From assembly GCA_015064395.1 (NCBI GenBank), contig SVSH01000009.1, forward strand, positions 1 through 64,000: a DNA stretch of 64,000 bases, given 5' to 3'. This document shows, piece by piece, positions 1 to 64,000 of the stretch (within the stretch, counting starts at the first letter, position 1; every line of letters starts with the position of its first letter). A program made the position numbers and the translations under genes. Below the pieces are notes generated by a model, which did not search any database, was not told where the DNA came from, and saw only the letters and a list, made by a program, of their open reading frames with translations. The DNA is from Oscillospiraceae bacterium (GTDB lineage: Bacteria > Bacillota > Clostridia > Oscillospirales > CAG-272).

Positions 1-639
1 TGGGGTGTTGTCCTGATCGAAGGACGGTTGTTCATCTGCAAGGCTTTGGTAGCCGTAGGTCAGCTTTTCGAGCAGACCGTCGAGCTGCTGATCCTGTTCG
101 TATGTCAGCGATTCGCAGTTATCTCTTACGTAGACGATGCACCGATAGAGCAGGCTTGCCTCATCCTCGCTGAACATTCTGTTTTTGTCCATGAGCTGTG
201 ATCGGGTGATAAAGGATTCCTTGGCGTGTTCAAAGTCAGTCGTATAATCTCCGTGCGCCACATACGTTCCATTTCGTGCCTGTTTCCACGTGCAAAACAG
301 AAACCCGTGACTGCCATAAGCTCCGGCGAGGACGGTATCACCGTATTCGGAAAACTTTCGGTATTGGCTGACCTCGGGGATGGGCATCTTGGGGGATCGC
401 TCATATAGATTCACGTATTCACGGATGCGATAGGCTTCGTCGCTGATCGCCGTGAAGGTGTCACTAAAGTTCTGCGAGGTAACTTTGTCATCGGTATAGA
501 GAAGTGTTCCGTCCACAAGCTGTTGACAGAGGAATATGCCGTTCTGCCTGATCGACAGCGTTCCTGTGGCTTCATCGAGCGTTCCCGTGCATCCGAGCTT
601 CGGGAGCTTTCGCATCATTTCTTCTTGGTAAATGCTCAT
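1..639 (-). CDS. Hypothetical protein, partial (runs off left edge)
   Basis: An open frame of 213 codons starts at the ATG at 639 and reaches the window edge without a stop. A perfect AGGAGG (minus strand, 648-653) lies 8 nt upstream and fixes the start. The product begins MSIYQEEMMRKLPKLGCTG; it is soluble-looking, rich in acidic and aromatic residues, with no signal peptide or membrane segment. I do not recognise a family. It lies downstream of the 3' end of tRNA-Gln, a common integration site, so it could belong to a mobile element, but no integrase or att repeat is visible here. Real gene: likely. Function: unknown. Confidence 0.7.
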   Translation of the reverse strand, partial: MSIYQEEMMRKLPKLGCTGTLDEATGTLSIRQNGIFLCQQLVDGTLLYTDDKVTSQNFSDTFTAISDEAYRIREYVNLYERSPKMPIPEVSQYRKFSEYGDTVLAGAYGSHGFLFCTWKQARNGTYVAHGDYTTDFEHAKESFITRSQLMDKNRMFSEDEASLLYRCIVYVRDNCESLTYEQDQQLDGLLEKLTYGYQSLADEQPSFDQDNTP

Positions 640-667
640 GTATTTTTCCTCCTAATTTTTTATTTTT

Positions 668-710
668 GGCAAAAGAAAAAGGCACACGGATTTTTCTTTT
701 CCATGTGCCT
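668..710 (-). terminator. Rho-independent terminator-like hairpin
   Basis: On the minus strand GGCACATGG pairs imperfectly with CCGTGTGCC and is followed by TTTTTCTTTT. It lies between tRNA-Gln and the partial gene at 639, so it would insulate that gene from tRNA read-through. Confidence 0.5.
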
Positions 711-818
711 TGGGTGGCTGATATTTTGCACCGACAGAGTTCAAATCCCTGAACTGTGGGGAAATAGCGATTTTATATCTCCATTTTTGTATCTCGATAT
801 TTCGCTCTGAAAAACGAA

Positions 819-845
819 AAAAGCCTTGAAAAATCAAGGCTTTTT
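819..845 (-). terminator. Terminator of tRNA-Gln
   Basis: AGCCTTGA/TCAAGGCT stem (822-829 with 834-841) with a T-rich tail on the minus strand, about 30 nt beyond the tRNA 3' end. A/T tracts on both sides make it potentially bidirectional. Confidence 0.75.
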
Positions 846-874
846 GTGGCGATATCTTTTTTATCGCCCTTTGA

Positions 875-950
875 TGGCTGGGGTACTAGGATTCGAACCT
901 AGGTAATGACGGAGTCAGAGTCCGTTGCCTTACCGCTTGGCGATACCCCA
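875..950 (-). tRNA. tRNA-Gln (anticodon CTG)
   Basis: The 76-nt minus-strand sequence starts TGGGGTATCGCCAAGCGG and ends in an encoded CCA. The acceptor stem TGGGGTA pairs with TACCCCA. The anticodon stem ACGGA/TCCGT encloses the loop CTCTGAC, giving anticodon CTG (reads CAG, glutamine). The T arm is GGTTCGAATCC. It closely resembles bacterial tRNA-Gln. Confidence 0.97.
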
Positions 951-967
951 ATGATTCAACGCATGAT

Positions 968-996
968 ATTATAGCAAACTTTTCCCGCGTTGTCAA
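968..996 (-). promoter_or_regulatory. Sigma-70 promoter of tRNA-Gln
   Basis: Consensus -35 TTGACA (minus, 991-996) and -10 TATAAT (968-973) are separated by exactly 17 bp. The expected start is about 10 nt before the tRNA 5' end. Confidence 0.92.
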
Positions 997-1053
997 TAGT
1001 TTTGACAAAAAAAATACAAATATTCCTCATTTATTTTTTTGGTGTGATTTGCC

Positions 1054-1088
1054 ATAAAACAGGGCAAGAGTTTCCTCCTGCCCTGCTG
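1054..1088 (-). terminator. Terminator of the beta-propeller gene
   Basis: CAGGGCA/TGCCCTG stem followed by TTTTATGG on the minus strand, just beyond the stop codon at 1103. Confidence 0.65.
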
Positions 1089-1102
1089 TTTTGTGTTTGA
1101 TT

Positions 1103-2320
1103 TTACACGTTCAAATAGGTCACGCGGGGGGCGTCCGAAATCTTTTTCTCGTTTCCGTCCGGCTCAAGACACAGCACACACGAGCCGTTGGAGACGAGCA
1201 CGTCGCCATTTTGCATCAGACGATAGGCCACTACGCCGCGGCGCAGGAGAGTGTCCGTGCCGTCGGGGGATTTGCGGTGAAGCTCCCAGGACCTCGGAAT
1301 GATGCCGGGGTTTTTATCTCCCTTGTTTTGATTCTCCTTAAGCTCCTTTTCTGCTTGAATAAAGTTGCCGTCAATGAACATTTGCTCCTCGTCGCGGCGC
1401 TTGACGTCGCCCGAATTTGACAGCGTCTTGCCAGAGTATTTGACCGAGAAGAAGTTGAAAAATCCAAACAGTGCCCTTACCATACGGAACGGAAACAGTA
1501 AGATATCGACAAGACAGCCCGATGAACGAGGCGTTCCCTTTTGCTTATAGGGGCGGCGAATGTAATAGAGTGAGCCGTCGGGCGCGGACTGGGGATGGAC
1601 AAAATCATACGCGTCATCGGCCAGCACCTCTTGCATGGTGCCCGTGGCGATATTCATCAGGCAAATCGCGCTGGGACCCAGCACGGGACGGGCGGCGCTT
1701 TGCATCATCGCGCGGTACATCCCATAGGGAACTCCCCCGGGAGCGTGATCCTCATCGTCCTTTTTGCTTTGCACAGCAAGGCCTGCAGAGGAAAAATAGA
1801 TCTCGTTCGGGTTTGTTTTAGACCAGACCGGCTCACTGTCCCAGGAGGGGCCGTCGGTATACGTATCGCAGATGGTTTTGCCCGCCTCCAGGACGCCAAT
1901 GTGGCTCTCTCCCGCGAAGGCGGCGCTGACGACCAGGCGGTCGCCGTTGTAATCAAAATCGTGGTAGGCGGTATCCCCGCTGCTGATCACGATGCCCTCC
2001 TGGGTGTGGTCATTCTTAAATTTTCGATAAATTCCCGCGGTATCGTCAATGCGGATGGAATAGACCAGCTCCCCGTTTTTGGTTGCCATACAGCCGACAG
2101 CGGCGTTGACGGCGGCGACCCGACTTTGGGCATCGGCGCCGGGCTGAAAGGCGTTGGTAAACATGGCGCCCGACCCACTTCGTTTCCATTCGGTGCGGTT
2201 GGCGCTGTCGCGGATCTTACGGAGGTAAGTTTCCAGCACCTCGCTACGGATGGGGTGGTCTTGGCCGCCGGTGTGGACGAACATGGAGCCATCGGAGATA
2301 TAGAGGTAGGAATGGGACAT
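1103..2320 (-). CDS. Cytoplasmic beta-propeller-like (TolB/WD40-type) protein
   Basis: A 405-residue protein without signal peptide. It has repeated short beta blocks of the propeller type: SYLYISDGSMFVHTGG, YHDFDYNGDRLVVSAAFAG, WSKTNPNEIYFSS, PQSAPDGSLYYIRRP and YRLMQNGDVLVSNG. These resemble TolB/PD40 blades, in which a D/N-G turn precedes a hydrophobic strand. An insertion around residues 270-300 (CLVDILLFPFRMVRALFGFF) is strongly hydrophobic and could be a membrane-associating hairpin. The start has a good RBS (AAAGGAG). No enzymatic motif is seen; the fold is inferred from the repeat pattern, and the role is unknown. It stands alone, flanked by a terminator and by an inverted-repeat element 30 bp upstream. 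Confidence 0.75.
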   Translation of the reverse strand: MSHSYLYISDGSMFVHTGGQDHPIRSEVLETYLRKIRDSANRTEWKRSGSGAMFTNAFQPGADAQSRVAAVNAAVGCMATKNGELVYSIRIDDTAGIYRKFKNDHTQEGIVISSGDTAYHDFDYNGDRLVVSAAFAGESHIGVLEAGKTICDTYTDGPSWDSEPVWSKTNPNEIYFSSAGLAVQSKKDDEDHAPGGVPYGMYRAMMQSAARPVLGPSAICLMNIATGTMQEVLADDAYDFVHPQSAPDGSLYYIRRPYKQKGTPRSSGCLVDILLFPFRMVRALFGFFNFFSVKYSGKTLSNSGDVKRRDEEQMFIDGNFIQAEKELKENQNKGDKNPGIIPRSWELHRKSPDGTDTLLRRGVVAYRLMQNGDVLVSNGSCVLCLEPDGNEKKISDAPRVTYLNV

Positions 2321-2351
2321 GGTGGGACTCCTTTCGGGGAATTTATGGGAA

Positions 2352-2886
2352 ATTTAAGGTTCTAACAGCTTCTCCTTTTGACGCGCACACAGCTGCGCGC
2401 GTGCGCTGTACCGGTTTTTGATGCCACTTCTTGGGGCGCGCCAAGAAGTGGCCAAGAAACGCGCCCAGGCGTTCCCCCTGGGAACCCCCGGCATTGCCGC
2501 TCTGCAAAGAGAAAGACGAGATAGACATATATTTTGCCTGTGCGGTGCTCCAAATTTTGTCACCACGAGCGGCAGGCGGAAAAAACAAAAAAATTTTGCA
2601 ATCTCCACAGGGGCGTTCTTCGAACGCCCGCGGGCGAACGCAGTTCGCCCCTACAGGCAAATCTAATATAGTGGAGCGAATGGGGTGGGGCCCTCTCCGT
2701 CGGCTTCGCCGACACCTCTCCCAGCGGGAGAGGCTTTCGTGGAGCAGATGTGCCCCACAACACAATTCTAATATCGTAGAGAAGAAGGGGTAGGGGCCCC
2801 ACTTCTTGCGGGAGCCGATTTCGCCTGCGGCGAAATCACTATGAAATAGCGGAGTTCTTCCCCATACAGGGCTAGAAGAAGTTGTC
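2352..2886. repeat. Mosaic hairpin element copy R1
   Basis: Member of the window-wide inverted-repeat family. It starts with the end motif CTTCTCCTTTTGACGCGC and continues through the B hairpin CCACTTCTTGG/CCAAGAAGTGG followed by CCAAGAAA. Next is module C (CCGCTCT at 2498 to GAGCGGCA near 2574), a G+C palindrome pair (2609-2655) and a CCCTCTCCGTCGG/GGGAGAGGC REP-like unit (2690-2732). The right end is AGAAGAAGTTG. It fills the whole gap between the 1103-2320 gene and the gyrA 3' hairpin. Small ORFs inside it are repeat translations, not genes. Confidence 0.85.
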
Positions 2887-2928
2887 CCGGCTACGCTTTC
2901 ATTTTTTCTTTGAAAGTTCTTGGGGGGT

Positions 2929-2958
2929 GTGGGGGACTTCTTTCAAGAAGTCCCCCAC
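2929..2958 (-). terminator. Strong 3' hairpin after gyrA
   Basis: GTGGGGGACTTCTT pairs with AAGAAGTCCCCCAC. It lies 10 nt beyond the gyrA stop. No immediate U-tract follows on the minus strand, so it may act as a 3' stabiliser as well as a terminator. The same hairpin type follows gyrB, remB and dnaA. Confidence 0.6.
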
Positions 2959-2968
2959 GTCGTTTTCC

Positions 2969-5506
2969 TTATTCCTTATCTTCCTCCAGCACCGGCACAA
3001 CGATCTCCGCTGTTTCCTCGGTGGGGGTTTCTTGTGTTTCTTCGTCCTTCTTTTCGTCGGGCGAGACCTTGGTGAAGTTCACGATCTTCTGGTCGTCGTC
3101 CAGTCTCATGACGATAACGCCGGACGCGCTACGCGAGTAGGTGTTGATACCGGCAACGGGGGTACGGATGATGGTGCCCTGGTCGGTGATGAGCATCAGG
3201 TCGTCCTGCTCTTCTACCGCGCAAATGCCGGCCAGCTTGCCCGTTTTTTCGCTGATATTGTGGCAGATCACGCCCGATCCACCGCGGTTTTTCATCTGGC
3301 GGAACTCACTAAAGTCAGTTCTCTTACCAAAGCCGCGCTCGGTGACGGTCATGAGCATCTTGTCCTCGTCAACCAAGACGGCACCCACGACCACGTCGTC
3401 TGCGGACAAGCGCATACCGCGCACGCCGCGCGCCGTTCTGCCCATCACGCGGACGGTCTCCTCGTCAAAGCGAGTCGCCGCGCCGTTTGCCGTGGCGATC
3501 AGAATGTTCTCGCCACCCTTGGTGTGAACGACAAATAACAATTCGTCGCCCTCGTCCAAAGAAATTGCGATCTTACCGCCCTTTCTCTGATATTCAAACT
3601 CCTTGAGCGCCGTTCTCTTGATAACGCCGAGCTTGGTTACCATGGTCAGGTGCTCGCCCTCGTTGAAGGCATCGATGCTGATGATGGTGGTGACCTTCTC
3701 GCCGTCCGCCAGCTGCAGGACGTTGGCAAGATAGGTGCCCTTGGCCGTACGGGATGCCTCGGGGATCATGTACGCCTTGATGCAATGAACCTTACCCGTG
3801 TTGGTAAACATCATGAGCAGCGAATGGCTGTGAACGGACAGCACCTTTTCGATGAAGTCCTCTTCCTTGGTCGTCATACCGATCAGTCCCTTACCGCCGC
3901 GGTGCTGTGCGGTGTAGGTATCCGCCGGCAGTCGCTTGATATAACCGGTGTGGGTCAGCGTAATGACGCAGTTGTGGCGCTCGATCAGATCCTCGTAGAC
4001 GATCTCGTTCTCGGCCGCGCAGATCTCGGTTCTTCTCTCGTCGCCATACTTCTCCTTGATCTCCAGCATTTCCTTCTTGATGATGTCGCGGATCTTGGTC
4101 TCATCGGCCAAAATGCCGCGCAGCTCCTCGATCAGGGCGTGCAGACGGTTCAGCTCGTCCTCGATCTTGTCTCTCTCCATGCCGGTCAGTCGTCCCAGCG
4201 TCATTTCGACGATGGCCTGCGCCTGCACGTCGGTCAGACCAAAGCGATCCATGAGCTTGGCCTTGGAGTCGGGGATGGAGGTCGATGTCTTCATGATCTG
4301 AACGACCTCATCAATATTATCGTTGGCAATCTTATATCCCTCGAGAATGTGGGCGCGGGCCAGCGCCTTGTCCAGCTCAAACTTGGTGCGGTTGGTGATG
4401 ACCGACTCCTGGTGAGCAATATAATGATCCAAAATTTGAGGCAGCGAGAGCACCTTGGGCTCGTTGTTGACAACGGCCAGCATATTGACGGCGCAGGTAT
4501 CCTGCAGCTGAGAATACTTATACAGCTGATTGAGAATGACCTGACCGTTGGCGTCGCGGCGATACTCGATCACGATTCTCATACCCGCACGACCCGACTC
4601 GTCTCTCATGTCGGTGATACCCTCAACGCGCTTGTCGCGGTGCAGATTGGCGATCGACTCGCACAGCATACTCTTATTGACACCGTAGGGGATCTCGGTG
4701 ATGATGATGCGTCTGTTCTCCTCGTCCACTTCGGCCTTGGCGCGAACCATGATACGGCCGCGACCCGTCGTGTAGGCCTCCAAAATACCGTTAGTACCGT
4801 AGATGGTGGCACGGGTCGGGAAGTCGGGTCCCTTGACGTACTCCATCAGCTCGGGAACGGTACACTCGGGGTGATCCATGCGGAAAATGGTGGCGTCGAT
4901 GACCTCACCTAAGTTATGGGGCGGAATATTGGTCGCCATACCGACGGCGATACCCATCGCGCCGTTGACCAAAAGATTGGGAAAACGGGCGGGAAGTACG
5001 GTCGGCTCGTCCAAGCGGTTATCAAAGTTTTTGGTCATCTTGACCACGTTCTTGTCCATGTCGCGGAGCAATTCGTCCGAAATTTTGGACATTCTCGCCT
5101 CGGTATAACGGTAAGCGGCCGCGCCGTCACCGTCCACGGAACCGAAGTTACCCTGACCCTCTACCAGCGGATAGCGATAGGAAAAGTCCTGCGCCATGCG
5201 GACCATCGTGCCGTAAACGGCGGCGTCACCGTGGGGGTGATAGCGACCGAGCACGTTACCGACGGTGGTAGCCGACTTACGGAAGGGCTTGGAGTGAATA
5301 AGACCATCCTCGTACATGGCGTACATGATACGGCGTTGACCCGGCTTCATACCGTCGCGGACGTCGGGAAGGGCGCGGGAGATGATGACAGACATGGAGT
5401 ATTCGATGAAGGATTTTTTGACCTCCTTCTCCATGGGGATGGGGATGATCTTCTGATCGGGAAATTCGATGCTTTCGTTTTCGCGTTTTTTATCAAAGGG
5501 TTTCAA
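2969..5506 (-). CDS. gyrA: DNA gyrase subunit A
   Basis: An 845-residue protein, normal length for GyrA. It forms the A2B2 gyrase that introduces negative supercoils. The breakage-reunion domain carries the catalytic Tyr in [13 protein letters not shown]. The C-terminal beta-pinwheel starts with the GyrA-box variant QHRGGKGL. The quinolone-determining segment reads [19 protein letters not shown]: the positions equivalent to E. coli Ser83 and Asp87 are Ala and Gly. The tail is acidic, as in many Clostridia. An RBS (GAAAGGAC) precedes the ATG. It is separated from gyrB by mreC/mreD and two repeat elements, unlike the usual adjacent gyrB-gyrA. Confidence 0.98.
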
Positions 5507-5548
5507 TGGTCAAGTGTCCTTTCTTCTTTGATATTTATAGGGGTGGAT

Positions 5549-6119
5549 TAAATTTCAAGCTACTTTTTCTACAGCCTCGCCCAGCTTCGCGCGCTCGGTA
5601 TGCTGTATGAATGTTCATTCTTTGCCGCGCGGCAAAGAACGAACCAAGAAAACGCGCCCGGACGTTCCCTCCGGGGCCTCCCTTTCCGTGCCGCTCTACA
5701 AAGAGAAAAACGTGAGGTCACATATATGCTTTTTTGCTGTGCCTCAACTTTAGTCAACACGCGCGGCAGGTGTTGAAAAAATTTTTTTACTCTCCGTAGG
5801 GGCGTTCAAAGAACGCCCGCGGGCGAACAAAGTTCGCCCCTACGGGGAACACAAGGGCTTTTGCCCTTAAATGAGTGCGGCTTTTTTTGAAGCCGTGCTC
5901 GCAAACGCTGAAGATGCAACCCTTTGCGCCACAATCAGGTGAAATTCATTTCACCGTGGCGCACTGCGGGGTTCTAAGGGGCTTGCCCCTTAGTCCTCTT
6001 TCTTGGTTCGTTCTTTCTCGGACGAGAAAGAATGAACACCAATGCCGCACAGCGCGGCGCGCAGCTCGACGAAGTCGAGGTGGGCTGTACGCGCGTTTGT
6101 AGGAGAAACAGTGGAAAAT
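5549..6119. repeat. Mosaic hairpin element copy R2
   Basis: Full-length copy. The left end TAAATTTCAAGCTAC leads to the B hairpin (GTTCATTCTTTGCC/GGCAAAGAACGAAC, then CAAGAAA), module C and a palindrome pair GGGGCGTTC/GAACGCCC plus GGGCGAAC/GTTCGCCC (5798-5841). It continues with a GCGCCACAATC/CGTGGCGC stem, AAGGGGCTT/CCCCTTAG, an inverted B hairpin, and a right end with CTCGACGAAGTCGAG and TAGGAGAA. It abuts the mreD stop codon at 6120 and ends about 45 bp before the gyrA start. Confidence 0.85.
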
Positions 6120-6623
6120 TTAGTTTTTTCTTCTAAAATACCTCACCGCCGCAGGAATATATACGATCAGCGAACCGATCAGACCTGCCAGAAGTACGGC
6201 AAACAGATGAACAATGCTTTTTTCCTCGATTGCTCGCCATGCGCCGAGCAACAGGTGTGCAGGAACAGTCATTAACAAATAGGTCAGCGGGTGATCAAAC
6301 AGCCGCCGGGCGGTAAACGCCGCATACACACCGCAAGCAAAAAACAACAGCGGCAAGACGGAGATGCCAACGCCCACAAGAGCGTCGAGTAAAAATCCGC
6401 CGATCATGCCGAAGACAGCACCTGCCACAGGTCCCCTCTTCCAGCCCAACAGCAAAACGAGAGCGAAAGTCAATTCTACCGTCGCGCCAAAAATAGGAAC
6501 GTAGGAGAGAAAGCTTGCTTGGATGATACAAAACAGCCACAAAAGTAGCAAATACAGCACCCATTTTAAGGGGGTCAGCGGCTCTCGCGCCAGCTTACGA
6601 TCATCTCGGATCTCATGGTTCAC
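6120..6623 (-). CDS. mreD: Rod shape-determining membrane protein MreD
   Basis: A 167-residue integral membrane protein with about five hydrophobic segments (WVLYLLLLWLFCIIQASFL, TVELTFALVLLLGW, VAGAVFGMIGGFLLDALVG, and two more). The GxxGGFLLDALVG motif is typical of MreD. It overlaps the 3' end of mreC by 11 bp, so the two are translationally coupled. MreD works with MreC, MreB, RodA and PBP2 in the elongasome that synthesises the lateral cell wall. Assignment rests on size, topology, the motif and the mreC partner. Confidence 0.88.
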   Translation of the reverse strand: MNHEIRDDRKLAREPLTPLKWVLYLLLLWLFCIIQASFLSYVPIFGATVELTFALVLLLGWKRGPVAGAVFGMIGGFLLDALVGVGISVLPLLFFACGVYAAFTARRLFDHPLTYLLMTVPAHLLLGAWRAIEEKSIVHLFAVLLAGLIGSLIVYIPAAVRYFRRKN

Positions 6624-7479
6624 GGTCCGTCACCTCCTCACCCCCGGATTGCCCTGTGACGATCATCAAAACGTCGGTTGCCCCATAGTCAGCATACAGC
6701 CTGACGTAGGCATAGGGGGAGCGGTCGTAGGCATCGGCACCGACCTCTACGATCTCGCCGATGATGATTCCGCCGGGGTAGGTCTCGCCAAAGCCGTTGG
6801 TCACCACGACGTCGCCTACCTGTAGGGCAGTCTGATAGTCTACGTTGGTGTCCAAATATTGAAGCTTGGCATGTTCATTTCCCGCTTGCAGGCCGCAGAG
6901 CGTTCCGTTGATGCCCGATCGAACGACCATCGCACCGACAAACACCGTTTCATCCCTCAGTGTTGTGACCTTACAGGTGGCCGCGGATACCTCACTGACG
7001 GTACCGTACAGTCCCGATGCACTCAGCACCGGCATACCGACTGCCACGCCGTGCCGGCTTCCCCGATTGAGGGTCACCGTTCTGCCTGACGGGTCGTTGT
7101 TATATATAATTGCTGCATCTGTCAGAATAAGATCCTTATTTTCTTGTTTCAGATCCAAATATTCGCGCAGCTGCTCGTTTTCCTTTTTCAGTTGCTCCAG
7201 GGTAGAAAGCTGATCCTTGAGCTTGCCGATCTCGCCTTGAGCATCGGATAATTGTTGTTTAAGATTTTCGTAGTCGTCCCGACTTGCCATCGCACCTTGA
7301 GCGGCTTTACCGGCAGATGAAAGCAGGCGGGTGAAAGGAGAGGAGAGGGTGGTGATCGTACCTCGTATGACGTCTTTGGTTTGAGTCAGGGAGAGGGCGG
7401 TGGGGATAGCGCAAAGGAGCAGAGCGATGACAAGGCAGATGGCGAGTTGTTTGGGAAGAGTCAGTTTTTTTCTTCGCAT
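6613..7479 (-). CDS. mreC: Rod shape-determining protein MreC
   Basis: A 288-residue protein, typical for MreC. It has an N-terminal membrane anchor (QLAICLVIALLLCAIPTAL), a coiled coil around residues 65-110 (DDYENLKQQLSDAQGEIGKL), then the beta-barrel domain. That domain carries the family signatures YNNDPSGRTVTLNRGSRHGV, GMPVLSASGLYGTVSEV and GDVVVTNGFGETYPGGIIIG. It forms an extracytoplasmic scaffold that binds PBP2. It is followed by overlapping mreD. Its location between gyrA and gyrB, away from mreB (24.2 kb), is unusual and suggests rearrangement of the ancestral maf-mreBCD-pbp2 cluster. Confidence 0.95.
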   Translation of the reverse strand: MRRKKLTLPKQLAICLVIALLLCAIPTALSLTQTKDVIRGTITTLSSPFTRLLSSAGKAAQGAMASRDDYENLKQQLSDAQGEIGKLKDQLSTLEQLKKENEQLREYLDLKQENKDLILTDAAIIYNNDPSGRTVTLNRGSRHGVAVGMPVLSASGLYGTVSEVSAATCKVTTLRDETVFVGAMVVRSGINGTLCGLQAGNEHAKLQYLDTNVDYQTALQVGDVVVTNGFGETYPGGIIIGEIVEVGADAYDRSPYAYVRLYADYGATDVLMIVTGQSGGEEVTDREP

Positions 7480-7510
7480 GGATGCTCCTTTCTTTCTTTT
7501 TTAGGTGGGG

Positions 7511-7918
7511 TATCTAAACTTTTAACAGCTTCTTCTACGGACGCGCATACAGCTTCGCGCCGTGCTGTGCCGGTTTGATTGTTCATTCTTTCTCATCCGA
7601 GAAAGAACGAACCAAGAAAGCGGACCCGGGCGTTCCCCCTGGGAACCCCCGGCATTGCCGCTCTGCAAAGCATAAGACGAGATAGACATATGTTTTGTCT
7701 GTGCGGTGCTCCCAATTTTGTCAACACGCGCGGCAGGCGGAAAAAGCAAGAAATTTTTGCAATCTCCACAGGGGCGTTCTTCGAACGCCCGCGGGCGAAC
7801 ACAGTTCGCCCCTACAGGCAAATCTAACATTGTGGAGCGAATGGGTGGGGCCCCATGAGCTCGCGGCAGTACCTATGGAATAGCGGAGTTCTTTCCCTTA
7901 CAGGGCTAGAAGAAGTCG
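7511..7918. repeat. Mosaic hairpin element copy R3
   Basis: Left end TCTAAACTTTTAACAGCTTC, B hairpin GTTCATTCTTTCTC/GAGAAAGAACGAAC, module C, palindrome pair (7771-7815) and an H module (TGTGGAGCGAATGGG) that ends CTAGAAGAAGTC. Bases 7791-7815 are the exact reverse complement of a 25-nt palindromic stretch inside the RAYT coding sequence near 58.93 kb. The element fills the mreC-gyrB interval. Confidence 0.85.
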
Positions 7919-7968
7919 CCGGGGCGAGCCTTACTTTTTTCCTTTCCATAAAGTTTTTTGAGGGGGTC

Positions 7969-7998
7969 AGGGGAACTTTTTTCTAAAAAAGTTCCCCT
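7969..7998 (-). terminator. 3' hairpin after gyrB
   Basis: AGGGGAACTTTTTT pairs with AAAAAAGTTCCCCT, 18 nt beyond the gyrB stop. A CCTCAAAAAAC stretch follows on the minus strand. Same hairpin class as at gyrA, remB and dnaA. Confidence 0.65.
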
Positions 7999-8016
7999 CG
8001 TACTCCTCGTCTCCCC

Positions 8017-10472
<2,456 letters not shown>

Positions 10473-10520
10473 GAGGGCAATCTTTATTTTTTCTTCCATT
10501 AAAGTTCTTGAGGGGGTGTG

Positions 10521-10546
10521 GGGGAACTTCTTTCAAGAAGTTCCCC
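10521..10546 (-). terminator. 3' hairpin after remB
   Basis: GGGGAACTTCTT pairs with AAGAAGTTCCCC, about 20 nt beyond the stop codon of the remB-like gene; same class as the hairpins after gyrA, gyrB and dnaA. Confidence 0.6.
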
Positions 10547-10565
10547 TGCGCGTCCTCCTCGTCCC

Positions 10566-10811
10566 TCACTCACACCGCCCAAGCAGTGCGGTGGACGAAA
10601 GCTGGGAAAAGCAGATTTTGTTTTTCTTTTTTTCTTTATACAACACAAACGCGCGCGGCAGCTCCTCACATGAGGCACTCACCTCGCCGCGGCTTTCGGC
10701 CTTGGCCAAATACTGCCGTGTGGTGTGCGAGATGGTCGAGTTATCGATATCAAAAATGCCAATGATATCCTTCTCTCGGATATTTTTATTGCTTCCAATA
10801 TGAAGATACAT
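10566..10811 (-). CDS. remB: DUF370 / extracellular matrix regulator RemB-like protein
   Basis: An 81-residue protein starting MYLHIGSNKNIREKDIIGIFD with the family pattern IDNSTISHTTRQYLAKAE. This matches the DUF370/RemA-RemB family (Bacillus YaaB), whose gene sits next to recF and gyrB in many Firmicutes. Family members include the DNA-binding regulator RemA; the role of RemB is less clear. It lies 21 bp after recF and is probably in the same operon. The last 20 or so residues are basic and low complexity, and may be poorly conserved. Confidence 0.85.
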   Translation of the reverse strand: MYLHIGSNKNIREKDIIGIFDIDNSTISHTTRQYLAKAESRGEVSASCEELPRAFVLYKEKKKNKICFSQLSSTALLGRCE

Positions 10812-10832
10812 GGTATTCTCCCATTTTTTAGA

Positions 10833-11960
10833 TCAAACGGCCGTGAACGTGCCTTTTTTTACTTGAATGACGTTTGCTTCGCAAAGACGCGCCATTTCGT
10901 TTGTCTCGCAGGTCGTCAAAATCACCTGCTTGTCACGAATGCGACTTGTCAGATAGTCCCGTCGGCGGGCGTCCAATTCACTCAACACGTCGTCGAACAG
11001 ATACACAGGGTGCTCCGCGCACGTCTCGCGGCAGATCTCGCCTTCTGCCAGCTTCATGGCCAGCGCCAGCGAGCGTTGTTGCCCCTGAGAGGCGAAAAGA
11101 CGGGCGCAGACGCCGTTGAGCGTGATGTCGATATCATCCCGATGAATGCCCCACAACGTGTATCCCGCGCCAATTTCGCGGGCGTGAGAGGTGGTCAGAA
11201 GCTTGAGATACGCTTCCTTTGTCTTTTTGGTGTCGAGATACTCCTCTTCACAGGACAGATGTGCCGTGCCAAGATAATGAAAATCAGGGGTCTCCTGCCC
11301 TTTTGTCATGTCCTCAAACACGTCGCGGGCGGCCTTTCTCATTTTTTGAATATACTCCACACGATAGCGAGCAATGATCGCTCCCTCGTGGGCCAGCTGC
11401 TCTGACCACACGTCAACGGTGTCCTCCATGATGCGGCGGGCACTCTCGCTCTCGGACGCCTCCTTGATCAGGCGATTGCGCTCCTTGAGTATCTTCTGAT
11501 ACCGCTGAAGCGCGCCCATGTAGACGGGCTTGAGCTGGGATATGGCAACGTCAAGAAAATTACGCCGCAGATCGGGTCCGCTCTTGATGATGGACAGATG
11601 CTCGGGACAAAACAGCACCACTCTCAGCCCGCCGATCAGATCGGACATTTTGGCGATGGGCAGACCGTTTTGCTCCATCTTGCGGCGTCTGCCTGCCATG
11701 AGCGTGGCGGACAATCGCATATCACGGATATGATCGCAATAGTCCAGCGTGACCGTCGCATGATCCTGTCCAAAGCGAATCAGATCAGCGTCGCGCGCCC
11801 CGCGAAAGCTCTTGCCCAGCGCCATCATTGCGATGGCCTCTAAAAGATTAGTCTTGCCCTGGGCGTTGTCTCCCAAAAGAAGATTGACTTGTGGGCAAAA
11901 CTCCACCTTGGCACTTTCTATGTTGCGAAAATTCTCAACTTGTATGGTTTTACACTGCAT
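10833..11960 (-). CDS. recF: DNA replication and repair protein RecF
   Basis: A 375-residue SMC-like ABC ATPase that loads RecA at gaps. Walker A is LLGDNAQGKTNLLEAI near the N-terminus; the signature region is ASQGQQRSLALAMKLAE; Walker B is PVYLFDDVLSELD. It begins MQCKTIQVENFRNIE, typical of RecF. It starts 13 bp after dnaN. The small S4-domain gene yaaA, usually found between dnaN and recF in Firmicutes, is absent here. Confidence 0.97.
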   Translation of the reverse strand: MQCKTIQVENFRNIESAKVEFCPQVNLLLGDNAQGKTNLLEAIAMMALGKSFRGARDADLIRFGQDHATVTLDYCDHIRDMRLSATLMAGRRRKMEQNGLPIAKMSDLIGGLRVVLFCPEHLSIIKSGPDLRRNFLDVAISQLKPVYMGALQRYQKILKERNRLIKEASESESARRIMEDTVDVWSEQLAHEGAIIARYRVEYIQKMRKAARDVFEDMTKGQETPDFHYLGTAHLSCEEEYLDTKKTKEAYLKLLTTSHAREIGAGYTLWGIHRDDIDITLNGVCARLFASQGQQRSLALAMKLAEGEICRETCAEHPVYLFDDVLSELDARRRDYLTSRIRDKQVILTTCETNEMARLCEANVIQVKKGTFTAV

Positions 11961-11973
11961 AACCGCGTGTCGG

Positions 11974-13125
11974 TCACTCCTTCATGCGGACGGGAAGCAG
12001 GAAGAACAATTCACTATGATCGTCGCTTGCCTCCAGGGGCTCGATGTTAATGGAGGTCAAGGCCGAGGTCATGCTGATCTTAACGGTATCTGCCGTGCAG
12101 GCACGCAGAGAGTCGATCAGATAGCGGTTGTTAAAGGCAATGGTCAGATCGTCACCCTCGTGGACAATGGACAGCTCGTCATAGGTGCTGCCTGCCGTGC
12201 TGGTAGCGTAGATCTTGAGCAGATCGCCCTCCAGCTGCAGCTTAACGTGCGAGCGGACGCTGCCGGCAATTCTCTCCTCGGTGATGAGAGCCGCACGGTC
12301 CAGCGCGGACAGAAGCGCATTCTTATCCACCTCAATACCGATGCGATGAGAGGAGATAATGACGCGATCGTAATCGATGTATTCGCCGTCGATCAGGCGG
12401 GAGAAGAAGGTCAGGTCTCCCAGCTTCATGAGAATGTTCTTGCGGCTGACGAAGATGCGGGCATCCTCTTCCTCGCTGTCCAGCAGCATTCTCTGCAATT
12501 CACCCACCGTCTTGACGGGCATGATGAAGGAATAGTTCATGGGAACGCCCTCGGCGCCGGCATTGGTCATCTCGGTCGAAACGGCACACTTGGCCAGGCG
12601 GAAGCCGTCACAGGTAACAGCCATCATATTATCCTCAACGATCTTGAAGTAGCAGCCGTTGAGCACAGGGCGCTGATCGTTAACGCCCATGGCATGGGAT
12701 ACCTTAGCGATCATCTTTTTGAGCACGGACTGATTGACGACAAAGCCCTTATCACCCAGCAGGTGAGGGATCTCGGGAAAATCGGAGCCACGCAGGGCGT
12801 TCATTTTATGGGTGGACTTACCGGCCTCAAAGGTAGCCGTCAGCTTATCGTCAACCGTCAGCGTGACCTCATCGCCGTCCATGACCTTGACGGTCTGATT
12901 AAACTTTTGCGCATTGATGATATAGCTACCGCCCTCGAGAACCTCGGGGTGAATGGTGATCTGTACGCCCTTTTCAAGGTCAAAGGTAGTCAGGGTACAG
13001 GTATCGGGCTCGACGGCCTCAATCAGGATGCCTTCGATACCGGGCATAGTGGATTTACCCGACACGGCGCACATCAAGGGGGCAATGGCTTCGCTAATGC
13101 TCTGGCGGTTGAAAACGATTTTCAT
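11974..13125 (-). CDS. dnaN: DNA polymerase III beta subunit (sliding clamp)
   Basis: A 383-residue clamp protein of normal length. It starts MKIVFNRQSISEAIAPL and contains the characteristic RPVLNGCYFKI segment and the C-terminal tail FFLLPVRMKE, close to the conserved PVRL/M ending that contributes to the protein-binding pocket. It encircles DNA as a dimer and tethers the replicative polymerase. It is downstream of dnaA across the oriC-like interval and an element copy, and is followed closely by recF. Confidence 0.97.
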   Translation of the reverse strand: MKIVFNRQSISEAIAPLMCAVSGKSTMPGIEGILIEAVEPDTCTLTTFDLEKGVQITIHPEVLEGGSYIINAQKFNQTVKVMDGDEVTLTVDDKLTATFEAGKSTHKMNALRGSDFPEIPHLLGDKGFVVNQSVLKKMIAKVSHAMGVNDQRPVLNGCYFKIVEDNMMAVTCDGFRLAKCAVSTEMTNAGAEGVPMNYSFIMPVKTVGELQRMLLDSEEEDARIFVSRKNILMKLGDLTFFSRLIDGEYIDYDRVIISSHRIGIEVDKNALLSALDRAALITEERIAGSVRSHVKLQLEGDLLKIYATSTAGSTYDELSIVHEGDDLTIAFNNRYLIDSLRACTADTVKISMTSALTSINIEPLEASDDHSELFFLLPVRMKE

Positions 13126-13182
13126 GGTTTTGTCCTCCGAAATTTTTTGAATTTGGAATGTATGTTTTATTTTTATTTTTAT

Positions 13183-13740
13183 TTTTTAACTACTTCTTCT
13201 GTTTGACACGCACACAGCTGTGCGCGTGCGCTGTACCGGCTTTGATGTTACTTCTTTGTCATTCAACAAAGAAGTAACCAAGAAAATGAACCCAGGCGTT
13301 CCCCCTGGGAACCCCCTGGCATTGCCGCTCTACAAAGAGCAACAAGAGAGATCACATAAACGCTTTTAGTGCTGTGCCTCAAATTAAGACAACACGAGCG
13401 GCAGGTGAGGAAAAAAAGGGCTTTTGCTTTCCGTATTGCGAAAAAGTTATGCTTTCATAAGGTGCGTTGAACGGTGGCAAGAGTTTTTGCTATCGCATCC
13501 TGCGTGTACCTTCCGTGTTTGCAAGTTTTTTTAACTTGCAAACACAAGCGTTGAAGGAGCAAACTTTTGCGAAAAGATAAGCAGAGCGACAGCGCCGCGT
13601 CCTTTTCGCACTGCGGGTTTCCAAAGGGTATTAGACCCTTTGGTCCGCTTTCTTGGTTCGTTCTTTCTCGGATGAGAAAGAATGAACACCTATGCATTCA
13701 GCGAGCGCGTTGTGCGAGCCTGTAGGAGAAGTCCTTGAAC
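13183..13740. repeat. Mosaic hairpin element copy R5
   Basis: Left end TTTTTTAACTACTTCTTCTG, B hairpin GTTACTTCTTTGT/ACAAAGAAGTAAC, and module C (CCGCTCT to GAGCGGCAGG). Then come module F (TTTGCAAGTT/AACTTGCAAA followed by CACAAGCG), module G (CCAAAGGG/CCCTTTGG), an inverted B hairpin GTTCGTTCTTTC/GAAAGAATGAAC, and a right end TGTAGGAGAAG. It lies directly upstream of dnaN. Confidence 0.85.
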
Positions 13741-14280
13741 TCTTCACAAACTAATTCTCCGCCAAAAACCTTCTCTCCCTCGCTCGCCATAGAACGAAAG
13801 AATGAAAGATTGAAAGAATGATTTAGTAGTAGCAGTATTAGGCCCTGTTGCTTCTGTGGAAACCCAAAAAATCCTTACACACCAACACTTTTTTACCCTT
13901 CATTTTCCATTCTCACGGTTGAAAACTCTGCCTCTTTTCTGTGGTCAAAAAGTGGAAAAATCAAATTAACGCGCCAATCGGTGTCAAAGAAGCACAACTT
14001 GTGTCCAAAAAAGAGATTTGGGTTCAAAAAATAGTGCCAACTGTGGATTATTTTGTCGTCTTGTGTTGTTGAAAACTCGCGGTATCTTTTACAGATGTGC
14101 GCGCTGAATATTGGTTGTCCCCACCTTGTGAATAAATGGGAACAGTCTGAAAACATCACGCAACGACAAGGAAAAATAAGGATTGCTTTTTATTTTACAC
14201 TTGCCTATCCCCACGTTTTACACATACGCTTGTATGGAAAAATAAGGTGTGGAAAAGTGTGTGGAAACTGTGGAAAACCG
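13741..14280. other. oriC-like region with DnaA-box-like sites
   Basis: This AT-richer stretch between dnaA and dnaN contains no credible gene. A consensus DnaA box, TTATTCACA (minus), is at 14127-14135. Near-matches include TGTGGATTA (14042-14050) and several TGTGGAAA sites (13855-13863 and two between 14245 and 14278). A TATCCCCAC lies near 14206. Position between dnaA and dnaN fits a Firmicutes chromosomal origin. The identification is from position and motifs only; GC skew was not computed. Confidence 0.65.
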
Positions 14281-14610
14281 AACAAAGAAATCGGGACGAT
14301 TTCTTTGTTCAACAAGATTTTGCTCAAAGGCTGAACGCCTTTGTCAAACCTGTGGTTTGAACGCAAAACTTGCCTGATGCCGGGAAGATGGATGAATAAA
14401 GGTAGGGACGATTTCTTTGTTCAACAAGTTTAGCTCAAAGGCTGAACGCCTTTGTCAAACCTGCGGTTTGAACGCAAAACTTGCCTGATGCCGGAGAGAT
14501 AGATGAATGAAATTATGATGGATTTTCCATTTCGACAAGATTTCACTCGAAGACTGGACGTCTTCGCCGAGCCTATGGCTCGGACGTGAAACTTGCCGCA
14601 CGCCGGGAAG
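14281..14610. repeat. Three tandem copies of a covarying three-way-junction structure
   Basis: Unit 1 (outer stem 14313-14323 with 14363-14372), unit 2 (14425-14434 with 14474-14483) and unit 3 (14536-14546 with 14586-14595) each enclose two 7-bp hairpins: CAAAGGC/GCCTTTG and TCAAACC/GGTTTGA in unit 1, CGAAGAC/GTCTTCG and CCGAGCC/GGCTCGG in unit 3. Seven base pairs differ between units 1 and 3 and all seven remain paired. A long hairpin of 13 bp (14281-14309) precedes unit 1 and half of it recurs before unit 2. The structure could function as RNA or as extruded DNA. I do not recognise it as a known family. Confidence 0.85.
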
Positions 14611-15041
14611 TTTTTTATTTTTTTTGACGCTCACACTGCGCCTACGGCGCGCGCTCGCTGTTTCGGTTTTGGATGACACTTCTTGCTTCGCGGCAAGAAG
14701 TGTCCAAGAAACGCGCCCGGACTTTCCCTCCGGGACCTCCCTGGCATTGCCGTTCTACAAGGATAAAGACGAGATAGACATATTGTTTCTTTGTATTGTA
14801 CTTCAAACCTTGCCAACACGAACGGCAGGCGGAGAAAGCAAAAGTTTTTGCTTTCTTTCTTGTAGGGACGGGCGTCCTCAACAAAGGCAATTCTAACATT
14901 GTGGAGAAGAAGGGGTGGGGGGGACGGAGTCAATTTGCAAAGCAAATTGATGCCGAGCGGAGCGAGGAGAGCCCCACTTTTTGCGGTAGTACCTAAGTGG
15001 TAACGCATTCCCTTCCCCACACAGGGTTAGGAAAAGTTGCA
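14611..15041. repeat. Mosaic hairpin element copy R6
   Basis: Left end TTTTTTGACGCTCAC, B hairpin ACACTTCTTGC/GCAAGAAGTGT followed by CCAAGAAA, module C, a short palindrome (GGGACGGGCGTCC), then an H module (ACATTGTGGAGAAGAAGGGG) with an inserted CAATTTGC/GCAAATTG stem. The right end is AGGAAAAGTTG. Between it and the dnaA 3' hairpin lies a separate perfect 12-bp stem GAAGAATTTTGT/ACAAAATTCTTC (15067-15093). Confidence 0.8.
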
Positions 15042-15158
15042 AGGGCGAACCTTTAGCTATCTGCGGGAAGAATTTTGTAAAACAAAATTCTTCGTGAGCG
15101 GGCTAACTGAACACTCCATAAGCATTTATTTTGTGCCCGCTCGGTTTTTGAGGGGGCC

Positions 15159-15187
15159 AGGGGAACTTTTTTCTAAAAAGTTCCCCT
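15159..15187 (-). terminator. 3' hairpin after dnaA
   Basis: AGGGGAACTTTTT pairs with AAAAAGTTCCCCT, 8 nt beyond the dnaA stop. Same class as after gyrA, gyrB and remB. Confidence 0.65.
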
Positions 15188-15195
15188 CGTACTCC

Positions 15196-16590
15196 TCACT
15201 GCCCCGTGATTTCCTTTTTCAGTTCAGAAATTTCAAGCGAGAACATATTGTCTGCCTGCATCCGGCGCTCAATGGTGTCAATGGAGGACATGATTGTTGA
15301 GTGGTCGCGATTGAAAATTTTACCGATATTCGGGAAGGACATATCAGTGATCGTACGGATCAGATAAACCGACACGTGGCGGGCGAAGGCGACCTCCTTA
15401 GTGCGGCGCGAGCCGATGATGTCTTCCCTCTTGACGCCGTACTTTTTGAAAATAGCGGCGAAGATCTTATCGACGGTTACGCTGACGGGCTCGGCGCCTC
15501 CGGAAATATCAATGATGCAGGATCTGGCCAGGTCCATGTTCAGCTCCTTGCCCGACAAGAAGATCAGAGCGCCCAGCTTTTTAATGGCACCCTCGATCTG
15601 ACGGATGTTGGAGCGCAGATTTTCGGCCAAAAACATCAGCACGTCATCAGGCATATGAATGTTGACCTGCTCGGCCTTCTTTTTGATGATGGCAATTCTC
15701 AGCTCCAGATCAGGCGGCTGAATGTCGGCGATCAGACCCCACTCGAAGCGGGTACGCAGGCGATCCTCCAGCGTTTTGATGTCGCGCGGGGGACGGTCGG
15801 AGGTCAAAATGATCTGCTTGTGCTCCTCAAAGAGCGAATTGAAGGTGTGGAAAAATTCCTCCTGCGTGGCCTCTCTGCCCGCGATGAACTGAATATCGTC
15901 GATCAGCAGCACGTCGCATTTGCGGTAGCGCTCGCGGAACTGGGAGGGAGCGTTGCTCTTGAGCGACTCGACCAGCTGATTGGTGAAATCGTCGCCCTTA
16001 ACGTAAATAATATTGATATTGGGATTATTTTTCTTGAGCTGATTGATGATCGCATACATCAGGTGCGTTTTACCAAGACCGCTCTGACCGTAAATGAACA
16101 GGGGGTTGTAGTTCATAGCGGGGCGATCGGCAACGGCAACGCAGGCGGCGTGTGCAAATTTATTGGACGCGCCGATGATGAAATTATCAAACGTATACTG
16201 GAAATCGTAGCTGGAAACGTCAGCGTGATTTGGAATGGAGGGCACGGGAGATATGTATTCGGTGGTCGATTTGTTCTCCTCCTCGCCCTGCTCCAAAATA
16301 TTGATCAGATTTTTAGGATCGACCGGCTTGCCGTTGAACACGATATCGACGTCAATGTCAAATCCCATCAGGTCAGAAAAGCCTTTTTTGATATCCTCCA
16401 GGTGGCGCTTTTTGATGATATTCAATTTCAACTCGGAGGAGGTGGAAAGGGTGATGGTATTGTTTTCAAAGCCGACGACGACCAGCTCTCCAAACCAGAG
16501 ATCTACGGTTTCGCGGCTGAGCTTGGAAGTAAAGGACTGACGCACGATGTTCCAAATATCGGCGATGTCGTTGAGGTATGCGGAAGACAT
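15196..16590 (-). CDS. dnaA: Chromosomal replication initiator DnaA
   Basis: A 464-residue protein of normal length. It has an N-terminal DnaB-interaction domain, then the AAA+ domain with Walker A (YGQSGLGKTHLMYAI), Walker B (CDVLLIDDIQFIAG) and the arginine finger region (RLRTRFEWGL). The C-terminal helix-turn-helix carries the DnaA signature FNRDHSTIMSSIDTIE. It binds DnaA boxes and opens oriC. The usual divergent neighbours rpmH-rnpA are absent; copA lies upstream instead, across element R7. Confidence 0.98.
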   Translation of the reverse strand: MSSAYLNDIADIWNIVRQSFTSKLSRETVDLWFGELVVVGFENNTITLSTSSELKLNIIKKRHLEDIKKGFSDLMGFDIDVDIVFNGKPVDPKNLINILEQGEEENKSTTEYISPVPSIPNHADVSSYDFQYTFDNFIIGASNKFAHAACVAVADRPAMNYNPLFIYGQSGLGKTHLMYAIINQLKKNNPNINIIYVKGDDFTNQLVESLKSNAPSQFRERYRKCDVLLIDDIQFIAGREATQEEFFHTFNSLFEEHKQIILTSDRPPRDIKTLEDRLRTRFEWGLIADIQPPDLELRIAIIKKKAEQVNIHMPDDVLMFLAENLRSNIRQIEGAIKKLGALIFLSGKELNMDLARSCIIDISGGAEPVSVTVDKIFAAIFKKYGVKREDIIGSRRTKEVAFARHVSVYLIRTITDMSFPNIGKIFNRDHSTIMSSIDTIERRMQADNMFSLEISELKKEITGQ

Positions 16591-16700
16591 AAAATTTTGA
16601 CCTCCTGGTGAATGTATTTTATGGAAAAAAATGAGGTTGTTTTTGAATAAAAAATGAAATTTGGCACTCTGTTTTTGGCGTAGTTATAATTATATATAAT

Positions 16701-16729
16701 ATTATAACATATTATTAGCAAAATTACAA
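16701..16729 (-). promoter_or_regulatory. Probable dnaA promoter
   Basis: -35 TTGTAA (minus, 16724-16729) and -10 TATAAT (16701-16706) with a 17-bp spacer, about 110 nt upstream of the dnaA start in an AT-rich stretch. Confidence 0.75.
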
Positions 16730-16732
16730 GGG

Positions 16733-16755
16733 ATGTCGTAATATTTGTACGACAT
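16733..16755. promoter_or_regulatory. Inverted repeat upstream of the dnaA promoter (possible operator)
   Basis: Perfect 8-bp dyad ATGTCGTA-7 nt-TACGACAT, ending 3 bp upstream of the dnaA -35. TGTCGTA is one base from the Spo0A-box core TGTCGAA, and Spo0A is known to act at oriC/dnaA in Bacillus. The link to Spo0A is speculative; another regulator is equally possible. Confidence 0.5.
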
Positions 16756-16780
16756 TTTTAAAAGTTTTTTATAGATTTTT

Positions 16781-17414
16781 TAAAGTGGTAACAACTTCTT
16801 CTTTTGACGCTCACACTGTGCTTCGCACGCGCTCGCTGTGCCGGTTTTAATGTCCTTTCTTTGTCGCTGAACAAAGAAAGGACGAAAGAAAATCAGCCAA
16901 AGGCTGCCGCCTTTGGAAACCGCTCCTTTGCTGCCCTACAAAGAGAAAGACGAGAGGTCGCATGAACACTTTTAGTGCTGTGCCTCGACTTAAGACAGCA
17001 CGAGCGGCAGGCGGAGGAAGCAAGAGCTTTTGCTTTCCGTTTTGCGGAAAATTCGAGCTATCAAAAGGTGCGTTGAACAGAAGCAAAAGCTTTTGCTGTT
17101 GCATCTTGCGTGCTACTTCCATGTTTGCAAGTTTTTTAACTTGCAAACGCAAGCACTGAAGATGTGTGATTTTGCGTCGTGTTGCGCGGAGCGAGAGCGC
17201 AGCGCCTACAAAGACGCACTGCGGGGTTCCAAAGGGCTCCAGGCCCTTTGGCGCCCTTCTTCCGCCACTTCTTGGGGCGTGCCAAGAAGTGGCATTAAAC
17301 GCACAGCGCGCCGCGATGTCAGATTTGGCAAGCAAATGCCAAGTTTTGTTCACCCGCTGAACACGGGCGTCATGCAAGCATGAACACAAAACTTGTGGCG
17401 CGCCCGGGGATAGA
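16781..17414. repeat. Mosaic hairpin element copy R7
   Basis: Left end GTGGTAACAACTTCTTCTTTTGACGC, B hairpin TCCTTTCTTTGT/ACAAAGAAAGGA, module C, a TCCGTTTTGCGGA stem and module F (TTGCAAGTT/AACTTGCAA followed by CGCAAGC). Then come module G with CCAAAGGG/CCCTTTGG, CCACTTCTTGG/CCAAGAAGTGG, and a divergent right end with GCGCGCC. Longest copy, lying between dnaA and copA. Confidence 0.85.
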
Positions 17415-17415
17415 A

Positions 17416-17489
17416 AGCTAAATTTCAAATAACTTCTCCTTTTGATGCACAAAGTTGTGTGCGCGTCAAAAGAAGAAGTTGTTTAAAAT
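17416..17489. repeat. Minimal solo-ends copy of the mosaic element
   Basis: The left end (GCTAAATTTCAAATAACTTC) and right end (GTCAAAAGAAGAAGTTG) sit back to back with only about 18 nt between them, forming one long imperfect hairpin of 74 bp. It shows that the two ends can exist without any internal module. Confidence 0.75.
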
Positions 17490-17505
17490 CCGGCCTTGCC
17501 CCACT

Positions 17506-17538
17506 AAAAAAAGGAGAACGCACACCGGATTCTCCTTT
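17506..17538 (-). terminator. Terminator of copA
   Basis: AAAGGAGAA/TTCTCCTTT stem followed by a TTTTT run on the minus strand, about 20 nt beyond the copA stop. Confidence 0.8.
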
Positions 17539-17556
17539 GAAAATTATATCATTTTC

Positions 17557-20238
17557 TTATTCACATTCATACCCTGCAGCAACAACGGCATCCACCAGAG
17601 GTTTTCTTTCCACACACTCCTCTGCCATTACCACCGCATTCGCATTTTCCAGTGAAACCTCCACCGAAATTACCCCATTAACCCCCTCCAGCGCCTTTTT
17701 TACGTGCGCTACACAGTGGGGACACATCATACCCTTGACCGACAGGGTGACGGTCTGATTGTTTGATTCCATCGAAATAGTATCCTCCTTTTGTGTTTCA
17801 TCCGCTATATCGTCAAATGCATCATATTGTAGATTTGTTACGGTTTGCTTTTGAATGATATTTTTCTTTTTACGCTTAAAATGAACGTGAGACAAAGACA
17901 CCTTGCGCAGGCGAAGCGAATTGAGAACCACGCAAACGGAGGAAAGACTCATCGCTCCCGCCGCCAGCATAGGATTGAGCGTGACGCCAAAAGAAGACAG
18001 TGCCCCCGCCGCTATGGGAATGCAAATGGTGTTGTAAAGCAAAGCCCAAAACAGATTTTCGCGAATGCAAGCCATGGTCCGTCGGCTCAGAGCAATGGCG
18101 TCTGCCACGCCGTGAAGCGTGCTCTTGGTCAGTACCACGCCCGCACAGTCGATGGCCACGTCAGTACCCGCACCGATGGCAATTCCCACGTCAGCGCGAG
18201 CCAGGGCCGGCGCGTCGTTGATGCCGTCGCCTACCATGGCGACCGAGCATTGACCCGAAAGCTCACGCACCAATCTTTCCTTGTCTTGAGGCAAAAGCGA
18301 AGCTCTGACCCCGTTCACGCCGGCCTTGCCGGCCACAGCGGCCGCGACGGTATCATTGTCGCCCGTCAGCATCAGCGTTTCCACGCCCATGTCGGACAGC
18401 CGCGAAATAGCCGCAGGCGTATCCTCTCTGACACGGTCGGCCAGGGCAATCGCACCCACGGCCTGCCCATCGTAAGCGACGCAAACGACGGTCTTTCCCT
18501 CGCCGCCCAGCTTTTCGTTTATCTGGTCAAACCACAACAAATTCTGCTCGTCCACGCCCTGCTTCCACATGAGCGTTTTTTTACCAACCAGACAAATTTT
18601 GCTATTGACTGATCCCTTAACGCCTTCGCCTATGATAGAAACGTAGTCGGTGGCCGTGGGGGGAATGATATGCTTTTTTTCAGCGTAGCTACAGATAGCG
18701 ACCGAAAGAGGATGCGACGAATGACGCTCCACAGCGGCCGCAAGGGAGATTAGATCCTCCACCCGACCCATGGATGAGCCTATGGGGGAAAGGGATGTAG
18801 CGGTGGGGCAGACGATGCAGTCGGTGACCTCGGGGAGTCCCTCGGTCATGGTGCCCGTCTTATCCAAGCACACGACCTGTGTGGCGTGAAGCTTTTCGAG
18901 CGCCTCTGCACTTTTGAACAAAACGCCCATTTCAGCCCCTCTGCCTGTGGCCACCAAAATGGCAGTCGGGGTAGCAAGACCCAGCGCGCAGGGACAGGAA
19001 ATAACCAGGACGCTGATGGAAAATTGCAGAGCCTCGGTGATATTTTGGGTCGTGATCATCCAAAAAACGAAGGTTCCGATAGAAATAAGAAGAACAGCGG
19101 GAACGAAGAACAGACTGATCTTGTCGGCCAGTCTTGCCACGGGGGCGCGGCTGGACGCGGCGTCCTCCAACAGCTGTAAGATGTGGGAAAGCGCCGTTCC
19201 CTCGCCCACCTGCTCGACGCGGACGAGCAGACTTCCCTCTACCAGCGTGCAGGCGGCGTGTACGCGGTCGCCTACCGTTTTGTCAGCGGGAATGCTCTCT
19301 CCCGTCAGCGCGGACTCGTTGACAGCGCCCCGTCCCGAGATAATCATGCCGTCTACGGGAATGAGATCACCCTCGCGACAAAGCACCACGTCTCCAATTT
19401 GAACAGAGGAAAGAGGAACGATCTTCTGCTTATCATCCTGGACAATTATTGCGGTATCGGGCAGCATGGTAGCCAGTGCTTGAATGGCGCGGGAGGCACG
19501 CAGACGAGCGCCCTTTTCCATGTTTTTGCCCAGCGTCACCAGCGTGACGATCATGGCCGCCGACTCAAAATAAAGGTTGTGAGCAAGGGAGTGAAGCAGC
19601 TCTGTGTCTCCGCTCTGCCCTGCCATGATCATGCGGGCAACCACAAAAAGACCAAACATCATAGACGCGCCCGAGCCGATGGCAATAAGAGAATCCATAT
19701 TGGGAGAGAAGTGGCACAGTGCACGCCAGCCGCCGATGAAATAGCGGCGGTTGAGAATAAGCACGGGGGTGGTCAGCGCGAGCTGAATCAAGGCCACGAT
19801 TAGAGGGTCTTTGACAAGAACGAGACCAAACATGGGTCCCATAGAAAAAAGCATGAGGATCAGGGTCAACAGTGCGGACAGAGCAAAGGTAAACCAGGAG
19901 CGACGGAGTCTCTTTTTTTCCGTTTTTTCCGTTTGCTTTGCCGTTTGCTTGCGCTCGGTGACGGTGACATCGGCCATTTTCGCGTGATAGCCTGCGTGAG
20001 AGATTTCCGTGATCAGGGCGCGGTCAATGGCGTCCTTCCCTACCTTTTCCACAAGGCTCTCGTCGATTTCGACGTTCATAGAGGAGGTCAGCAGGCTGAC
20101 GGTGACGTCGTAAGGGCAGGAGTCCTTTCCTTTGGGTTGGATATGGTCGAGGGCTTTTTTGGCGGCGCGCTCGACGTGAGAGACGCAGGCGGCGCAGCTC
20201 ATGCCGGATATGTCGTAGCGGTATTTTTTGCGTTCCAA
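17557..20238 (-). CDS. copA: Copper-type P1B ATPase with N- and C-terminal HMA domains
   Basis: An 893-residue heavy-metal exporter. The N-terminal HMA domain carries GMSCAAC (Cys15, Cys18). The core shows the CPC transmembrane motif in SCPCALGLATPTA, the phosphorylation loop DKTGTMTEG and the hinge GDGINDAPALA, as in CopA. A second HMA domain with MMCPHC is fused at the extreme C-terminus (about residues 825-893), an uncommon position. It is joined by a basic linker (KRKKKN) and a hydrophilic segment. Predicted role: ATP-driven export of Cu(I) across the cytoplasmic membrane. No copper repressor or chaperone gene is adjacent, so the C-terminal HMA may replace a separate CopZ (inference). Confidence 0.93.
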   Translation of the reverse strand: MERKKYRYDISGMSCAACVSHVERAAKKALDHIQPKGKDSCPYDVTVSLLTSSMNVEIDESLVEKVGKDAIDRALITEISHAGYHAKMADVTVTERKQTAKQTEKTEKKRLRRSWFTFALSALLTLILMLFSMGPMFGLVLVKDPLIVALIQLALTTPVLILNRRYFIGGWRALCHFSPNMDSLIAIGSGASMMFGLFVVARMIMAGQSGDTELLHSLAHNLYFESAAMIVTLVTLGKNMEKGARLRASRAIQALATMLPDTAIIVQDDKQKIVPLSSVQIGDVVLCREGDLIPVDGMIISGRGAVNESALTGESIPADKTVGDRVHAACTLVEGSLLVRVEQVGEGTALSHILQLLEDAASSRAPVARLADKISLFFVPAVLLISIGTFVFWMITTQNITEALQFSISVLVISCPCALGLATPTAILVATGRGAEMGVLFKSAEALEKLHATQVVCLDKTGTMTEGLPEVTDCIVCPTATSLSPIGSSMGRVEDLISLAAAVERHSSHPLSVAICSYAEKKHIIPPTATDYVSIIGEGVKGSVNSKICLVGKKTLMWKQGVDEQNLLWFDQINEKLGGEGKTVVCVAYDGQAVGAIALADRVREDTPAAISRLSDMGVETLMLTGDNDTVAAAVAGKAGVNGVRASLLPQDKERLVRELSGQCSVAMVGDGINDAPALARADVGIAIGAGTDVAIDCAGVVLTKSTLHGVADAIALSRRTMACIRENLFWALLYNTICIPIAAGALSSFGVTLNPMLAAGAMSLSSVCVVLNSLRLRKVSLSHVHFKRKKKNIIQKQTVTNLQYDAFDDIADETQKEDTISMESNNQTVTLSVKGMMCPHCVAHVKKALEGVNGVISVEVSLENANAVVMAEECVERKPLVDAVVAAGYECE

Positions 20239-20277
20239 AGAATCGCCTCTTTTCTTACATTATTGATAGGTAGTATT

Positions 20278-20306
20278 ATTATAAACTTTATTTGTTGATT
20301 TGTCAA
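20278..20306 (-). promoter_or_regulatory. Promoter of copA
   Basis: Consensus TTGACA (minus, 20301-20306) and TATAAT (20278-20283) with a 17-bp spacer, 40 nt before the copA start. No recognised CsoR or CopY operator is visible. Confidence 0.9.
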
Positions 20307-20332
20307 TGGAGGGGGGATGGGGGGGAGGGTTT

Positions 20333-20806
20333 TGCTAAATTTCAAACAACTACTCCTCTTGACGCGCACACAGCTTCGCGCGTGCGCTGTGCCGGTTTTG
20401 ATGTTACTTCTTTGTCTTTCAACAAAGAAGTAACCAAGAAAATGAACCCGGACGTTCCCTCCGGGGCCTCCCTTACTTTGCCGCTCTACAAAGAGAAAGA
20501 CGAGAGGTCACATATACATTTTTTATGCTGTGCCTCCAATTTAGTTACCACGAGCGGCAGATATAGAAAGCAAGAACTTTTGCTATAACAAACCCATCTT
20601 GGGCGTGCGCTCATGCGCCCAAGATGGAGGAGGCTTGCGAAAGCAAAAGTCCCGGCGGCTCTCAAAAAGCCGTCGGGCGGTGGGGTCCCAAGGGGTGTCC
20701 CCTTGGTTCCCTTCTTGGCTACTTCTTGGGGAATGCCAAGAAGTAGCATAGGCACTTCCGCCGCGCGTTGTGGCGCGCCTATCTGTAGAAGCAGTTGTTA
20801 AAATAT
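20333..20806. repeat. Mosaic hairpin element copy R8
   Basis: Left end GCTAAATTTCAAACAACTAC, B hairpin GTTACTTCTTTGT/ACAAAGAAGTAAC, module C, then module E (CCATCTTGGGCG/CGCCCAAGATGG and CGGCGGCT/AGCCGTCG), CCAAGGGG/CCCCTTGG, and an inverted B hairpin CTACTTCTTGG/CCAAGAAGTAG. Right end CTGTAGAAGCAGTTGTTAAAAT. It fills the interval between copA and the PBP-like gene. Confidence 0.85.
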
Positions 20807-20815
20807 TAATGCAAC

Positions 20816-20853
20816 AAAAAAGCAAGTCGAACCACAAAGATCCAACTTGCTTT
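20816..20853 (-). terminator. Terminator of the PBP2-like gene
   Basis: AAAGCAAGT pairs with ACTTGCTTT and is followed by TTTTTTG on the minus strand; the stem starts inside the last codons of the gene. Confidence 0.8.
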
Positions 20854-22952
20854 CATCCTTTATTCCATTGCTCCAAAACAGCCTCGATCACCGGCTCTGC
20901 CACGGAAGCCTCTCCCCCGTTTTCCACGATCACCGCCACACAAATACCCGTGAGCGGCTGATCCGACAGAAAAACAACAGGGGTAGAATAAGCCAGCATA
21001 ACGGCGTGATCCGTTCCGCCATTACCGGAAGGAACCGAAGATGCAAAGCACCCTGCCTGAACGCCGAGTGTGTTCAGCCCCTCAACCAATCCTTCCAAAC
21101 GGCCACTTTGCTTCATCGCATCGCGCATCGCATCAAGCAAAAGGGTGCGACCTTCCCCGCTCAATGCATACTCGCAAAGAAGGGTGGGCTGTGTCTTTTG
21201 CGTGACGTCGCCGCTTGTGAAGTTGCGAACCTCATACAATAAATGAGAGGAATATCGCTTGCCGCCGCTGACGATGCTTGATAGCATAGAGCAAAGCTGG
21301 GCAGGCGTGCAGACCGTGTCTCCCTCGCCAAGAGCAGCCTTGATCAGTGCCGCTTCGTTGTCCTTGGCAATGGAAGAAGCCCTTCCCTCCTCCTCGGACA
21401 GTTCAATGCCTGTTTTTTGGCCAAAGCCAAGCAAAGATTCATAGGAAGCGTAGCGCTCAAGCCCCAGGCCTTGCGCCAGTTTTCCAAAGAAAATATCGCA
21501 CTTGTCCACGATCGCCGTGGAGGCGTTGATAAAGCCGTGGGAGACGTCCGTTTGGATCAGCATGGGACACAAAAGCGTGTATCCTTCTACCTTCAATACG
21601 CCCGAATCGACCCAAAGAGTAGAGGAATCGACCAGTCCCGAGCCAACCCCCGCCGTTCCCGTACAAAGCTGCATGAGCTTGCCGGGAAAATACAGACCCG
21701 ACAGGGCGCGGTTGAGCAAGGGAGAAGCAGGGTCAGAGGCGAGCTGATCGTAGTTTTCGTTGAACAGCGTCGCATCAAAGGTCGGTGCACTGGCAAGAGC
21801 CAGACACTCGCCCGTGTTGGGGTCGGTGGCGATCACAGCTCCCTTTTTCAGCCCCGTCCTCTGGAGCTGATCGCGCAGAGAATCCTCTGCTGCCATCTGG
21901 GTGTCAATGTCAATGGTCAGACGGATGTCCTGCCCGGCGATGGGCTGCTTGATGACGGTCGAGGAGACCGTCTGTCCCTGTTCGTTCTTGGTGATCTGCA
22001 TCTGCCCGTCCACACCGTGCAAAATGCTCTCAAAAGCACTCTCACAGCCGGCAACGCCCACGATAGCGTTCATGGGGTAGCCCAAGGAATTGTAGTATTC
22101 CCAGTCCTCGGCAAAGATCTTACCCACACGGCCGAGAATATGCGAAGCGTAGCCGGGATAATGATACACCCGCTCGGCGCGAACGATAAATGCCACGCCC
22201 CGCAAGGGCGACTCCTTATTGGCCGCCAGCACCGATGCGCTGACGCCCTTGGCCAGCGTGTATTCGGTCGTGTCACTGCCAAAGCGGCACAGATCCATGT
22301 CGTAGTACAGCCGGATCAGCTTGGTGATCTCCTCGCCCGTGTAAAGAGGAACGCCGTCCAGGTGGGCGTCCAGCGAGTAGGTCTTGACGTAATATTGCGC
22401 CAGCGCGCCGGCTGTGGTTTTTTGAGACAGCCCCAGGCGAGACAGAAGCTTGTCAAGGCGCTGGGCTACGATGGAGTTTCCGTCGCGCGCCTCGTCGTTA
22501 TAGGTAAAGGTAGGGTAGATGCCGGCAAGAGGAAAGGAATCCTCGGTCAGCTCGCCCGCCTCAGGGGTGGACAGGTAGGAAAGCAGCGTCAGGAGTGAAG
22601 AATTTCGGACGGCAATGCCTTGATCGGTAACAAAAGGATCGTGGTGCAACACCAGATCGTAAGCGTATACGTTGGTGACCAGCGGCTTGCCGTTTCGATC
22701 GTAAATATCGCCTCGGACGGCTTGCAGTGTGACCGTTTGGACGGTATAGCCGGCGGGAACAGAGGGCTTTTCCTTGTAGATGGAATAGGCGTTCCCCTTG
22801 GCCTGCAAAGAGATCAGAATCACGGCGTAGACCATACAGACCGCGACAAAAAAGCCGGACAGTACGGTAATTCGGCGGGAGAAGATGGCGTGCGGCGTGC
22901 GCTTGATCTTTTTCTTTTTTCTTTTTTTGCGTTGATACAGCGGCTGTGGCAA
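20853..22952 (-). CDS. Class B penicillin-binding protein homologue lacking catalytic motifs
   Basis: A 699-residue PBP2/SpoVD-type protein: basic cytoplasmic tail, one membrane anchor (residues about 29-49), dimerisation domain with LQAVRGDIYDRNGKPL, and a transpeptidase-like domain from about 340. All three penicilloyl-serine motifs are degenerate. The SxxK position reads PGKLMQ (425-428), the SxN position reads KCD (484-486), and the KTG position reads QAG (632-634). Surrounding landmarks (GAVIATDPNTGECLALAS, LGEGDTVCTPAQL) are retained. The frame is open, so it is not an obvious pseudogene. I infer a non-catalytic structural role in the elongasome. It is followed upstream by a CPBP protein and mreB. 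Confidence 0.85.
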   Translation of the reverse strand: MPQPLYQRKKRKKKKIKRTPHAIFSRRITVLSGFFVAVCMVYAVILISLQAKGNAYSIYKEKPSVPAGYTVQTVTLQAVRGDIYDRNGKPLVTNVYAYDLVLHHDPFVTDQGIAVRNSSLLTLLSYLSTPEAGELTEDSFPLAGIYPTFTYNDEARDGNSIVAQRLDKLLSRLGLSQKTTAGALAQYYVKTYSLDAHLDGVPLYTGEEITKLIRLYYDMDLCRFGSDTTEYTLAKGVSASVLAANKESPLRGVAFIVRAERVYHYPGYASHILGRVGKIFAEDWEYYNSLGYPMNAIVGVAGCESAFESILHGVDGQMQITKNEQGQTVSSTVIKQPIAGQDIRLTIDIDTQMAAEDSLRDQLQRTGLKKGAVIATDPNTGECLALASAPTFDATLFNENYDQLASDPASPLLNRALSGLYFPGKLMQLCTGTAGVGSGLVDSSTLWVDSGVLKVEGYTLLCPMLIQTDVSHGFINASTAIVDKCDIFFGKLAQGLGLERYASYESLLGFGQKTGIELSEEEGRASSIAKDNEAALIKAALGEGDTVCTPAQLCSMLSSIVSGGKRYSSHLLYEVRNFTSGDVTQKTQPTLLCEYALSGEGRTLLLDAMRDAMKQSGRLEGLVEGLNTLGVQAGCFASSVPSGNGGTDHAVMLAYSTPVVFLSDQPLTGICVAVIVENGGEASVAEPVIEAVLEQWNKG

Positions 22953-22994
22953 GACGATCCTTCCCCCTTTCCGTAAAAATCAAAATAAAATCTA

Positions 22995-24194
22995 TTATGC
23001 TACCGGCACAAAGGTGGAGATCCAGGCGCTGAGGAACCAAAGACCAAACAAAAGAGCGCAGGTTACGATGGACGCAATGATACCGCCGTTGGAAAATGCG
23101 TTGGTCAGAGCGTCACCGTGGGTCAACTGATCCTCGCGGCGGCGAACGGTAAACTTGCGGAAATGAACGATGAGAAGGATCAGACCGGCAATGGCAAGGC
23201 CAAAGCGCATAGCGGTCATTCCCATCAGTGCGGCGTATGCCCCCAGATGCTCGGAAATATAGGGCATAAGCTCCTCCTCGCCAAGGGTCAAGAAGGTGTC
23301 ATAGTCCAGCCAGTTTGAAATCAATGTGGGTACAATACCGCCAAAGAAGTTGATGACCATGTGTAAAAAGACACCGTTGAGCCAGTTTCCCGTGCGGGCA
23401 TACAAGAACGCCAGGAGAAGTCCCAGCATGGTAGCGTAAAAGAACTGATAGAAATTGCCGTGGAAGGCGCCGAAGAGCAGACTGCTGACCAAAATTGCGG
23501 CCAATTCTCCGTGAGGCAGCATGCGGTCCATGAGAAGCTTGCGGAAGATCAGCTCCTCAAACACAGGGGCGCAGATCACCGTCGTCAGCATAGACAGCCA
23601 AAGCGGAACGTCCAGGGTTTCACTCAGCGAATTTTCAAAATTGATCCCGGTCAGAGACGCCAGCATAGAAACGAAGGACTCGCCCATCAGGCTTCCCGCC
23701 AGCATGATCGTCTGCGATATGATAAACAGAATGAGAAAATGAGACAGCTTCAGCTTTTTTCTCTCGGGAATCTCGGTGGGGAGCTTGCGCACGAGAAGGT
23801 AAAGCAGCGGAATGCCTATCGTATACAGCGGCAGGGTGGACGCTAAAATAGAGAACCAATAGCTCTCATAAATGTGAGGAGCGAGCGTGTAGACCTGATC
23901 CACCAGCGTCTGCGCCACAACGTACCAGGCGACGGTCATGGCAACGAATGCCCAGCCGAGCTTGGAATAAGAGACTCTGAGCTTATCGCGCGCGAGAGCA
24001 CGGTCGATATCGCGGGCGTACGAATCATCCTCTGTGGTCGGTTGCTCCGGCATGGGCGCGGAATCCGTGTTTCCTTGCGTCACCTCTTTGACCGGTGGCA
24101 CGGGATCTGTCGGTTCCTCCGTCTTGGGCGAGGGCTTTGGCTCCTCGGGTGCGTTAAAGGAGTAAAAATCAAAATTGGGATTGTGATCCTTCAT
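22995..24194 (-). CDS. CPBP-family intramembrane metalloprotease (CAAX protease-like)
   Basis: A 399-residue multi-pass membrane protein with a proline- and glutamate-rich cytoplasmic N-terminus (about 75 residues). The CPBP (Abi/Rce1-like) motifs are present: FEELIFRKLLMDR (EExxxR), FGAFHGNFYQF (second motif His) and GVFLHMVINF (third motif His). About eight membrane segments are visible. Bacterial members act as intramembrane proteases or in bacteriocin self-protection; the substrate here is unknown. It lies 40 bp from mreB and 42 bp from the PBP-like gene, so the three probably form an operon. Confidence 0.88.
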   Translation of the reverse strand: MKDHNPNFDFYSFNAPEEPKPSPKTEEPTDPVPPVKEVTQGNTDSAPMPEQPTTEDDSYARDIDRALARDKLRVSYSKLGWAFVAMTVAWYVVAQTLVDQVYTLAPHIYESYWFSILASTLPLYTIGIPLLYLLVRKLPTEIPERKKLKLSHFLILFIISQTIMLAGSLMGESFVSMLASLTGINFENSLSETLDVPLWLSMLTTVICAPVFEELIFRKLLMDRMLPHGELAAILVSSLLFGAFHGNFYQFFYATMLGLLLAFLYARTGNWLNGVFLHMVINFFGGIVPTLISNWLDYDTFLTLGEEELMPYISEHLGAYAALMGMTAMRFGLAIAGLILLIVHFRKFTVRRREDQLTHGDALTNAFSNGGIIASIVTCALLFGLWFLSAWISTFVPVA

Positions 24195-24233
24195 GGTAAA
24201 TCTCCCTTCTTAGGAAAAGGATAAGTCAGAATA

Positions 24234-25208
24234 TTATTTGCCCTCGTCGATGGCCTTTTGCAGCCCCTTGACGACGCAATCGCCGCACTCGGCGGCAGTG
24301 GTCACCCGCATACCGATGCCGTTGGCGATGACCTTGGAAAGACCGGGCAAAAGGGCGCTCTCGCCGCACAGAACGGGTCCGGTGGCAAAGACGTCCGAGC
24401 TAAGCTCGGGCGGGGCGGCCTCCAGTGCCGCTCTCATGAGTTGAATGATACGCAAAATAGGCTTGCGAAGCGCCTGCGCCACGTCAGCAGAGGAAATCTC
24501 TGCCGTGATGGCAAGACCGTTTTGCACGCTTCGGCCGCTGACCTGAATGGTACCGCGGTCGATGGCGGGGTGCGCCGTCCCAATGCGATGCTTGATGGCA
24601 TTGGCAGATTGCTCTCCAATAATAAGACCGTAGGCCGCCCGCAGATGAGAGATAATGGCGCGGTCAAATTCGTCGCCTGCCACCCGTCCGGTACGGGCGC
24701 TGACGACGCCGTCGTAGCACAGAACGGCCGCTTTGGTCGTTCCGCCGCCGATATCGACGATCATACTGCCGCGCGGGCTTGAGATATTCAGTCCTGCACC
24801 GTAAGCGGCGGCGATGGCATGGGGAATGAGGTGAACGTTTCTTGCGCCTGCGTCGCGCATCACGTCCTCCAGGGCGCGGCGTTCCACCTCGGTGATGCCG
24901 TGCGGAATGGATGCCACGACGGTGGGGCGTTGCAAAAAGCCAATGGCTTGTGCTTGCTTGAAAAAGGTATGAAGCATCATAACTGCCAAGTCGTAATCGG
25001 CAACGACGCTGTCCTGCAGGGGATGGCAGGCACGGACACCTGCGGGGGTACGACCCAGCATGGGGAGTGCCTCCTTACCGATGGCAATGGGATCTCCCGT
25101 GCGGGAATTGATCGCAACTGCCGAGGGAAAACGCTGGATCAGCACGTGTTCGCGGCGACTGATACGGGTATGGGTGGTACCGAGGTCAATGGCGAGGGGA
25201 GATGACAT
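24234..25208 (-). CDS. mreB: MreB/Mbl-family actin-like rod shape protein
   Basis: A 324-residue actin-fold protein. The phosphate-1 motif is AIDLGTTHTRI and phosphate-2 is MIVDIGGGTTKAAVL. HPLQDSVVADYDLAVMMLHTF corresponds to the MreB segment RPLKDGVIADYDVTE. ATAAYG-type and GGGA-type adenosine regions are recognisable though divergent. It forms membrane-associated filaments guiding cell-wall elongation. The sequence is more divergent than typical MreB, so Mbl/MreBH-type is possible. It heads the group with the CPBP protein and the PBP-like protein. Confidence 0.88.
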   Translation of the reverse strand: MSSPLAIDLGTTHTRISRREHVLIQRFPSAVAINSRTGDPIAIGKEALPMLGRTPAGVRACHPLQDSVVADYDLAVMMLHTFFKQAQAIGFLQRPTVVASIPHGITEVERRALEDVMRDAGARNVHLIPHAIAAAYGAGLNISSPRGSMIVDIGGGTTKAAVLCYDGVVSARTGRVAGDEFDRAIISHLRAAYGLIIGEQSANAIKHRIGTAHPAIDRGTIQVSGRSVQNGLAITAEISSADVAQALRKPILRIIQLMRAALEAAPPELSSDVFATGPVLCGESALLPGLSKVIANGIGMRVTTAAECGDCVVKGLQKAIDEGK

Positions 25209-25240
25209 GGGGATGCTCCTTTCGGGGGAAATTGAAGGGG

Positions 25241-25879
25241 TATCTAAAGTTTGAACAACTACTTCTTTTGACGCTCACACTGCACTTCGTGCGCGTTCGC
25301 TGTACCGGTTTTGATGTTACTTCTTTGTCGTTCAACAAAGAAGTAACCAAGAAAGTGAACCCGGACGTTCCCTCCGGGACCTCCCTTTCTTTGCCGCTCT
25401 ACAAAGAGGAAGACGAGAGATCACATATAAGCCGTTAATGCTGTGCCTCCAAGTTTGCCAACACGAGCGGCAGGCGGAAAAAGCAAAAAGTTTTGCCTTC
25501 TCGTAGGGACCGACGTCCTCGGCGGTCCGTCTTCTCGGCAGATGTGGAAAGCAATGGCCTTTGCTTTCCGTTTTTGCATAAAATTTATGCTAACATAAGG
25601 TGCGTTGAATAATAGCAAAAGCTTTTGCTTTTGCATCTTGCGTGCCACTTCCGTGTTTGCAAGTTTTTTTAACTTGCAAACGCAAGCGCTGAAACTGTTT
25701 ACTTTTGCGTCGTGTTGCGCGGAGCGAGAGCGCAGCGCCCACTAAGACGCACTGCGGGGTGCCAAGGGGCATTAGGCCCCTTGGTCCGCTTTCTTGGTTC
25801 GTTCTTTCTCGGATGAGAAAGAATGAACACACCTCACCCGCCGCGCATTGTGCGGCGGACAAAAGGAGAAACCGTAAAA
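25241..25879. repeat. Mosaic hairpin element copy R9
   Basis: Left end TCTAAAGTTTGAACAACTAC, B hairpin GTTACTTCTTTGT/ACAAAGAAGTAAC, module C, a palindrome GGACCGACGTCC (about 25505-25516), a CTTTCCGTTTTTGC stem and module F (TTGCAAGTT/AACTTGCAA). Then come module G (AAGGGGC/GCCCCTT), an inverted B hairpin GTTCGTTCTTTC/GAAAGAATGAAC, and a right end AAAAGGAGAA. It ends 1 bp before the maf stop codon. Confidence 0.85.
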
Positions 25880-25880
25880 A

Positions 25881-26480
25881 TTACATATTTCCCCACAATG
25901 ACAATTCAAAATTCTCCTTCAACACCACTTCCATACGATGTAAGGGCAATCCAACTACGTTAAAATAGTCTCCTCTGATGCCTTCAATCCAAAGCGAAGC
26001 GGTATCCTGAATACCATACGCCCCCGCCTTATCCATCGGCTCACCCGAGGCAATATATGCGTCAATCACATCGTCCGAAAGCGGGGCAAAGGAAACCTCC
26101 GTCACCTCGTGAGCGGTAACGGTCTGCCCACCTTTGACCACGCAAATACCGCTGATGACTCGGTGGGTGTTGCCCGACAACGACCGAAGCATACGACGGG
26201 CATCGTCCGCGTCATGCGGCTTGCCTAAAATTTCACCATCCGGACTGACCACAACCGTGTCTGCCGCCAGTATGACCGTATCGTCGTCCAAGCGACCCTC
26301 TTCGTTCAGCAGATTTTTCACAGCGGCGGCCTTGCGAGCGGCTAATATTTCCACCAGCCGTCCGCCGTCGCGCTCCTCACTGCTCTCGTGTGCGTCGGCA
26401 CAGACAACGCTAAAATTCAATCCCAAATGCTGCAGCATCTCCCGACGTCGGGGAGAGGCAGAGGCGAGAATCCAGGTCAT
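25881..26480 (-). CDS. maf: Maf-family nucleoside triphosphate pyrophosphatase
   Basis: A 199-residue protein beginning MTWILASASPRRREMLQHLG, the diagnostic Maf start. AADTVVVSPDGEILGKP and the AGAYGIQ segment are also conserved. Family members hydrolyse dTTP/UTP or modified NTPs and prevent their incorporation. In many Firmicutes maf precedes mreBCD; here it follows the DUF4340-like gene by 30 bp and is probably cotranscribed with it. Confidence 0.95.
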   Translation of the reverse strand: MTWILASASPRRREMLQHLGLNFSVVCADAHESSEERDGGRLVEILAARKAAAVKNLLNEEGRLDDDTVILAADTVVVSPDGEILGKPHDADDARRMLRSLSGNTHRVISGICVVKGGQTVTAHEVTEVSFAPLSDDVIDAYIASGEPMDKAGAYGIQDTASLWIEGIRGDYFNVVGLPLHRMEVVLKENFELSLWGNM

Positions 26481-26510
26481 GTTATGCTTCCTTTCCGTGG
26501 TCTATGAAAA

Positions 26511-28772
26511 TCAGGTCTTGCTGGAGGAGTCGATCAAAATACCACTCTCCAGGCGTCCCGTGTCAGCAATCAGCTTTTCAACAAAGGAGGCGTCGACCCA
26601 ATATTCGCCCTCACCGTTGATGGTCATGTAGGAACGGCCTTCGGAATAACGGTAGAAGCGGAAGACCATATCTACCTTGTTGTTGACGGGATGATAGGTG
26701 GGGTTGGTGATGGAGGCGTAGTCCTCTGCGTTTATTTTGATAACAAGCTGGAACTGACTGTCGTCCATGGCGCGGATCTCGGCCATCTCCTCTTCGGTCA
26801 GTGTCTTAATACCCTCGGATACGTGTCCGCCCATCGTCAGCATCAGTAAAGACTTGTAATACTGACGCAGATTGTAGACCTCGCCGTCCTTTTCGACGAT
26901 CTCACGGCCACCGGCGGAGACTCTTGTCAATTCGTAATCCAGCTTCTGGCCGTTGTAGGTGTAGGTGATGTCAAGCGAGTTGATCTCATCGCTCTGATCC
27001 GACTTGGAGTTGTCCAACAGGAGCGTGGCGTTGCGCGAGGGCGAGAGGATCTCGATGCGCTTGACAAACGCCAGGTTGAACCAGATGGGGAACGGATTGA
27101 TCCACTCCAAGGATTTGTATTCTACAAAATAAAGCGAGTGCTCAGAAACCTCGGCCACCACGTCGCACAGCTCGGAATAGACGTAATAGGTCTTGTTCTC
27201 GGTGAGCTTGCTGATACGCAGATAGTTGTTTATGGAGGTGTCAAATTTTACATCGTTATTGGTATCTAACTGAAGATCGTAGGAAATGACGTAGGCAGGC
27301 TTATCCAGTCCGTATTCCTTGAGAGAGTCGGGATCGTTGTGAACACCCAGCTTTTTGATGCTCAGAATGTTGGTCTGATAGAAGTTTTGCAGCACGGCGC
27401 TGAGAACGTCCGCATTGAGACGGTAACCGCCGTACTTGAAACGGTAGCCGCTGCCTGTGATATAAGGATCAGAGGAGGTCATGGTCTTGGAGCGCATGGT
27501 CAAGTCGACATAGTCAAAGGCAACCTCGACGTTGAGATCCTCTATGTTGCCGCCAACACAGGAGGCAAGCACAAAGTTTTCTACGTTAAAGGCGGCGTTC
27601 AGCGCGCTGGGATAGGTGATCATGGGGGTGATGAGATTTTCAATGGGCTGAAGCAGGGCCATATCGTAGTTGTCGTTGTTCATGATATAGACCGATTTGT
27701 TCTCGTCCCCTGCCAGCTTGCAGTAATAGCCGCCGCCGCCAACGATGGGATCCCCCACGATGACGGTGTGCTCCACCGTCTCCACGTTACCCTCGGCGTC
27801 CTTTTTCCAGGTATCATCTGCATTCTTCAAGGCACCCACGATGGTATAGGTGGTAGGCTTATATTCGTACTCGTTGCCCTCCTCGTCTACGCGCGTCTCG
27901 GCGACCAGGCCGTATTCAGCATATCCCAGCTCCTGCACGCGAGCGGTGTCCAGCTTATTGATGGTCAGGGGATAGCCTGCCGCGACGCACAGATAGGCGT
28001 ACTTTTCGGGGTCGTAATTGACAAGATAGGGGCAGTCGTCCTCGTCGTAGCCCTTGATGACGATCTGCTTTTTGTCGGCGGTGATGTCCTTGTTATAGAT
28101 GGTGAATTCACTGCCGTCCGAGTTGTTGACGGTAATGCTGACGACGTTGGACTGACGGATCTGGGCAAACATGAGAATACGGGTAGAGGTACCCGCAACC
28201 TCGATGCCCTCGACGGCAACCACGGCAAACTCCTTGATGGCGCCCGTGACGGGGTCCAGCTTGAGCTGTGTGCCGAGCGCGGTCAGATAATAGCCGTCGT
28301 CGTTGGTGGGCAGTTCATAGCCGTCGGCGTCGTAGATCGAATACACGCCGTCCACCTTCTTTGCCTTGTAGACTGCGCCGTCGTGATCGGTATACGGGAT
28401 GATGCTGACCAGATAATTGACCCCGATGAGGACAACGATCAGCACGGCGATGACCGAAACGAGAGCGATGAGCACCGTCTTCTGGAGACGGTAGGAGGAT
28501 TTTTTCTTTTTACTCTTGCCGCCCTTCTCTGCCTTGACCTTCACGTAACGAGCATGGAGAGTGATATCCTCCTTAGCGTCGAGAACGGTGTCGGCGGTGA
28601 CGGGCGTCCCCTTATCGTCGATCCAGCCCTCGAAGGCAAAGCCGGGGCGGGAGGCGACGGGGAGAGCGCCCAGTGCGTCACCGGTGATGGCCTCACGGGT
28701 ACGGGTGGGGCACTCGCCGCGGCCGGCGTCGAATATGATGTTGATGATGTTTTGGGTAGATTTGTTTTCCAT
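26511..28772 (-). CDS. DUF4340-like membrane protein with cytoplasmic B-repeat domain
   Basis: A 753-residue protein. Residues about 9-78 match an InlB B-repeat/Flg_new module (IIFDAGRGE, RPGFAFEGW, DITLHARYVK). A lysine-rich stretch (85-91) and one membrane helix (about 98-125) follow, then a long extracytoplasmic region. That region resembles DUF4340 proteins encoded with GldG-like ABC systems (LKEYGLDKPAYVISYD). By the positive-inside rule the B-repeat would be cytoplasmic, which is unusual. It is separated from the upstream GldG-like genes only by elements R10a and R10b and probably belongs to that complex. Function unknown. Confidence 0.8.
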   Translation of the reverse strand: MENKSTQNIINIIFDAGRGECPTRTREAITGDALGALPVASRPGFAFEGWIDDKGTPVTADTVLDAKEDITLHARYVKVKAEKGGKSKKKKSSYRLQKTVLIALVSVIAVLIVVLIGVNYLVSIIPYTDHDGAVYKAKKVDGVYSIYDADGYELPTNDDGYYLTALGTQLKLDPVTGAIKEFAVVAVEGIEVAGTSTRILMFAQIRQSNVVSITVNNSDGSEFTIYNKDITADKKQIVIKGYDEDDCPYLVNYDPEKYAYLCVAAGYPLTINKLDTARVQELGYAEYGLVAETRVDEEGNEYEYKPTTYTIVGALKNADDTWKKDAEGNVETVEHTVIVGDPIVGGGGYYCKLAGDENKSVYIMNNDNYDMALLQPIENLITPMITYPSALNAAFNVENFVLASCVGGNIEDLNVEVAFDYVDLTMRSKTMTSSDPYITGSGYRFKYGGYRLNADVLSAVLQNFYQTNILSIKKLGVHNDPDSLKEYGLDKPAYVISYDLQLDTNNDVKFDTSINNYLRISKLTENKTYYVYSELCDVVAEVSEHSLYFVEYKSLEWINPFPIWFNLAFVKRIEILSPSRNATLLLDNSKSDQSDEINSLDITYTYNGQKLDYELTRVSAGGREIVEKDGEVYNLRQYYKSLLMLTMGGHVSEGIKTLTEEEMAEIRAMDDSQFQLVIKINAEDYASITNPTYHPVNNKVDMVFRFYRYSEGRSYMTINGEGEYWVDASFVEKLIADTGRLESGILIDSSSKT

Positions 28773-28812
28773 GATTGGGTAAAGTCCCTTTCTTTTTTGG
28801 GATAGGTGGGGG

Positions 28813-29332
28813 GATCTAAATTTTTAACTACTTTTTCTTTTGACGCTCACACTGTGCTTCGCACGCGTTCGCTGTACCGGCATTGGATGTTACTTCTTTG
28901 TCGTTCAACAAAGAAGTAACCAAGAAAGTGAACCAAGACGTTCCCTCTTGGAACTCCCTTTCCGTGTCACGCTACAAAGCGGATCAAGAGATAGACATGT
29001 TATTTTTTTATGTGGTGCTTCAAGTCTTGCTAACACGCGTGACAGATATAGAAAGCAAAAGTGTTTGCCCTAAAATGAGCGTGGCTTTTTTGAAGCCGCG
29101 CTCGCAAGCGCTGAAATTTTACATCTTCGCGTCGTGTTGCGCGGAGCGGGAGCGTAGCGCCCACAAAGACGCGCCGCGGGGTCCCAAGGGGCTTGCCCCT
29201 TGGCTGATTTTCTTTCGCCATTTCTTTGTTCAGCGACAAAGAAATGGCACAAAACCATACACCGAGCGCGCGCAGCTCGACGAAGTCGAGGTGGGCTGTG
29301 CGAGGCTGTAGAAGAAGACGCAGAAAATTTAG
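28813..29332. repeat. Mosaic hairpin element copy R10a
   Basis: Left end TCTAAATTTTTAACTACT, B hairpin GTTACTTCTTTGT/ACAAAGAAGTAAC, a degenerate module C (CGTGTCACGC to GCGTGACAG), CGGCTTTTTTGAAGCCG and module G (AAGGGGC/GCCCCTT). It continues with an inverted B hairpin CCATTTCTTTGT/ACAAAGAAATGG and a right end with CTCGACGAAGTCGAG and GTAGAAGAAG. Here module C has changed from CCGCTC/GAGCGG to GTGTCACGC/GCGTGACAG-like arms, with pairing kept. Confidence 0.85.
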
Positions 29333-29725
29333 TTCTTCTTCTCTCGCCGTTTTGCCACCACGAGCGGCAGGTAGAGGAAGCAAGGAATTTTGCTTTCCGT
29401 TTTGCGGAAAATTTAAGCTATCAAAAGGTGCGTTGAATAATAGCAAAAGCTTTTGCTCTTGCACCTTGCGTGCCACTTCCGTGTTTGCAAGTTTCTTTAA
29501 CTTGCAAACGCAAGCGCTGAAGATGCAGGCTTTTGCGCCACAATCAGAGGAAACCTCGTTTCCTCGTGGCGCACGGTGGGGATCCAAGGGGGAACCCCTT
29601 GGTGTCTTTTCTTCGCCTATTCTTTGCGACAAGGCAAAGAATAGGCATCAGCCGCACACCAAGCGCGCACAGCTCGACGAAGTCGAGGTGGGCTGGGCGA
29701 GGCTGTAGAAAAAAGTCGCTCAAAC
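29333..29725. repeat. Mosaic hairpin element copy R10b (5' truncated)
   Basis: Begins inside module C (CACGAGCGGCAGG) and continues with TTCCGTTTTGCGGAA, module F (TTGCAAGTT/AACTTGCAA), GCGCCACAATC/CGTGGCGC with an extra GAGGAAAC/GTTTCCTC stem, and an AAGGGGGAACCCCTT stem. It ends with an inverted B hairpin CTATTCTTTGC/GCAAAGAATAG and a right end with CTCGACGAAGTCGAG. Tandem to R10a. Confidence 0.8.
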
Positions 29726-29753
29726 CTTCGCTATCAGCTCTTTACTCTGAATA

Positions 29754-31454
29754 TCAAGCAAACTTTCTTCTCGTAATGACATAAATGCCTGCGCCAAACA
29801 AGATCACCGCCGGCAACACCGCTAAAATAGTGGTATACGACGTCTTGTTGGTGTCGGTGATCAAACCGTCCTGAACCTCGGTTTCTACAAAAGGCTTCAA
29901 ATACTGCTGGATCAGAGCCGCCATAGCATCCTTACCCAAGGAGCGCAAGGTTCCCGCCAGCATGTCCGCGTTACCATACGACTTGGAGGTCAACAGCTCG
30001 TCACACAAAAATTCGGTCGATGCACAGGCAACCACGTAAGAATCGTGCGAGACGGTCGTGTAACCGTTGCGGTCGCCCGCCGCAGTGACTGTCTCGGAGG
30101 CAATGGTCATCAGCATGTAAGGATCGGCATTGGCAGGACGCTCAATGGCCTCGTCGCCTACGTAGGCAGTCGCACCCTCACCGGCAACGAAAACGTCAAA
30201 TGCCTGACGGTAGGTACCGCCCGAGCCGTAAGAAGCATACGAGAAAGCCTCAATGCCGTTCTCGGGATCGGCCATGACGTAGGTCGTTTTGTAAAGCGGA
30301 GAAAATTTGAGAGCGGCGCTGTTGCGGAAGACCACCTTGGGCGGATACGCTTTGCTTCTCATATCTGTGGTGATAGAAGCACCGCTACCCGTGGTTGCAT
30401 AATCGCCGACCAGCGTCAAACCGTCCGCCGTCAAGGACGAGGTGGTATCCTTGAGCAGATAGTTTTGATCGTCTCCCGACAGGTCGGTCTGGCGGCAGAT
30501 CGAAATGCCCCATTTTTCCAGATACTCCTCAAAGGTGGGAAGGAGAGGCGTGTCGGCGTTGAAAAACACCATCATGGAGTTTTCGTTGTCCAGATACGCG
30601 TCCAGCTTGGCGATCTCGGAGACGGTCGTGTCGCCCGACATGATATCATTATATCCCTTGAAGTCGGTCTTGGGATCGACACAGACCACCAGGCGGCAGT
30701 CCTCGGGAAGCTCCTCTTTTTCCAGGTCAAAATCGCGAATGACCTCGTATCCGGCTTCCTCAAGCAGGGTAATAAAGGTGTCGCTGTAGCCCGATTCGCC
30801 GTGATTGGACAGCAGCACGCACTTGGGAGAGGCCGCCTTGGTCACCTCAAAAATGGTGGCAAGGAAACGGCGCTCGCCGCTGTACGCCCACAATTCGTCC
30901 GTCGTGGTGTCCTGCATAAAGAAGGACTTGAGGGACAGGTGGCGGTACTCGGTTCCGCTGGAAATAATGACATTGGTGGGATAAATGGTGGTATAAGAGG
31001 TCGCCTTATACTGTTGAACAGCCGACGGGTCGCGGTTGACGTTGACCGTCTTGACCTCGATCGACTCGGGAAATTCCTTTTGCAGGCAAAGCGCCGTGAT
31101 GTAGATCATACGGCGGTAGGAGTTGGACATGAGGTTGTCAGGGTCGTCACAGAAGGTGATGGTCACCTTGACCTTATCCTCGCCCTTTTCCAGTCGAGCG
31201 GCGTTCATGTCATCCAGGGTCTTGCCCAAAAGGGAGATGCAACCCGGCGTCAGGGTATACAGCTCGTAGTCCTCACTGCCCGACGAGGTTTTGCGGGTGT
31301 AGGTCGTTAAGTCGATATACCACAGCCCACGCGACGCAAAGGCGGAGAACACCACGTTCACAACAAGAACGAGGGCGATCACCAAAACGGTCAGCGCGGT
31401 GGCGATGGTGGAGCGGCGCAGCTGCCGCCCGCTTGTGGATTGAAACAGTTTCAT
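29754..31454 (-). CDS. GldG-like ABC transporter auxiliary protein (second of tandem pair)
   Basis: A 566-residue protein with an N-terminal anchor (TALTVLVIALVLVVNVVFSA) and a C-terminal membrane helix (TTILAVLPAVILFGAGIYVI). Between them is a large extracytoplasmic domain of the GldG/ABC_transp_aux type, with NHGESGYSDTFITLLEEAGYEV and an aspartate-rich segment. The start ATG overlaps the stop of the upstream paralogue (TGATG), so translation is coupled. Such proteins accompany an ABC-2 permease and ATPase and may couple them to an unknown extracellular substrate or wall process. Confidence 0.82.
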   Translation of the reverse strand: MKLFQSTSGRQLRRSTIATALTVLVIALVLVVNVVFSAFASRGLWYIDLTTYTRKTSSGSEDYELYTLTPGCISLLGKTLDDMNAARLEKGEDKVKVTITFCDDPDNLMSNSYRRMIYITALCLQKEFPESIEVKTVNVNRDPSAVQQYKATSYTTIYPTNVIISSGTEYRHLSLKSFFMQDTTTDELWAYSGERRFLATIFEVTKAASPKCVLLSNHGESGYSDTFITLLEEAGYEVIRDFDLEKEELPEDCRLVVCVDPKTDFKGYNDIMSGDTTVSEIAKLDAYLDNENSMMVFFNADTPLLPTFEEYLEKWGISICRQTDLSGDDQNYLLKDTTSSLTADGLTLVGDYATTGSGASITTDMRSKAYPPKVVFRNSAALKFSPLYKTTYVMADPENGIEAFSYASYGSGGTYRQAFDVFVAGEGATAYVGDEAIERPANADPYMLMTIASETVTAAGDRNGYTTVSHDSYVVACASTEFLCDELLTSKSYGNADMLAGTLRSLGKDAMAALIQQYLKPFVETEVQDGLITDTNKTSYTTILAVLPAVILFGAGIYVITRRKFA

Positions 31455-32980
31455 CAGGAATATTTCCTCCTTACCAGAACAAAGGTAGACACAGCCAGGA
31501 TCAAAATGGCGGGTGTCAGAGAAAGTCCCAGCGTCCAGCGGAGCATTTGCGAGGTGGTAATGCTGGAGATGTTGGTGGTCGAGAAGGGCTTGTAGCGCAG
31601 GCCGATCAGAACGTCCTCCTTGCCCATGTGCTTCATGACGGACAAAAGGGCGTCGTTGTTGCCAAACACGGCCGACTCCAGGTAGTCCTCAAGCGCGTAC
31701 TCGGTCGAGCCGCACACCATGACCTGTGCGCCGGTGGTGGCGTCGGTGGTCAGGGACATCAGCGCAAGCGGGCCCTCGTAGCCGGGCAGTGCTTCACCCA
31801 TGGCATAAGCCTTGGCATTGGAAGAGCCGACGAACAGATCGACACGCGTGCGGCTTCCCTTCTGATAGGTCGCATTGCCTGCCGACGCAAAGCCCTCGGC
31901 GGCAAGCAAAACGGTGGCGTCACGGAAGACGACCTTGGGTGTGTATTCGGCCGACTGCAGGTGCTGTGTGACCTGTGCGCCCGCCCCTTGGGTGACATAG
32001 CTGCCGTAGATGGTAAATCCGTCGGCGGTCAGGGCAACGGAGTCGTCCTTGACCATGGCGTTAAAGGGATGTCCCGTCTTTTCGTCCACCTTGCGGCCAA
32101 AGCTGACGCCCCAGTCGGCAAGCAGAGCCTCCAGGTGAGGCAGCTTGGGCGAGGACGCGGACAAAAACACCATCATGTTGCCGCCGCCCGCCAGGTAGTT
32201 CTCTACCTTTTCGATCTCGGACACCTCGGACACGCCGTCCTTGATCACAAAGTCGTTGTTGGGATTGTAGCAGATGAGCAGCTCGCAATCCTCGGGGATC
32301 TCATCGTAGTACAGGTCCAGCATCAGCACGTCGTAGCCGGCGTTGATGATGGAATACAGCATGGTATCGTCAAAATAGATCTCGTCGTGGTTGGCGGTCA
32401 GAACGGCCAGAGGGCGCTCGCCACCGATGAGCGAGGTCAGCGTGGTGGCAAACATACGCTCACCGTCATAGCCGACGGGAGAGGTGGTGTTACCCCCCTC
32501 GAAGGTGAAAAATTCCTTTTGACGGAAGACGCGCTTGTCGCCTCCCTCGACCTTGAGCACGACGTTGGTCGAGGCAGTCACGCCCAATTCGTCCGCACGG
32601 CTCTTTTCCAGCCAGCAGTCAAACCAGGTGACCGATATATGGTCGGGATATGCAAGCTCCAGCTCGTGGGCGGTGGTATAGATGTAGTGACCGGGCTCGC
32701 CCTTTTCGTATTCCCGATAGTCTTCACAGAAGATGATCTCCGCCTTGACGCTCTCGCCGTTTTTCTCTGCCTTGTCGATGGCATCGTCCAGCAGCTCGCG
32801 GCAAAGATCGCTGACGGAATACAGCTTGTCGGGGGTCATGTCAATGTACCATGAATAGTACCCCGCAAGCGCGGTAAATATGACGTTCAGCAGCACCAGC
32901 GCGGCGATCAGCGTGACCGTCAGCGAGACGGTCATACTGCCGTAGCGCATACGGCGGCTGCGTATCATCGGATGTTTCAT
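31454..32980 (-). CDS. GldG-like ABC transporter auxiliary protein (first of tandem pair)
   Basis: A 508-residue paralogue of the following gene: N-terminal anchor (VSLTVTLIAALVLLNVIFTAL) followed by AGYYSWYIDMTPDKLYSVSD, then NHDEIYFDDTMLYSIINAGYDV. It ends with a C-terminal helix (LGLSLTPAILILAVSTFVLV) and RRKYS. Equivalent blocks in the downstream protein (ASRGLWYIDLTTYT, NHGESGYSDT, RRKFA) show a duplication. It lies 41 bp after the ABC permease gene. Function beyond belonging to a Gld-type ABC system is unknown. Confidence 0.82.
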   Translation of the reverse strand: MKHPMIRSRRMRYGSMTVSLTVTLIAALVLLNVIFTALAGYYSWYIDMTPDKLYSVSDLCRELLDDAIDKAEKNGESVKAEIIFCEDYREYEKGEPGHYIYTTAHELELAYPDHISVTWFDCWLEKSRADELGVTASTNVVLKVEGGDKRVFRQKEFFTFEGGNTTSPVGYDGERMFATTLTSLIGGERPLAVLTANHDEIYFDDTMLYSIINAGYDVLMLDLYYDEIPEDCELLICYNPNNDFVIKDGVSEVSEIEKVENYLAGGGNMMVFLSASSPKLPHLEALLADWGVSFGRKVDEKTGHPFNAMVKDDSVALTADGFTIYGSYVTQGAGAQVTQHLQSAEYTPKVVFRDATVLLAAEGFASAGNATYQKGSRTRVDLFVGSSNAKAYAMGEALPGYEGPLALMSLTTDATTGAQVMVCGSTEYALEDYLESAVFGNNDALLSVMKHMGKEDVLIGLRYKPFSTTNISSITTSQMLRWTLGLSLTPAILILAVSTFVLVRRKYS

Positions 32981-33021
32981 AGATTTGGTGTTCCCTTTCT
33001 TTTGCTATTTTTGTGACGTGA

Positions 33022-33792
33022 TCAGCCCCAGCGTCTCTTTTCGTAGACGCGGATGGTAAGAAAGATGAACACGAGGATGAGCGAGACGTAATACAAAATG
33101 GCGGCAAAATCAAAGATGCCGTAGCTGAAGGTGTAATAGCGGCTGAGCACCGAGAACCAGTTGATGACGGCGCGGATGACGTAAGAGCCGATGATCTGGT
33201 TGCCGTCCGAGTCGGTGATGTTGTTGAGCAGATTGAGCATGACCATCGCACACAGAACGCCGATGGTGACAACGGCGGCCGAGAGCTGGTTTTCGGTCAG
33301 GGACGAAATAAACGTACCGATGGCGATGAAGGCCGCACCCAACAAAAGCAGGGCGATCACGCTGCCCACCAGCTGGGCGGTCACAGGGCCGATGTGGGTA
33401 AACTCGGTCGAGTTACCGGCGCGCTCTGCCGCGGCGATAACGTAGATGGGAATGAAGTTGATGCAGGAGATGAGCACGGTCGAGACATACAGCGTCAGGG
33501 CCGCGAGATATTTGCCCATGACCATGCCCGTGATGGTAACGGGGGCGGTCAGGAGCAGCTGCTCGGTGCGTCCCTTTCTCTCCTCGGCAAACAGACGCAT
33601 GGTCAGAAGGGGGATGAGAATGATGAACGCAAAGATCATGTAGGTGAAATATTGGGTGGTGCTGTAGCTTTCGGATACCAGGGTGGTATAGCAAGCGACC
33701 AGCGCCGAGAACACGAGGAAAATACCCGTGTAAACGTAACCGATGGGATTGATGAAATAGGAGCGCATCTCCTTTTTATAGATGGCAAGCAT
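33022..33792 (-). CDS. ABC-2 type transporter permease
   Basis: A 256-residue membrane protein with six predicted segments, starting MLAIYKKEMRSYFINPIGYVYTGIFLVFS. The FINPIGY and MRLFAEERKGRTEQLLLTAPV motifs are typical of ABC-2/GldF-type permeases. It sits between the ATPase gene and the tandem GldG-like genes, matching the GldA-GldF-GldG order. The transported substrate is unknown. Confidence 0.9.
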   Translation of the reverse strand: MLAIYKKEMRSYFINPIGYVYTGIFLVFSALVACYTTLVSESYSTTQYFTYMIFAFIILIPLLTMRLFAEERKGRTEQLLLTAPVTITGMVMGKYLAALTLYVSTVLISCINFIPIYVIAAAERAGNSTEFTHIGPVTAQLVGSVIALLLLGAAFIAIGTFISSLTENQLSAAVVTIGVLCAMVMLNLLNNITDSDGNQIIGSYVIRAVINWFSVLSRYYTFSYGIFDFAAILYYVSLILVFIFLTIRVYEKRRWG

Positions 33793-33834
33793 GGCTTATA
33801 TCCTTCCTTTTCGTAGCTGAATTTCGTGGCGACA

Positions 33835-34941
33835 TCAATAGTCGTCGTCCTGGTCCTGCGCGTTGTTTTTGAGGGCCTCCTCCTCGGCGGCGCGGCGGCG
33901 TGCCTCGGCGTCGCGGTAGAGATTGCCGGCAACGTCGGCCTCCAGTCCCGTGCGGGTCTTGCGGGCGCTCGATCGGCGGGCGTCGCGGCGGGCGTTCTTG
34001 TCCGAGCCCTCCGATTTATCAACGACGGTGATAAAGATATCCTCCAGGCTCATGCCCAGAGCCTCCATACCGATCATGGCCCATCCCTTTTCGGCCAGCG
34101 AGAAGAACAGATTTTTGCGGATATCTACGCCGTATTCGCTCTCGATGGTGTAGGTGTAGGCGTCGCCGTCGCGCTCGGCCAGTACCTCGGCGTAAGCGAT
34201 GCCGGGCTTGCTCTTGAGCATGGCCAGCACCTCGCGGGAAGGACCGCAGATCTTGACGTTGAAGCGGCGGTTGTTCTCGACGGCGCGGCTGATGTTTTCC
34301 GTCTTCTCATCCGCGACGATCTTACCCTTGTTGATGATGACGATACGGTCGCAAACGGCCTGTACTTCCTGCAGAATGTGGGTGGACAGGATGACGGTGT
34401 GATCGCGGCCGAGGTTGCGGATCAGGTTGCGGATCTCGATGATCTGCTTGGGGTCAAGACCGACCGTCGGCTCGTCGAAAATGATGACCTTGGGGTTGCC
34501 GATCAGCGCTTGCGCGATGCCGACTCTCTGACGGTAGCCCTTGGACAGATTGCGAATGACACGGTTGTAGACGTCCTTGATCTTAACGACGTCACACACC
34601 TCGGCGATGTGCTGCTCGCGATCCAGCGTACAGCCCTTGAGCTCGTAGTTGAAGTTGAGATATTCCTTGACGGTCATATCCAGATAAAGGGGCGGCTGCT
34701 CAGGAAGATAGCCGATGAGCTTTTTGGCGCCCAGGGGGTCGGCGAGGATGTCGATGCCTGCGATAGAGGCCTTACCCGAGGTAGAGGACAGATAACCGGT
34801 GAGGATGTTCATGGTCGTGGACTTACCCGCGCCGTTGGGGCCGAGAAGACCGACGATCTCGCCGCTTTCTACCGAAAAGCTGATGTTGTCGACGGCACAG
34901 AAGGAGCCGTAATTTTTGACCAGATGCTCGATTTTGATCAT
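33835..34941 (-). CDS. ABC transporter ATP-binding protein (GldA-like)
   Basis: A 368-residue ATPase. Walker A is GLLGPNGAGKSTTMNIL, the Q-loop region is GYLPEQPPLY, the signature is LSKGYRQRVGIAQALI, Walker B is VIIFDEPTVGLDP and the switch His is in STHIL. The last 60 or so residues form a charged Arg/Glu/Asp-rich tail ending in DQDDDY, unusual for the family. First gene of the ABC cluster that runs to the DUF4340-like gene and maf. A TATAAT at 35018-35023 (minus) is a possible -10, with a weak -35. Confidence 0.93.
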   Translation of the reverse strand: MIKIEHLVKNYGSFCAVDNISFSVESGEIVGLLGPNGAGKSTTMNILTGYLSSTSGKASIAGIDILADPLGAKKLIGYLPEQPPLYLDMTVKEYLNFNYELKGCTLDREQHIAEVCDVVKIKDVYNRVIRNLSKGYRQRVGIAQALIGNPKVIIFDEPTVGLDPKQIIEIRNLIRNLGRDHTVILSTHILQEVQAVCDRIVIINKGKIVADEKTENISRAVENNRRFNVKICGPSREVLAMLKSKPGIAYAEVLAERDGDAYTYTIESEYGVDIRKNLFFSLAEKGWAMIGMEALGMSLEDIFITVVDKSEGSDKNARRDARRSSARKTRTGLEADVAGNLYRDAEARRRAAEEEALKNNAQDQDDDY

Positions 34942-35017
34942 GATAGGAGATCCTTTCTTTGATTTCCAAACGGGAATTGACGCACTCGAATGCCCGAAGT
35001 GCGTATATACAGAATAA

Positions 35018-35046
35018 ATTATATCATATTATTATGAACAAAGCAT
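35018..35046 (-). promoter_or_regulatory. Possible promoter of the ABC/GldG cluster
   Basis: TATAAT (minus, 35018-35023) about 80 nt upstream of the ATPase gene in an AT-rich stretch. The -35 at 17 bp spacing (TGCTTT) is poor, so this is tentative. Confidence 0.4.
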
Positions 35047-35170
35047 GAACGGGGCAAAATTTATGGTGTTTTCGTGCTTGATTTTTTGGTGAAGAGCGGG
35101 TGAAAAAGGGGGATTTTGGGAAAGGGTATGGACAAAAAAGGAAAATGGGGATATAATTGAGATGGAGATG

Positions 35171-35757
35171 CATTTTCTGCGCCTTCTTCTACGGACGCGC
35201 ATACAGCTTCGCGCTGCGCTGTGCGAATGATGCCACTTCTTGGCACGCCCCAAGAAGTGGCGGAAGAAGGGCGCCAAAGGGCCGAATGCCCTTTGGAAAC
35301 CCGCAGTGCGTCTTTGTGGGCGCTACGCTGTCGCTCCGCGCAACACGACGCAAAAACCTGCATCTTCAGCGCTTGCGTTTGCAAGTTAAAGAAACTTGCA
35401 AACACGGAAGGTGCACGCGGGATGCGATAGTAAAAAGTTTTGCCTCCTTTCAACGCACCTTTTGATAGCTTAAATTTTCCGCAAAACGGAAAGCAAAGCC
35501 CTTGCTTTCTCCACCTGCCGCTCGTGGTGGCAAGAGTTGAGGCACAGCACTAACAGGGTATAGGTGATCTCTCTTGTTGCTCTTTGTAGAGCGGCGATGC
35601 CAGGGGGTTCCCAGGGGGAACGCCTGGGCGCGTTTCTTGGCCTCTTCTTGGCGCGTCCCAAGAAGTGGCAATAAAAACCGGCACAGTGCACGCGCGCAGC
35701 TCGACGAAGTCGAGGTGGGCAGTGTGCGCGTCCCGAAAAGAAGTTGTACCAAATCTA
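35171..35757. repeat. Mosaic hairpin element copy R11 (module C inverted)
   Basis: A modules, B hairpin CCACTTCTTGG/CCAAGAAGTGG, module G (CCAAAGGG/CCCTTTGG), F (TTGCAAGTT/AACTTGCAA) and TTCCGCAAAACGGAA. Module C is in reverse orientation (CTGCCGCTCG to AGAGCGGCGA), followed by CCAGGGGGTTCCCAGG, a second B hairpin, CTCGACGAAGTCGAG and a right end AAAAGAAGTTGT. It occupies the divergent gap between the ABC cluster and cca. Confidence 0.85.
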
Positions 35758-35793
35758 ATCAAAACTAAAAAATCAAAAAAGAAAGGAGCCACC

Positions 35794-37098
35794 ATGCCCC
35801 CCATCACCATCCCCTATCAAGCCCTGCGAGCCCTGTGGCTCCTCGAAAAAAATAACTTCCCCGCCTACATCGTCGGCGGTAGCCTTCGAGACGCCCTTTT
35901 AGGCATTCCCCCTCACGATTGGGACGTCACCACCCCCGCTCGCCCCGAGCAAATGATGGATATTTTCACCGCTGCCGGCTACCCCACCATCCCCACCGGT
36001 ATGGCTCATGGAACGGTCACCGTGCTGATCGATCATACCCCCATCGAATGCACCACCTACCGCCTTGACGGCGACTATACCGACGCCCGCCACCCCGACA
36101 GCGTCCGCTTTACCGACCGCATTGCCGACGACCTCGCCCGCCGCGATTTTACCGTCAATGCCATGGCCTGTCGCTTGCCACATATAGCAAAATTGGACTT
36201 TGATGATCCCGTGTTTTCGCACGGCGCGACTCTTGCCACGGAAGACCTCGAGCTGATCGATCTGTACGGCGGGCGGGACGATCTGCAGGGCGGTGTCATC
36301 CGCTGCGTGGGCGATCCGACCACCCGCCTGACCGAGGATGCCCTGCGTATTTTGCGCGGCGTTCGCTTTTGCGTCCAGCTTGGCTTTTCCCCCGACCCTG
36401 CCACGGAAGAGGCCCTTTTCGATTGCCGTGCGGGGCTGTCCCGCATCTCGGCCGAGCGCATCGCCACCGAGCTTGTTGCTACGTTGTCTTGCGGCCGTCC
36501 TGTCGCAAAGGGTCTTTCCCTGATGTCTCGCGCTTCCCTTTGGGAATACGTTTTGCCGGAAGTTGAAAATAGTAATATAACGACATATTATGATAGCAAA
36601 AAATCTCTGTTTTCGGCGCTGGATTGCTTGCCGAACGACGCTTCCTTGCGCCTTTCGCTTCTGCTTTGCGGCGCAGGCGAGGCGGGAGCAAGAGCCGCTT
36701 GCCGCCGCCTCAAATTGTCTAACAAAATGACCGAGGCGGTGGCGACCTACGTTGCCGCACTTGCGCTTGATTGCCCTGCGACCGAGGCGGACGTGCGCCG
36801 CTATCTTGCGGCTCTTGGCGAGTATGCCGAGGGGGCGCTAATGCTGTCGCGGGTCTGCTATGCCGATCAAAAGGCGGATTTTGACAAGGCCCTGACGCTT
36901 GCCGAACAAATCCGGGCGCGGGGAGATTGCCTAGGCATTTCCGGACTGAAGCTGGATGGTAAAGTGCTAATAGATCAGATAGGTCTTCGCGGTCGCGAGG
37001 TGGGAGAGGTGCTGTCGCGGCTGTTGGAGGCTGTGTTGGAGGATCCTTCGGTGAATGAGAGACAGAGGCTGTTGGAGATAGCAAAGAGTTGGAAATAA
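35794..37098 (+). CDS. cca: CCA-adding tRNA nucleotidyltransferase
   Basis: I place the start at the ATG at 35794, preceded by AAAGGAG at 35782-35788; this gives 434 residues. The longer in-frame extension upstream is repeat DNA. The class II nucleotidyltransferase core carries IVGGSLRDALLG and the catalytic HDWDVTT (two carboxylates). RRDFTVNAMA and the amino-acid-template region follow (LRILRGVRFCVQLGF). It adds or repairs the 3' CCA of tRNAs. The upstream region is element R11 and no consensus promoter is obvious there. Confidence 0.94.
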   Translation: MPPITIPYQALRALWLLEKNNFPAYIVGGSLRDALLGIPPHDWDVTTPARPEQMMDIFTAAGYPTIPTGMAHGTVTVLIDHTPIECTTYRLDGDYTDARHPDSVRFTDRIADDLARRDFTVNAMACRLPHIAKLDFDDPVFSHGATLATEDLELIDLYGGRDDLQGGVIRCVGDPTTRLTEDALRILRGVRFCVQLGFSPDPATEEALFDCRAGLSRISAERIATELVATLSCGRPVAKGLSLMSRASLWEYVLPEVENSNITTYYDSKKSLFSALDCLPNDASLRLSLLLCGAGEAGARAACRRLKLSNKMTEAVATYVAALALDCPATEADVRRYLAALGEYAEGALMLSRVCYADQKADFDKALTLAEQIRARGDCLGISGLKLDGKVLIDQIGLRGREVGEVLSRLLEAVLEDPSVNERQRLLEIAKSWK

Positions 37099-37106
37099 AT
37101 GAAAAA

Positions 37107-37141
37107 AGACGAGGGATAGTTGTGTTCCTCGTCTCTTTTTT
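37107..37141 (+). terminator. Terminator of cca
   Basis: GACGAGG/CCTCGTC stem followed by CTTTTTT, starting 8 nt after the cca stop. Confidence 0.88.
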
Positions 37142-37144
37142 CTG

Positions 37145-37720
37145 GGGTTGGGCGCGCCACAACGCGGCGCGCTGTGCGAGTCTGCTACTTCTTGGCATTC
37201 CCCAAGAAGTAGCCAAGAAGGGAACCAAGGGGACACCCCTTGGGACCCCTACTTCCCGACGGCTTTTTGAGAGCCGCCGGGGCTGTAGCCTTTGCAAGCC
37301 TCCTCCATCTTGGGCGCATGAGCGTACGCCCAAGATGGGTTTGTCTTGGCAAAAGCCCTTTCTTTCCCCACCTGCCGCTCGTGTTGGCTAAAATTGAGGC
37401 ACGGCATAAAAAACTTGTATGTGACCTCTCGTCTTTCTCTTTGCAGAGTGGCACGGAAGGCGTGAGAGAAGATCGCCTGCTTGCAGCAGGAGGCAAATCT
37501 TTGGATTTGCCGACGCAACAGTTTCACAAGGCAAGACGCCTTTTGGTAACCACCAAAAGATAGCTAAAGAACAAAAGCTTGCGGGTTTTCAAAGGGCATT
37601 GGGCCCTTTGACGCGCTTTCTTGGTTCGTTCTTTGCCGCGTGGCAAAGAATGAACATCCCTACCGGCACAGCGCACGCGCAAAGCTGGGTGCGCGTCAAT
37701 AGACGCAGTCAGTAAAAATC
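37145..37720. repeat. Mosaic hairpin element copy R12 (module C inverted)
   Basis: Starts with GGCGCGCCACAACGCGGCGCGC, then the B hairpin CTACTTCTTGG/CCAAGAAGTAG, CCAAGGGG/CCCCTTGG, module E (CATCTTGGGCG/CGCCCAAGATG), and module C in reverse. Unique short stems follow (CCTGCTTGCAGCAGG, CAAATCTTTGGATTTG), then module G (CAAAGGGC/GCCCTTTG), a B hairpin GTTCGTTCTTTGCC/GGCAAAGAATGAAC and the A end. It lies between convergent cca and the flavin reductase gene. Confidence 0.82.
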
Positions 37721-37736
37721 TATACTTCCCCCACGC

Positions 37737-37764
37737 AAAAAGGGCGAGAAAACTCGCCCTTTTT
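37737..37764 (-). terminator. Bidirectional terminator after the flavin reductase gene
   Basis: AAAAAGGGCGAG-4 nt-CTCGCCCTTTTT, a symmetric hairpin with A and T tracts on both sides, immediately after the stop at 37766. Confidence 0.9.
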
Positions 37765-37765
37765 G

Positions 37766-38338
37766 CTATCTCTTTTTCTTTTTCTTCACCGCCGAAAACC
37801 CAAACTTGCCCACCTTCTTGCCAAGAGAGAAATACTCCCCGTGCGCAAAGGCAGTCAAATCCGCCCGTTCCATGCAAAGCTTGCCATTCTCATCCAAGAG
37901 ACCCTCATCCGCACGAACCGCCACAATATCGGCAATAAACATATCATGCGTGCCCAGCGGCACAACGTCCGTCACCCGACACTCCAGCGACAGAGGACAC
38001 TCGGCGATCGAAGGACAGGACACCTCGTGCCCCTCCTCCTTCGTGAGGTTGCACTTGGCGAATTTGTCTACCTTTGCTCCCGTGTACATGCCGCAATAAT
38101 CGGCGGTACGAACGAGCGAGGCCGGCACGAGATTGAGGGTAAACTCCCCGCTCTCCTTAATGATGCCGTAGGAATGTCGCCCGGGGCGCACCGAAATGTA
38201 TGCCTTGGGCGGATGGGTGTTGAGAATCCCCGTCCAGGCGACGGTGATGATGTTGCTTTTCTCCATACTGCCGCAGCTGACCATCACGGTCGGAAGCGGC
38301 CCGAGTAGGGTTGAGCCTTTCCAGTTGACCTTTGCCAT
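37766..38338 (-). CDS. Flavin reductase-like FMN-binding protein
   Basis: A 190-residue protein of the flavin reductase/FMN-binding split-barrel family. Visible signatures include VSCGSMEKSNIITVAWTGIL, PPKAYISVRPGRHSYGIIKE, SGEFTLNLV and the SIAECPLSLECRVTDVVPLGTHDMF-type segment. Members bind FMN and reduce flavin or act as pyridoxamine-oxidase-like enzymes; the substrate is not deducible. The C-terminus is an unusual KKKKKR. It starts 4 bp after the DUF4965 gene, so the two are likely cotranscribed. Confidence 0.88.
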   Translation of the reverse strand: MAKVNWKGSTLLGPLPTVMVSCGSMEKSNIITVAWTGILNTHPPKAYISVRPGRHSYGIIKESGEFTLNLVPASLVRTADYCGMYTGAKVDKFAKCNLTKEEGHEVSCPSIAECPLSLECRVTDVVPLGTHDMFIADIVAVRADEGLLDENGKLCMERADLTAFAHGEYFSLGKKVGKFGFSAVKKKKKR

Positions 38339-38342
38339 GGCG

Positions 38343-40256
38343 TCAATCCACCGTCATGTAGCCCTTGTAGGCCAGCAGTTGGATGAAATATCCACCCACG
38401 ACGGTGCGGTTCTGGAAGCCGCACTGGGCGGAGGTTACCGTGTCGTACCAGTCGGTCAGCGGCACGCGGGAGGGAGACTCGTTGTACGCCCGCCACAGAG
38501 GATCAACAATGGCTTCAAAATCAGCGCGGTTTGTTGCCAGTGTACCCGCCCAGATGAGCCAGTCGGCCTTGGTGTAGGTGCGGCGGCTGTCAAGAGGGGT
38601 GCCGTAGGCGTGCGCCTCTCTCTTATAACGATTGATCTCGGCCTCGCGGAAGTGTACGGGGAACAGATCCAGACCAAACAGCTGATCCCAGATCAGATTG
38701 TATTTGAGGCTGAACGTGCCCTCGCGGTCAAAGGCCAGTCGGTAAGAGCCACCCTCGTTGCGGGCGCGGGGCAAAAAGCCCTCGGCCTTCTCTTTGGCAA
38801 TGGCCAGCATGCGAGCGGCGTCCTCTTGCTTGCCCAGCATACGGTACAGAATACCGAGCGAGGCGATGCCCATAATAGCCTTGAGCGTGAGGTTGCAGTT
38901 GTGCGCCAGGTGTCCCGCGAAATCGTCGGTGCAAAGCTGGTGCTCGGGATCATCACCGTTGGCGACGAGGTACTTGACCCAGTCCTCCAGCACGTTCAGA
39001 TGCGCGGCGGCAAACGAAGCGTCGCCCGATGCGACCGCCGTCGCGGCCTCCATGACCAGCATATTGCCGCACTCCTCGACGGGCATCTGACCATCCTTGC
39101 GCATCTCGCCCGTCTCGCGATTCTTGTTGTAGACCTGGCCGTTGACCAAGGGGTACTGACCCGCGTCGTGGGGCGCAAAATCATACGTCCACTCGTCCGT
39201 CGCGGCGTAGCGGTAAATGGGACGCATCATACCACGTACCAGCTCGGGATTGTAGAGCAGATACAGGGGGATAGAGGGGTAGCTGACGTCCACCGTCGCG
39301 GCACAGCCGTTGGAGAAATTCTCCTTGGAAATAAAGAGGATCTCGCCGTTTTCATCCAGTACCAGCTTGTGCGAATGCACCGTCTGGCGCAGCGCCAGCA
39401 TGAGGATCTCGGCGTACTTCTCGCCGCCCGCGCGAACGGCGTCGGCAAACAGACGATCGGAGAAGGCCTTGGCACGATCCATCACGTCAAGATACCCTTT
39501 GTGTGCCTCCTCGATGGCCGCCTCAATGGTGGGGGTTTGATGCTTCCAGTAAGCCTTGAGATTGTTACCGAAATACTGAATGCTCTCGACGTCGTCGTAC
39601 GCGAAGGTAAACAGCACGCTGTCCTCGATACAGGCCTTGGCGCAGAGATATGCCATGCCGTCGTCCGATGCTTCGCGGGGAAGATACTCGACCTCGCCGC
39701 CCTCGACGGACAGATAGAAATAGCCCCAGTCGATGCGTCTGTCGTCGCCGCTGCAATGAAGCACAGGCTGGCTCGCGCTACCCATTTTCATGGTCGACAA
39801 GCCCTCGATGTTGACCGTCTCGGCAACAAGCTCGTCCTGTCCCTTTTCGTGAAGGACGAACTCCTCTGACGCGGACAGCTTGACCGTCACAGAGTGCTCC
39901 TCGCCGTCGGTGGGACGGGCGATGATCTCGAGGTAGCTGACGGGACGGGAGATCAGATACAGGTCGTCGGGCAGGATGGGGGTGGTGAACAGAGCGGTCA
40001 GCTCCACACCTGCCGCTTCGAACACGTAAGTCGTGGTAAACGCCTCTACGTCAAGCGAGACCTGACGCATGGCGGGGATGTTTTTGTTGCCGATAAAACG
40101 GTAATCGACGCCGTCGATGGTGGCGACACCCTGAAGGGTCATGGGTCGGTTGGTCCAGTGACAGGTATGGATGTCGGTCAGGCGGTCGGCGGGGGACCAG
40201 AGGCTGAAATAGGGGTCGACGGTAATGAGGGGGACGGAGGGGGGACGGAGAATCAT
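38343..40256 (-). CDS. DUF4965/GtaA-type (glutaminase A-like) protein
   Basis: A 637-residue protein without signal peptide. It starts MILRPPSVPLITVDPYFSLWS, a hallmark of the DUF4965/DUF5127/DUF1793 family, which includes fungal glutaminase A. The C-terminal part (DDFAGHLAHNCNLTLKAI, WAGTLATNRADFEAIV, VGGYFIQLL) corresponds to the alpha/alpha toroid-like region. Bacterial homologues are mostly uncharacterised and often sit with carbohydrate genes, so a glycan-related hydrolase is as likely as a glutaminase. Confidence 0.85.
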   Translation of the reverse strand: MILRPPSVPLITVDPYFSLWSPADRLTDIHTCHWTNRPMTLQGVATIDGVDYRFIGNKNIPAMRQVSLDVEAFTTTYVFEAAGVELTALFTTPILPDDLYLISRPVSYLEIIARPTDGEEHSVTVKLSASEEFVLHEKGQDELVAETVNIEGLSTMKMGSASQPVLHCSGDDRRIDWGYFYLSVEGGEVEYLPREASDDGMAYLCAKACIEDSVLFTFAYDDVESIQYFGNNLKAYWKHQTPTIEAAIEEAHKGYLDVMDRAKAFSDRLFADAVRAGGEKYAEILMLALRQTVHSHKLVLDENGEILFISKENFSNGCAATVDVSYPSIPLYLLYNPELVRGMMRPIYRYAATDEWTYDFAPHDAGQYPLVNGQVYNKNRETGEMRKDGQMPVEECGNMLVMEAATAVASGDASFAAAHLNVLEDWVKYLVANGDDPEHQLCTDDFAGHLAHNCNLTLKAIMGIASLGILYRMLGKQEDAARMLAIAKEKAEGFLPRARNEGGSYRLAFDREGTFSLKYNLIWDQLFGLDLFPVHFREAEINRYKREAHAYGTPLDSRRTYTKADWLIWAGTLATNRADFEAIVDPLWRAYNESPSRVPLTDWYDTVTSAQCGFQNRTVVGGYFIQLLAYKGYMTVD

Positions 40257-40290
40257 GGCTTTGCGTCCTTTCTTTTGGATTGATGGATTT

Positions 40291-40319
40291 ATTATAGCAT
40301 GGGAAGGGGGGGATGTAAA
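40291..40319 (-). promoter_or_regulatory. Promoter of the DUF4965-flavin reductase operon
   Basis: TTTACA (minus, 40314-40319) and TATAAT (40291-40296), 17-bp spacer, about 35 nt before the gene start. Confidence 0.85.
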
Positions 40320-40339
40320 GGGGGGATTTTGAGAAGGGG

Positions 40340-40366
40340 GCTAAATTTTCAACAACTTCTCCTCTC
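40340..40366. repeat. Solo end of the mosaic element
   Basis: GCTAAATTTTCAACAACTTC followed by TCCTCTCCC matches the left end of full copies but no further module follows. Probably an excision remnant or a decayed copy. Confidence 0.6.
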
Positions 40367-40374
40367 CCACGAAA

Positions 40375-40402
40375 CAAGCCCAAGGATCACTCCCCGGGCT
40401 TG
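40375..40402 (-). terminator. Terminator-like hairpin after the beta-propeller gene
   Basis: CAAGCCC/GGGCTTG stem 24 nt beyond the stop. The T-rich tail is better on the plus strand than on the minus strand, so efficiency on the gene strand is uncertain. Confidence 0.45.
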
Positions 40403-40425
40403 CTGTTTTCATTTAATTTTTGCTT

Positions 40426-42381
40426 TTACTGTTGTCCGTCCCACAGCCTCACAACCTCAAAATTCCCCTCTCCGAGAATATACATATATCCGTCAATTAG
40501 CGTACCGCGGCAGTGGTCGGGGACTGCCCCAATACCAACGTTCATTACCTCGCGCAGCTCAAAACCGTCGAAATGAAGCACGATATAGCGAAGAGTTTCG
40601 TCTCTGTCATTATATTTACCGCTGTAGTCCGCAACACCCAGACCGATGAGTTGATTTTTGCGGTCGATAAAGTAAGCTTTGTATTCGCGGGAGAAATCAA
40701 AGGGCTTTTCGTAAGCGGTCACGGACACAACGCCGTCCTCGCTCTCCTCATAGATCTCGATCTTGAGCTCCCACGCATCGTTGATGCCAATGCCGAGCAG
40801 ATACCCGTTGCCAAAATTGACCAGCGACGAGGAATAACCGTCGATCACACCCGTGTCCTTGACGGTGATGTTGGAAAGATCGGAAAGATCAAAGAAGAAT
40901 ACGGGGTCGGTCAGCGTTACCACCACAGCGGTGCAAACGTAGGCCTTGTCGCCGTCAAAGCGAACGGACTCGACCGTCTCGCCCTTGGGAGCAAAGTTTT
41001 CTACCTTGGCGATCGTTTCCCAACTATTGATATCGATACAATACAGCGACGCACCAATGCCAAATTCCACGTCGGTGGACATCTGCACCGAGACGTTCGC
41101 TCCCGTGATGGTCTCCTTGAACTTGCTTGTATCGGTGGTCGTCACCACGCGCAAAATTCCCTGGTATTCGTCCAGACTGTACTGGTTCTTGACGCGGCCC
41201 TTCACGGTCGTCTTACCCATGGGGGTCAGTGTGCCGTCACCGTAGGACAATCTGGCGATCTCGGTCATGACCTCGCTCTTGGTGTAGCCGTCGTTCAACT
41301 GCGTGCGCTCGACGTACTGCGAGGTCGCATAGATGCTGTCTGTGGACACGTACACCTCCTGGGAGTAGGAAAGGAATGCGGCGTCGCCCAGCGGAGTCAG
41401 CGTCTTTTCGTCCAGCATAAAGACGGTGGTGTAACGGGGCGAGGACAGCGTCTCGGGCAGCACGATGTTCTCGGGGGCGATGCTCTCAAAGCCGTTACCC
41501 AAATCGATCTGGGGCAGGAATGTGGATTCGTCCGAAAAATCAGGATTGCGGACGGACATATTGGTCATGAGCATGAGCTGTCCGTTCACCACGCGGGAGG
41601 ACAGATAGCCGCCCGTGACGGTGACGCGGTTGGTTTCGTGCGTGTTGGCAGGGTCGGATACGTCAAGCGAGACGATGTCGATCAGCACGCGGGCATAGCC
41701 GTCGTCGTTCATCACCGCCATCGGCATAATGACCGTCAGCGTCGTGCAATCGGCGGAGAGGTACATCTCCATCTGATTGGAGTAATACATCACACCGGGG
41801 TATTCGGGTCTGTCGTAAGAATCCAACGAGCAGGAGAACACAAGCTTCGAGTTTTCCTTTTCGATGGAATACACGTACAGATTTTTTCCCTGCATATAGT
41901 AGATATACTTGTCGCTTCTCTTGAAAATGTCGCCCTCGATGACGCCCGCGACCTGGTTGTCGGTGACCTCCTCGTACTTCTGGTTGATGTCCTCTCCGGC
42001 AATTCCGTTCTCCATGTCGGGCGAAGACGCGCCGGGGGCCATGTTGTCGCCCTTGCCGACAAAAATTCCGCCGATGCTACGCAGCGTGGCCATCAGGGCC
42101 TGGAAGTTGTTTTTGTACTTGGGCTTTTGATAGGTCAGGGCGTTGATGCTCTGAATGACGGAATAATACTCACTGTCCGCGTATTCCGACACGTCGGGCG
42201 GGGTGGTGTCATAGGGGATAAACAGCACCAGGTTGAGTGCCGTTACCAGCAGGCACAGGCAGGCGGCGATGGCCGTCCATTTGTGCCAGGCGGGGCGCCG
42301 GGTCAGATTGCGGGGCGCGGCCTCCTCGACGTACTTGTCGTCAGCCAGGCTCATGGCGCGCAGCAGCTTACGTTTTTTCAT
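40426..42381 (-). CDS. Membrane-anchored beta-propeller protein, sigma-factor partner
   Basis: The start is at 42381 (ATG overlapping the sigma gene stop as ATGA), giving 651 residues. It has a cytoplasmic N-terminus of about 35 residues (MKKRKLLRAMSLADDKYVEE), one membrane segment (WTAIAACLCLLVTALNLVLF), then a large C-terminal domain of the Beta_propel type with a KYIYYMQGKNLYVYSIEKE entry blade. Translational coupling to an ECF sigma factor suggests it is the anti-sigma or sensor protein, with the short N-terminus contacting sigma and the propeller sensing outside the membrane. That role is inferred. Confidence 0.85.
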   Translation of the reverse strand: MKKRKLLRAMSLADDKYVEEAAPRNLTRRPAWHKWTAIAACLCLLVTALNLVLFIPYDTTPPDVSEYADSEYYSVIQSINALTYQKPKYKNNFQALMATLRSIGGIFVGKGDNMAPGASSPDMENGIAGEDINQKYEEVTDNQVAGVIEGDIFKRSDKYIYYMQGKNLYVYSIEKENSKLVFSCSLDSYDRPEYPGVMYYSNQMEMYLSADCTTLTVIMPMAVMNDDGYARVLIDIVSLDVSDPANTHETNRVTVTGGYLSSRVVNGQLMLMTNMSVRNPDFSDESTFLPQIDLGNGFESIAPENIVLPETLSSPRYTTVFMLDEKTLTPLGDAAFLSYSQEVYVSTDSIYATSQYVERTQLNDGYTKSEVMTEIARLSYGDGTLTPMGKTTVKGRVKNQYSLDEYQGILRVVTTTDTSKFKETITGANVSVQMSTDVEFGIGASLYCIDINSWETIAKVENFAPKGETVESVRFDGDKAYVCTAVVVTLTDPVFFFDLSDLSNITVKDTGVIDGYSSSLVNFGNGYLLGIGINDAWELKIEIYEESEDGVVSVTAYEKPFDFSREYKAYFIDRKNQLIGLGVADYSGKYNDRDETLRYIVLHFDGFELREVMNVGIGAVPDHCRGTLIDGYMYILGEGNFEVVRLWDGQQ

Positions 42382-42935
42382 AATACGATCCCTTCTTTCT
42401 CCAGGTGTTCTCTGAATTTGTTTCTTGTTCGCATCAATGCCACCTTGACCGCGCTCTCGCCCAGCTCCATCTCCCGTGCGATGCTTTTGATGGGGCTGGC
42501 GTACCAATACCGCTGCATGAACATCACGCGGTCGCGCTTATCAAGGGAGGCCAGGAATGAGTTGATGGCATCTCCCAGTGCGATCTTGTCGGTCGGGTCA
42601 AGGGTCGAGTCGGCATCGGGGATGCACTCACTCCACTCGTCGAGGATGATCTCGATGGGGCCTTGCCGCTTTTGCGCGGTGTTCTTGTCCAGGCGATCGA
42701 GTGCTAAATTGCGGGTGATCTTGCCAAGGAAGGTGGACAGGCGGCTCGGTCTTGCGGGGGGCATGGCGCCCCAGGCGCGAAGATACGTGTCGTTGACGCA
42801 CTCCTCGGCGTCCTCGTTGGAATAGAGGATGGCGTAGGCGATGCGGTGGCAGTATTTGCCGTATTTCTTTTGGGTTTGGGACAGGGCTTTTTCATTGCGT
42901 TGCCAATACAGATCGACGATTTGTTGGTCTTCCAT
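42378..42935 (-). CDS. ECF-type RNA polymerase sigma factor
   Basis: A 185-residue sigma-70 family protein. Region 2 is visible as YCHRIAYAILYSNEDAEECVNDTYLRAW and LSTFLGKITRNLALDR; region 4 as LDKRDRVMFMQRYWYASPIKSIAREMELGESAVKVALMRTRNKF. Length and lack of region 3 fit the ECF class. It overlaps the membrane beta-propeller gene by 4 bp. A good promoter lies 70-98 nt upstream. Confidence 0.92.
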   Translation of the reverse strand: MEDQQIVDLYWQRNEKALSQTQKKYGKYCHRIAYAILYSNEDAEECVNDTYLRAWGAMPPARPSRLSTFLGKITRNLALDRLDKNTAQKRQGPIEIILDEWSECIPDADSTLDPTDKIALGDAINSFLASLDKRDRVMFMQRYWYASPIKSIAREMELGESAVKVALMRTRNKFREHLEKEGIVL

Positions 42936-43004
42936 TGTGTCACCTCCCGGGGGTTTTCAGGTACCTTTCACCTTAATACACGGCATTTGGGATCGTTTGG
43001 TTAC

Positions 43005-43033
43005 AGTATAGCACGGAAAAGTTTGGGTGTAAA
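43005..43033 (-). promoter_or_regulatory. Promoter of the sigma/beta-propeller operon
   Basis: TTTACA (minus, 43028-43033) and TATACT (43005-43010), 17-bp spacer. It is housekeeping-like, not an obvious ECF autoregulatory promoter. Confidence 0.8.
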
Positions 43034-43034
43034 G

Positions 43035-43277
43035 GCTGAATTTTCAACAACTTCTTCTTTTGACGCGCGTACAGCTTCGCGCCGCGCTGTGCCGGCAGGG
43101 GTGTTCATTCTTTGCCGCGCGGCAAAGAACGAACCAAGAAAACGCGCCAAAGGGTTCCAGACCCTTTGGCGCCTTTCTTCCGCCACTTCTTGGGGCGTGC
43201 CAAGAAGTGGCATCCAAAAACCGCACAGCTTGCGCGTGCCGCAGGCACAGTGCAAGCGTGGGCAGGAGAAGCCGCAA
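43035..43277. repeat. Mosaic hairpin element copy R13 (compact complete copy)
   Basis: Left end CTGAATTTTCAACAACTTC, A module, B hairpin GTTCATTCTTTGCC/GGCAAAGAACGAAC, CAAGAAAACGCG, module G (CCAAAGGG/CCCTTTGG), TTTCTTCCG, a second B hairpin CCACTTCTTGG/CCAAGAAGTGG, a GTGCCGCAGGCAC stem, and the right end GGGCAGGAGAAG. Shortest copy with both halves, and it best shows the symmetric end-A-B-G-B'-A'-end plan. Confidence 0.88.
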
Positions 43278-43318
43278 AAAAATCTTCAAAAATCCCCGCA
43301 AAAATCTGAAAATAATAG

Positions 43319-43347
43319 GTGACAAACGCAAAAATATCTGTTATAAT
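43319..43347 (+). promoter_or_regulatory. Promoter of the PfkB-family kinase gene
   Basis: GTGACA (43319-43324) and TATAAT (43342-43347), 17-bp spacer. The -10 is covered by the perfect 15-nt palindrome CTGTTATAATAACAG (43338-43352), a possible operator. Confidence 0.8.
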
Positions 43348-43399
43348 AACAGTCAGATATATCCCACCCTACAAAAAATCACCCGAAAGGATACATACC

Positions 43400-44422
43400 A
43401 TGAAAAAAGTAGTCACATTTGGAGAACTGATGCTCCGCCTCGCCCCCGAGGGCTATAACCGCTTCGTCCAGTCCGAAAGCTTCGGCGCTACCTTCGGCGG
43501 CGGTGAAGCCAACGTCGCCGTCTCCCTTGCCAACTACGGCGTCGACGCCGCCTTCGTCACCAAGCTCCCCACCCACGAGATCGGTCAGATGGCCGTCAAC
43601 TCGCTCCGCAAGTACGGTGTAGATACCTCCAAGATCGTCCGCGGCGGCGATCGCGTCGGTATCTATTACCTCGAAAAGGGCGCAAGCCAGCGTCCCTCCA
43701 AGGTCATCTACGACCGTGCCTACTCCTCCATCTGGACGGCACAGCCCTCCGATTTTGATTGGAATGCCATCTTCGAAGGCGTGGATTGGTTCCACTTCAC
43801 CGGCATCACCCCCGCCCTCAATCCTACCGTAGCCTCCATCTGCCTTGAGGCTTGTAAGGCCGCCAAGGAGAGAAACATCACCGTTTCCTGCGACCTCAAC
43901 TACCGTAAAAAGCTGTGGACGAGAGAAGAGGCTCGCGCAACCATGACCGAGCTGATGCCCTACGTTGACGTCTGCATCTCCAACGAGGAGGATGCTCACG
44001 ACGTCTTCGGTATCGACGCCGAGAACACCGATATCAATGCCGGCAAGGTCAATCACGAGGGCTACAAGAGCGTCGCAAGACAGCTCATGGACAAGTTTGG
44101 CTTTCAGAAGGTGGCCATCACCCTGCGCTCCTCCATCAGCGCCAACGACAACGACTGGGCCGGCATGCTGTACGATGGCGAGAACTACTGCTTCTCCAAG
44201 TCCTACCATATGCACATCGTTGACCGCGTCGGCGGCGGCGACAGTTTCGGCGGCGGTCTGATCTACTCGCAGCTCATGGGCTACTCCACCCAGGATTCCA
44301 TCGAGTTCGCCGTTGCGGCCAGCTGCCTGAAGCACTCCATCGAGGGCGACTACAATATGGTCAGCGTCGCAGAGGTCAAATCTCTGGCCGGCGGTAACGC
44401 AAGCGGTCGCGTACAGCGGTAA
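43400..44422 (+). CDS. PfkB-family sugar kinase (2-keto-3-deoxygluconate kinase-like)
   Basis: A 340-residue ribokinase-family protein; start at the ATG at 43400 after GAAAGGAT. The N-terminal signature is KVVTFGELMLRLAPEGYNRF and FGGGEANVAVSLANYGVDAAF; the C-terminal PfkB motif with the catalytic Asp is DRVGGGDSFGGGLIYSQL. VGIYYLEKGASQRPSKVIYDRA is typical of KDG kinases, which phosphorylate 2-keto-3-deoxygluconate from uronic acid breakdown. No aldolase (eda) is adjacent. The substrate assignment is by family resemblance. Confidence 0.88.
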   Translation: MKKVVTFGELMLRLAPEGYNRFVQSESFGATFGGGEANVAVSLANYGVDAAFVTKLPTHEIGQMAVNSLRKYGVDTSKIVRGGDRVGIYYLEKGASQRPSKVIYDRAYSSIWTAQPSDFDWNAIFEGVDWFHFTGITPALNPTVASICLEACKAAKERNITVSCDLNYRKKLWTREEARATMTELMPYVDVCISNEEDAHDVFGIDAENTDINAGKVNHEGYKSVARQLMDKFGFQKVAITLRSSISANDNDWAGMLYDGENYCFSKSYHMHIVDRVGGGDSFGGGLIYSQLMGYSTQDSIEFAVAASCLKHSIEGDYNMVSVAEVKSLAGGNASGRVQR

Positions 44423-44480
44423 TTTGATCACGAAAAAAGAAGGGCTTTACGCTCCTTCTCATAAGGATGTTTACAAATTT

Positions 44481-44520
44481 CGGCAGAGACATTGTTTTCT
44501 CTGCCGATTTGTGTTATAAT
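44481..44520 (+). promoter_or_regulatory. Hairpin-embedded promoter of leader cassette A
   Basis: TTGTTT (44492-44497) and TATAAT (44515-44520) with a 17-bp spacer. A 9-bp inverted repeat CGGCAGAGA/TCTCTGCCG (44481-44489 with 44498-44506) brackets the -35. The same sequence, with a 4-nt deletion, occurs at 58718-58753. Confidence 0.75.
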
Positions 44521-44530
44521 GGGAGCAACA

Positions 44531-44646
44531 AAAAGCCTCGCCCTTTGGGAGAGGTGGCGGCGTAGCCGACGGAGAGGGTTAGATGATGGATTGAAATGCC
44601 CTCTCACCCGCTATCGCGGGAGCTCTCCCAAAGGGAGAGCCTTTGG
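44531..44646. repeat. REP-like inverted pair
   Basis: Two related units face each other: GCCTCGCCCTTTGGGAGAGG with GGCGGCGTAGCCGACGGAGAGGG-type sequence, then CCCTCTCACCCGC with GCGGGAG and CTCTCCCAAAGGGAGAG. The first unit is the reverse complement of the REP-like block in R1 (2690-2732). It lies in the 5' leader between promoter and gene. Confidence 0.75.
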
Positions 44647-44741
44647 ATACGTTCAATTTAGGGGTATGGGCTTTGCCCGATGCCCGCGTTGCAAGCAACG
44701 CTGTAATACAAAGGCGAAACTGGCGATAAAGGAGGTTATAT

Positions 44742-45245
44742 ATGTTCTCTATCATTGCTTCTAATCTTCATTGGCTGGAAGGGGTAGATCCCACCGAGGA
44801 TTTATGTCTTCACGGAAATGCAAAAGCAATCATAGGACATGAAGTTCTGGAATATGATAATGCAACAGTCAGTTCAACTGCATTGTATTTGCTGAAATCC
44901 TTGAAAGAAGATCATAAAATATATGAGAGTAATCAAATGCTTCCTTGCTGTGGCTTTTTTATGATAGCAAATGAAGAACTTTCAAGAGTTGATATTTGTG
45001 GTTGTCCTAACGGCGTTGATTGGTCGGTTTTGCACGAAAACGGTAATATTGTTTTAGTTACAGAAGCAGGAGAAAGAACGGAAATCTTATTTGAAGAATA
45101 TAAAACGACCGTCTTTGCATTCGCAGACCAAGTAGAATTCTTTTATAATTCTGCTGCAGAGAAAAAAATACCCGAAGATGCTTTTGATCGAAACGGTTAT
45201 ATTGCCTTTTGGAACGAATGGAAGGCAATACGTTACGGAATATGA
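44742..45245 (+). CDS. Hypothetical protein, low-GC
   Basis: A 167-residue soluble protein with a strong RBS (AAAGGAGG). It begins MFSIIASNLHWLEGVDPTED and contains LPCCGFFMIANEELSRVD and CGCPNGVDWSVLHENG, ending in FDRNGYIAFWNEWKAIRYG. I believe similar proteins of unknown function occur scattered in Firmicutes, often alone. Codon use is AT-richer than its neighbours. Its leader (hairpin promoter, REP-like pair, GGGCTTTGCCC motif) is shared with the RAYT-GNAT locus at 58.7 kb, suggesting a mobile cassette context. Function unknown. Confidence 0.8.
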   Translation: MFSIIASNLHWLEGVDPTEDLCLHGNAKAIIGHEVLEYDNATVSSTALYLLKSLKEDHKIYESNQMLPCCGFFMIANEELSRVDICGCPNGVDWSVLHENGNIVLVTEAGERTEILFEEYKTTVFAFADQVEFFYNSAAEKKIPEDAFDRNGYIAFWNEWKAIRYGI

Positions 45246-45247
45246 TA

Positions 45248-45290
45248 AAGCCCCGACAGACTTTTTCATGATCTGTTGGGGTTATCTTTG
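45248..45290 (+). terminator. Terminator of the 44742-45245 gene
   Basis: CCCCGACAGA/TCTGTTGGGG stem (one G-U pair) with tail TTATCTTTG, 5 nt after the stop. Confidence 0.7.
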
Positions 45291-45305
45291 TCTACTGCAG
45301 AGCAA

Positions 45306-45368
45306 TTATGCCTTTTTGGACCGTCGGGGACCTATCTCGCAAGCGAGATTACGCCGGTCCCTACAGGA
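45306..45368. repeat. REP-like palindrome
   Basis: GGACCGTCGGGGACC, TCTCGCAAGCGAGA and CCGGTCCCTACAGG form nested stems. The CCCTACAGG end resembles the end of the palindromes in R1 and R3. Confidence 0.55.
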
Positions 45369-45423
45369 AAATGTAAACTTCCTTATGAGAACCAGTCCTT
45401 CGAGCCCCTCTTTTTTCTGCCTC

Positions 45424-45452
45424 TTGCTTTTTTCCCCAACGTGTGTTACAAT
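45424..45452 (+). promoter_or_regulatory. Promoter of rarA
   Basis: TTGCTT (45424-45429) and TACAAT (45447-45452) with a 17-bp spacer, 35 nt before the rarA start. Confidence 0.75.
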
Positions 45453-45486
45453 AGCCTTATTGATAGAGGAAACGAGGAGTTGACAT

Positions 45487-46716
45487 ATGAGAAACGCTCA
45501 GCTCGCTGATCTTTTGCGCCCCAAGACCTTTGACGATATCGTCGGACAGGAGCACCTGTTTGGCGAGCGCGGTGTGATTCGCCGCATGGTCGAGAGCGGT
45601 CGCATCACCAATATGATATTCTACGGCCCTCCCGGCATCGGTAAGACCACCGCCGCTGAGATCATCGCCGCGCAGTCGGGCATGCTGTTCCGCCGCCTGA
45701 ACGCTACCTCGGCGTCGCTCGCCGACGTCAAGGCCGTGCTGTCCGAAACGGACAACGTATTCGGCGCGGGCGGGGTGCTGTTGTACCTGGACGAGATCCA
45801 GTATTTTAACCGCAAGCAACAGCAGTCGTTGCTCGAATATATGGAGGACGGACGGGTCACGCTCATCTCGTCCACCACCGAAAACCCCCATTTTTACGTC
45901 TACAATGCCATTTTGTCCCGCGCCAGCCTGTTTGAATTCAAGCCGGTTCCGCCCCGCGCCATCCTCCCCGCGCTTCGTCGGGCACTGGACTATCTCAACG
46001 GCGAGTCGGGTACACAGAAGACCGCCTCGGACGAGCTGCTGGAGAAGATCGGACGGGCCACGGGTGGCGACGTTCGCCGGGCCATCGGTCTTTTGGAAAA
46101 CACCTTTTTTGCCGCCGACGGCGAGCTGTCCGAGGAGGATATGATGTCCTTCTCCACCTCGGTGGGGAATTTCAACGACGACACGCATTACGATCTGCTT
46201 TCCTGCCTGCAAAAGTCCATTCGCGGCTCCGACCCCGATGCCACCGCCTTTTACGTGGCCAAGCTGGTCGCGGCGGGCGAGCTGCTCGCGCTCTGCCGTC
46301 GCTTGCAGGTGATCGCCTCCGAGGATGTCGGCCTGGCCTATCCCCAGGCGGCCATGATCACCCGCGCCTGCTGTGAGTCGGCCGTGGCTCTCGGTCTTCC
46401 CGAGGGGCGCATTCCCCTGATCAATGCGGCACTTTTGCTGGCGACCTCGCCCAAATCCAACAGCGCGTATCTGGCGCTGGATGCCGCGTCGCAGGACATC
46501 GCCGCGGGCAAAGGGAACGTCATTCCGACGCATTTGCAATCTCCCCTCTTTAAGGGCTATCGCTACCCCCACGACTATCCCGATCATTACGTCGCCCAAG
46601 AGTATCTGCCGGACGATCTGAAGAACGCCCGCTACTATAAGCCTGCCCCCAACAAGCAGGAAATGGCGGCGGCCGCCTATTGGGAGGGCGTGCACGAGCG
46701 AGCAAAGAAGAAATGA
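45487..46716 (+). CDS. rarA: Replication-associated recombination protein RarA (MgsA-type AAA+ ATPase)
   Basis: A 409-residue AAA+ ATPase. It begins QLADLLRPKTFDDIVGQEHL; Walker A is FYGPPGIGKTTAAEIIA, Walker B is LLYLDEIQYFNRKQQQSLL, sensor 1 is ISSTTENPHFYV. The C-terminal MgsA/RarA tetramerisation region includes RRLQVIASEDVGLAYPQA and SPKSNSAYLALDAA, a hallmark of RarA. It acts at stalled replication forks. The small membrane protein gene 46741 follows 25 bp later. Confidence 0.96.
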   Translation: MRNAQLADLLRPKTFDDIVGQEHLFGERGVIRRMVESGRITNMIFYGPPGIGKTTAAEIIAAQSGMLFRRLNATSASLADVKAVLSETDNVFGAGGVLLYLDEIQYFNRKQQQSLLEYMEDGRVTLISSTTENPHFYVYNAILSRASLFEFKPVPPRAILPALRRALDYLNGESGTQKTASDELLEKIGRATGGDVRRAIGLLENTFFAADGELSEEDMMSFSTSVGNFNDDTHYDLLSCLQKSIRGSDPDATAFYVAKLVAAGELLALCRRLQVIASEDVGLAYPQAAMITRACCESAVALGLPEGRIPLINAALLLATSPKSNSAYLALDAASQDIAAGKGNVIPTHLQSPLFKGYRYPHDYPDHYVAQEYLPDDLKNARYYKPAPNKQEMAAAAYWEGVHERAKKK

Positions 46717-46740
46717 TGCAATACAACAAAAGGAGCTCGT

Positions 46741-47238
46741 ATGATTGACTTTTACGAAACGCCCGAGCGGGAGAATAATATTGCAAGCCTGGCTACGCTG
46801 ATTGGCGGTATCGCGGGTATTGTGCTGTTTGCCGCCTCCAATTACATTCCCTACCCCTCCGTTGCCCAGATGATCGGCCTGGTGCTTTTGGTCATTGCGG
46901 TCATGATGGCGGTGCGCTGGCAGACGCGCTATCGCTACCGGGTGAGCGAGGATGCCGAGGACGGAACGGTGGAGCTTTCGGTCGTGCGCCTGCGGGGCAA
47001 CAAAACGATGACGCTGTGCAGACTTGCCCTGCGGGATCTGCAAAAGATGGACGTGTGCACCCCGGAAAATCGCAAGGAATGCAAGCAGAAATATCACGCC
47101 GACAAGATATACAATTACTGTCCTGACGTGCTGCCCCCAAGGTCGGTGTATCTGCATTTTGAGGAAGCGGGGCAGAAAATCGTGCTGTGTCTGCAGGCGA
47201 GCGAGGAGTTTTTGACTCGTATGAAGTCGCTGATGTGA
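46741..47238 (+). CDS. Small two-segment membrane protein, unknown
   Basis: A 165-residue protein with two predicted membrane helices near the N-terminus (ATLIGGIAGIVLFAASNYI and MIGLVLLVIAVMMAVRW). A cytoplasmic domain rich in beta-strand propensity follows (YRYRVSEDAEDGTVELSVVR). RBS AAAGGAG is well placed and it is probably cotranscribed with rarA. No family is recognised with confidence; the layout resembles small PH-like or DUF-type membrane proteins. Confidence 0.75.
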   Translation: MIDFYETPERENNIASLATLIGGIAGIVLFAASNYIPYPSVAQMIGLVLLVIAVMMAVRWQTRYRYRVSEDAEDGTVELSVVRLRGNKTMTLCRLALRDLQKMDVCTPENRKECKQKYHADKIYNYCPDVLPPRSVYLHFEEAGQKIVLCLQASEEFLTRMKSLM

Positions 47239-47244
47239 ATATAA

Positions 47245-47277
47245 GGGAAGCTTCCGCAGGGGGGCTTCCTTTTCTTT
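47245..47277 (+). terminator. Terminator of the rarA operon
   Basis: GGAAGC/GCTTCC stem followed by CTTTTCTTT, shortly after the stop at 47238. The T-rich tail merges into element R14a. Confidence 0.7.
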
Positions 47278-47374
47278 CGCCATTTCTTTGTGGAATGACA
47301 AAGAAATGGCATCCCTGCCGGCACAGCGCGGCGCGAAGCTGTACGCGCGTCAAGAGGAGAAGTTGTTTAAATTT
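47271..47374. repeat. Mosaic hairpin element fragment R14a (right half)
   Basis: Only TTTCTTTCG, one B hairpin CCATTTCTTTGT/ACAAAGAAATGG, the A module and the right end GTCAAGAGGAGAAGTTGTTT are present, so this is a half element. It is adjacent to R14b. Confidence 0.75.
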
Positions 47375-47384
47375 CGCTTTCTAT

Positions 47385-47834
47385 CCTCGGGCGCGCCACA
47401 ACGCGGCGCGCTGTGCTAGTCTGCTACTTCTTGGCGTTCCCCAAGAAGTAGCCAAGAAAGGAACCAAGGGGACACCCCTTGGCACCCCACTGCCCGACGG
47501 CTTTTTGAGAGCCGCCGGGGCTTTTGCCTTCCCAAGCCTCCTCCATCTTGGTCGCATGAGCGCACGCCCAAGATGGGTGCGGTTAGGAAAGAATTTTTGC
47601 TTTCTCTGCCTGCCGCTCGTGTTGGCTAAATTTGAGGCACAGCACTAAAAACGCATATGTGATCTCTCTTGTTGCTCTTTGCAGAGCGGCAAAGGAGGGG
47701 GTTCCCAGGGGGAACGCCTGGGCGCGCTTTCTTGGTTCGTTCTTTGCCGCGTGGCAAAGAATGAACATCCAAGACCGGTACAGCGCGGCGCGAAGCTGTA
47801 CGCGCGTCAAAAGAAGAAGGTGTTTGAAATTTAA
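47385..47834. repeat. Mosaic hairpin element copy R14b (module C inverted)
   Basis: GGGCGCGCCACAACGCGGCG start as in R12, B hairpin CTACTTCTTGG/CCAAGAAGTAG, CCAAGGGG/CCCCTTGG, module E (CATCTTGG and CGCCCAAGATG), module C in reverse, a CCCAGGGGGAACGCCTGGG stem, a second B hairpin GTTCGTTCTTTGCC/GGCAAAGAATGAAC, and right end GTCAAAAGAAGAAGGTG. Confidence 0.82.
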
Positions 47835-47890
47835 CCTCTCCCCCCAATATTTTACCCCATAAAAAAAGTCGAAAAAAAGTAAAAAAATCA

Positions 47891-47919
47891 TTGATTTTAT
47901 TACCCAAATGTGATACAAT
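47891..47919 (+). promoter_or_regulatory. Promoter of the RDD gene (possibly of the whole ABC locus)
   Basis: TTGATT (47891-47896) and TACAAT (47914-47919), 17-bp spacer, about 75 nt before the RDD start. No terminator-like structure is seen between RDD and the ABC genes. Confidence 0.75.
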
Positions 47920-47995
47920 GGATGTGTCCGTATGAAAGTATATATAATTATGTAACTTTTTTGTGCGACTCGCACAAAAGAAAGGGGAGGAATTT

Positions 47996-48757
47996 ATGAT
48001 AAGTGACCTGCAGAAGGCAAGTCTTCTCAAACGAGCCTCCGCTTTTTTGTTGGATATCATTCTGCTGGCCGTCCTGGTCACCGGGTTGGCTTTTTTGATC
48101 TCCACTGTCACGGGTTACGACAACTACGTCCAACAAATGAACGATCTCGAAAAGGAATACGAGGAAAAATTTAACGTCTCCTTTGATCTGACCGAACAGG
48201 AATACAATGAATTGTCCCAACAAGAAAAGACAAAGATCGATGAGGTCTATGCCGCCTACGCTGCCGACGAGAGAGTCGTTTATGCCTATAACATGATGGT
48301 CAACCTGATCCTTCTGACCACCTCACTGAGCATTCTGGGCGCATACCTTGTGCTCGAGTTGATCCTGCCCCTTGTCTTTGGCAACGGACAGACGGTGGGC
48401 AAAAAGATATTTGCCATCGGGCTGATGCAGACCAACGGAGTCAGGGTCTCCGCCTTTTCGATGTTTGTGCGCACCGTCCTTGGCAAGTGCACCATCGGAA
48501 CGCTGGTGCCTGCCGCCATCATCATTCTCAGCATGCTGGGATCGGCCGGTATCACGGGGCCGATCATCCTGCTTCTGATCCTTGTGCTTCAGATCGGCCT
48601 TATCGTCGGTACCAAGACCAATTCCGCCATCCATGACGTGCTGGCCTATACCGTCGCCGTCGATCTCGCCTCTCAGATGATCTTCGACTCGCCCGAGCAG
48701 ATGCTTGAGTACAAAAAGAAGATCCACGCCGAGGCTGCCGACCGCGCGCAGTATTGA
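47996..48757 (+). CDS. RDD-family membrane protein
   Basis: Start at the ATG at 47996 (RBS GGGGAGG), 253 residues. The RDD arrangement is seen: LLKRASAFLLDIILLAVLVTG (Arg and Asp in the first helix), then a soluble loop, VLELILPLVFGNGQTVGKKIFAIGLMQTNG and the C-terminal IHDVLAYTVAVDL. RDD proteins are poorly characterised; some act in transport or ion homeostasis. It lies 66 bp upstream of the ATPase gene of the sugar-type ABC operon and may be cotranscribed. Confidence 0.88.
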   Translation: MISDLQKASLLKRASAFLLDIILLAVLVTGLAFLISTVTGYDNYVQQMNDLEKEYEEKFNVSFDLTEQEYNELSQQEKTKIDEVYAAYAADERVVYAYNMMVNLILLTTSLSILGAYLVLELILPLVFGNGQTVGKKIFAIGLMQTNGVRVSAFSMFVRTVLGKCTIGTLVPAAIIILSMLGSAGITGPIILLLILVLQIGLIVGTKTNSAIHDVLAYTVAVDLASQMIFDSPEQMLEYKKKIHAEAADRAQY

Positions 48758-48823
48758 GCTCTTTTCGTTGAGAAAACAAAAATAAAAATATAAAAAATAT
48801 AACACTCAAGAAAGGGATTTTGT

Positions 48824-49915
48824 ATGAAGGTTGTATTACAAAATCTGACCAAGATCTTCCCCTCTCGCAACAAAAAAGCGAATGAGGAGGTCATCGCGGT
48901 CAACGACTTCACCTTTGAGATTCCGGACGGTAAGCTCATCGGCCTGCTTGGCCCCTCGGGCTGTGGTAAGAGCACGACGCTGTATATGATCAGCGGTCTG
49001 CAAAAGCCCACCGGCGGACGCATCTTCTTTGGTGACGACGACGTAACCGAGCTCTCCCCCGAAAACAGAGGCATAGGCCTGGTGTTCCAGAACTACGCAC
49101 TCTACCCCCACATGACGGTCAAGCAGAACATTCTGTTCCCCCTGCAGAACCTCAAGGGTGCGGACAAGATGGACAAGGACGTCATGCTGGAGCGCGCCTA
49201 TCAGGCCGCAAAGCTCGTACAGATCGACGAGCTGATGGACCGTAAACCGAGCGAGCTCTCGGGCGGTCAGCAGCAGCGCGTTGCTATCGCGCGTGCGCTG
49301 GTCAAGATGCCCAAGGTTCTGCTGCTCGACGAGCCGCTGTCCAACCTGGACGCAAGACTCCGTCTGCAGACCCGTGAGGAGATCCGCCGTATCCAGAAGG
49401 AGACCGGTATCACCACCATCTTCGTTACCCACGACCAGGAGGAGGCTATGTCCATCTCCGATATGATCGTCGTCATGAAGCTGGGTGTGCTGCAGCAGAT
49501 CGGTAAGCCCCAGGAGGTCTATGACGACCCTGCGAACCTGTTCGTTGCTAAGTTCCTGGGTACGCCTCCCATCAACGTCTTCGCAGGCGAGGTCAAGGGC
49601 GGCAAGCTGTACCTGGGTGAGGACGCCGTTCTGGACGTTCCCGGTGTCGATGACCGCAAGGTCACCGTCGGTATCCGCCCCGAGGGCTTTGTTCCCGCCG
49701 AGAACGGTGCTATGGTCTGCAACCTGTCTAACGTAGAGGTCATGGGCCGCGACGTCAGCGTCGTATCCACTCATCCCGCTTCTCTCAACCCCCAGATCCG
49801 CTCTATCGTCGATGCGGACAACAAGATCGCGGACGCGGCGACGGTTCGCTTTGCCCTCAAGCCGCATAAGGTGTTCCTGTTTGACGCCGAGACCGAAGAG
49901 CGCATCCGTTTTTGA
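48824..49915 (+). CDS. ABC transporter ATP-binding protein, UgpC/MsmK-type
   Basis: A 363-residue CUT1-family ATPase. Walker A GPSGCGKSTTLYMISG, signature LSGGQQQRVAIARAL, Walker B VLLLDEPLSNLDA, switch THDQEEAMSISD, and a C-terminal TOBE-like regulatory region (FVAKFLGTPPINVFAGEVKG, VTVGIRPEGF). Such ATPases energise import of sugars, oligosaccharides or glycerol phosphodiesters. First gene of a contiguous ATPase-permease-permease-binding protein set; the next gene starts 11 bp later. Confidence 0.95.
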   Translation: MKVVLQNLTKIFPSRNKKANEEVIAVNDFTFEIPDGKLIGLLGPSGCGKSTTLYMISGLQKPTGGRIFFGDDDVTELSPENRGIGLVFQNYALYPHMTVKQNILFPLQNLKGADKMDKDVMLERAYQAAKLVQIDELMDRKPSELSGGQQQRVAIARALVKMPKVLLLDEPLSNLDARLRLQTREEIRRIQKETGITTIFVTHDQEEAMSISDMIVVMKLGVLQQIGKPQEVYDDPANLFVAKFLGTPPINVFAGEVKGGKLYLGEDAVLDVPGVDDRKVTVGIRPEGFVPAENGAMVCNLSNVEVMGRDVSVVSTHPASLNPQIRSIVDADNKIADAATVRFALKPHKVFLFDAETEERIRF

Positions 49916-49926
49916 GGTGATGGGCT

Positions 49927-50871
49927 ATGGTAGATAGTAAAAAATCATGGAAGGCGTGGCTGTACTTATCCCCTGCCATCGTTCTTCTTCTTATCTTTAC
50001 CGTGTGGCCGATCTTTAACACGATCCGCATGGCTTTCCTTGAAAATTATAACTTTTACGGTGGTATGAACGGCGTGACGTTTAAGTTCGGTTTGGGTAAC
50101 TTTATGCAGGTCGTCACGTACAAGAACTTTGTCACTTGCCTTACCAACACCCTGCTGCTGTGTGTGCTGACTGTCCCGATTTCGACTCTCCTGGCCTTGG
50201 TCATCGCAGTGTGCCTCAACGCCATCAAGCCGTTCCAAAGATTGCTCCAGACCATATTCTTTTTGCCTTACGTGACTAACTCCATCGCGATCGGCATGGT
50301 ATTTGCGGCCATGTTTAATATGATCGGAACCGCATATGGTACACAAAACGAGTTGATCGTTACGTCGGGTATTATCAACAACGTCATCGAGTTCTTTGGC
50401 GGCGATCGTATCAACTGGATCAATACGGGCTCGACCAAGCTGGCCAACATGATCGTTTTGGTCATCTATATCGTCTGGAATGCGCTGCCCTTCAAGATCT
50501 TGGTGCTTCTGGGCGGTCTTCAGAGCGTCAACAAGCAGTACTATGAGGCGGCCAAGGTGGATGGCACGTCCCGTCTTCGCACCTTCACCCGCATCACGGT
50601 ACCGCTACTCTCCCCTATGATCACCTACGTCGTCATCACCGGCTTCATCGGCGGCTTTAAGGAATATTCCAGTATCGTCGGTGTGTTTGGTGATGATATG
50701 GGTCCGACGGGTACGAACAAGCCTCTGAATACGATGGTCGGATACATTTATGACTCGCTGCGTAACAACCTTCCCGGACGTGCCAGCGCTGCGGCGCTGA
50801 TCCTGTTCGCGATCATCTTCGTCGTCACCATGCTGAACTTGTACATCAGCAAGAAGAATACACATTATTAA
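49927..50871 (+). CDS. ABC transporter permease, MalF/UgpA-type
   Basis: A 314-residue integral membrane protein with six predicted helices. The first is WLYLSPAIVLLLIFTVWPIF, typical of CUT1 permeases. The EAA loop that docks on the ATPase is YYEAAKVDGTSRLRTFTRITVPLLSP. It pairs with the following UgpE-type permease, 12 bp downstream. Confidence 0.94.
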   Translation: MVDSKKSWKAWLYLSPAIVLLLIFTVWPIFNTIRMAFLENYNFYGGMNGVTFKFGLGNFMQVVTYKNFVTCLTNTLLLCVLTVPISTLLALVIAVCLNAIKPFQRLLQTIFFLPYVTNSIAIGMVFAAMFNMIGTAYGTQNELIVTSGIINNVIEFFGGDRINWINTGSTKLANMIVLVIYIVWNALPFKILVLLGGLQSVNKQYYEAAKVDGTSRLRTFTRITVPLLSPMITYVVITGFIGGFKEYSSIVGVFGDDMGPTGTNKPLNTMVGYIYDSLRNNLPGRASAAALILFAIIFVVTMLNLYISKKNTHY

Positions 50872-50883
50872 GGAGGTGGCGAT

Positions 50884-51834
50884 ATGACACAACAAAGCAT
50901 TCAAACCATGAGCGATCGTGATATGCAAAAGGTCAACGTTCGCCAACGCATCGTCAAGATCATTGTACAGGTCCTGTTGTATGCATTCCTTATCGTAATG
51001 GCGCTGATCATCGTCTTCCCCTTCTATTTTATGATTATTTCCTCGGTCAAGGAGCTGGCCGAATATAAGCTGCCGGTCCAGACGCTGTGGCCCAATAAGA
51101 TCGTCCTCTACAACTACGTAGAGGCGTTCAATACGGCACATCTCGGCCGACTGTTTATGAATACGCTGTACGTTGGCGTCGTATCTACGGTATTGTCGCT
51201 TGTCATCACCGTGCTGACGGCATTTGCCTTTGCACGCCTGGAATTCAAGGGCAAGAACGCCATGTTTGCCGCCCTTCTGGCAACCATGATGATCCCCGGC
51301 GAGCTGTTCACCATCACCAACTACCAGACCGTCAGTAACTTCCTGGGACTCAAGACGCTGGGAATGCAGATGGGCTCGGCGGCACTCAAGGATATGGGTG
51401 ACTGGAAAAACTCCTTTACGGTACTCATCGTTCCCTTCCTTGTCAGCGTGTTCTACATTTATCTGCTTCGTCAGAACTTCCTTCAGATCCCCAACGAATT
51501 GTACCTGGCCGCCAAGGTAGACGGGACGAGCGACATCAAGTATCTGTGGAAGGTCATGATCCCGTTGGCCCTGCCCACCCTCATTTCCATTACCATTTTG
51601 AAAATGATGGGCGCTTGGAACTCTTATATGTGGCCCTTGTTGGTTGCCAACGACGAGGCACATAATTTGATCACCAACGGTCTGCGTAACGCCTTCACCA
51701 CGACGGCGGGTGACGTCAATATCCCTGTTCAGATGGCAGCCGTTGCCATCGTATCCGCTCCCTTGTTCCTCGTCTTCATCTTCCTTCGTAAGTACATTAT
51801 GAAGGGTGTGTCGAGAAGCGGTATCAAGGGCTGA
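50884..51834 (+). CDS. ABC transporter permease, MalG/UgpE-type
   Basis: A 316-residue protein with six helices. The EAA loop reads LYLAAKVDGTSDIKYLWKVMIPLALP. VFPFYFMIISSVKELAEY near the N-terminus is typical of MalG/UgpE partners. The AAWNSYMWPL-like KMMGAWNSYMWPLLVA segment also fits. It is followed by an 85-bp gap with a small CAGTC/GACTG hairpin and AT-rich sequence before the binding-protein gene. Confidence 0.94.
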   Translation: MTQQSIQTMSDRDMQKVNVRQRIVKIIVQVLLYAFLIVMALIIVFPFYFMIISSVKELAEYKLPVQTLWPNKIVLYNYVEAFNTAHLGRLFMNTLYVGVVSTVLSLVITVLTAFAFARLEFKGKNAMFAALLATMMIPGELFTITNYQTVSNFLGLKTLGMQMGSAALKDMGDWKNSFTVLIVPFLVSVFYIYLLRQNFLQIPNELYLAAKVDGTSDIKYLWKVMIPLALPTLISITILKMMGAWNSYMWPLLVANDEAHNLITNGLRNAFTTTAGDVNIPVQMAAVAIVSAPLFLVFIFLRKYIMKGVSRSGIKG

Positions 51835-51919
51835 TCCCTTTCCCCGATAATAGCAGTCCCCCCGACTGTATATTATAAAAATAATTTTTTCCATCCAAAA
51901 GAAAGAGAGGAATTCAATC

Positions 51920-53341
51920 GTGAAGAGAAGAATTGTATCCCTTGTGTTGGCTCTGTTGATGATGACCGTCTCGCTGTTCACCGTCACCTCCTGCGCCGGC
52001 GGGCAGGTTGCAGGCGAGCTGTCTACCTTCGAGTTTGACACCGAAACCCCGGTTACCATTACCTTCTACCACACCATGGGCGAGTCTTTGCGCGCTGTGC
52101 TGGATAAGTACATTGCCAAGTTCAATGAGCTCTACCCCAACATCACGGTAGAGCACAAGCAGGTCGGCGGCTACGACGACGTTCGTGAGCAGATCAAGAC
52201 CGAGATCACCGTTGGTGACCAGCCCAACATCGCTTACTGCTATCCCGACCACGTCGCTCTGTACAACCTGGCTCAGGCCGTTCAGACGCTGGACACCCTG
52301 ATCGCCGCTGAAAACGTCGTTACCCGCGCTGATGGCACCACCGAGACGCTGGGCCTGACCCAGGAGCAGATCGATAACTTTATCGATGGCTACTACGAAG
52401 AGGGCAAGGCATTCGGTGACGGCAAGATGTACACCCTGCCTATGTCCAAGTCCACCGAGGTTCTGTACTACAACAAGACCTTCTTTAAGGAGAATAATCT
52501 GGCCGTTCCTACCACCTGGGACGAGCTGGAGCAGACCTGCAAAAAGATCCTTGAGATCGATCCCGAGTGTATCCCTCTGGGCTACGACTCCGAGGCAAAC
52601 TGGTTCATCACCATGTGCGAGCAGCTGGGTACTCCCTACACCAGCGCAACGGGTGAGCACTTCTTGTTCGACAACGAAGAGAACCACGCATTCGTTACCA
52701 AGTTCCGCGACTGGTATAACAACCGTTACGTGACCACCCAGGAGCTCTCGGGCGGTTATACCTCCGCGCTGTTCACCAAGTCTCCCGCTGAAGTGGGCAA
52801 CTGCTATATGTGCATCGGCTCCTCCGCGGGCGCAAACCACCAGATCCCCAAGAACGACGACGGTTCGTTTAAGTTTGAGGTTGGTATCGCTTCCATTCCT
52901 CAGGCAAATGCCGCTAACCCCAAGGTCATCTCCCAGGGTCCTTCTCTGTGCATCTTCAAGAAGGCCAACGCGCAGGAGGTTCTGGCTTCTTGGCTGTTCG
53001 TCAAGTACCTGACCACCACCGTTGACTTCCAGGCAGAGTTCGGTATGACCTCCGGTTACGTTCCGGTTTTGGAGAACGTCACCGACAATGCTGTTTACGC
53101 AGAAGAGCTGGCAAACGCTGACGGCTACGAGGGCCTGCCCCTTCTGGCTACCCAGGTGTGCCTGGAGCAGATGGATGCTTACTACACCTCTCCTGCATTC
53201 AACGGCTCTTCTACCGCTCGTGACGAGGTCGGTAAGCTGATGCAGATCTGCATGACCACCACCGAGTCCGACGTCGCAGCCGCTATCAAGAAGGCGTTTG
53301 CGGATGCCGTTGCCGAGTGTAAGTATCAGGCCGGCGAATAA
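51920..53341 (+). CDS. Extracellular solute-binding lipoprotein (family 1, UgpB-like)
   Basis: A 473-residue lipoprotein: signal peptide MKRRIVSLVLALLMMTVSLF with lipobox TSC. Family 1 binding-protein features include ITFYHTMGESLRAVLDKYIAKFNELYP, MSKSTEVLYYNKTFFKENNL and PTTWDELEQTCKKI. It resembles glycerol-3-phosphate/sugar binding proteins (UgpB). The ligand is unknown; the downstream nuclease lipoproteins suggest a nucleic-acid breakdown product such as a nucleoside or ribose derivative (inference). The next gene starts 22 bp after its stop. Confidence 0.93.
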   Translation: MKRRIVSLVLALLMMTVSLFTVTSCAGGQVAGELSTFEFDTETPVTITFYHTMGESLRAVLDKYIAKFNELYPNITVEHKQVGGYDDVREQIKTEITVGDQPNIAYCYPDHVALYNLAQAVQTLDTLIAAENVVTRADGTTETLGLTQEQIDNFIDGYYEEGKAFGDGKMYTLPMSKSTEVLYYNKTFFKENNLAVPTTWDELEQTCKKILEIDPECIPLGYDSEANWFITMCEQLGTPYTSATGEHFLFDNEENHAFVTKFRDWYNNRYVTTQELSGGYTSALFTKSPAEVGNCYMCIGSSAGANHQIPKNDDGSFKFEVGIASIPQANAANPKVISQGPSLCIFKKANAQEVLASWLFVKYLTTTVDFQAEFGMTSGYVPVLENVTDNAVYAEELANADGYEGLPLLATQVCLEQMDAYYTSPAFNGSSTARDEVGKLMQICMTTTESDVAAAIKKAFADAVAECKYQAGE

Positions 53342-53363
53342 TCTTTTCCAAAAGGTTCGATTT

Positions 53364-54746
53364 ATGAAACTGTTGAATTTCCATCCGGGGCGGGTAACCG
53401 CCCCCCGGACAAGCCGCCTGCTCGCACTTGCGCTGGCGCTTGTCATGCTGCTTTCCTTCTTCGTTGCCTGCGGTCCCGACTCCGGTGATCCCGGTGAAAA
53501 GAAAGAGCACGTCGATTACGTCGCCAATACGAAGCTGGACGAGACCAGCAGCAGCCGCAAGGTTGAGGCGACGGTCAAGTCCTACATCGACGGCGACACC
53601 ACCCACTTTTACGTTGATCCGACCGCCGACTTCCCCGAGGGCATCATCAAGGCCAGATACCTGGCTGTCGATACCCCCGAGTCGACCGGACGACTGGAGG
53701 AGTGGGGCAAGACGGCCTCCGCCTTTACCAAGGAGACGCTGAAAAACGCCGCAGAGATCCTGCTTGAGTCGGACGACGACAAGTGGAACAAGGACAACAA
53801 CGGCAGACACCTGCTTTGGATCTGGTACAAGAAAGAAGCAGGCGGCGAGTGGCGCAATCTCAATATTGAGATTTTGCAAAACGGCTACGCTGTTGCTTCC
53901 AACTCGGGCCAGAACCGCTACGGTACGACCTGCCTGGCCGCCCTGGCACAGGCTTCCTATGAAAAGCTGTACGTGCATTCCGGAGAGAAGGATCCTTCCT
54001 TCCCCTACGGTGACGCTACCGAGATCACCATCAAGGAGCTTCGCACCAATCGCGAGGCTTACGAGGGTCTTAAGGTCGCCATCGAGGGCGTGATCTCGCA
54101 GGATACCAACGGTACGCTGTACGTGGAAGCGTATGACGCAGAGGACGAAAAGTACTACGGTATGCAGGTCTTCTACGGCTACAACATGGCCACCAGCGCC
54201 AAGAGATTCCTCAAGGCGGGCAACCGCGTCCGCATCGTAGGCTCGTTCCAGTATGCCGAGGTCGTCAATGCGTATCAGATCGCCGGTCTGGAATACGACC
54301 AGATGGATCCCAAGAATCCCAAGTACACCCAACTGCTGGAGACCGACCAGCCCATCGCCTATACCGAGATCGTCGATCTGTCCGACTTTATGACGGGCAA
54401 GACGGATCTGGTCGTTGGCGAGGAAAACAAGACCATGGCTAACAACGAGTTGGCCCTGCACACCTCCGTGACCCTGAAGGGTCTGACCGTCGTCGACACT
54501 CGGACCACCACCAAGGAAACGAGCGACGACAAGGGTGCGATCACGCTGGTCTGCGAAAAGGACGGCGTTCGCATCAACATCCGTACCATCGTGCTGTACG
54601 AAAACAATGAGATCGTCACTGCCGATCGATTTGAGGGCAAGACCATCGACGTCGTGGGCGTCGTGGATTCTTATACGCCCGAAGGATCGACCGAGGCGCA
54701 GATCCAGATCCGCGTGTTTACCGTCGGCGCGATCACCATCCACTGA
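53364..54746 (+). CDS. Lipoprotein with staphylococcal-nuclease-like domain and OB fold
   Basis: Start at the ATG at 53364, 460 residues. Signal peptide with lipobox FVAC (Cys36). The SNase domain (about 68-190) keeps the catalytic set: Asp76 in YIDGDTT, Arg98, Asp103, Thr104 and Glu106 in ARYLAVDTPE, and Arg148 in NGRHL, equivalent to D21, R35, D40, T41, E43 and R87 of micrococcal nuclease. An OB-fold-like domain follows (YEGLKVAIEGVISQDTNGTL, NRVRIVGSFQYAEVV) and a second one towards the C-terminus. Predicted: Ca-dependent surface nuclease for DNA/RNA, similar in concept to Bacillus YhcR. Confidence 0.9.
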   Translation: MKLLNFHPGRVTAPRTSRLLALALALVMLLSFFVACGPDSGDPGEKKEHVDYVANTKLDETSSSRKVEATVKSYIDGDTTHFYVDPTADFPEGIIKARYLAVDTPESTGRLEEWGKTASAFTKETLKNAAEILLESDDDKWNKDNNGRHLLWIWYKKEAGGEWRNLNIEILQNGYAVASNSGQNRYGTTCLAALAQASYEKLYVHSGEKDPSFPYGDATEITIKELRTNREAYEGLKVAIEGVISQDTNGTLYVEAYDAEDEKYYGMQVFYGYNMATSAKRFLKAGNRVRIVGSFQYAEVVNAYQIAGLEYDQMDPKNPKYTQLLETDQPIAYTEIVDLSDFMTGKTDLVVGEENKTMANNELALHTSVTLKGLTVVDTRTTTKETSDDKGAITLVCEKDGVRINIRTIVLYENNEIVTADRFEGKTIDVVGVVDSYTPEGSTEAQIQIRVFTVGAITIH

Positions 54747-54800
54747 TTTAATTTTTATAAATTAAATAAAACAAAAACAAACTAAAAGGAGAAAATCATC

Positions 54801-57284
54801 ATGAAAAAGCTTCTTGTAGTCCTTCTGGCGCTTGTTCTCTGCCTGGCTGCCCTCGTAGCATGCGGCGACAAGACTCCCGAGGTTACCTACGACGCAGCAG
54901 CTGCCGCTACTTACGTCTTCAACCTCTATAAGGACAAGGGTCCCGTTACGGCTTCTGACTTTGACGTAACGGCAAAGGTTCAGGTCAGCGGCGTATCCTA
55001 CGACGTTGAATGGACTGCTACCGAGGGTGTTACCATCACCAAGAAGGATGACAACACCTACACCGTTGACATCAACGAAAAGACCGCCGAGGCGTATGAG
55101 TACACCCTGACGGCAACCGTTAAGGCCGGCGACGGCACGACGGCAAAGAAGGACTTTAAGTTCAGTGTTCCCAAGTACGAGATTATGTCCTTCGAGCAGT
55201 ACATGGCTGCTGCTGAGGGCGACAACGTTACCATCGAGGGTATCGTCGTTGCCATCAACTCCAAGGCTGCCGGCAACACCAGAAACCACCTGTTCCTGGC
55301 AGACGCTAACGTCGTTGGCGGCTACTATTCCTATCAGATGGATGCTGACCCTGTGGCTGACCTGGGCATCGAGATCGGTATGACCGTTTCAATCACCGGT
55401 CCCGTTGCTCCCTACTCCGGTATGCAGGAGATCAAGGGCGGCGTTGCCAAGATCGTTAGCGCCGAAAAGAAGGAGTACGCTCCCGTTGACATCACCGATA
55501 AGTTCGCTGCAGGCGAGTCCCTGAAAAACTACGTCGGTCTGCCCGTTACCATCAAGGGCGTTGAGATTGCCGGTCAGGAGCTGGGCGGCACCTCTGACTA
55601 CCTCAAGTTCAAGCTGGGCGAGGTTACCTCTTACATCCGCACCTACGTCACCGACTTCCCCACCACCCTGAAGGCTGAGGACAAAACCACCATCGACGAG
55701 GCTCACGCAGCTAAGTTTGGTTACTCGGCTAACGTTACCGGTATTCTGGTTCTGTACAACAACGCTCCTTACCTCATCCCCATGACCACCGACTGCTTCG
55801 AGTACCTGGAAAAGGTTGAAAAGACCCCCGAGCAGAAGATCGAGGCCGTTCTGGGCGAGCTGACTCTGCCCACTACGATCAACAAGGCCGGCGAGCTGGC
55901 AGCTCCCGCAACCGGCACTGCTTACCCCGAGGTTACCCTTACCTGGGCATCCAACAACGAAAACGTTGTTGTTGCTGACGGCAAGCTGACCATTACCGTT
56001 CCCAACACCGCTGTTGAAGTTACCATCACCGTTACCGCTACCTGCGGCGACAAGACGGACACCAAGGAATTCAAGATCACCCTGACCAAGCTGGTTGATC
56101 CCAACACCTTCCTGACTCTGCCCCAGGCAAACGAGATCGGTATTATGATGGGCCACAACACCTACACCGAGGGCAAGTACTTCGTTACCGGTACGATCAA
56201 GTCGATCGAGTTCAAGAAGGGAACCGAGGATCTCAACGATTACGGTAATATGACCATCGAGGATGCTGACGGCAACACCTTCTATCTGTACGGCCTGTAC
56301 TCCGTTGACGGTGCCGTTCGCTTCGACAAGATGAATCCTCAGCCCAAGGTTGGCGACACCATCACCGTTTACGGTATCCTTGGCCAGTACAACGGTACGG
56401 CACAGATGAAGAACGCTTGGCTGGTTGCAACTCCCGCAGCAGACTCCGAGGTAACCGTCGTTGGTGCTAACACGATCGGTCTGGCACAGGGCCACAACAA
56501 GTATACTGCTGATAAGTACGTTGTTACCGGTGAGATCACCGAGATCGCAAACGACAAGTACGGCAATATATACATCAAGGATGCGAAGGGCAACACCTTC
56601 TACCTGTACGGTCTGTACTCTGCTGACGGCGAGGTTCGCTATGACAAGATGGAGACCAAGCCCGCTGTTGGCGACACCATTACCGTTTCCGGTATCCTGG
56701 GTCAGTACAACGGTGCGGCTCAGATGAAGAACGCTTGGCTGGTTTCGCATACGCCCGCAACCCCCGATGAGGGCGGCGACGAGGGCGGCGAGACCCCCGC
56801 TCCCGCAGGCAACACGGTTGATATGCCCTCCTTCTCCCTGGGTGACGGCAAGGATACCTCCTACACCGCTCGTACCAACTCTCAGGGTTGGGCAGCAGAG
56901 AACTCTGCTATCATTACTGGTAAGGAATATAACGGCGCGGAAACCTGGGCGATCACGCTCAACGGTAAGACCTCCGCTCCCGGTAAGCTGACCTCCGCGA
57001 AGCTGACCGGCGGTATCAAGTCGCTGTCCTTCAAGTACGGCTTCCCCTTCAGCGACACCCAGTTCAAGCTGACCATCAATATCAAGCAGGGCGACAAGGT
57101 TGTTGCTACCACCACGCTGGAGAAGACCGGCCTGACCCAGTCGACCGTTTATGATTTTACCTGGACGCTGGAAACTCCCGTTGAGGGCGAGTTCACCATT
57201 GAGATCATCAATGAGTGCCTGTCGAATTCGGGCAGTAACAAGGATCGTCTTTCCATCTGGAACATCACCTGGGAAAACAAGTAA
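54801..57284 (+). CDS. Large lipoprotein with repeated OB-fold-like domains
   Basis: An 827-residue lipoprotein (signal MKKLLVVLLALVLCLAALVAC). Ig-like domain (about 30-125), OB-fold-like domain (about 130-230, VTIEGIVVAINSKAAGN), another from about 240, and a bacterial Ig-like segment (about 350-430). Two near-identical OB-like repeats (about 450-545 and 563-650) share GNTFYLYGLYS, VGDTITV and GILGQYNG, AQMKNAWLV. A linker GGDEGGETPAPA precedes a C-terminal beta-sandwich (about 675-827). No catalytic motif is seen. The OB folds suggest binding of nucleic acid or glycan at the cell surface next to the nuclease. Confidence 0.88.
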   Translation: MKKLLVVLLALVLCLAALVACGDKTPEVTYDAAAAATYVFNLYKDKGPVTASDFDVTAKVQVSGVSYDVEWTATEGVTITKKDDNTYTVDINEKTAEAYEYTLTATVKAGDGTTAKKDFKFSVPKYEIMSFEQYMAAAEGDNVTIEGIVVAINSKAAGNTRNHLFLADANVVGGYYSYQMDADPVADLGIEIGMTVSITGPVAPYSGMQEIKGGVAKIVSAEKKEYAPVDITDKFAAGESLKNYVGLPVTIKGVEIAGQELGGTSDYLKFKLGEVTSYIRTYVTDFPTTLKAEDKTTIDEAHAAKFGYSANVTGILVLYNNAPYLIPMTTDCFEYLEKVEKTPEQKIEAVLGELTLPTTINKAGELAAPATGTAYPEVTLTWASNNENVVVADGKLTITVPNTAVEVTITVTATCGDKTDTKEFKITLTKLVDPNTFLTLPQANEIGIMMGHNTYTEGKYFVTGTIKSIEFKKGTEDLNDYGNMTIEDADGNTFYLYGLYSVDGAVRFDKMNPQPKVGDTITVYGILGQYNGTAQMKNAWLVATPAADSEVTVVGANTIGLAQGHNKYTADKYVVTGEITEIANDKYGNIYIKDAKGNTFYLYGLYSADGEVRYDKMETKPAVGDTITVSGILGQYNGAAQMKNAWLVSHTPATPDEGGDEGGETPAPAGNTVDMPSFSLGDGKDTSYTARTNSQGWAAENSAIITGKEYNGAETWAITLNGKTSAPGKLTSAKLTGGIKSLSFKYGFPFSDTQFKLTINIKQGDKVVATTTLEKTGLTQSTVYDFTWTLETPVEGEFTIEIINECLSNSGSNKDRLSIWNITWENK

Positions 57285-57303
57285 TCCATAAAAACTACAA
57301 AAA

Positions 57304-57339
57304 GGAACCGCATCCTCGGATGCGGTTCCCTTTTCTTTT
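57304..57339 (+). terminator. Terminator of the ABC-lipoprotein operon
   Basis: Perfect 12-bp stem GGAACCGCATCC/GGATGCGGTTCC followed by CTTTTCTTTT, 20 nt after the OB-fold gene. Confidence 0.95.
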
Positions 57340-57345
57340 GCGCTC

Positions 57346-57374
57346 TTGACAAGCGGGCGGCGATACCTTATAAT
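57346..57374 (+). promoter_or_regulatory. Promoter of the barnase-like lipoprotein gene
   Basis: TTGACA (57346-57351) and TATAAT (57369-57374), exact consensus with a 17-bp spacer. Confidence 0.95.
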
Positions 57375-57409
57375 ATAAATAATGTAGAAACACGCAAAGG
57401 AACCCGAAT

Positions 57410-58699
57410 ATGAACGTAGTAAAAAAGCTAACCCTTTGGCTGTTGATCGCCACCCTTGTTTTGACCGCTCTGTCGGCCTGCACGCCCTCGGACATCGGTG
57501 GGCAGACACCGCCCGATACAAACGATACTTCTACGCCCCCGGCGCTCGACGAGGTCATCCCCGAGTCGCTGACCATTTCCATTGCCAAGGTGCTGCTTAT
57601 GGTGGGCGAGACGGTCGATCTGGATTACGATTCGACTCCTGCCGGCCGTGTGAGCGTCACTTACGAGGCCGCTGAGGGTGCGTCGCACGTGAGCATCGAG
57701 GGCGATCGTATCACGGCCCTCTCGCCCGGAACCATCACGCTGATCGGTCACGCGGGCGAGGTTAAAAGCCAGGAGCTGATCATCTCGGTCATTCAAGACG
57801 CCGACCCCTACGTCGGTATGACGGCCGAGCAGTTTTATGCCAATTATACCCCCGCTGTCAGCTATCTGGACGCCAGCTACCGCACCCAGCACGGCTTTAT
57901 GTCGGGAGAATTGACCGTTCCCGACCAAGCGCCTACGGTCTCGAGCTATCAGCCCAAGCGGGACGATATGCTCATCCGCAACGCCAATACGTATTATTCG
58001 GATAACAATAACACCTACACGATAGTGGATGCCTACGGCCGCGAGGTCATGGAGATCTACCGCGGTGCGGCCTATATCACGCTTGAGGAGGTCGCGGCCT
58101 ACGTTTATGCCTTCGGCCACATTCCCGCCAACTACATCGGCGGCAAGAATGCCTCGCCCTCAAGCAGCGTTTGGGGCGAATATCTGCGACTCAATCACTC
58201 TCAATTTTCGGGAAGCACCACCAAATACCCCTATGAGCCCGCTCTTCCCGACATCAGCGGATGTGGGGGAGATCTGCAATACTACGAGATCGACATCGGT
58301 ACGACGGGAACGGACTGCGATCCCGGTTACGTTATCCGAACATACAACGACGGCAACCGCATCACCCGCGGTGCTGCCCGCATCGTCTACGCCCGCTTTG
58401 ACAAGAATGGCGACAACATCATCGACCCCAATGAGAAGTACGTCTTTTATACCTACAATCATTACAACGATTTTCAGGAATATCTGAACTACTACGGCGG
58501 CTGGGGCGAGATGTTCGGCAACGTCACGGGCGGCGGCGTCCTTTCGGACAAGAAAAACTGCAACCCCACCCCCTACGTTCCCGTCTGGCGGGGCAACCTT
58601 GGGGCGAACATGGGTAACGCCGCGGCGGCAGATAGCACATATGAAGTCATTGTCGCTTTTCTCACTCCCGCCGCCTGGCCGGGACGCAGGTATGCGTAA
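57410..58699 (+). CDS. Lipoprotein with Ig-like domain and barnase-family RNase domain carrying an EF-hand loop
   Basis: A 429-residue lipoprotein (lipobox LSAC, Cys24). Residues about 50-128 form a Big2-like Ig domain (LTISIAKVLLMVGETVDLD). Residues about 215-365 align with barnase: VAAYVYAFGHIPANYI with barnase VADYLQTYHKLPDNYI, CGGDL with IGGDI, YYEIDI with WREADI, RIVYAR with RILYSS, YTYNHYNDF with YKTTDHYQTF. The catalytic Glu73, Arg83, Arg87 and His102 correspond to Glu293, Arg320, Arg324 and His351. A canonical EF-hand loop DKNGDNIIDPNE (331-342) is inserted before the His strand. Predicted: calcium-stabilised extracellular RNase. It has its own promoter, and the last 25 or so residues look atypical. 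Confidence 0.87.
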   Translation: MNVVKKLTLWLLIATLVLTALSACTPSDIGGQTPPDTNDTSTPPALDEVIPESLTISIAKVLLMVGETVDLDYDSTPAGRVSVTYEAAEGASHVSIEGDRITALSPGTITLIGHAGEVKSQELIISVIQDADPYVGMTAEQFYANYTPAVSYLDASYRTQHGFMSGELTVPDQAPTVSSYQPKRDDMLIRNANTYYSDNNNTYTIVDAYGREVMEIYRGAAYITLEEVAAYVYAFGHIPANYIGGKNASPSSSVWGEYLRLNHSQFSGSTTKYPYEPALPDISGCGGDLQYYEIDIGTTGTDCDPGYVIRTYNDGNRITRGAARIVYARFDKNGDNIIDPNEKYVFYTYNHYNDFQEYLNYYGGWGEMFGNVTGGGVLSDKKNCNPTPYVPVWRGNLGANMGNAAAADSTYEVIVAFLTPAAWPGRRYA

Positions 58700-58717
58700 G
58701 CACCTACAAGCAAATAT

Positions 58718-58753
58718 CGGCAGAGAGGTTGTCTTGCCGATTTGTGGTATAAT
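58718..58753 (+). promoter_or_regulatory. Leader cassette B, promoter-like hairpin region before RAYT
   Basis: CGGCA/TGCCG stem and ATTTGTGGTATAATGGGA match the cassette A leader at 44481-44525, but a 4-nt deletion leaves only 13 bp between TTGTCT and TATAAT, so the promoter may be weakened. The -10 overlaps the RAYT start codon region. Confidence 0.55.
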
Positions 58754-59303
58754 GGGAAGGGTGATAAAGATAGATAACAAAAAGGATTTGCCGAAAAGAA
58801 AAGATAACCGGCTCAAGAATTATGATTACAGTTCTCCCGGTGCATATTTTGTAACCATCTGTACGGAAAACAGAAGGAATTACTTTTGGAACGGATCGGT
58901 TGACCCACAGGTATTCAATTGGCGTTACGTAGGGGCGAACTGTGTTCGCCCGCAAAAACTGCCATTATCCAATATCGGCAAGATCGTGTTAGACGAGCTG
59001 GAACGATGGAATCAAACGTATCCTTCGGTATCATTGTATTCTTATGTGATTATGCCAAATCACCTACATATAATGGTTGTTATTTCCGCCGATGAATACG
59101 GGCGACCACAGGTCGCCCCTACGGTGGAACGGATGGTAAAACAATTCAAAGGCGCGGCTACAAAAAAGATTGGTGTATCTATTTGGCAAAAATCCTATAT
59201 TGAACACGTGATACGGAATAAAAAGGATTACGAAACCCGATCGAATTATATTTACGAAAATCCTATTCGTTGGTACTACGACGAATTATACACGGATGAA
59301 TAG
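58752..59303 (+). CDS. REP-associated tyrosine transposase (RAYT, IS200-like Y1 family)
   Basis: Chosen start is the ATG at 58752 (183 residues); a longer frame from 58599 overlaps the upstream gene and is less likely. An alternative start nearby cannot be excluded because no good RBS precedes 58752. Family features: NYDYSSPGAYFVTICTENRR, the HUH motif MPNHLHIMVVI and the C-terminal WQKSYIEHVIRNKKDYE with YIYENPIRW. Two REP-like palindromes (58933-58951 and 59101-59119) lie in frame, encoding VGANCVRP and GRPQVAPTV. RAYTs process single-stranded REP hairpins. AT-rich relative to upstream genes. Confidence 0.9.
   Translation: MGRVIKIDNKKDLPKRKDNRLKNYDYSSPGAYFVTICTENRRNYFWNGSVDPQVFNWRYVGANCVRPQKLPLSNIGKIVLDELERWNQTYPSVSLYSYVIMPNHLHIMVVISADEYGRPQVAPTVERMVKQFKGAATKKIGVSIWQKSYIEHVIRNKKDYETRSNYIYENPIRWYYDELYTDE
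58933..58951. repeat. REP-like palindrome inside RAYT (copy 1)
   Basis: GGGCGAA-CTGTG-TTCGCCC. With flanks this matches, over 25 nt and reverse-complemented, bases 7791-7815 of element R3. Confidence 0.9.
59101..59119. repeat. REP-like palindrome inside RAYT (copy 2)
   Basis: GGGCGACC-ACA-GGTCGCCC followed by CTACGG, like the ends of the R1-R3 palindromes. Confidence 0.85.
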
Positions 59304-59390
59304 GGGTGCAGGCGTTGCCCCGAACCTGCGTTGCTTGCAATGCTGCAGCGGAAATAGAAAAACGGCGATAAAAGCGAAGGAGATGTTTCA
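59304..59390 (+). repeat. Shared trailing leader motif before the GNAT gene
   Basis: GGGGTGCAGGCGTTGCCC, GCGTTGCTTGCAATGCTG and ACGGCGATAAA resemble 44661-44735 (GGGGTATGGGCTTTGCCC, GCGTTGCAAGCAACGCTG, CTGGCGATAAA). In both places it sits directly before an RBS and a low-GC gene. Confidence 0.65.
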
Positions 59391-59867
59391 ATGATTGAAT
59401 ATGAAATATGCCCTATGACTACAGATGCCGAGATGGATGAAAAAGGATATGTTCATTGGAAATCTTGGCAGGAAACGTATACCGGCCTTATGCCGGATGA
59501 TTATTTGAAAAACATAACCTTGGAAAAATGTATCAAAATGGCGCACAAATGGCCGCAAAATACTTTTTTACTCAAAGTCGATGATAAAACTGTTGGATTT
59601 TCTTGCATGGGAAAAAGTGCTGATGCGGAAGGCGCAAATGAGGTTATTGCTATATATCTCTTAAAGGAATATCACAGCAAAGGGCTGGGATATGCGTTGT
59701 TAAATCAAACCGTTTCGCGGTTTGCAAAAAGCGAAAAAATCGTGTTATGGGTTCTTGAAGGCAATGAAAAAGCAATCAACTTTTACAAGAAATTTGGATT
59801 TGATTTTAATGGCAATCGAAAACCGCTTCCATTTGGTGTAGAATTACAAATGGAATTGAAGCCATAA
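59391..59867 (+). CDS. GNAT-family N-acetyltransferase
   Basis: A 158-residue acetyltransferase. The acetyl-CoA-binding motif A is IAIYLLKEYHSKGLGYALLNQTV (Q/RxxGxG/A-like KGLGYA). Further landmarks are YTGLMPDDYL in the N-terminal helix region and NEKAINFYKKFGFDF in motif B. The acceptor substrate is unknown. RBS AAGGAG is well placed. AT-rich, and followed by the HAD gene after 28 bp; probably a two-gene unit carried with RAYT. Confidence 0.9.
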   Translation: MIEYEICPMTTDAEMDEKGYVHWKSWQETYTGLMPDDYLKNITLEKCIKMAHKWPQNTFLLKVDDKTVGFSCMGKSADAEGANEVIAIYLLKEYHSKGLGYALLNQTVSRFAKSEKIVLWVLEGNEKAINFYKKFGFDFNGNRKPLPFGVELQMELKP

Positions 59868-59895
59868 GTCAAACGGAACCAGGAGAATGGGAATT

Positions 59896-60522
59896 ATGCC
59901 CGAAAAGAAAACAACTTTAATTATCGATATGTACGGGGTCATTTTGAAAGAACGGAAAGGAAACTTTGTTCCCTATACGTATGAACACTTCGACGCATCG
60001 GAACACGAAAGAATAAAGAATTTATTTGAACACGAAAAGCTGTTCACAAAAGCAGGTTTGGGTGATATTAGTTCGCATTTGTTTCTTTCTGAGTTGGGGT
60101 ATGAAGACACTGAATACCATATGAAAAACTATATTGAAAACTATCTTTCTTTTGATAAAACATTTGTTTCGTTTGCGGAAAAATACCATAACCGTTATAC
60201 ATTTGTTTTATTATCTACCGACGTCTCGGAATGGAGCAAGTACATTACAAAACACTATGGCATTGATCAATATTTCAAGTATAGAATAATTAGCGGAGAT
60301 GTACATTGCAGAAAGCCTGACCCTAAAATTTACAACATTACGCTAGAGCAGACGCAAACAAAAGCAAGCGAGTGCCTTTTTGTTGATGATAATGTGGACA
60401 ATATTTTGGCAGCCCAAAAGCTTGGGATCCGTTCTATTCTTTTTAACAGATACAATGAGCAATATTCGGGAGAGCAAGTTCATTCGTTTGAAGAATTGGA
60501 TCAAATCCTCCAAGTCTTTTAA
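59896..60522 (+). CDS. HAD-superfamily hydrolase
   Basis: The start at 59896 gives the best RBS spacing (AGGAG at 59881-59885); the upstream ATG at 59887 is too close to it. 208 residues. HAD motif I is altered: LIIDMYGVIL (expected DxDGT/V; here Asp then Met-Tyr-Gly). Motif II is VLLSTDVSEW, and motifs III/IV are RKPDPKIY and CLFVDDNVDNILAAQKLG. It resembles haloacid dehalogenase-like/epoxide-hydrolase-N type phosphatases. Asp in motif I is present; the second acidic residue is replaced by Tyr, so phosphatase activity is uncertain. AT-rich. Confidence 0.85.
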   Translation: MPEKKTTLIIDMYGVILKERKGNFVPYTYEHFDASEHERIKNLFEHEKLFTKAGLGDISSHLFLSELGYEDTEYHMKNYIENYLSFDKTFVSFAEKYHNRYTFVLLSTDVSEWSKYITKHYGIDQYFKYRIISGDVHCRKPDPKIYNITLEQTQTKASECLFVDDNVDNILAAQKLGIRSILFNRYNEQYSGEQVHSFEELDQILQVF

Positions 60523-60531
60523 TATCAATAA

Positions 60532-60570
60532 CCCCCAACAGATTTTCAAAAAATGTTGGGGGCTATTTGA
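60532..60570. terminator. Bidirectional terminator between HAD and PTS genes
   Basis: CCCCCAACA/TGTTGGGGG stem with T-rich sequence on the plus side, between convergent genes. Confidence 0.85.
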
Positions 60571-60589
60571 TTTTATAGCGTTTTTTCTC

Positions 60590-62236
60590 TTACACCGTCT
60601 TGATGAAATCCTCCAACTCGCTCTTAATCACCGACACCTGTGGGCCGTAGACGACCTGCACGCCGCCGCCCTTGCGGATCACACCCGCCGCGCCGCTTTC
60701 CTTGAGGCGGGCGTCCGAAACAAGAGAGGCATCCTTGACGCTGACGCGGAGTCGTGTCGCACAGCAATCAAGCCCTGCGATGTTATCCTTGCCGCCAAGA
60801 CCCTCCAAAATCAGGCGGGAGACGTGATGCTCGTCCTTGGCCGTCGTGTCCGAGGTGGACTTGCCGGCCTTTTTGTCGTTATAGTCCGCGCGAGTGTAAA
60901 GGCGGGTCTCCTCGCCCTCTGCTTCGCGCCCCGGCGTGGCATAACCCCGACGGCGAATGAGGAAGCGGAACAGCAGAAAATAAACGATGAAATAAAACAC
61001 GCCAACGACGGGGATCATCACCCAGTTGGTCTTGTCGTTGCCCTGCAGGACGCCAAAGAGGAGCAGGTCGATGATACCGCCTGAGAAGGTCATGCCCACA
61101 CCCACGCCGAGCAGATGCATGAGCATATACGCAAGCCCTGCAAAGACCGAGTGAATGACGTACAGAACGGGGGCGACGAACAAAAAGGTGAATTCGATGG
61201 GCTCGGTGATGCCCGTCAGCATACTGGTCAGTGCCGCCGAGAGAAGAAGTCCGCCGGCTGTCTTTTTACGATCGTCGCGGGCACAGGAGTACATAGCCAG
61301 CGCCGCGCCGGGAAGCCCAAAGATCATCAAGGGGAATTTACCGCTCATAAAGCGGCAGGCCTCGACGGAAAAACGGGTGGTTGCGGGGGAGGCCAGCTCG
61401 GCAAAGAAAATGTTTTGCGCGCCGTAGATCATCGTCCCGTCGATCATGGCAGAGCCACCCACGCCCGTCTGCCAGAAGGGCAGATAGAACACGTGGTGCA
61501 GCCCGAAGGGAATGAGAATGCGCTCGATAAAGCCGTAGATGAGCGTCCCCGCGTAGCCCGAGCGGAGCACGAGATCGCCCAGCGCAAAGATGCCCGTCTG
61601 AATATAGGGCCAGACGAAAAACATGACGGCGCCGACCAGAATATAAGCGGTGGTAGAAATGATGGGAATGAAGCGGCTGCCGCCAAAGAAGGAAATGACC
61701 TGCGGCAGGCGGATCTTATAAAACCGATTGGTGAGCGCCGCGACGCCAAGACCGACGATGATGCCGCCGAACACGCCCATCTGAAGCGACTCGATGCCGA
61801 CGACGTTTGCGATCGTTCCCTCCTGCATGACCCCCGGCTCCAGCCTGCCCGTCAGGGACAAGAGAGAATGGATGGTGGTATGCATGACGAAAAAGGCAAT
61901 GGCGGCTGACAGCGTGGCAGTCGCCTTTTCGTTCTCCGCCATGCCCAGCGCCACGCCCATGGCAAAGATGAGGGGCAGATTGTCAAAAATGACCGATCCG
62001 ACTGCCGAGAGCAGCGAGAAAATAGCGAAGGGCACCGTTCCCGGGCCCATGACTCCCAAAAGGCCGTATTCGGCCAGCATGGTGGCGTTGGTCAGCGAGG
62101 ACCCGATGCCCAAAAGAAGCCCCGCGATGGGTAACAGGGCAATGGGCAACATAAAGGCGCGTCCGACGCGCTGAAGCAGGCTGAAAAAGCCGCCGCCCCC
62201 TCCTCGTTGAAGATCGTCTGTCTTGACACTCGTCAT
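60590..62236 (-). CDS. PTS transporter EIICB, glucose/N-acetylglucosamine family
   Basis: Start at the ATG at 62236 (RBS GGAAAGGAA), 548 residues. The EIIC domain (about 1-420) has FMLPIALLPIAGLLLGIGSS, DNLPLIFAMGVALGMA, IPFGLHHVFYLPFW and TGITEPIEFTFLFVAP, all typical of the Glc/GlcNAc family. The EIIB domain (about 470-548) has the phosphorylated Cys in NIAGLDCCATRLRVSV. No EIIA domain is fused, so it must use an EIIA from elsewhere. It imports and phosphorylates a hexose or amino sugar. Divergent from the solute-binding lipoprotein gene. Confidence 0.93.
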   Translation of the reverse strand: MTSVKTDDLQRGGGGGFFSLLQRVGRAFMLPIALLPIAGLLLGIGSSLTNATMLAEYGLLGVMGPGTVPFAIFSLLSAVGSVIFDNLPLIFAMGVALGMAENEKATATLSAAIAFFVMHTTIHSLLSLTGRLEPGVMQEGTIANVVGIESLQMGVFGGIIVGLGVAALTNRFYKIRLPQVISFFGGSRFIPIISTTAYILVGAVMFFVWPYIQTGIFALGDLVLRSGYAGTLIYGFIERILIPFGLHHVFYLPFWQTGVGGSAMIDGTMIYGAQNIFFAELASPATTRFSVEACRFMSGKFPLMIFGLPGAALAMYSCARDDRKKTAGGLLLSAALTSMLTGITEPIEFTFLFVAPVLYVIHSVFAGLAYMLMHLLGVGVGMTFSGGIIDLLLFGVLQGNDKTNWVMIPVVGVFYFIVYFLLFRFLIRRRGYATPGREAEGEETRLYTRADYNDKKAGKSTSDTTAKDEHHVSRLILEGLGGKDNIAGLDCCATRLRVSVKDASLVSDARLKESGAAGVIRKGGGVQVVYGPQVSVIKSELEDFIKTV

Positions 62237-62319
62237 AACTCTGTTTCCTTTCCCGTTTGACCTTGCGGTGTTTTTGCTACTATTTTTCACGTGCGGGGTG
62301 GGTTTTATACAGAAATTTC

Positions 62320-62349
62320 TTGACAATCCTCTTTCACCCATGGTAAAAT
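62320..62349 (+). promoter_or_regulatory. Promoter of the 62385 lipoprotein gene
   Basis: TTGACA (62320-62325) and TAAAAT (62344-62349), 18-bp spacer, about 35 nt before the start. Confidence 0.8.
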
Positions 62350-62384
62350 ATATCAGTTACGTTGCACAGAAAGGAATTACGGTC

Positions 62385-63848
62385 ATGAAAAGAACAACAA
62401 AAGTAGCAGTTTTGCTGTTGTTGGCAGTCCTGTTTTGCTTGCAGCTGCTCGCCTGCAAGCAGCCGGAGACGCCCGGGGGAGAGGTTCCCCCGAGTATCAA
62501 TCCTCCTTCGGAGAGAGTAGAGCCGGACATCGAGAAAAAAGACTACAACGGCACGTTTAGCGTATTGCACTATACAACGACCAACCACGAATGGACCAAC
62601 CCCTGGGACGAGATCGTTCCTGCCTCGGGCATGGAGACCCGCCCCGGTGATCTGATCGGCAACGATATTTTTGAACGTGCCGCTTGGTTGGAGCAGGAGT
62701 ATGGCATCACCGTGACCAACGAGTACATCGAGTACACCAAGCTGCCGACCACGATGTCGACGATCAAGACCTCCGGCGGCACCGAGTATCAGCTGCTGGC
62801 CACCATGGGACGCAGTGCGCAGGTCCTGATGGGCAAGGGATATTTCTTCAATATGGCAGAGATCCCGGGCATCAATTTTGAAAATCCCTGGTGGAACGAC
62901 AGTGCCCTGGAGGCACTCAGCCTTGGCGACTACGTCGAGTTTGCCGTTTCGGATATGCTGCTCATCGACAAGAGCGCGACTATGGCGATGTACTATAATA
63001 TTCCCATGGCCAACGACTTGCAGCTTGACGGCTTTTACGACGCCGTTCGCGACTACGAGTGGACGATCGAGCGCCTGGCGGAATATGCCGAGGTCGGTCT
63101 TCAGCCCGATGGTGATGACGACTGGGACATGGACGACGTTTACGGCATCGTCGCCAACGACGACCCGGTTCATGCTCTTTACATAGGCTCGGGCAACCGC
63201 TTCATGGAAAAGGATGAGAATGGAAATTACTATTACAGCTACGGCACGGGCGACACGATGCTGGTCATGACCGATCTTTTGACGGATATTATGTACGCTG
63301 ATTTCTACTGGAACAGCTACGTCCACGCCGAAAGCCCCGATTTTGCAAGCGGAGGCTCGCTGTTTACCTTTGATAAGGTCAAGAGATGCATGAAGCTGCG
63401 TGAAATGCAGGATGACTACGGCGTGCTTCCCATTCCCATGTACAGCGAGGATCAGAAGCAGTATTACAGCCTGGTCTCCAACTACCACGACAGTATGTTT
63501 GCGGTGATCAACACCAACGTCAACAGCAAAGAGCTCATCGGCGCGGCGCTGGAGCTGATGGGATACTACTCCTACTATGAGATCTACAACGATTTTTATG
63601 ACGTTGTCATTCAGAACAGAGGCACGCGTGACGAGGAATCCAAGCGGATGCTGCAGTTGATCTTTGAGACCCGTACGTATGATATGGGACTTGTTTACGA
63701 TCCGTACGGCAACACGGCGAATGTCATTCGCATCACGGGAACACAATCCAGTGACGTAGCATCGCAATGGTCGGAGATGCAATCGAAGCGAGAGGATACC
63801 GAAAGAGAGCTTGAGGAATTGATCAAGCAGTTCAACGGGAATAGCTAA
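62385..63848 (+). CDS. Extracellular solute-binding lipoprotein, orphan
   Basis: Start at the ATG at 62385 after AAGGAAT, 487 residues. Signal peptide (TKVAVLLLLAVLFCLQLLAC) with lipobox LLAC, then a proline-rich linker. ABC binding-protein features are seen (GNDIFERAAWLEQEYGITV, LIDKSATMAMYYNIPMAND, WTIERLAEYAEVGLQPDG, GVLPIPMYSEDQKQYYSLVS), close to family 1 sugar-binding proteins. No permease or ATPase genes follow before the terminator, so it may share a transporter encoded elsewhere. The ligand is unknown. Confidence 0.88.
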   Translation: MKRTTKVAVLLLLAVLFCLQLLACKQPETPGGEVPPSINPPSERVEPDIEKKDYNGTFSVLHYTTTNHEWTNPWDEIVPASGMETRPGDLIGNDIFERAAWLEQEYGITVTNEYIEYTKLPTTMSTIKTSGGTEYQLLATMGRSAQVLMGKGYFFNMAEIPGINFENPWWNDSALEALSLGDYVEFAVSDMLLIDKSATMAMYYNIPMANDLQLDGFYDAVRDYEWTIERLAEYAEVGLQPDGDDDWDMDDVYGIVANDDPVHALYIGSGNRFMEKDENGNYYYSYGTGDTMLVMTDLLTDIMYADFYWNSYVHAESPDFASGGSLFTFDKVKRCMKLREMQDDYGVLPIPMYSEDQKQYYSLVSNYHDSMFAVINTNVNSKELIGAALELMGYYSYYEIYNDFYDVVIQNRGTRDEESKRMLQLIFETRTYDMGLVYDPYGNTANVIRITGTQSSDVASQWSEMQSKREDTERELEELIKQFNGNS

Positions 63849-63861
63849 TGTAAGATAGAAA

Positions 63862-63907
63862 AACATCCATCCTTTGCAACAGAGGCAGAGGGTGGATGTT
63901 TTTTTCT
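63862..63907 (+). terminator. Terminator of the 62385 lipoprotein gene
   Basis: AACATCCA/TGGATGTT stem followed by TTTTTTCTTT, 14 nt after the stop. Confidence 0.85.
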
Positions 63908-63915
63908 TTGGAAGG

Positions 63916-64000
63916 CTAAATTTTAAGCAACCACTTCTACGGACGCGCATACTGCTTCGCGCTGCGCTGTGCCGGTTTTCGTTGTCACTTCTTGGCGCGT
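63916..64000. repeat. Mosaic hairpin element copy R15 (cut by window edge)
   Basis: End motif TAAATTTTAAGCAACCACTTC, A module GCATACTGCTTCGCGCTGCG, and the first arm of a B hairpin (TCACTTCTTGGCGCG). Confidence 0.8.

Follow-up and report, generated by a model that had tools for sequence, protein, structure and literature searches.

An Oscillospiraceae RAYT gene with an inverted pair of REP palindromes in its reading frame

The RAYT/REPtron systems (TnpA_REP) of E. coli (yafM) and Stenotrophomonas (Sm) combine an HUH-Tyr protein of the 4er8 fold with REPs that consist of a GTAG tag and a hairpin. In REP_Sm, a perfect 8-bp palindrome with a 3-nt loop follows directly after GTAG (PMC8266576), and RAYT ORFs are described, in the text cited here, as always flanked by two inverted REPs (PMC2817692). 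RAYT genes are also stated not to copy themselves (PMC8049555, part cited here). Two inverted REPs with outward tags that are able to pair make up a REPIN (Bertels and Rainey 2011, PMC3116915), a dispersed and extragenic element of many copies. According to the passages of the same work cited here, nothing of the left end remains after the excision of REPINs in Pseudomonas fluorescens, whereas the final bases of the right end stay behind. REPs and Rickettsia palindromic elements occur in frame within protein genes, and RAYT-like genes between terminal inverted repeats (TIRs) are described as TIRtrons or TIRYTs (PMC3733652). Many genes with internal REPs and also TIR-flanked RAYT-like genes are listed in that work, where sections 15 and 16 do not name RAYTs among the former.

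Here, we analysed a gene in a 64,000-nt stretch of a contig from an Oscillospiraceae bacterium, and this whole stretch is called the window. The gene shares with the classical systems the HUH-Tyr protein, the fold and REPs that are built like REP_Sm. In the classical REPtron the inverted REPs flank the ORF, whereas in the window gene they lie inside the ORF and are translated. The pair is arranged like a REPIN, inverted, with the tags outward and able to pair, but it encloses a 148-nt coding spacer and was found as part of RAYT genes; in the window genome, such a REP-to-REP unit with a coding spacer occurred only within the two RAYT genes. As with the intragenic REPs and the Rickettsia elements (PMC3733652), the palindromes are read in frame. 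Unlike these, they are a pair with fixed positions within the gene whose product is the presumed cognate transposase, and this pair is conserved and covaries across an order. In the open-licence literature no report of REPs inside RAYT genes was found, and we filed the in-gene REP pair as a variant of RAYT/REPIN that is new to the part of this literature that was searched.

The gene, its product and the two internal palindromes

The features of the gene are as follows.

58712 to 59320, + strand: stretch over which homologous RAYT loci are alike, with otherwise unrelated surroundings (blastn against oriented loci)
58716 to 58741, + strand: left-end hairpin ATCGGCA..TGCCGAT, just 5' of the promoter-like box and kept in relatives
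58752 to 59303, + strand: RAYT gene, 183 aa counted from the ATG at 58752
58929 to 58951, + strand: internal REP 1, GTAG + GGGCGAAC/TGT/GTTCGCCC, coding for VGANCVRP (from sequence)
58952 to 59099, + strand: 148-nt coding spacer between the inverted REPs, which encodes the HUH motif (from sequence)
59100 to 59122, - strand: internal REP 2, GTAG + GGGCGACC/TGT/GGTCGCCC, with the sense strand coding for GRPQVAPT (from sequence)

By its sequence and structure model, the product of 58752-59303 is a predicted RAYT, with an HUH motif and a tyrosine in a Y1 fold and with a host genome that has GTAG-tagged REPs. The HUH motif is H104-L-H106 and the predicted catalytic residue is Tyr166; in an alignment of 48 rows, H104 and H106 were invariant and Y166 nearly invariant. 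The NCBIfam profile NF047646 (REP_Tyr_transpos) matched the protein with 63 bits (E 2.8e-17), which is below its curated cut-off of 80 bits, and the match to Pfam Y1_Tnp was sub-threshold. The sole sequence match in the PDB was 4er8, a RAYT bound to a REP hairpin, and Y166 was aligned with position 115 of its chain, which we take to be the catalytic Tyr. A structure model (mean pLDDT 81.6) was built from 48 proteins of the window and the loci. When it was searched with Foldseek, the top match was again 4er8 (E 3.8e-7), followed by IS200/IS605-type transposases. An earlier note on this DNA, made from the letters alone, had named the gene a RAYT, and this is borne out by the NF047646 profile and by 4er8 in sequence and fold. 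A TATAAT box at 58748-58753 overlaps the first ATG; the in-frame GTG at 58761 is for this reason the likelier start, which would make the gene near-leaderless.

Both internal REPs are complete, with a GTAG tag, a perfect 8-bp stem and a 3-nt loop. In REP 1, the tag at 58929-58932 stands directly before the hairpin at 58933-58951 on the + strand. In REP 2, the hairpin at 59100-59118 is followed by the tag at 59119-59122, which reads CTAC on the + strand and GTAG on the - strand. The two REPs are inverted with their tags outward and differ in 3 bases over 25, so that the sites are not identical in the window clade (GAAC-TGT-GTTC at site 1 vs GACC-TGT-GGTC at site 2). They encode residues 60-67 (VGANCVRP) and 117-124 (GRPQVAPT), in agreement with the earlier note, which had both palindromes in frame and coding for these peptides; it had found the second palindrome correctly but placed it at 59101-59119, one base off. 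In the structure model, residues 60-67 lie in a strand turn and residues 117-124 in a loop. The second RAYT of the genome (C34, 93% identical) also carries both sites, with one mismatch in the stem of its site 1.

The pair among homologues

RAYTs of this kind were found in 88 of 394 genomes of the order at E <=1e-8, and 45 loci were taken from named genome contigs, nearly all of them Clostridia MAGs. Throughout this order of Clostridia, RAYTs with as little as about 40% identity had the REP pair at the same two loops. Of 69 aligned loci, 58 had a GTAG-tagged hairpin at site 1, likewise 58 at site 2, and 54 had one at both; the set leaves out ORFs of up to 100 aa and further loci of a gene already included (L006, L013-L016), and it contains at least five genes twice, from two collections (L033/L064, L034/L071, L035/L087, L036/L076, L037/L085). 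The 69 homologous genes contained 915 GTAG-like tags; an adjacent stem was found for 129 of these, and 116 of the 129 were sites 1 and 2, with 58 each. GTAG was kept at nearly every site with a hairpin.

The peptides varied among the relatives because the REP stems vary: VGANCVRP, VGARIARP, VGADSIRP and VGEGLAPP were found at site 1, and GRPQVAPT, GRAMRAPT, GRIISAPT and GGASPSPT at site 2. In L041, L051 and L061 the stem is longer and contains a conserved G-A mismatch with compensatory changes around it. The earlier note had considered the REPs as recent insertions, which does not hold: most of the relatives fetched from the order have the pair in these two positions too, and its sequences differ among them with compensatory changes. 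The refuting case that the note had named, residues kept with unrelated codons, was not seen; in the homologues the residues vary while the hairpin symmetry is retained. Some RAYTs do not have the pair (L045, L050 and L138), and the pair is therefore not required; L138 has one weak A+T-rich hairpin inside the gene, away from sites 1 and 2.

Across the phylum, NF047646 matched in 127 of 398 genomes. No internal pair was found in the 30 loci fetched from this search (L107-L136), and the top three, L107-L109, had REP arrays on both sides of the gene, which is the textbook arrangement. The profile of the clade itself matched in 27 of 398 genomes. Among the 28 loci fetched from the latter search, L140 carried both sites as in the window clade, and some clade-profile loci had REPs only outside the gene, e.g. 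L145 and L149. Single REPs inside the gene were observed in L139 and L142 and a double palindrome in L152, and a looser scan found a dissimilar pair in L153.

For the covariation alignments, only 8+3+8 hairpins with GTAG were used, with one row for each distinct sequence, so GTAG and the length were constant by choice. The 18 distinct hairpins of site 1 were paired in 99.3% of the cells, with a covariation of 0.561 compared to 0.202 in the shuffled alignments (0 of 500). The 19 distinct hairpins of site 2 were paired in 100%, with 0.569 compared to 0.170 (0 of 500). With slid partners, the covariation of both sites was at most 0.172. The count of pair types was within the shuffles and was reached by 246 and 298 of 500, as expected because only a few columns vary. 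On a tree built without the REP columns, in which many inner branches are weakly supported and which leaves out the rearranged L089, L091, L093 and L103, the distant L106 and most of the near-identical V1 genes (11 kept), the hairpin type changed a minimum of 23 times at site 1 and 25 times at site 2, and the presence of the pair at least 8 times.

The two sites were then compared with each other. In diverged genes (<60% identity) with both sites, the hairpins were identical in 15 of 20, with a mean of 1.58 and a maximum of 7 in 10000 shuffles. When distinct site pairs were counted once, 12 of 23 were identical (shuffled mean 0.64, maximum 5 in 20000) and 11 of 23 were not, the window clade being among the latter. 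The sites are read from opposite strands, so that the same repeat is translated into a different peptide at each, and this identity cannot be explained by selection at the protein level. In L177, tandem REP expansions with the same linker were found at both sites, three units at site 1 and two at site 2. Substitution under selection would not yield them, and they therefore point to DNA copying between the sites.

The tandem internal REP copies of L177 and L178 are in frame, and the copy in L178 is at site 2. The possibility that RAYTs swap the part from REP to REP like a cassette was also considered and set aside: the middle was less conserved than the ends in most relatives, which faster change fits equally.

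Dispersed REPs, natural deletions and mobility

The region 58929-58953 on the + strand is identical over 25 nt to 7791-7815 on the - strand, as the earlier note had stated, and has one mismatch each to 2630-2654 (-) and 5819-5843 (-). In 100 dinucleotide shuffles of the window, no 25-nt match was found. The REPs of this family that lie outside the gene in the window are the following.

2632 to 2654, - strand: intergenic REP of this family, with one differing loop base (sequence match)
5796 to 5843, no strand assigned: intergenic inverted REP doublet, tags outward, 2-nt spacer (sequence match)
7793 to 7815, - strand: intergenic REP identical to internal REP 1 (sequence match)

No further REPs of this family were found at 7815-58929 or 59122-64000 of the window, so the gene is not flanked by REPs in the manner of a classical REPtron. 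In the 1.89-Mb genome, internal REP 1 had 36 matches at up to 3 mismatches compared to 0 for the reversed control, and 12 perfect 24-mers, REP 1 itself included, were among the matches listed. The link that the earlier note drew between the RAYT and the intergenic palindromes stands, the internal and the intergenic REPs being of the same family. Many REPs of the window genome stood in inverted doublets, whose two members were 2 or 25-27 nt apart and commonly had different stems. In G104 and in the window genome, the dispersed doublets were often heterotypic, with a recurring pairing of two stem types that were not always of the RAYT-internal type.

With the internal copies included in all counts, the V1 REP had 29 matches in G000 and 24 in G090, the V2 REP had 88, 35, 24 and 16 in its four carrier genomes and the V8 REP had 19 in G295. 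None of the three types was found in the 8 RAYT-less genomes of the family (0/8 for each). V1 REPs were also present in G357, G242 and G152, whose fetched RAYT is of another type. The internal stem was also dispersed in 8 of 12 carrier genomes (G005, G147, G169, G210, G295, G237, G043 and G303), a tally read from degenerate-pattern matches that were listed for some genomes only in part, and resting partly on the V1, V2 and V8 searches. G005, G147, G169 and G210 have the V2 type, G043 has the same stem with another loop base and G303 has few copies. Among the matches listed, no dispersed copies of the internal type were found beyond the gene in G104, G167 (for that gene), G246 and G230. In G246, the REP type was found only inside the RAYT gene, and the internal pair can therefore persist without dispersed copies of its type. 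Among genomes of the same family, a looser REP pattern matched in 17 of 21 with a RAYT match vs 4 of 20 without (Fisher p 1.4e-4), internal copies being counted among the positives.

Three natural deletions all end at the foot of the site-2 hairpin. In L103, the whole REP-to-REP segment is gone; the GTAG on the left is lost, whereas the CTAC on the right remains, at least in its TAC; a CC microhomology leaves the exact base of the junction open. This footprint is asymmetric, like that of REPIN excision in the account cited above (PMC3116915). The junction could thus reflect REPIN-type excision, and replication slippage fits it too. In L093, only the site-2 hairpin is deleted (20 nt), which breaks the frame and keeps the CTAC tag. 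In L172, REP 1 and the site-2 CTAC are kept and the part between them is gone.

L089 and L091, from the same MAG, contain a chimaeric tandem RAYT, in which the V1 pair is preceded by another internal REP pair that differs from it. In L091 the segment between these upstream REPs is gone, while L089 still has it, and the end points of this deletion differ from those of the hairpin-foot deletions. REP sites as breakpoints of truncated RAYT copies were rejected, several of the partial matches lying at contig ends (e.g. G185, G131).

The DNA similarity among the V1 loci ends near 58712 and 59320. In many related loci, the motif TTCTTA[AG]CGGAGAAAT is found about 70 bp before the RAYT gene and an inverted copy 166-1136 bp after it, with one variable gene or none between the RAYT gene and the right copy. 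Both repeats were present in 11 loci (L032, L035, L036, L062, L063, L065, L068, L070, L072, L077 and L091) and one repeat in further loci. Ten proteins were checked against Pfam, eight cargo proteins and the products of the window GNAT and HAD genes; the eight were four GNATs, an HD/YfbR-like hydrolase, a methyltransferase, a weak AAA match and DUF7660. The cargo of the TIR loci includes a kinase-like protein, and an XRE-like regulator was seen by eye in L032. The outer flanks of the 11 two-repeat loci were locus-specific inverted arms with A-runs, and in 8 of 11 the own pairing ranked first, in a ranking that leaves out two duplicate loci. The TIR elements sit as if they were inserted into rho-independent terminator hairpins. 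A RAYT-like gene between terminal inverted repeats is also the plan of the TIRtron/TIRYT (PMC3733652, part cited here); unlike it, the related loci have internal REPs and one variable cargo gene.

No terminal inverted repeat was found at the window copy. Two genes that follow it are possible cargo, the first by analogy with the related loci.

59391 to 59867, + strand: GNAT acetyltransferase (Pfam)
59887 to 60522, + strand: HAD-family hydrolase (Pfam)

After these two genes, a terminator-like hairpin is located at 60532-60562. In L168 (G790, same genus), a homologue of the window gene 57410-58699 is followed by what looks like the right-hand portion of a same-family element that lies in reverse orientation, an arrangement that suggests an insertion hot spot.

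Interpretation of the in-gene pair

From the comparison of the sequences, the window gene is probably a RAYT with its own cognate REP pair in frame, an in-gene REPIN that would be kept matched by DNA copying and by recognition as ssDNA. When the gene is single-stranded at the replication fork, the RAYT product would bind and nick the internal REPs as it would the genomic ones. The two sites may then be kept alike by strand exchange or gene conversion, both with each other and with the genomic REPs. The gene would in this way carry the substrate that its protein recognises, and the substrate would travel when the gene moves. An occasional excision of the segment would remove the HUH-coding part and kill the gene.

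It is possible, though rather doubtful, that the REPs are a passive decoration that became inserted in an ancestral RAYT at two loops tolerant of insertions, was inherited and was homogenised by ordinary gene conversion, without a benefit and without RAYT action. In-frame REPs are known in other genes (PMC3733652, part cited here), the sites are loops in the structure model, REPs at these loops also occur in the sister lineages L142, L152 and L153, and L045, L050 and L046 lack REPs or have lost them. However, two inverted sites with outward tags have remained palindromic through the minimum of 23 and 25 changes given above, and GTAG, which a passive hairpin does not need, is kept with nearly every hairpin.

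The in-gene pair is unlikely to be the founder of the dispersed REPs, a reading that may hold alongside the in-gene REPIN. It would fit with G246, where the REP type is confined to the gene, with a pair that travels with a mobile gene and with the expansion of in-gene REPs in L177 and L178. Against it, many dispersed doublets are heterotypic, one of their two stems being absent from the gene, and L107-L109, the classical RAYTs of the same phylum, have their REPs outside the gene. Because these are the nearest classical relatives, their arrangement favours an origin from outside to inside.

A control at the mRNA level, where hairpins of the transcript act in pausing, stability or autoregulation by the protein, appears improbable. 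Both sites form hairpins in either strand, and REPs are known as possible RNA elements (PMC3733652, part cited here). At the third stem pair, however, G-T wobbles were found in 6 of 18 distinct hairpins of site 1 and in 6 of 19 of site 2; on the tag strand, the 5' arm always had the G and the 3' arm the T. The tag strand of site 2 is the template strand and not the mRNA, which would carry A-C mismatches at the wobbles. Since the site-2 wobbles sit on the non-mRNA strand, the sequences speak for a constraint on the REP as ssDNA, or for descent from REPs under it, rather than for an mRNA hairpin. A conserved protein motif, e.g. a REP-binding loop, with incidental palindromes is hardly credible: VGAxxxRP and GRxxxAPT are common among the relatives, but the stems show compensatory changes at both sites, one repeat is coded from both strands into two unrelated peptides and relatives without these peptides retain the catalytic region.

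For the in-gene REPIN, a wider reading can be put forward tentatively, although we regard it as doubtful as a whole. The gene may target itself, the RAYT acting on the embedded REPIN, which would stay matched by copying and seed new REP populations on moving, with the excision of the HUH part as an off-switch. Unlike domesticated RAYTs, it would travel in inverted-repeat elements that insert in terminators with one exchangeable cargo gene.

The finding touches two open questions, the origin of new REP types and the means by which a RAYT remains matched to its REPs. Since a sample of the presumed substrate lies within each gene itself, enzyme-repeat pairs for testing in vitro can be listed from sequence alone. 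The pair is also a clear case of a constraint at the DNA level through a coding region, in which one repeat, read from both strands, yields two peptides that change together.
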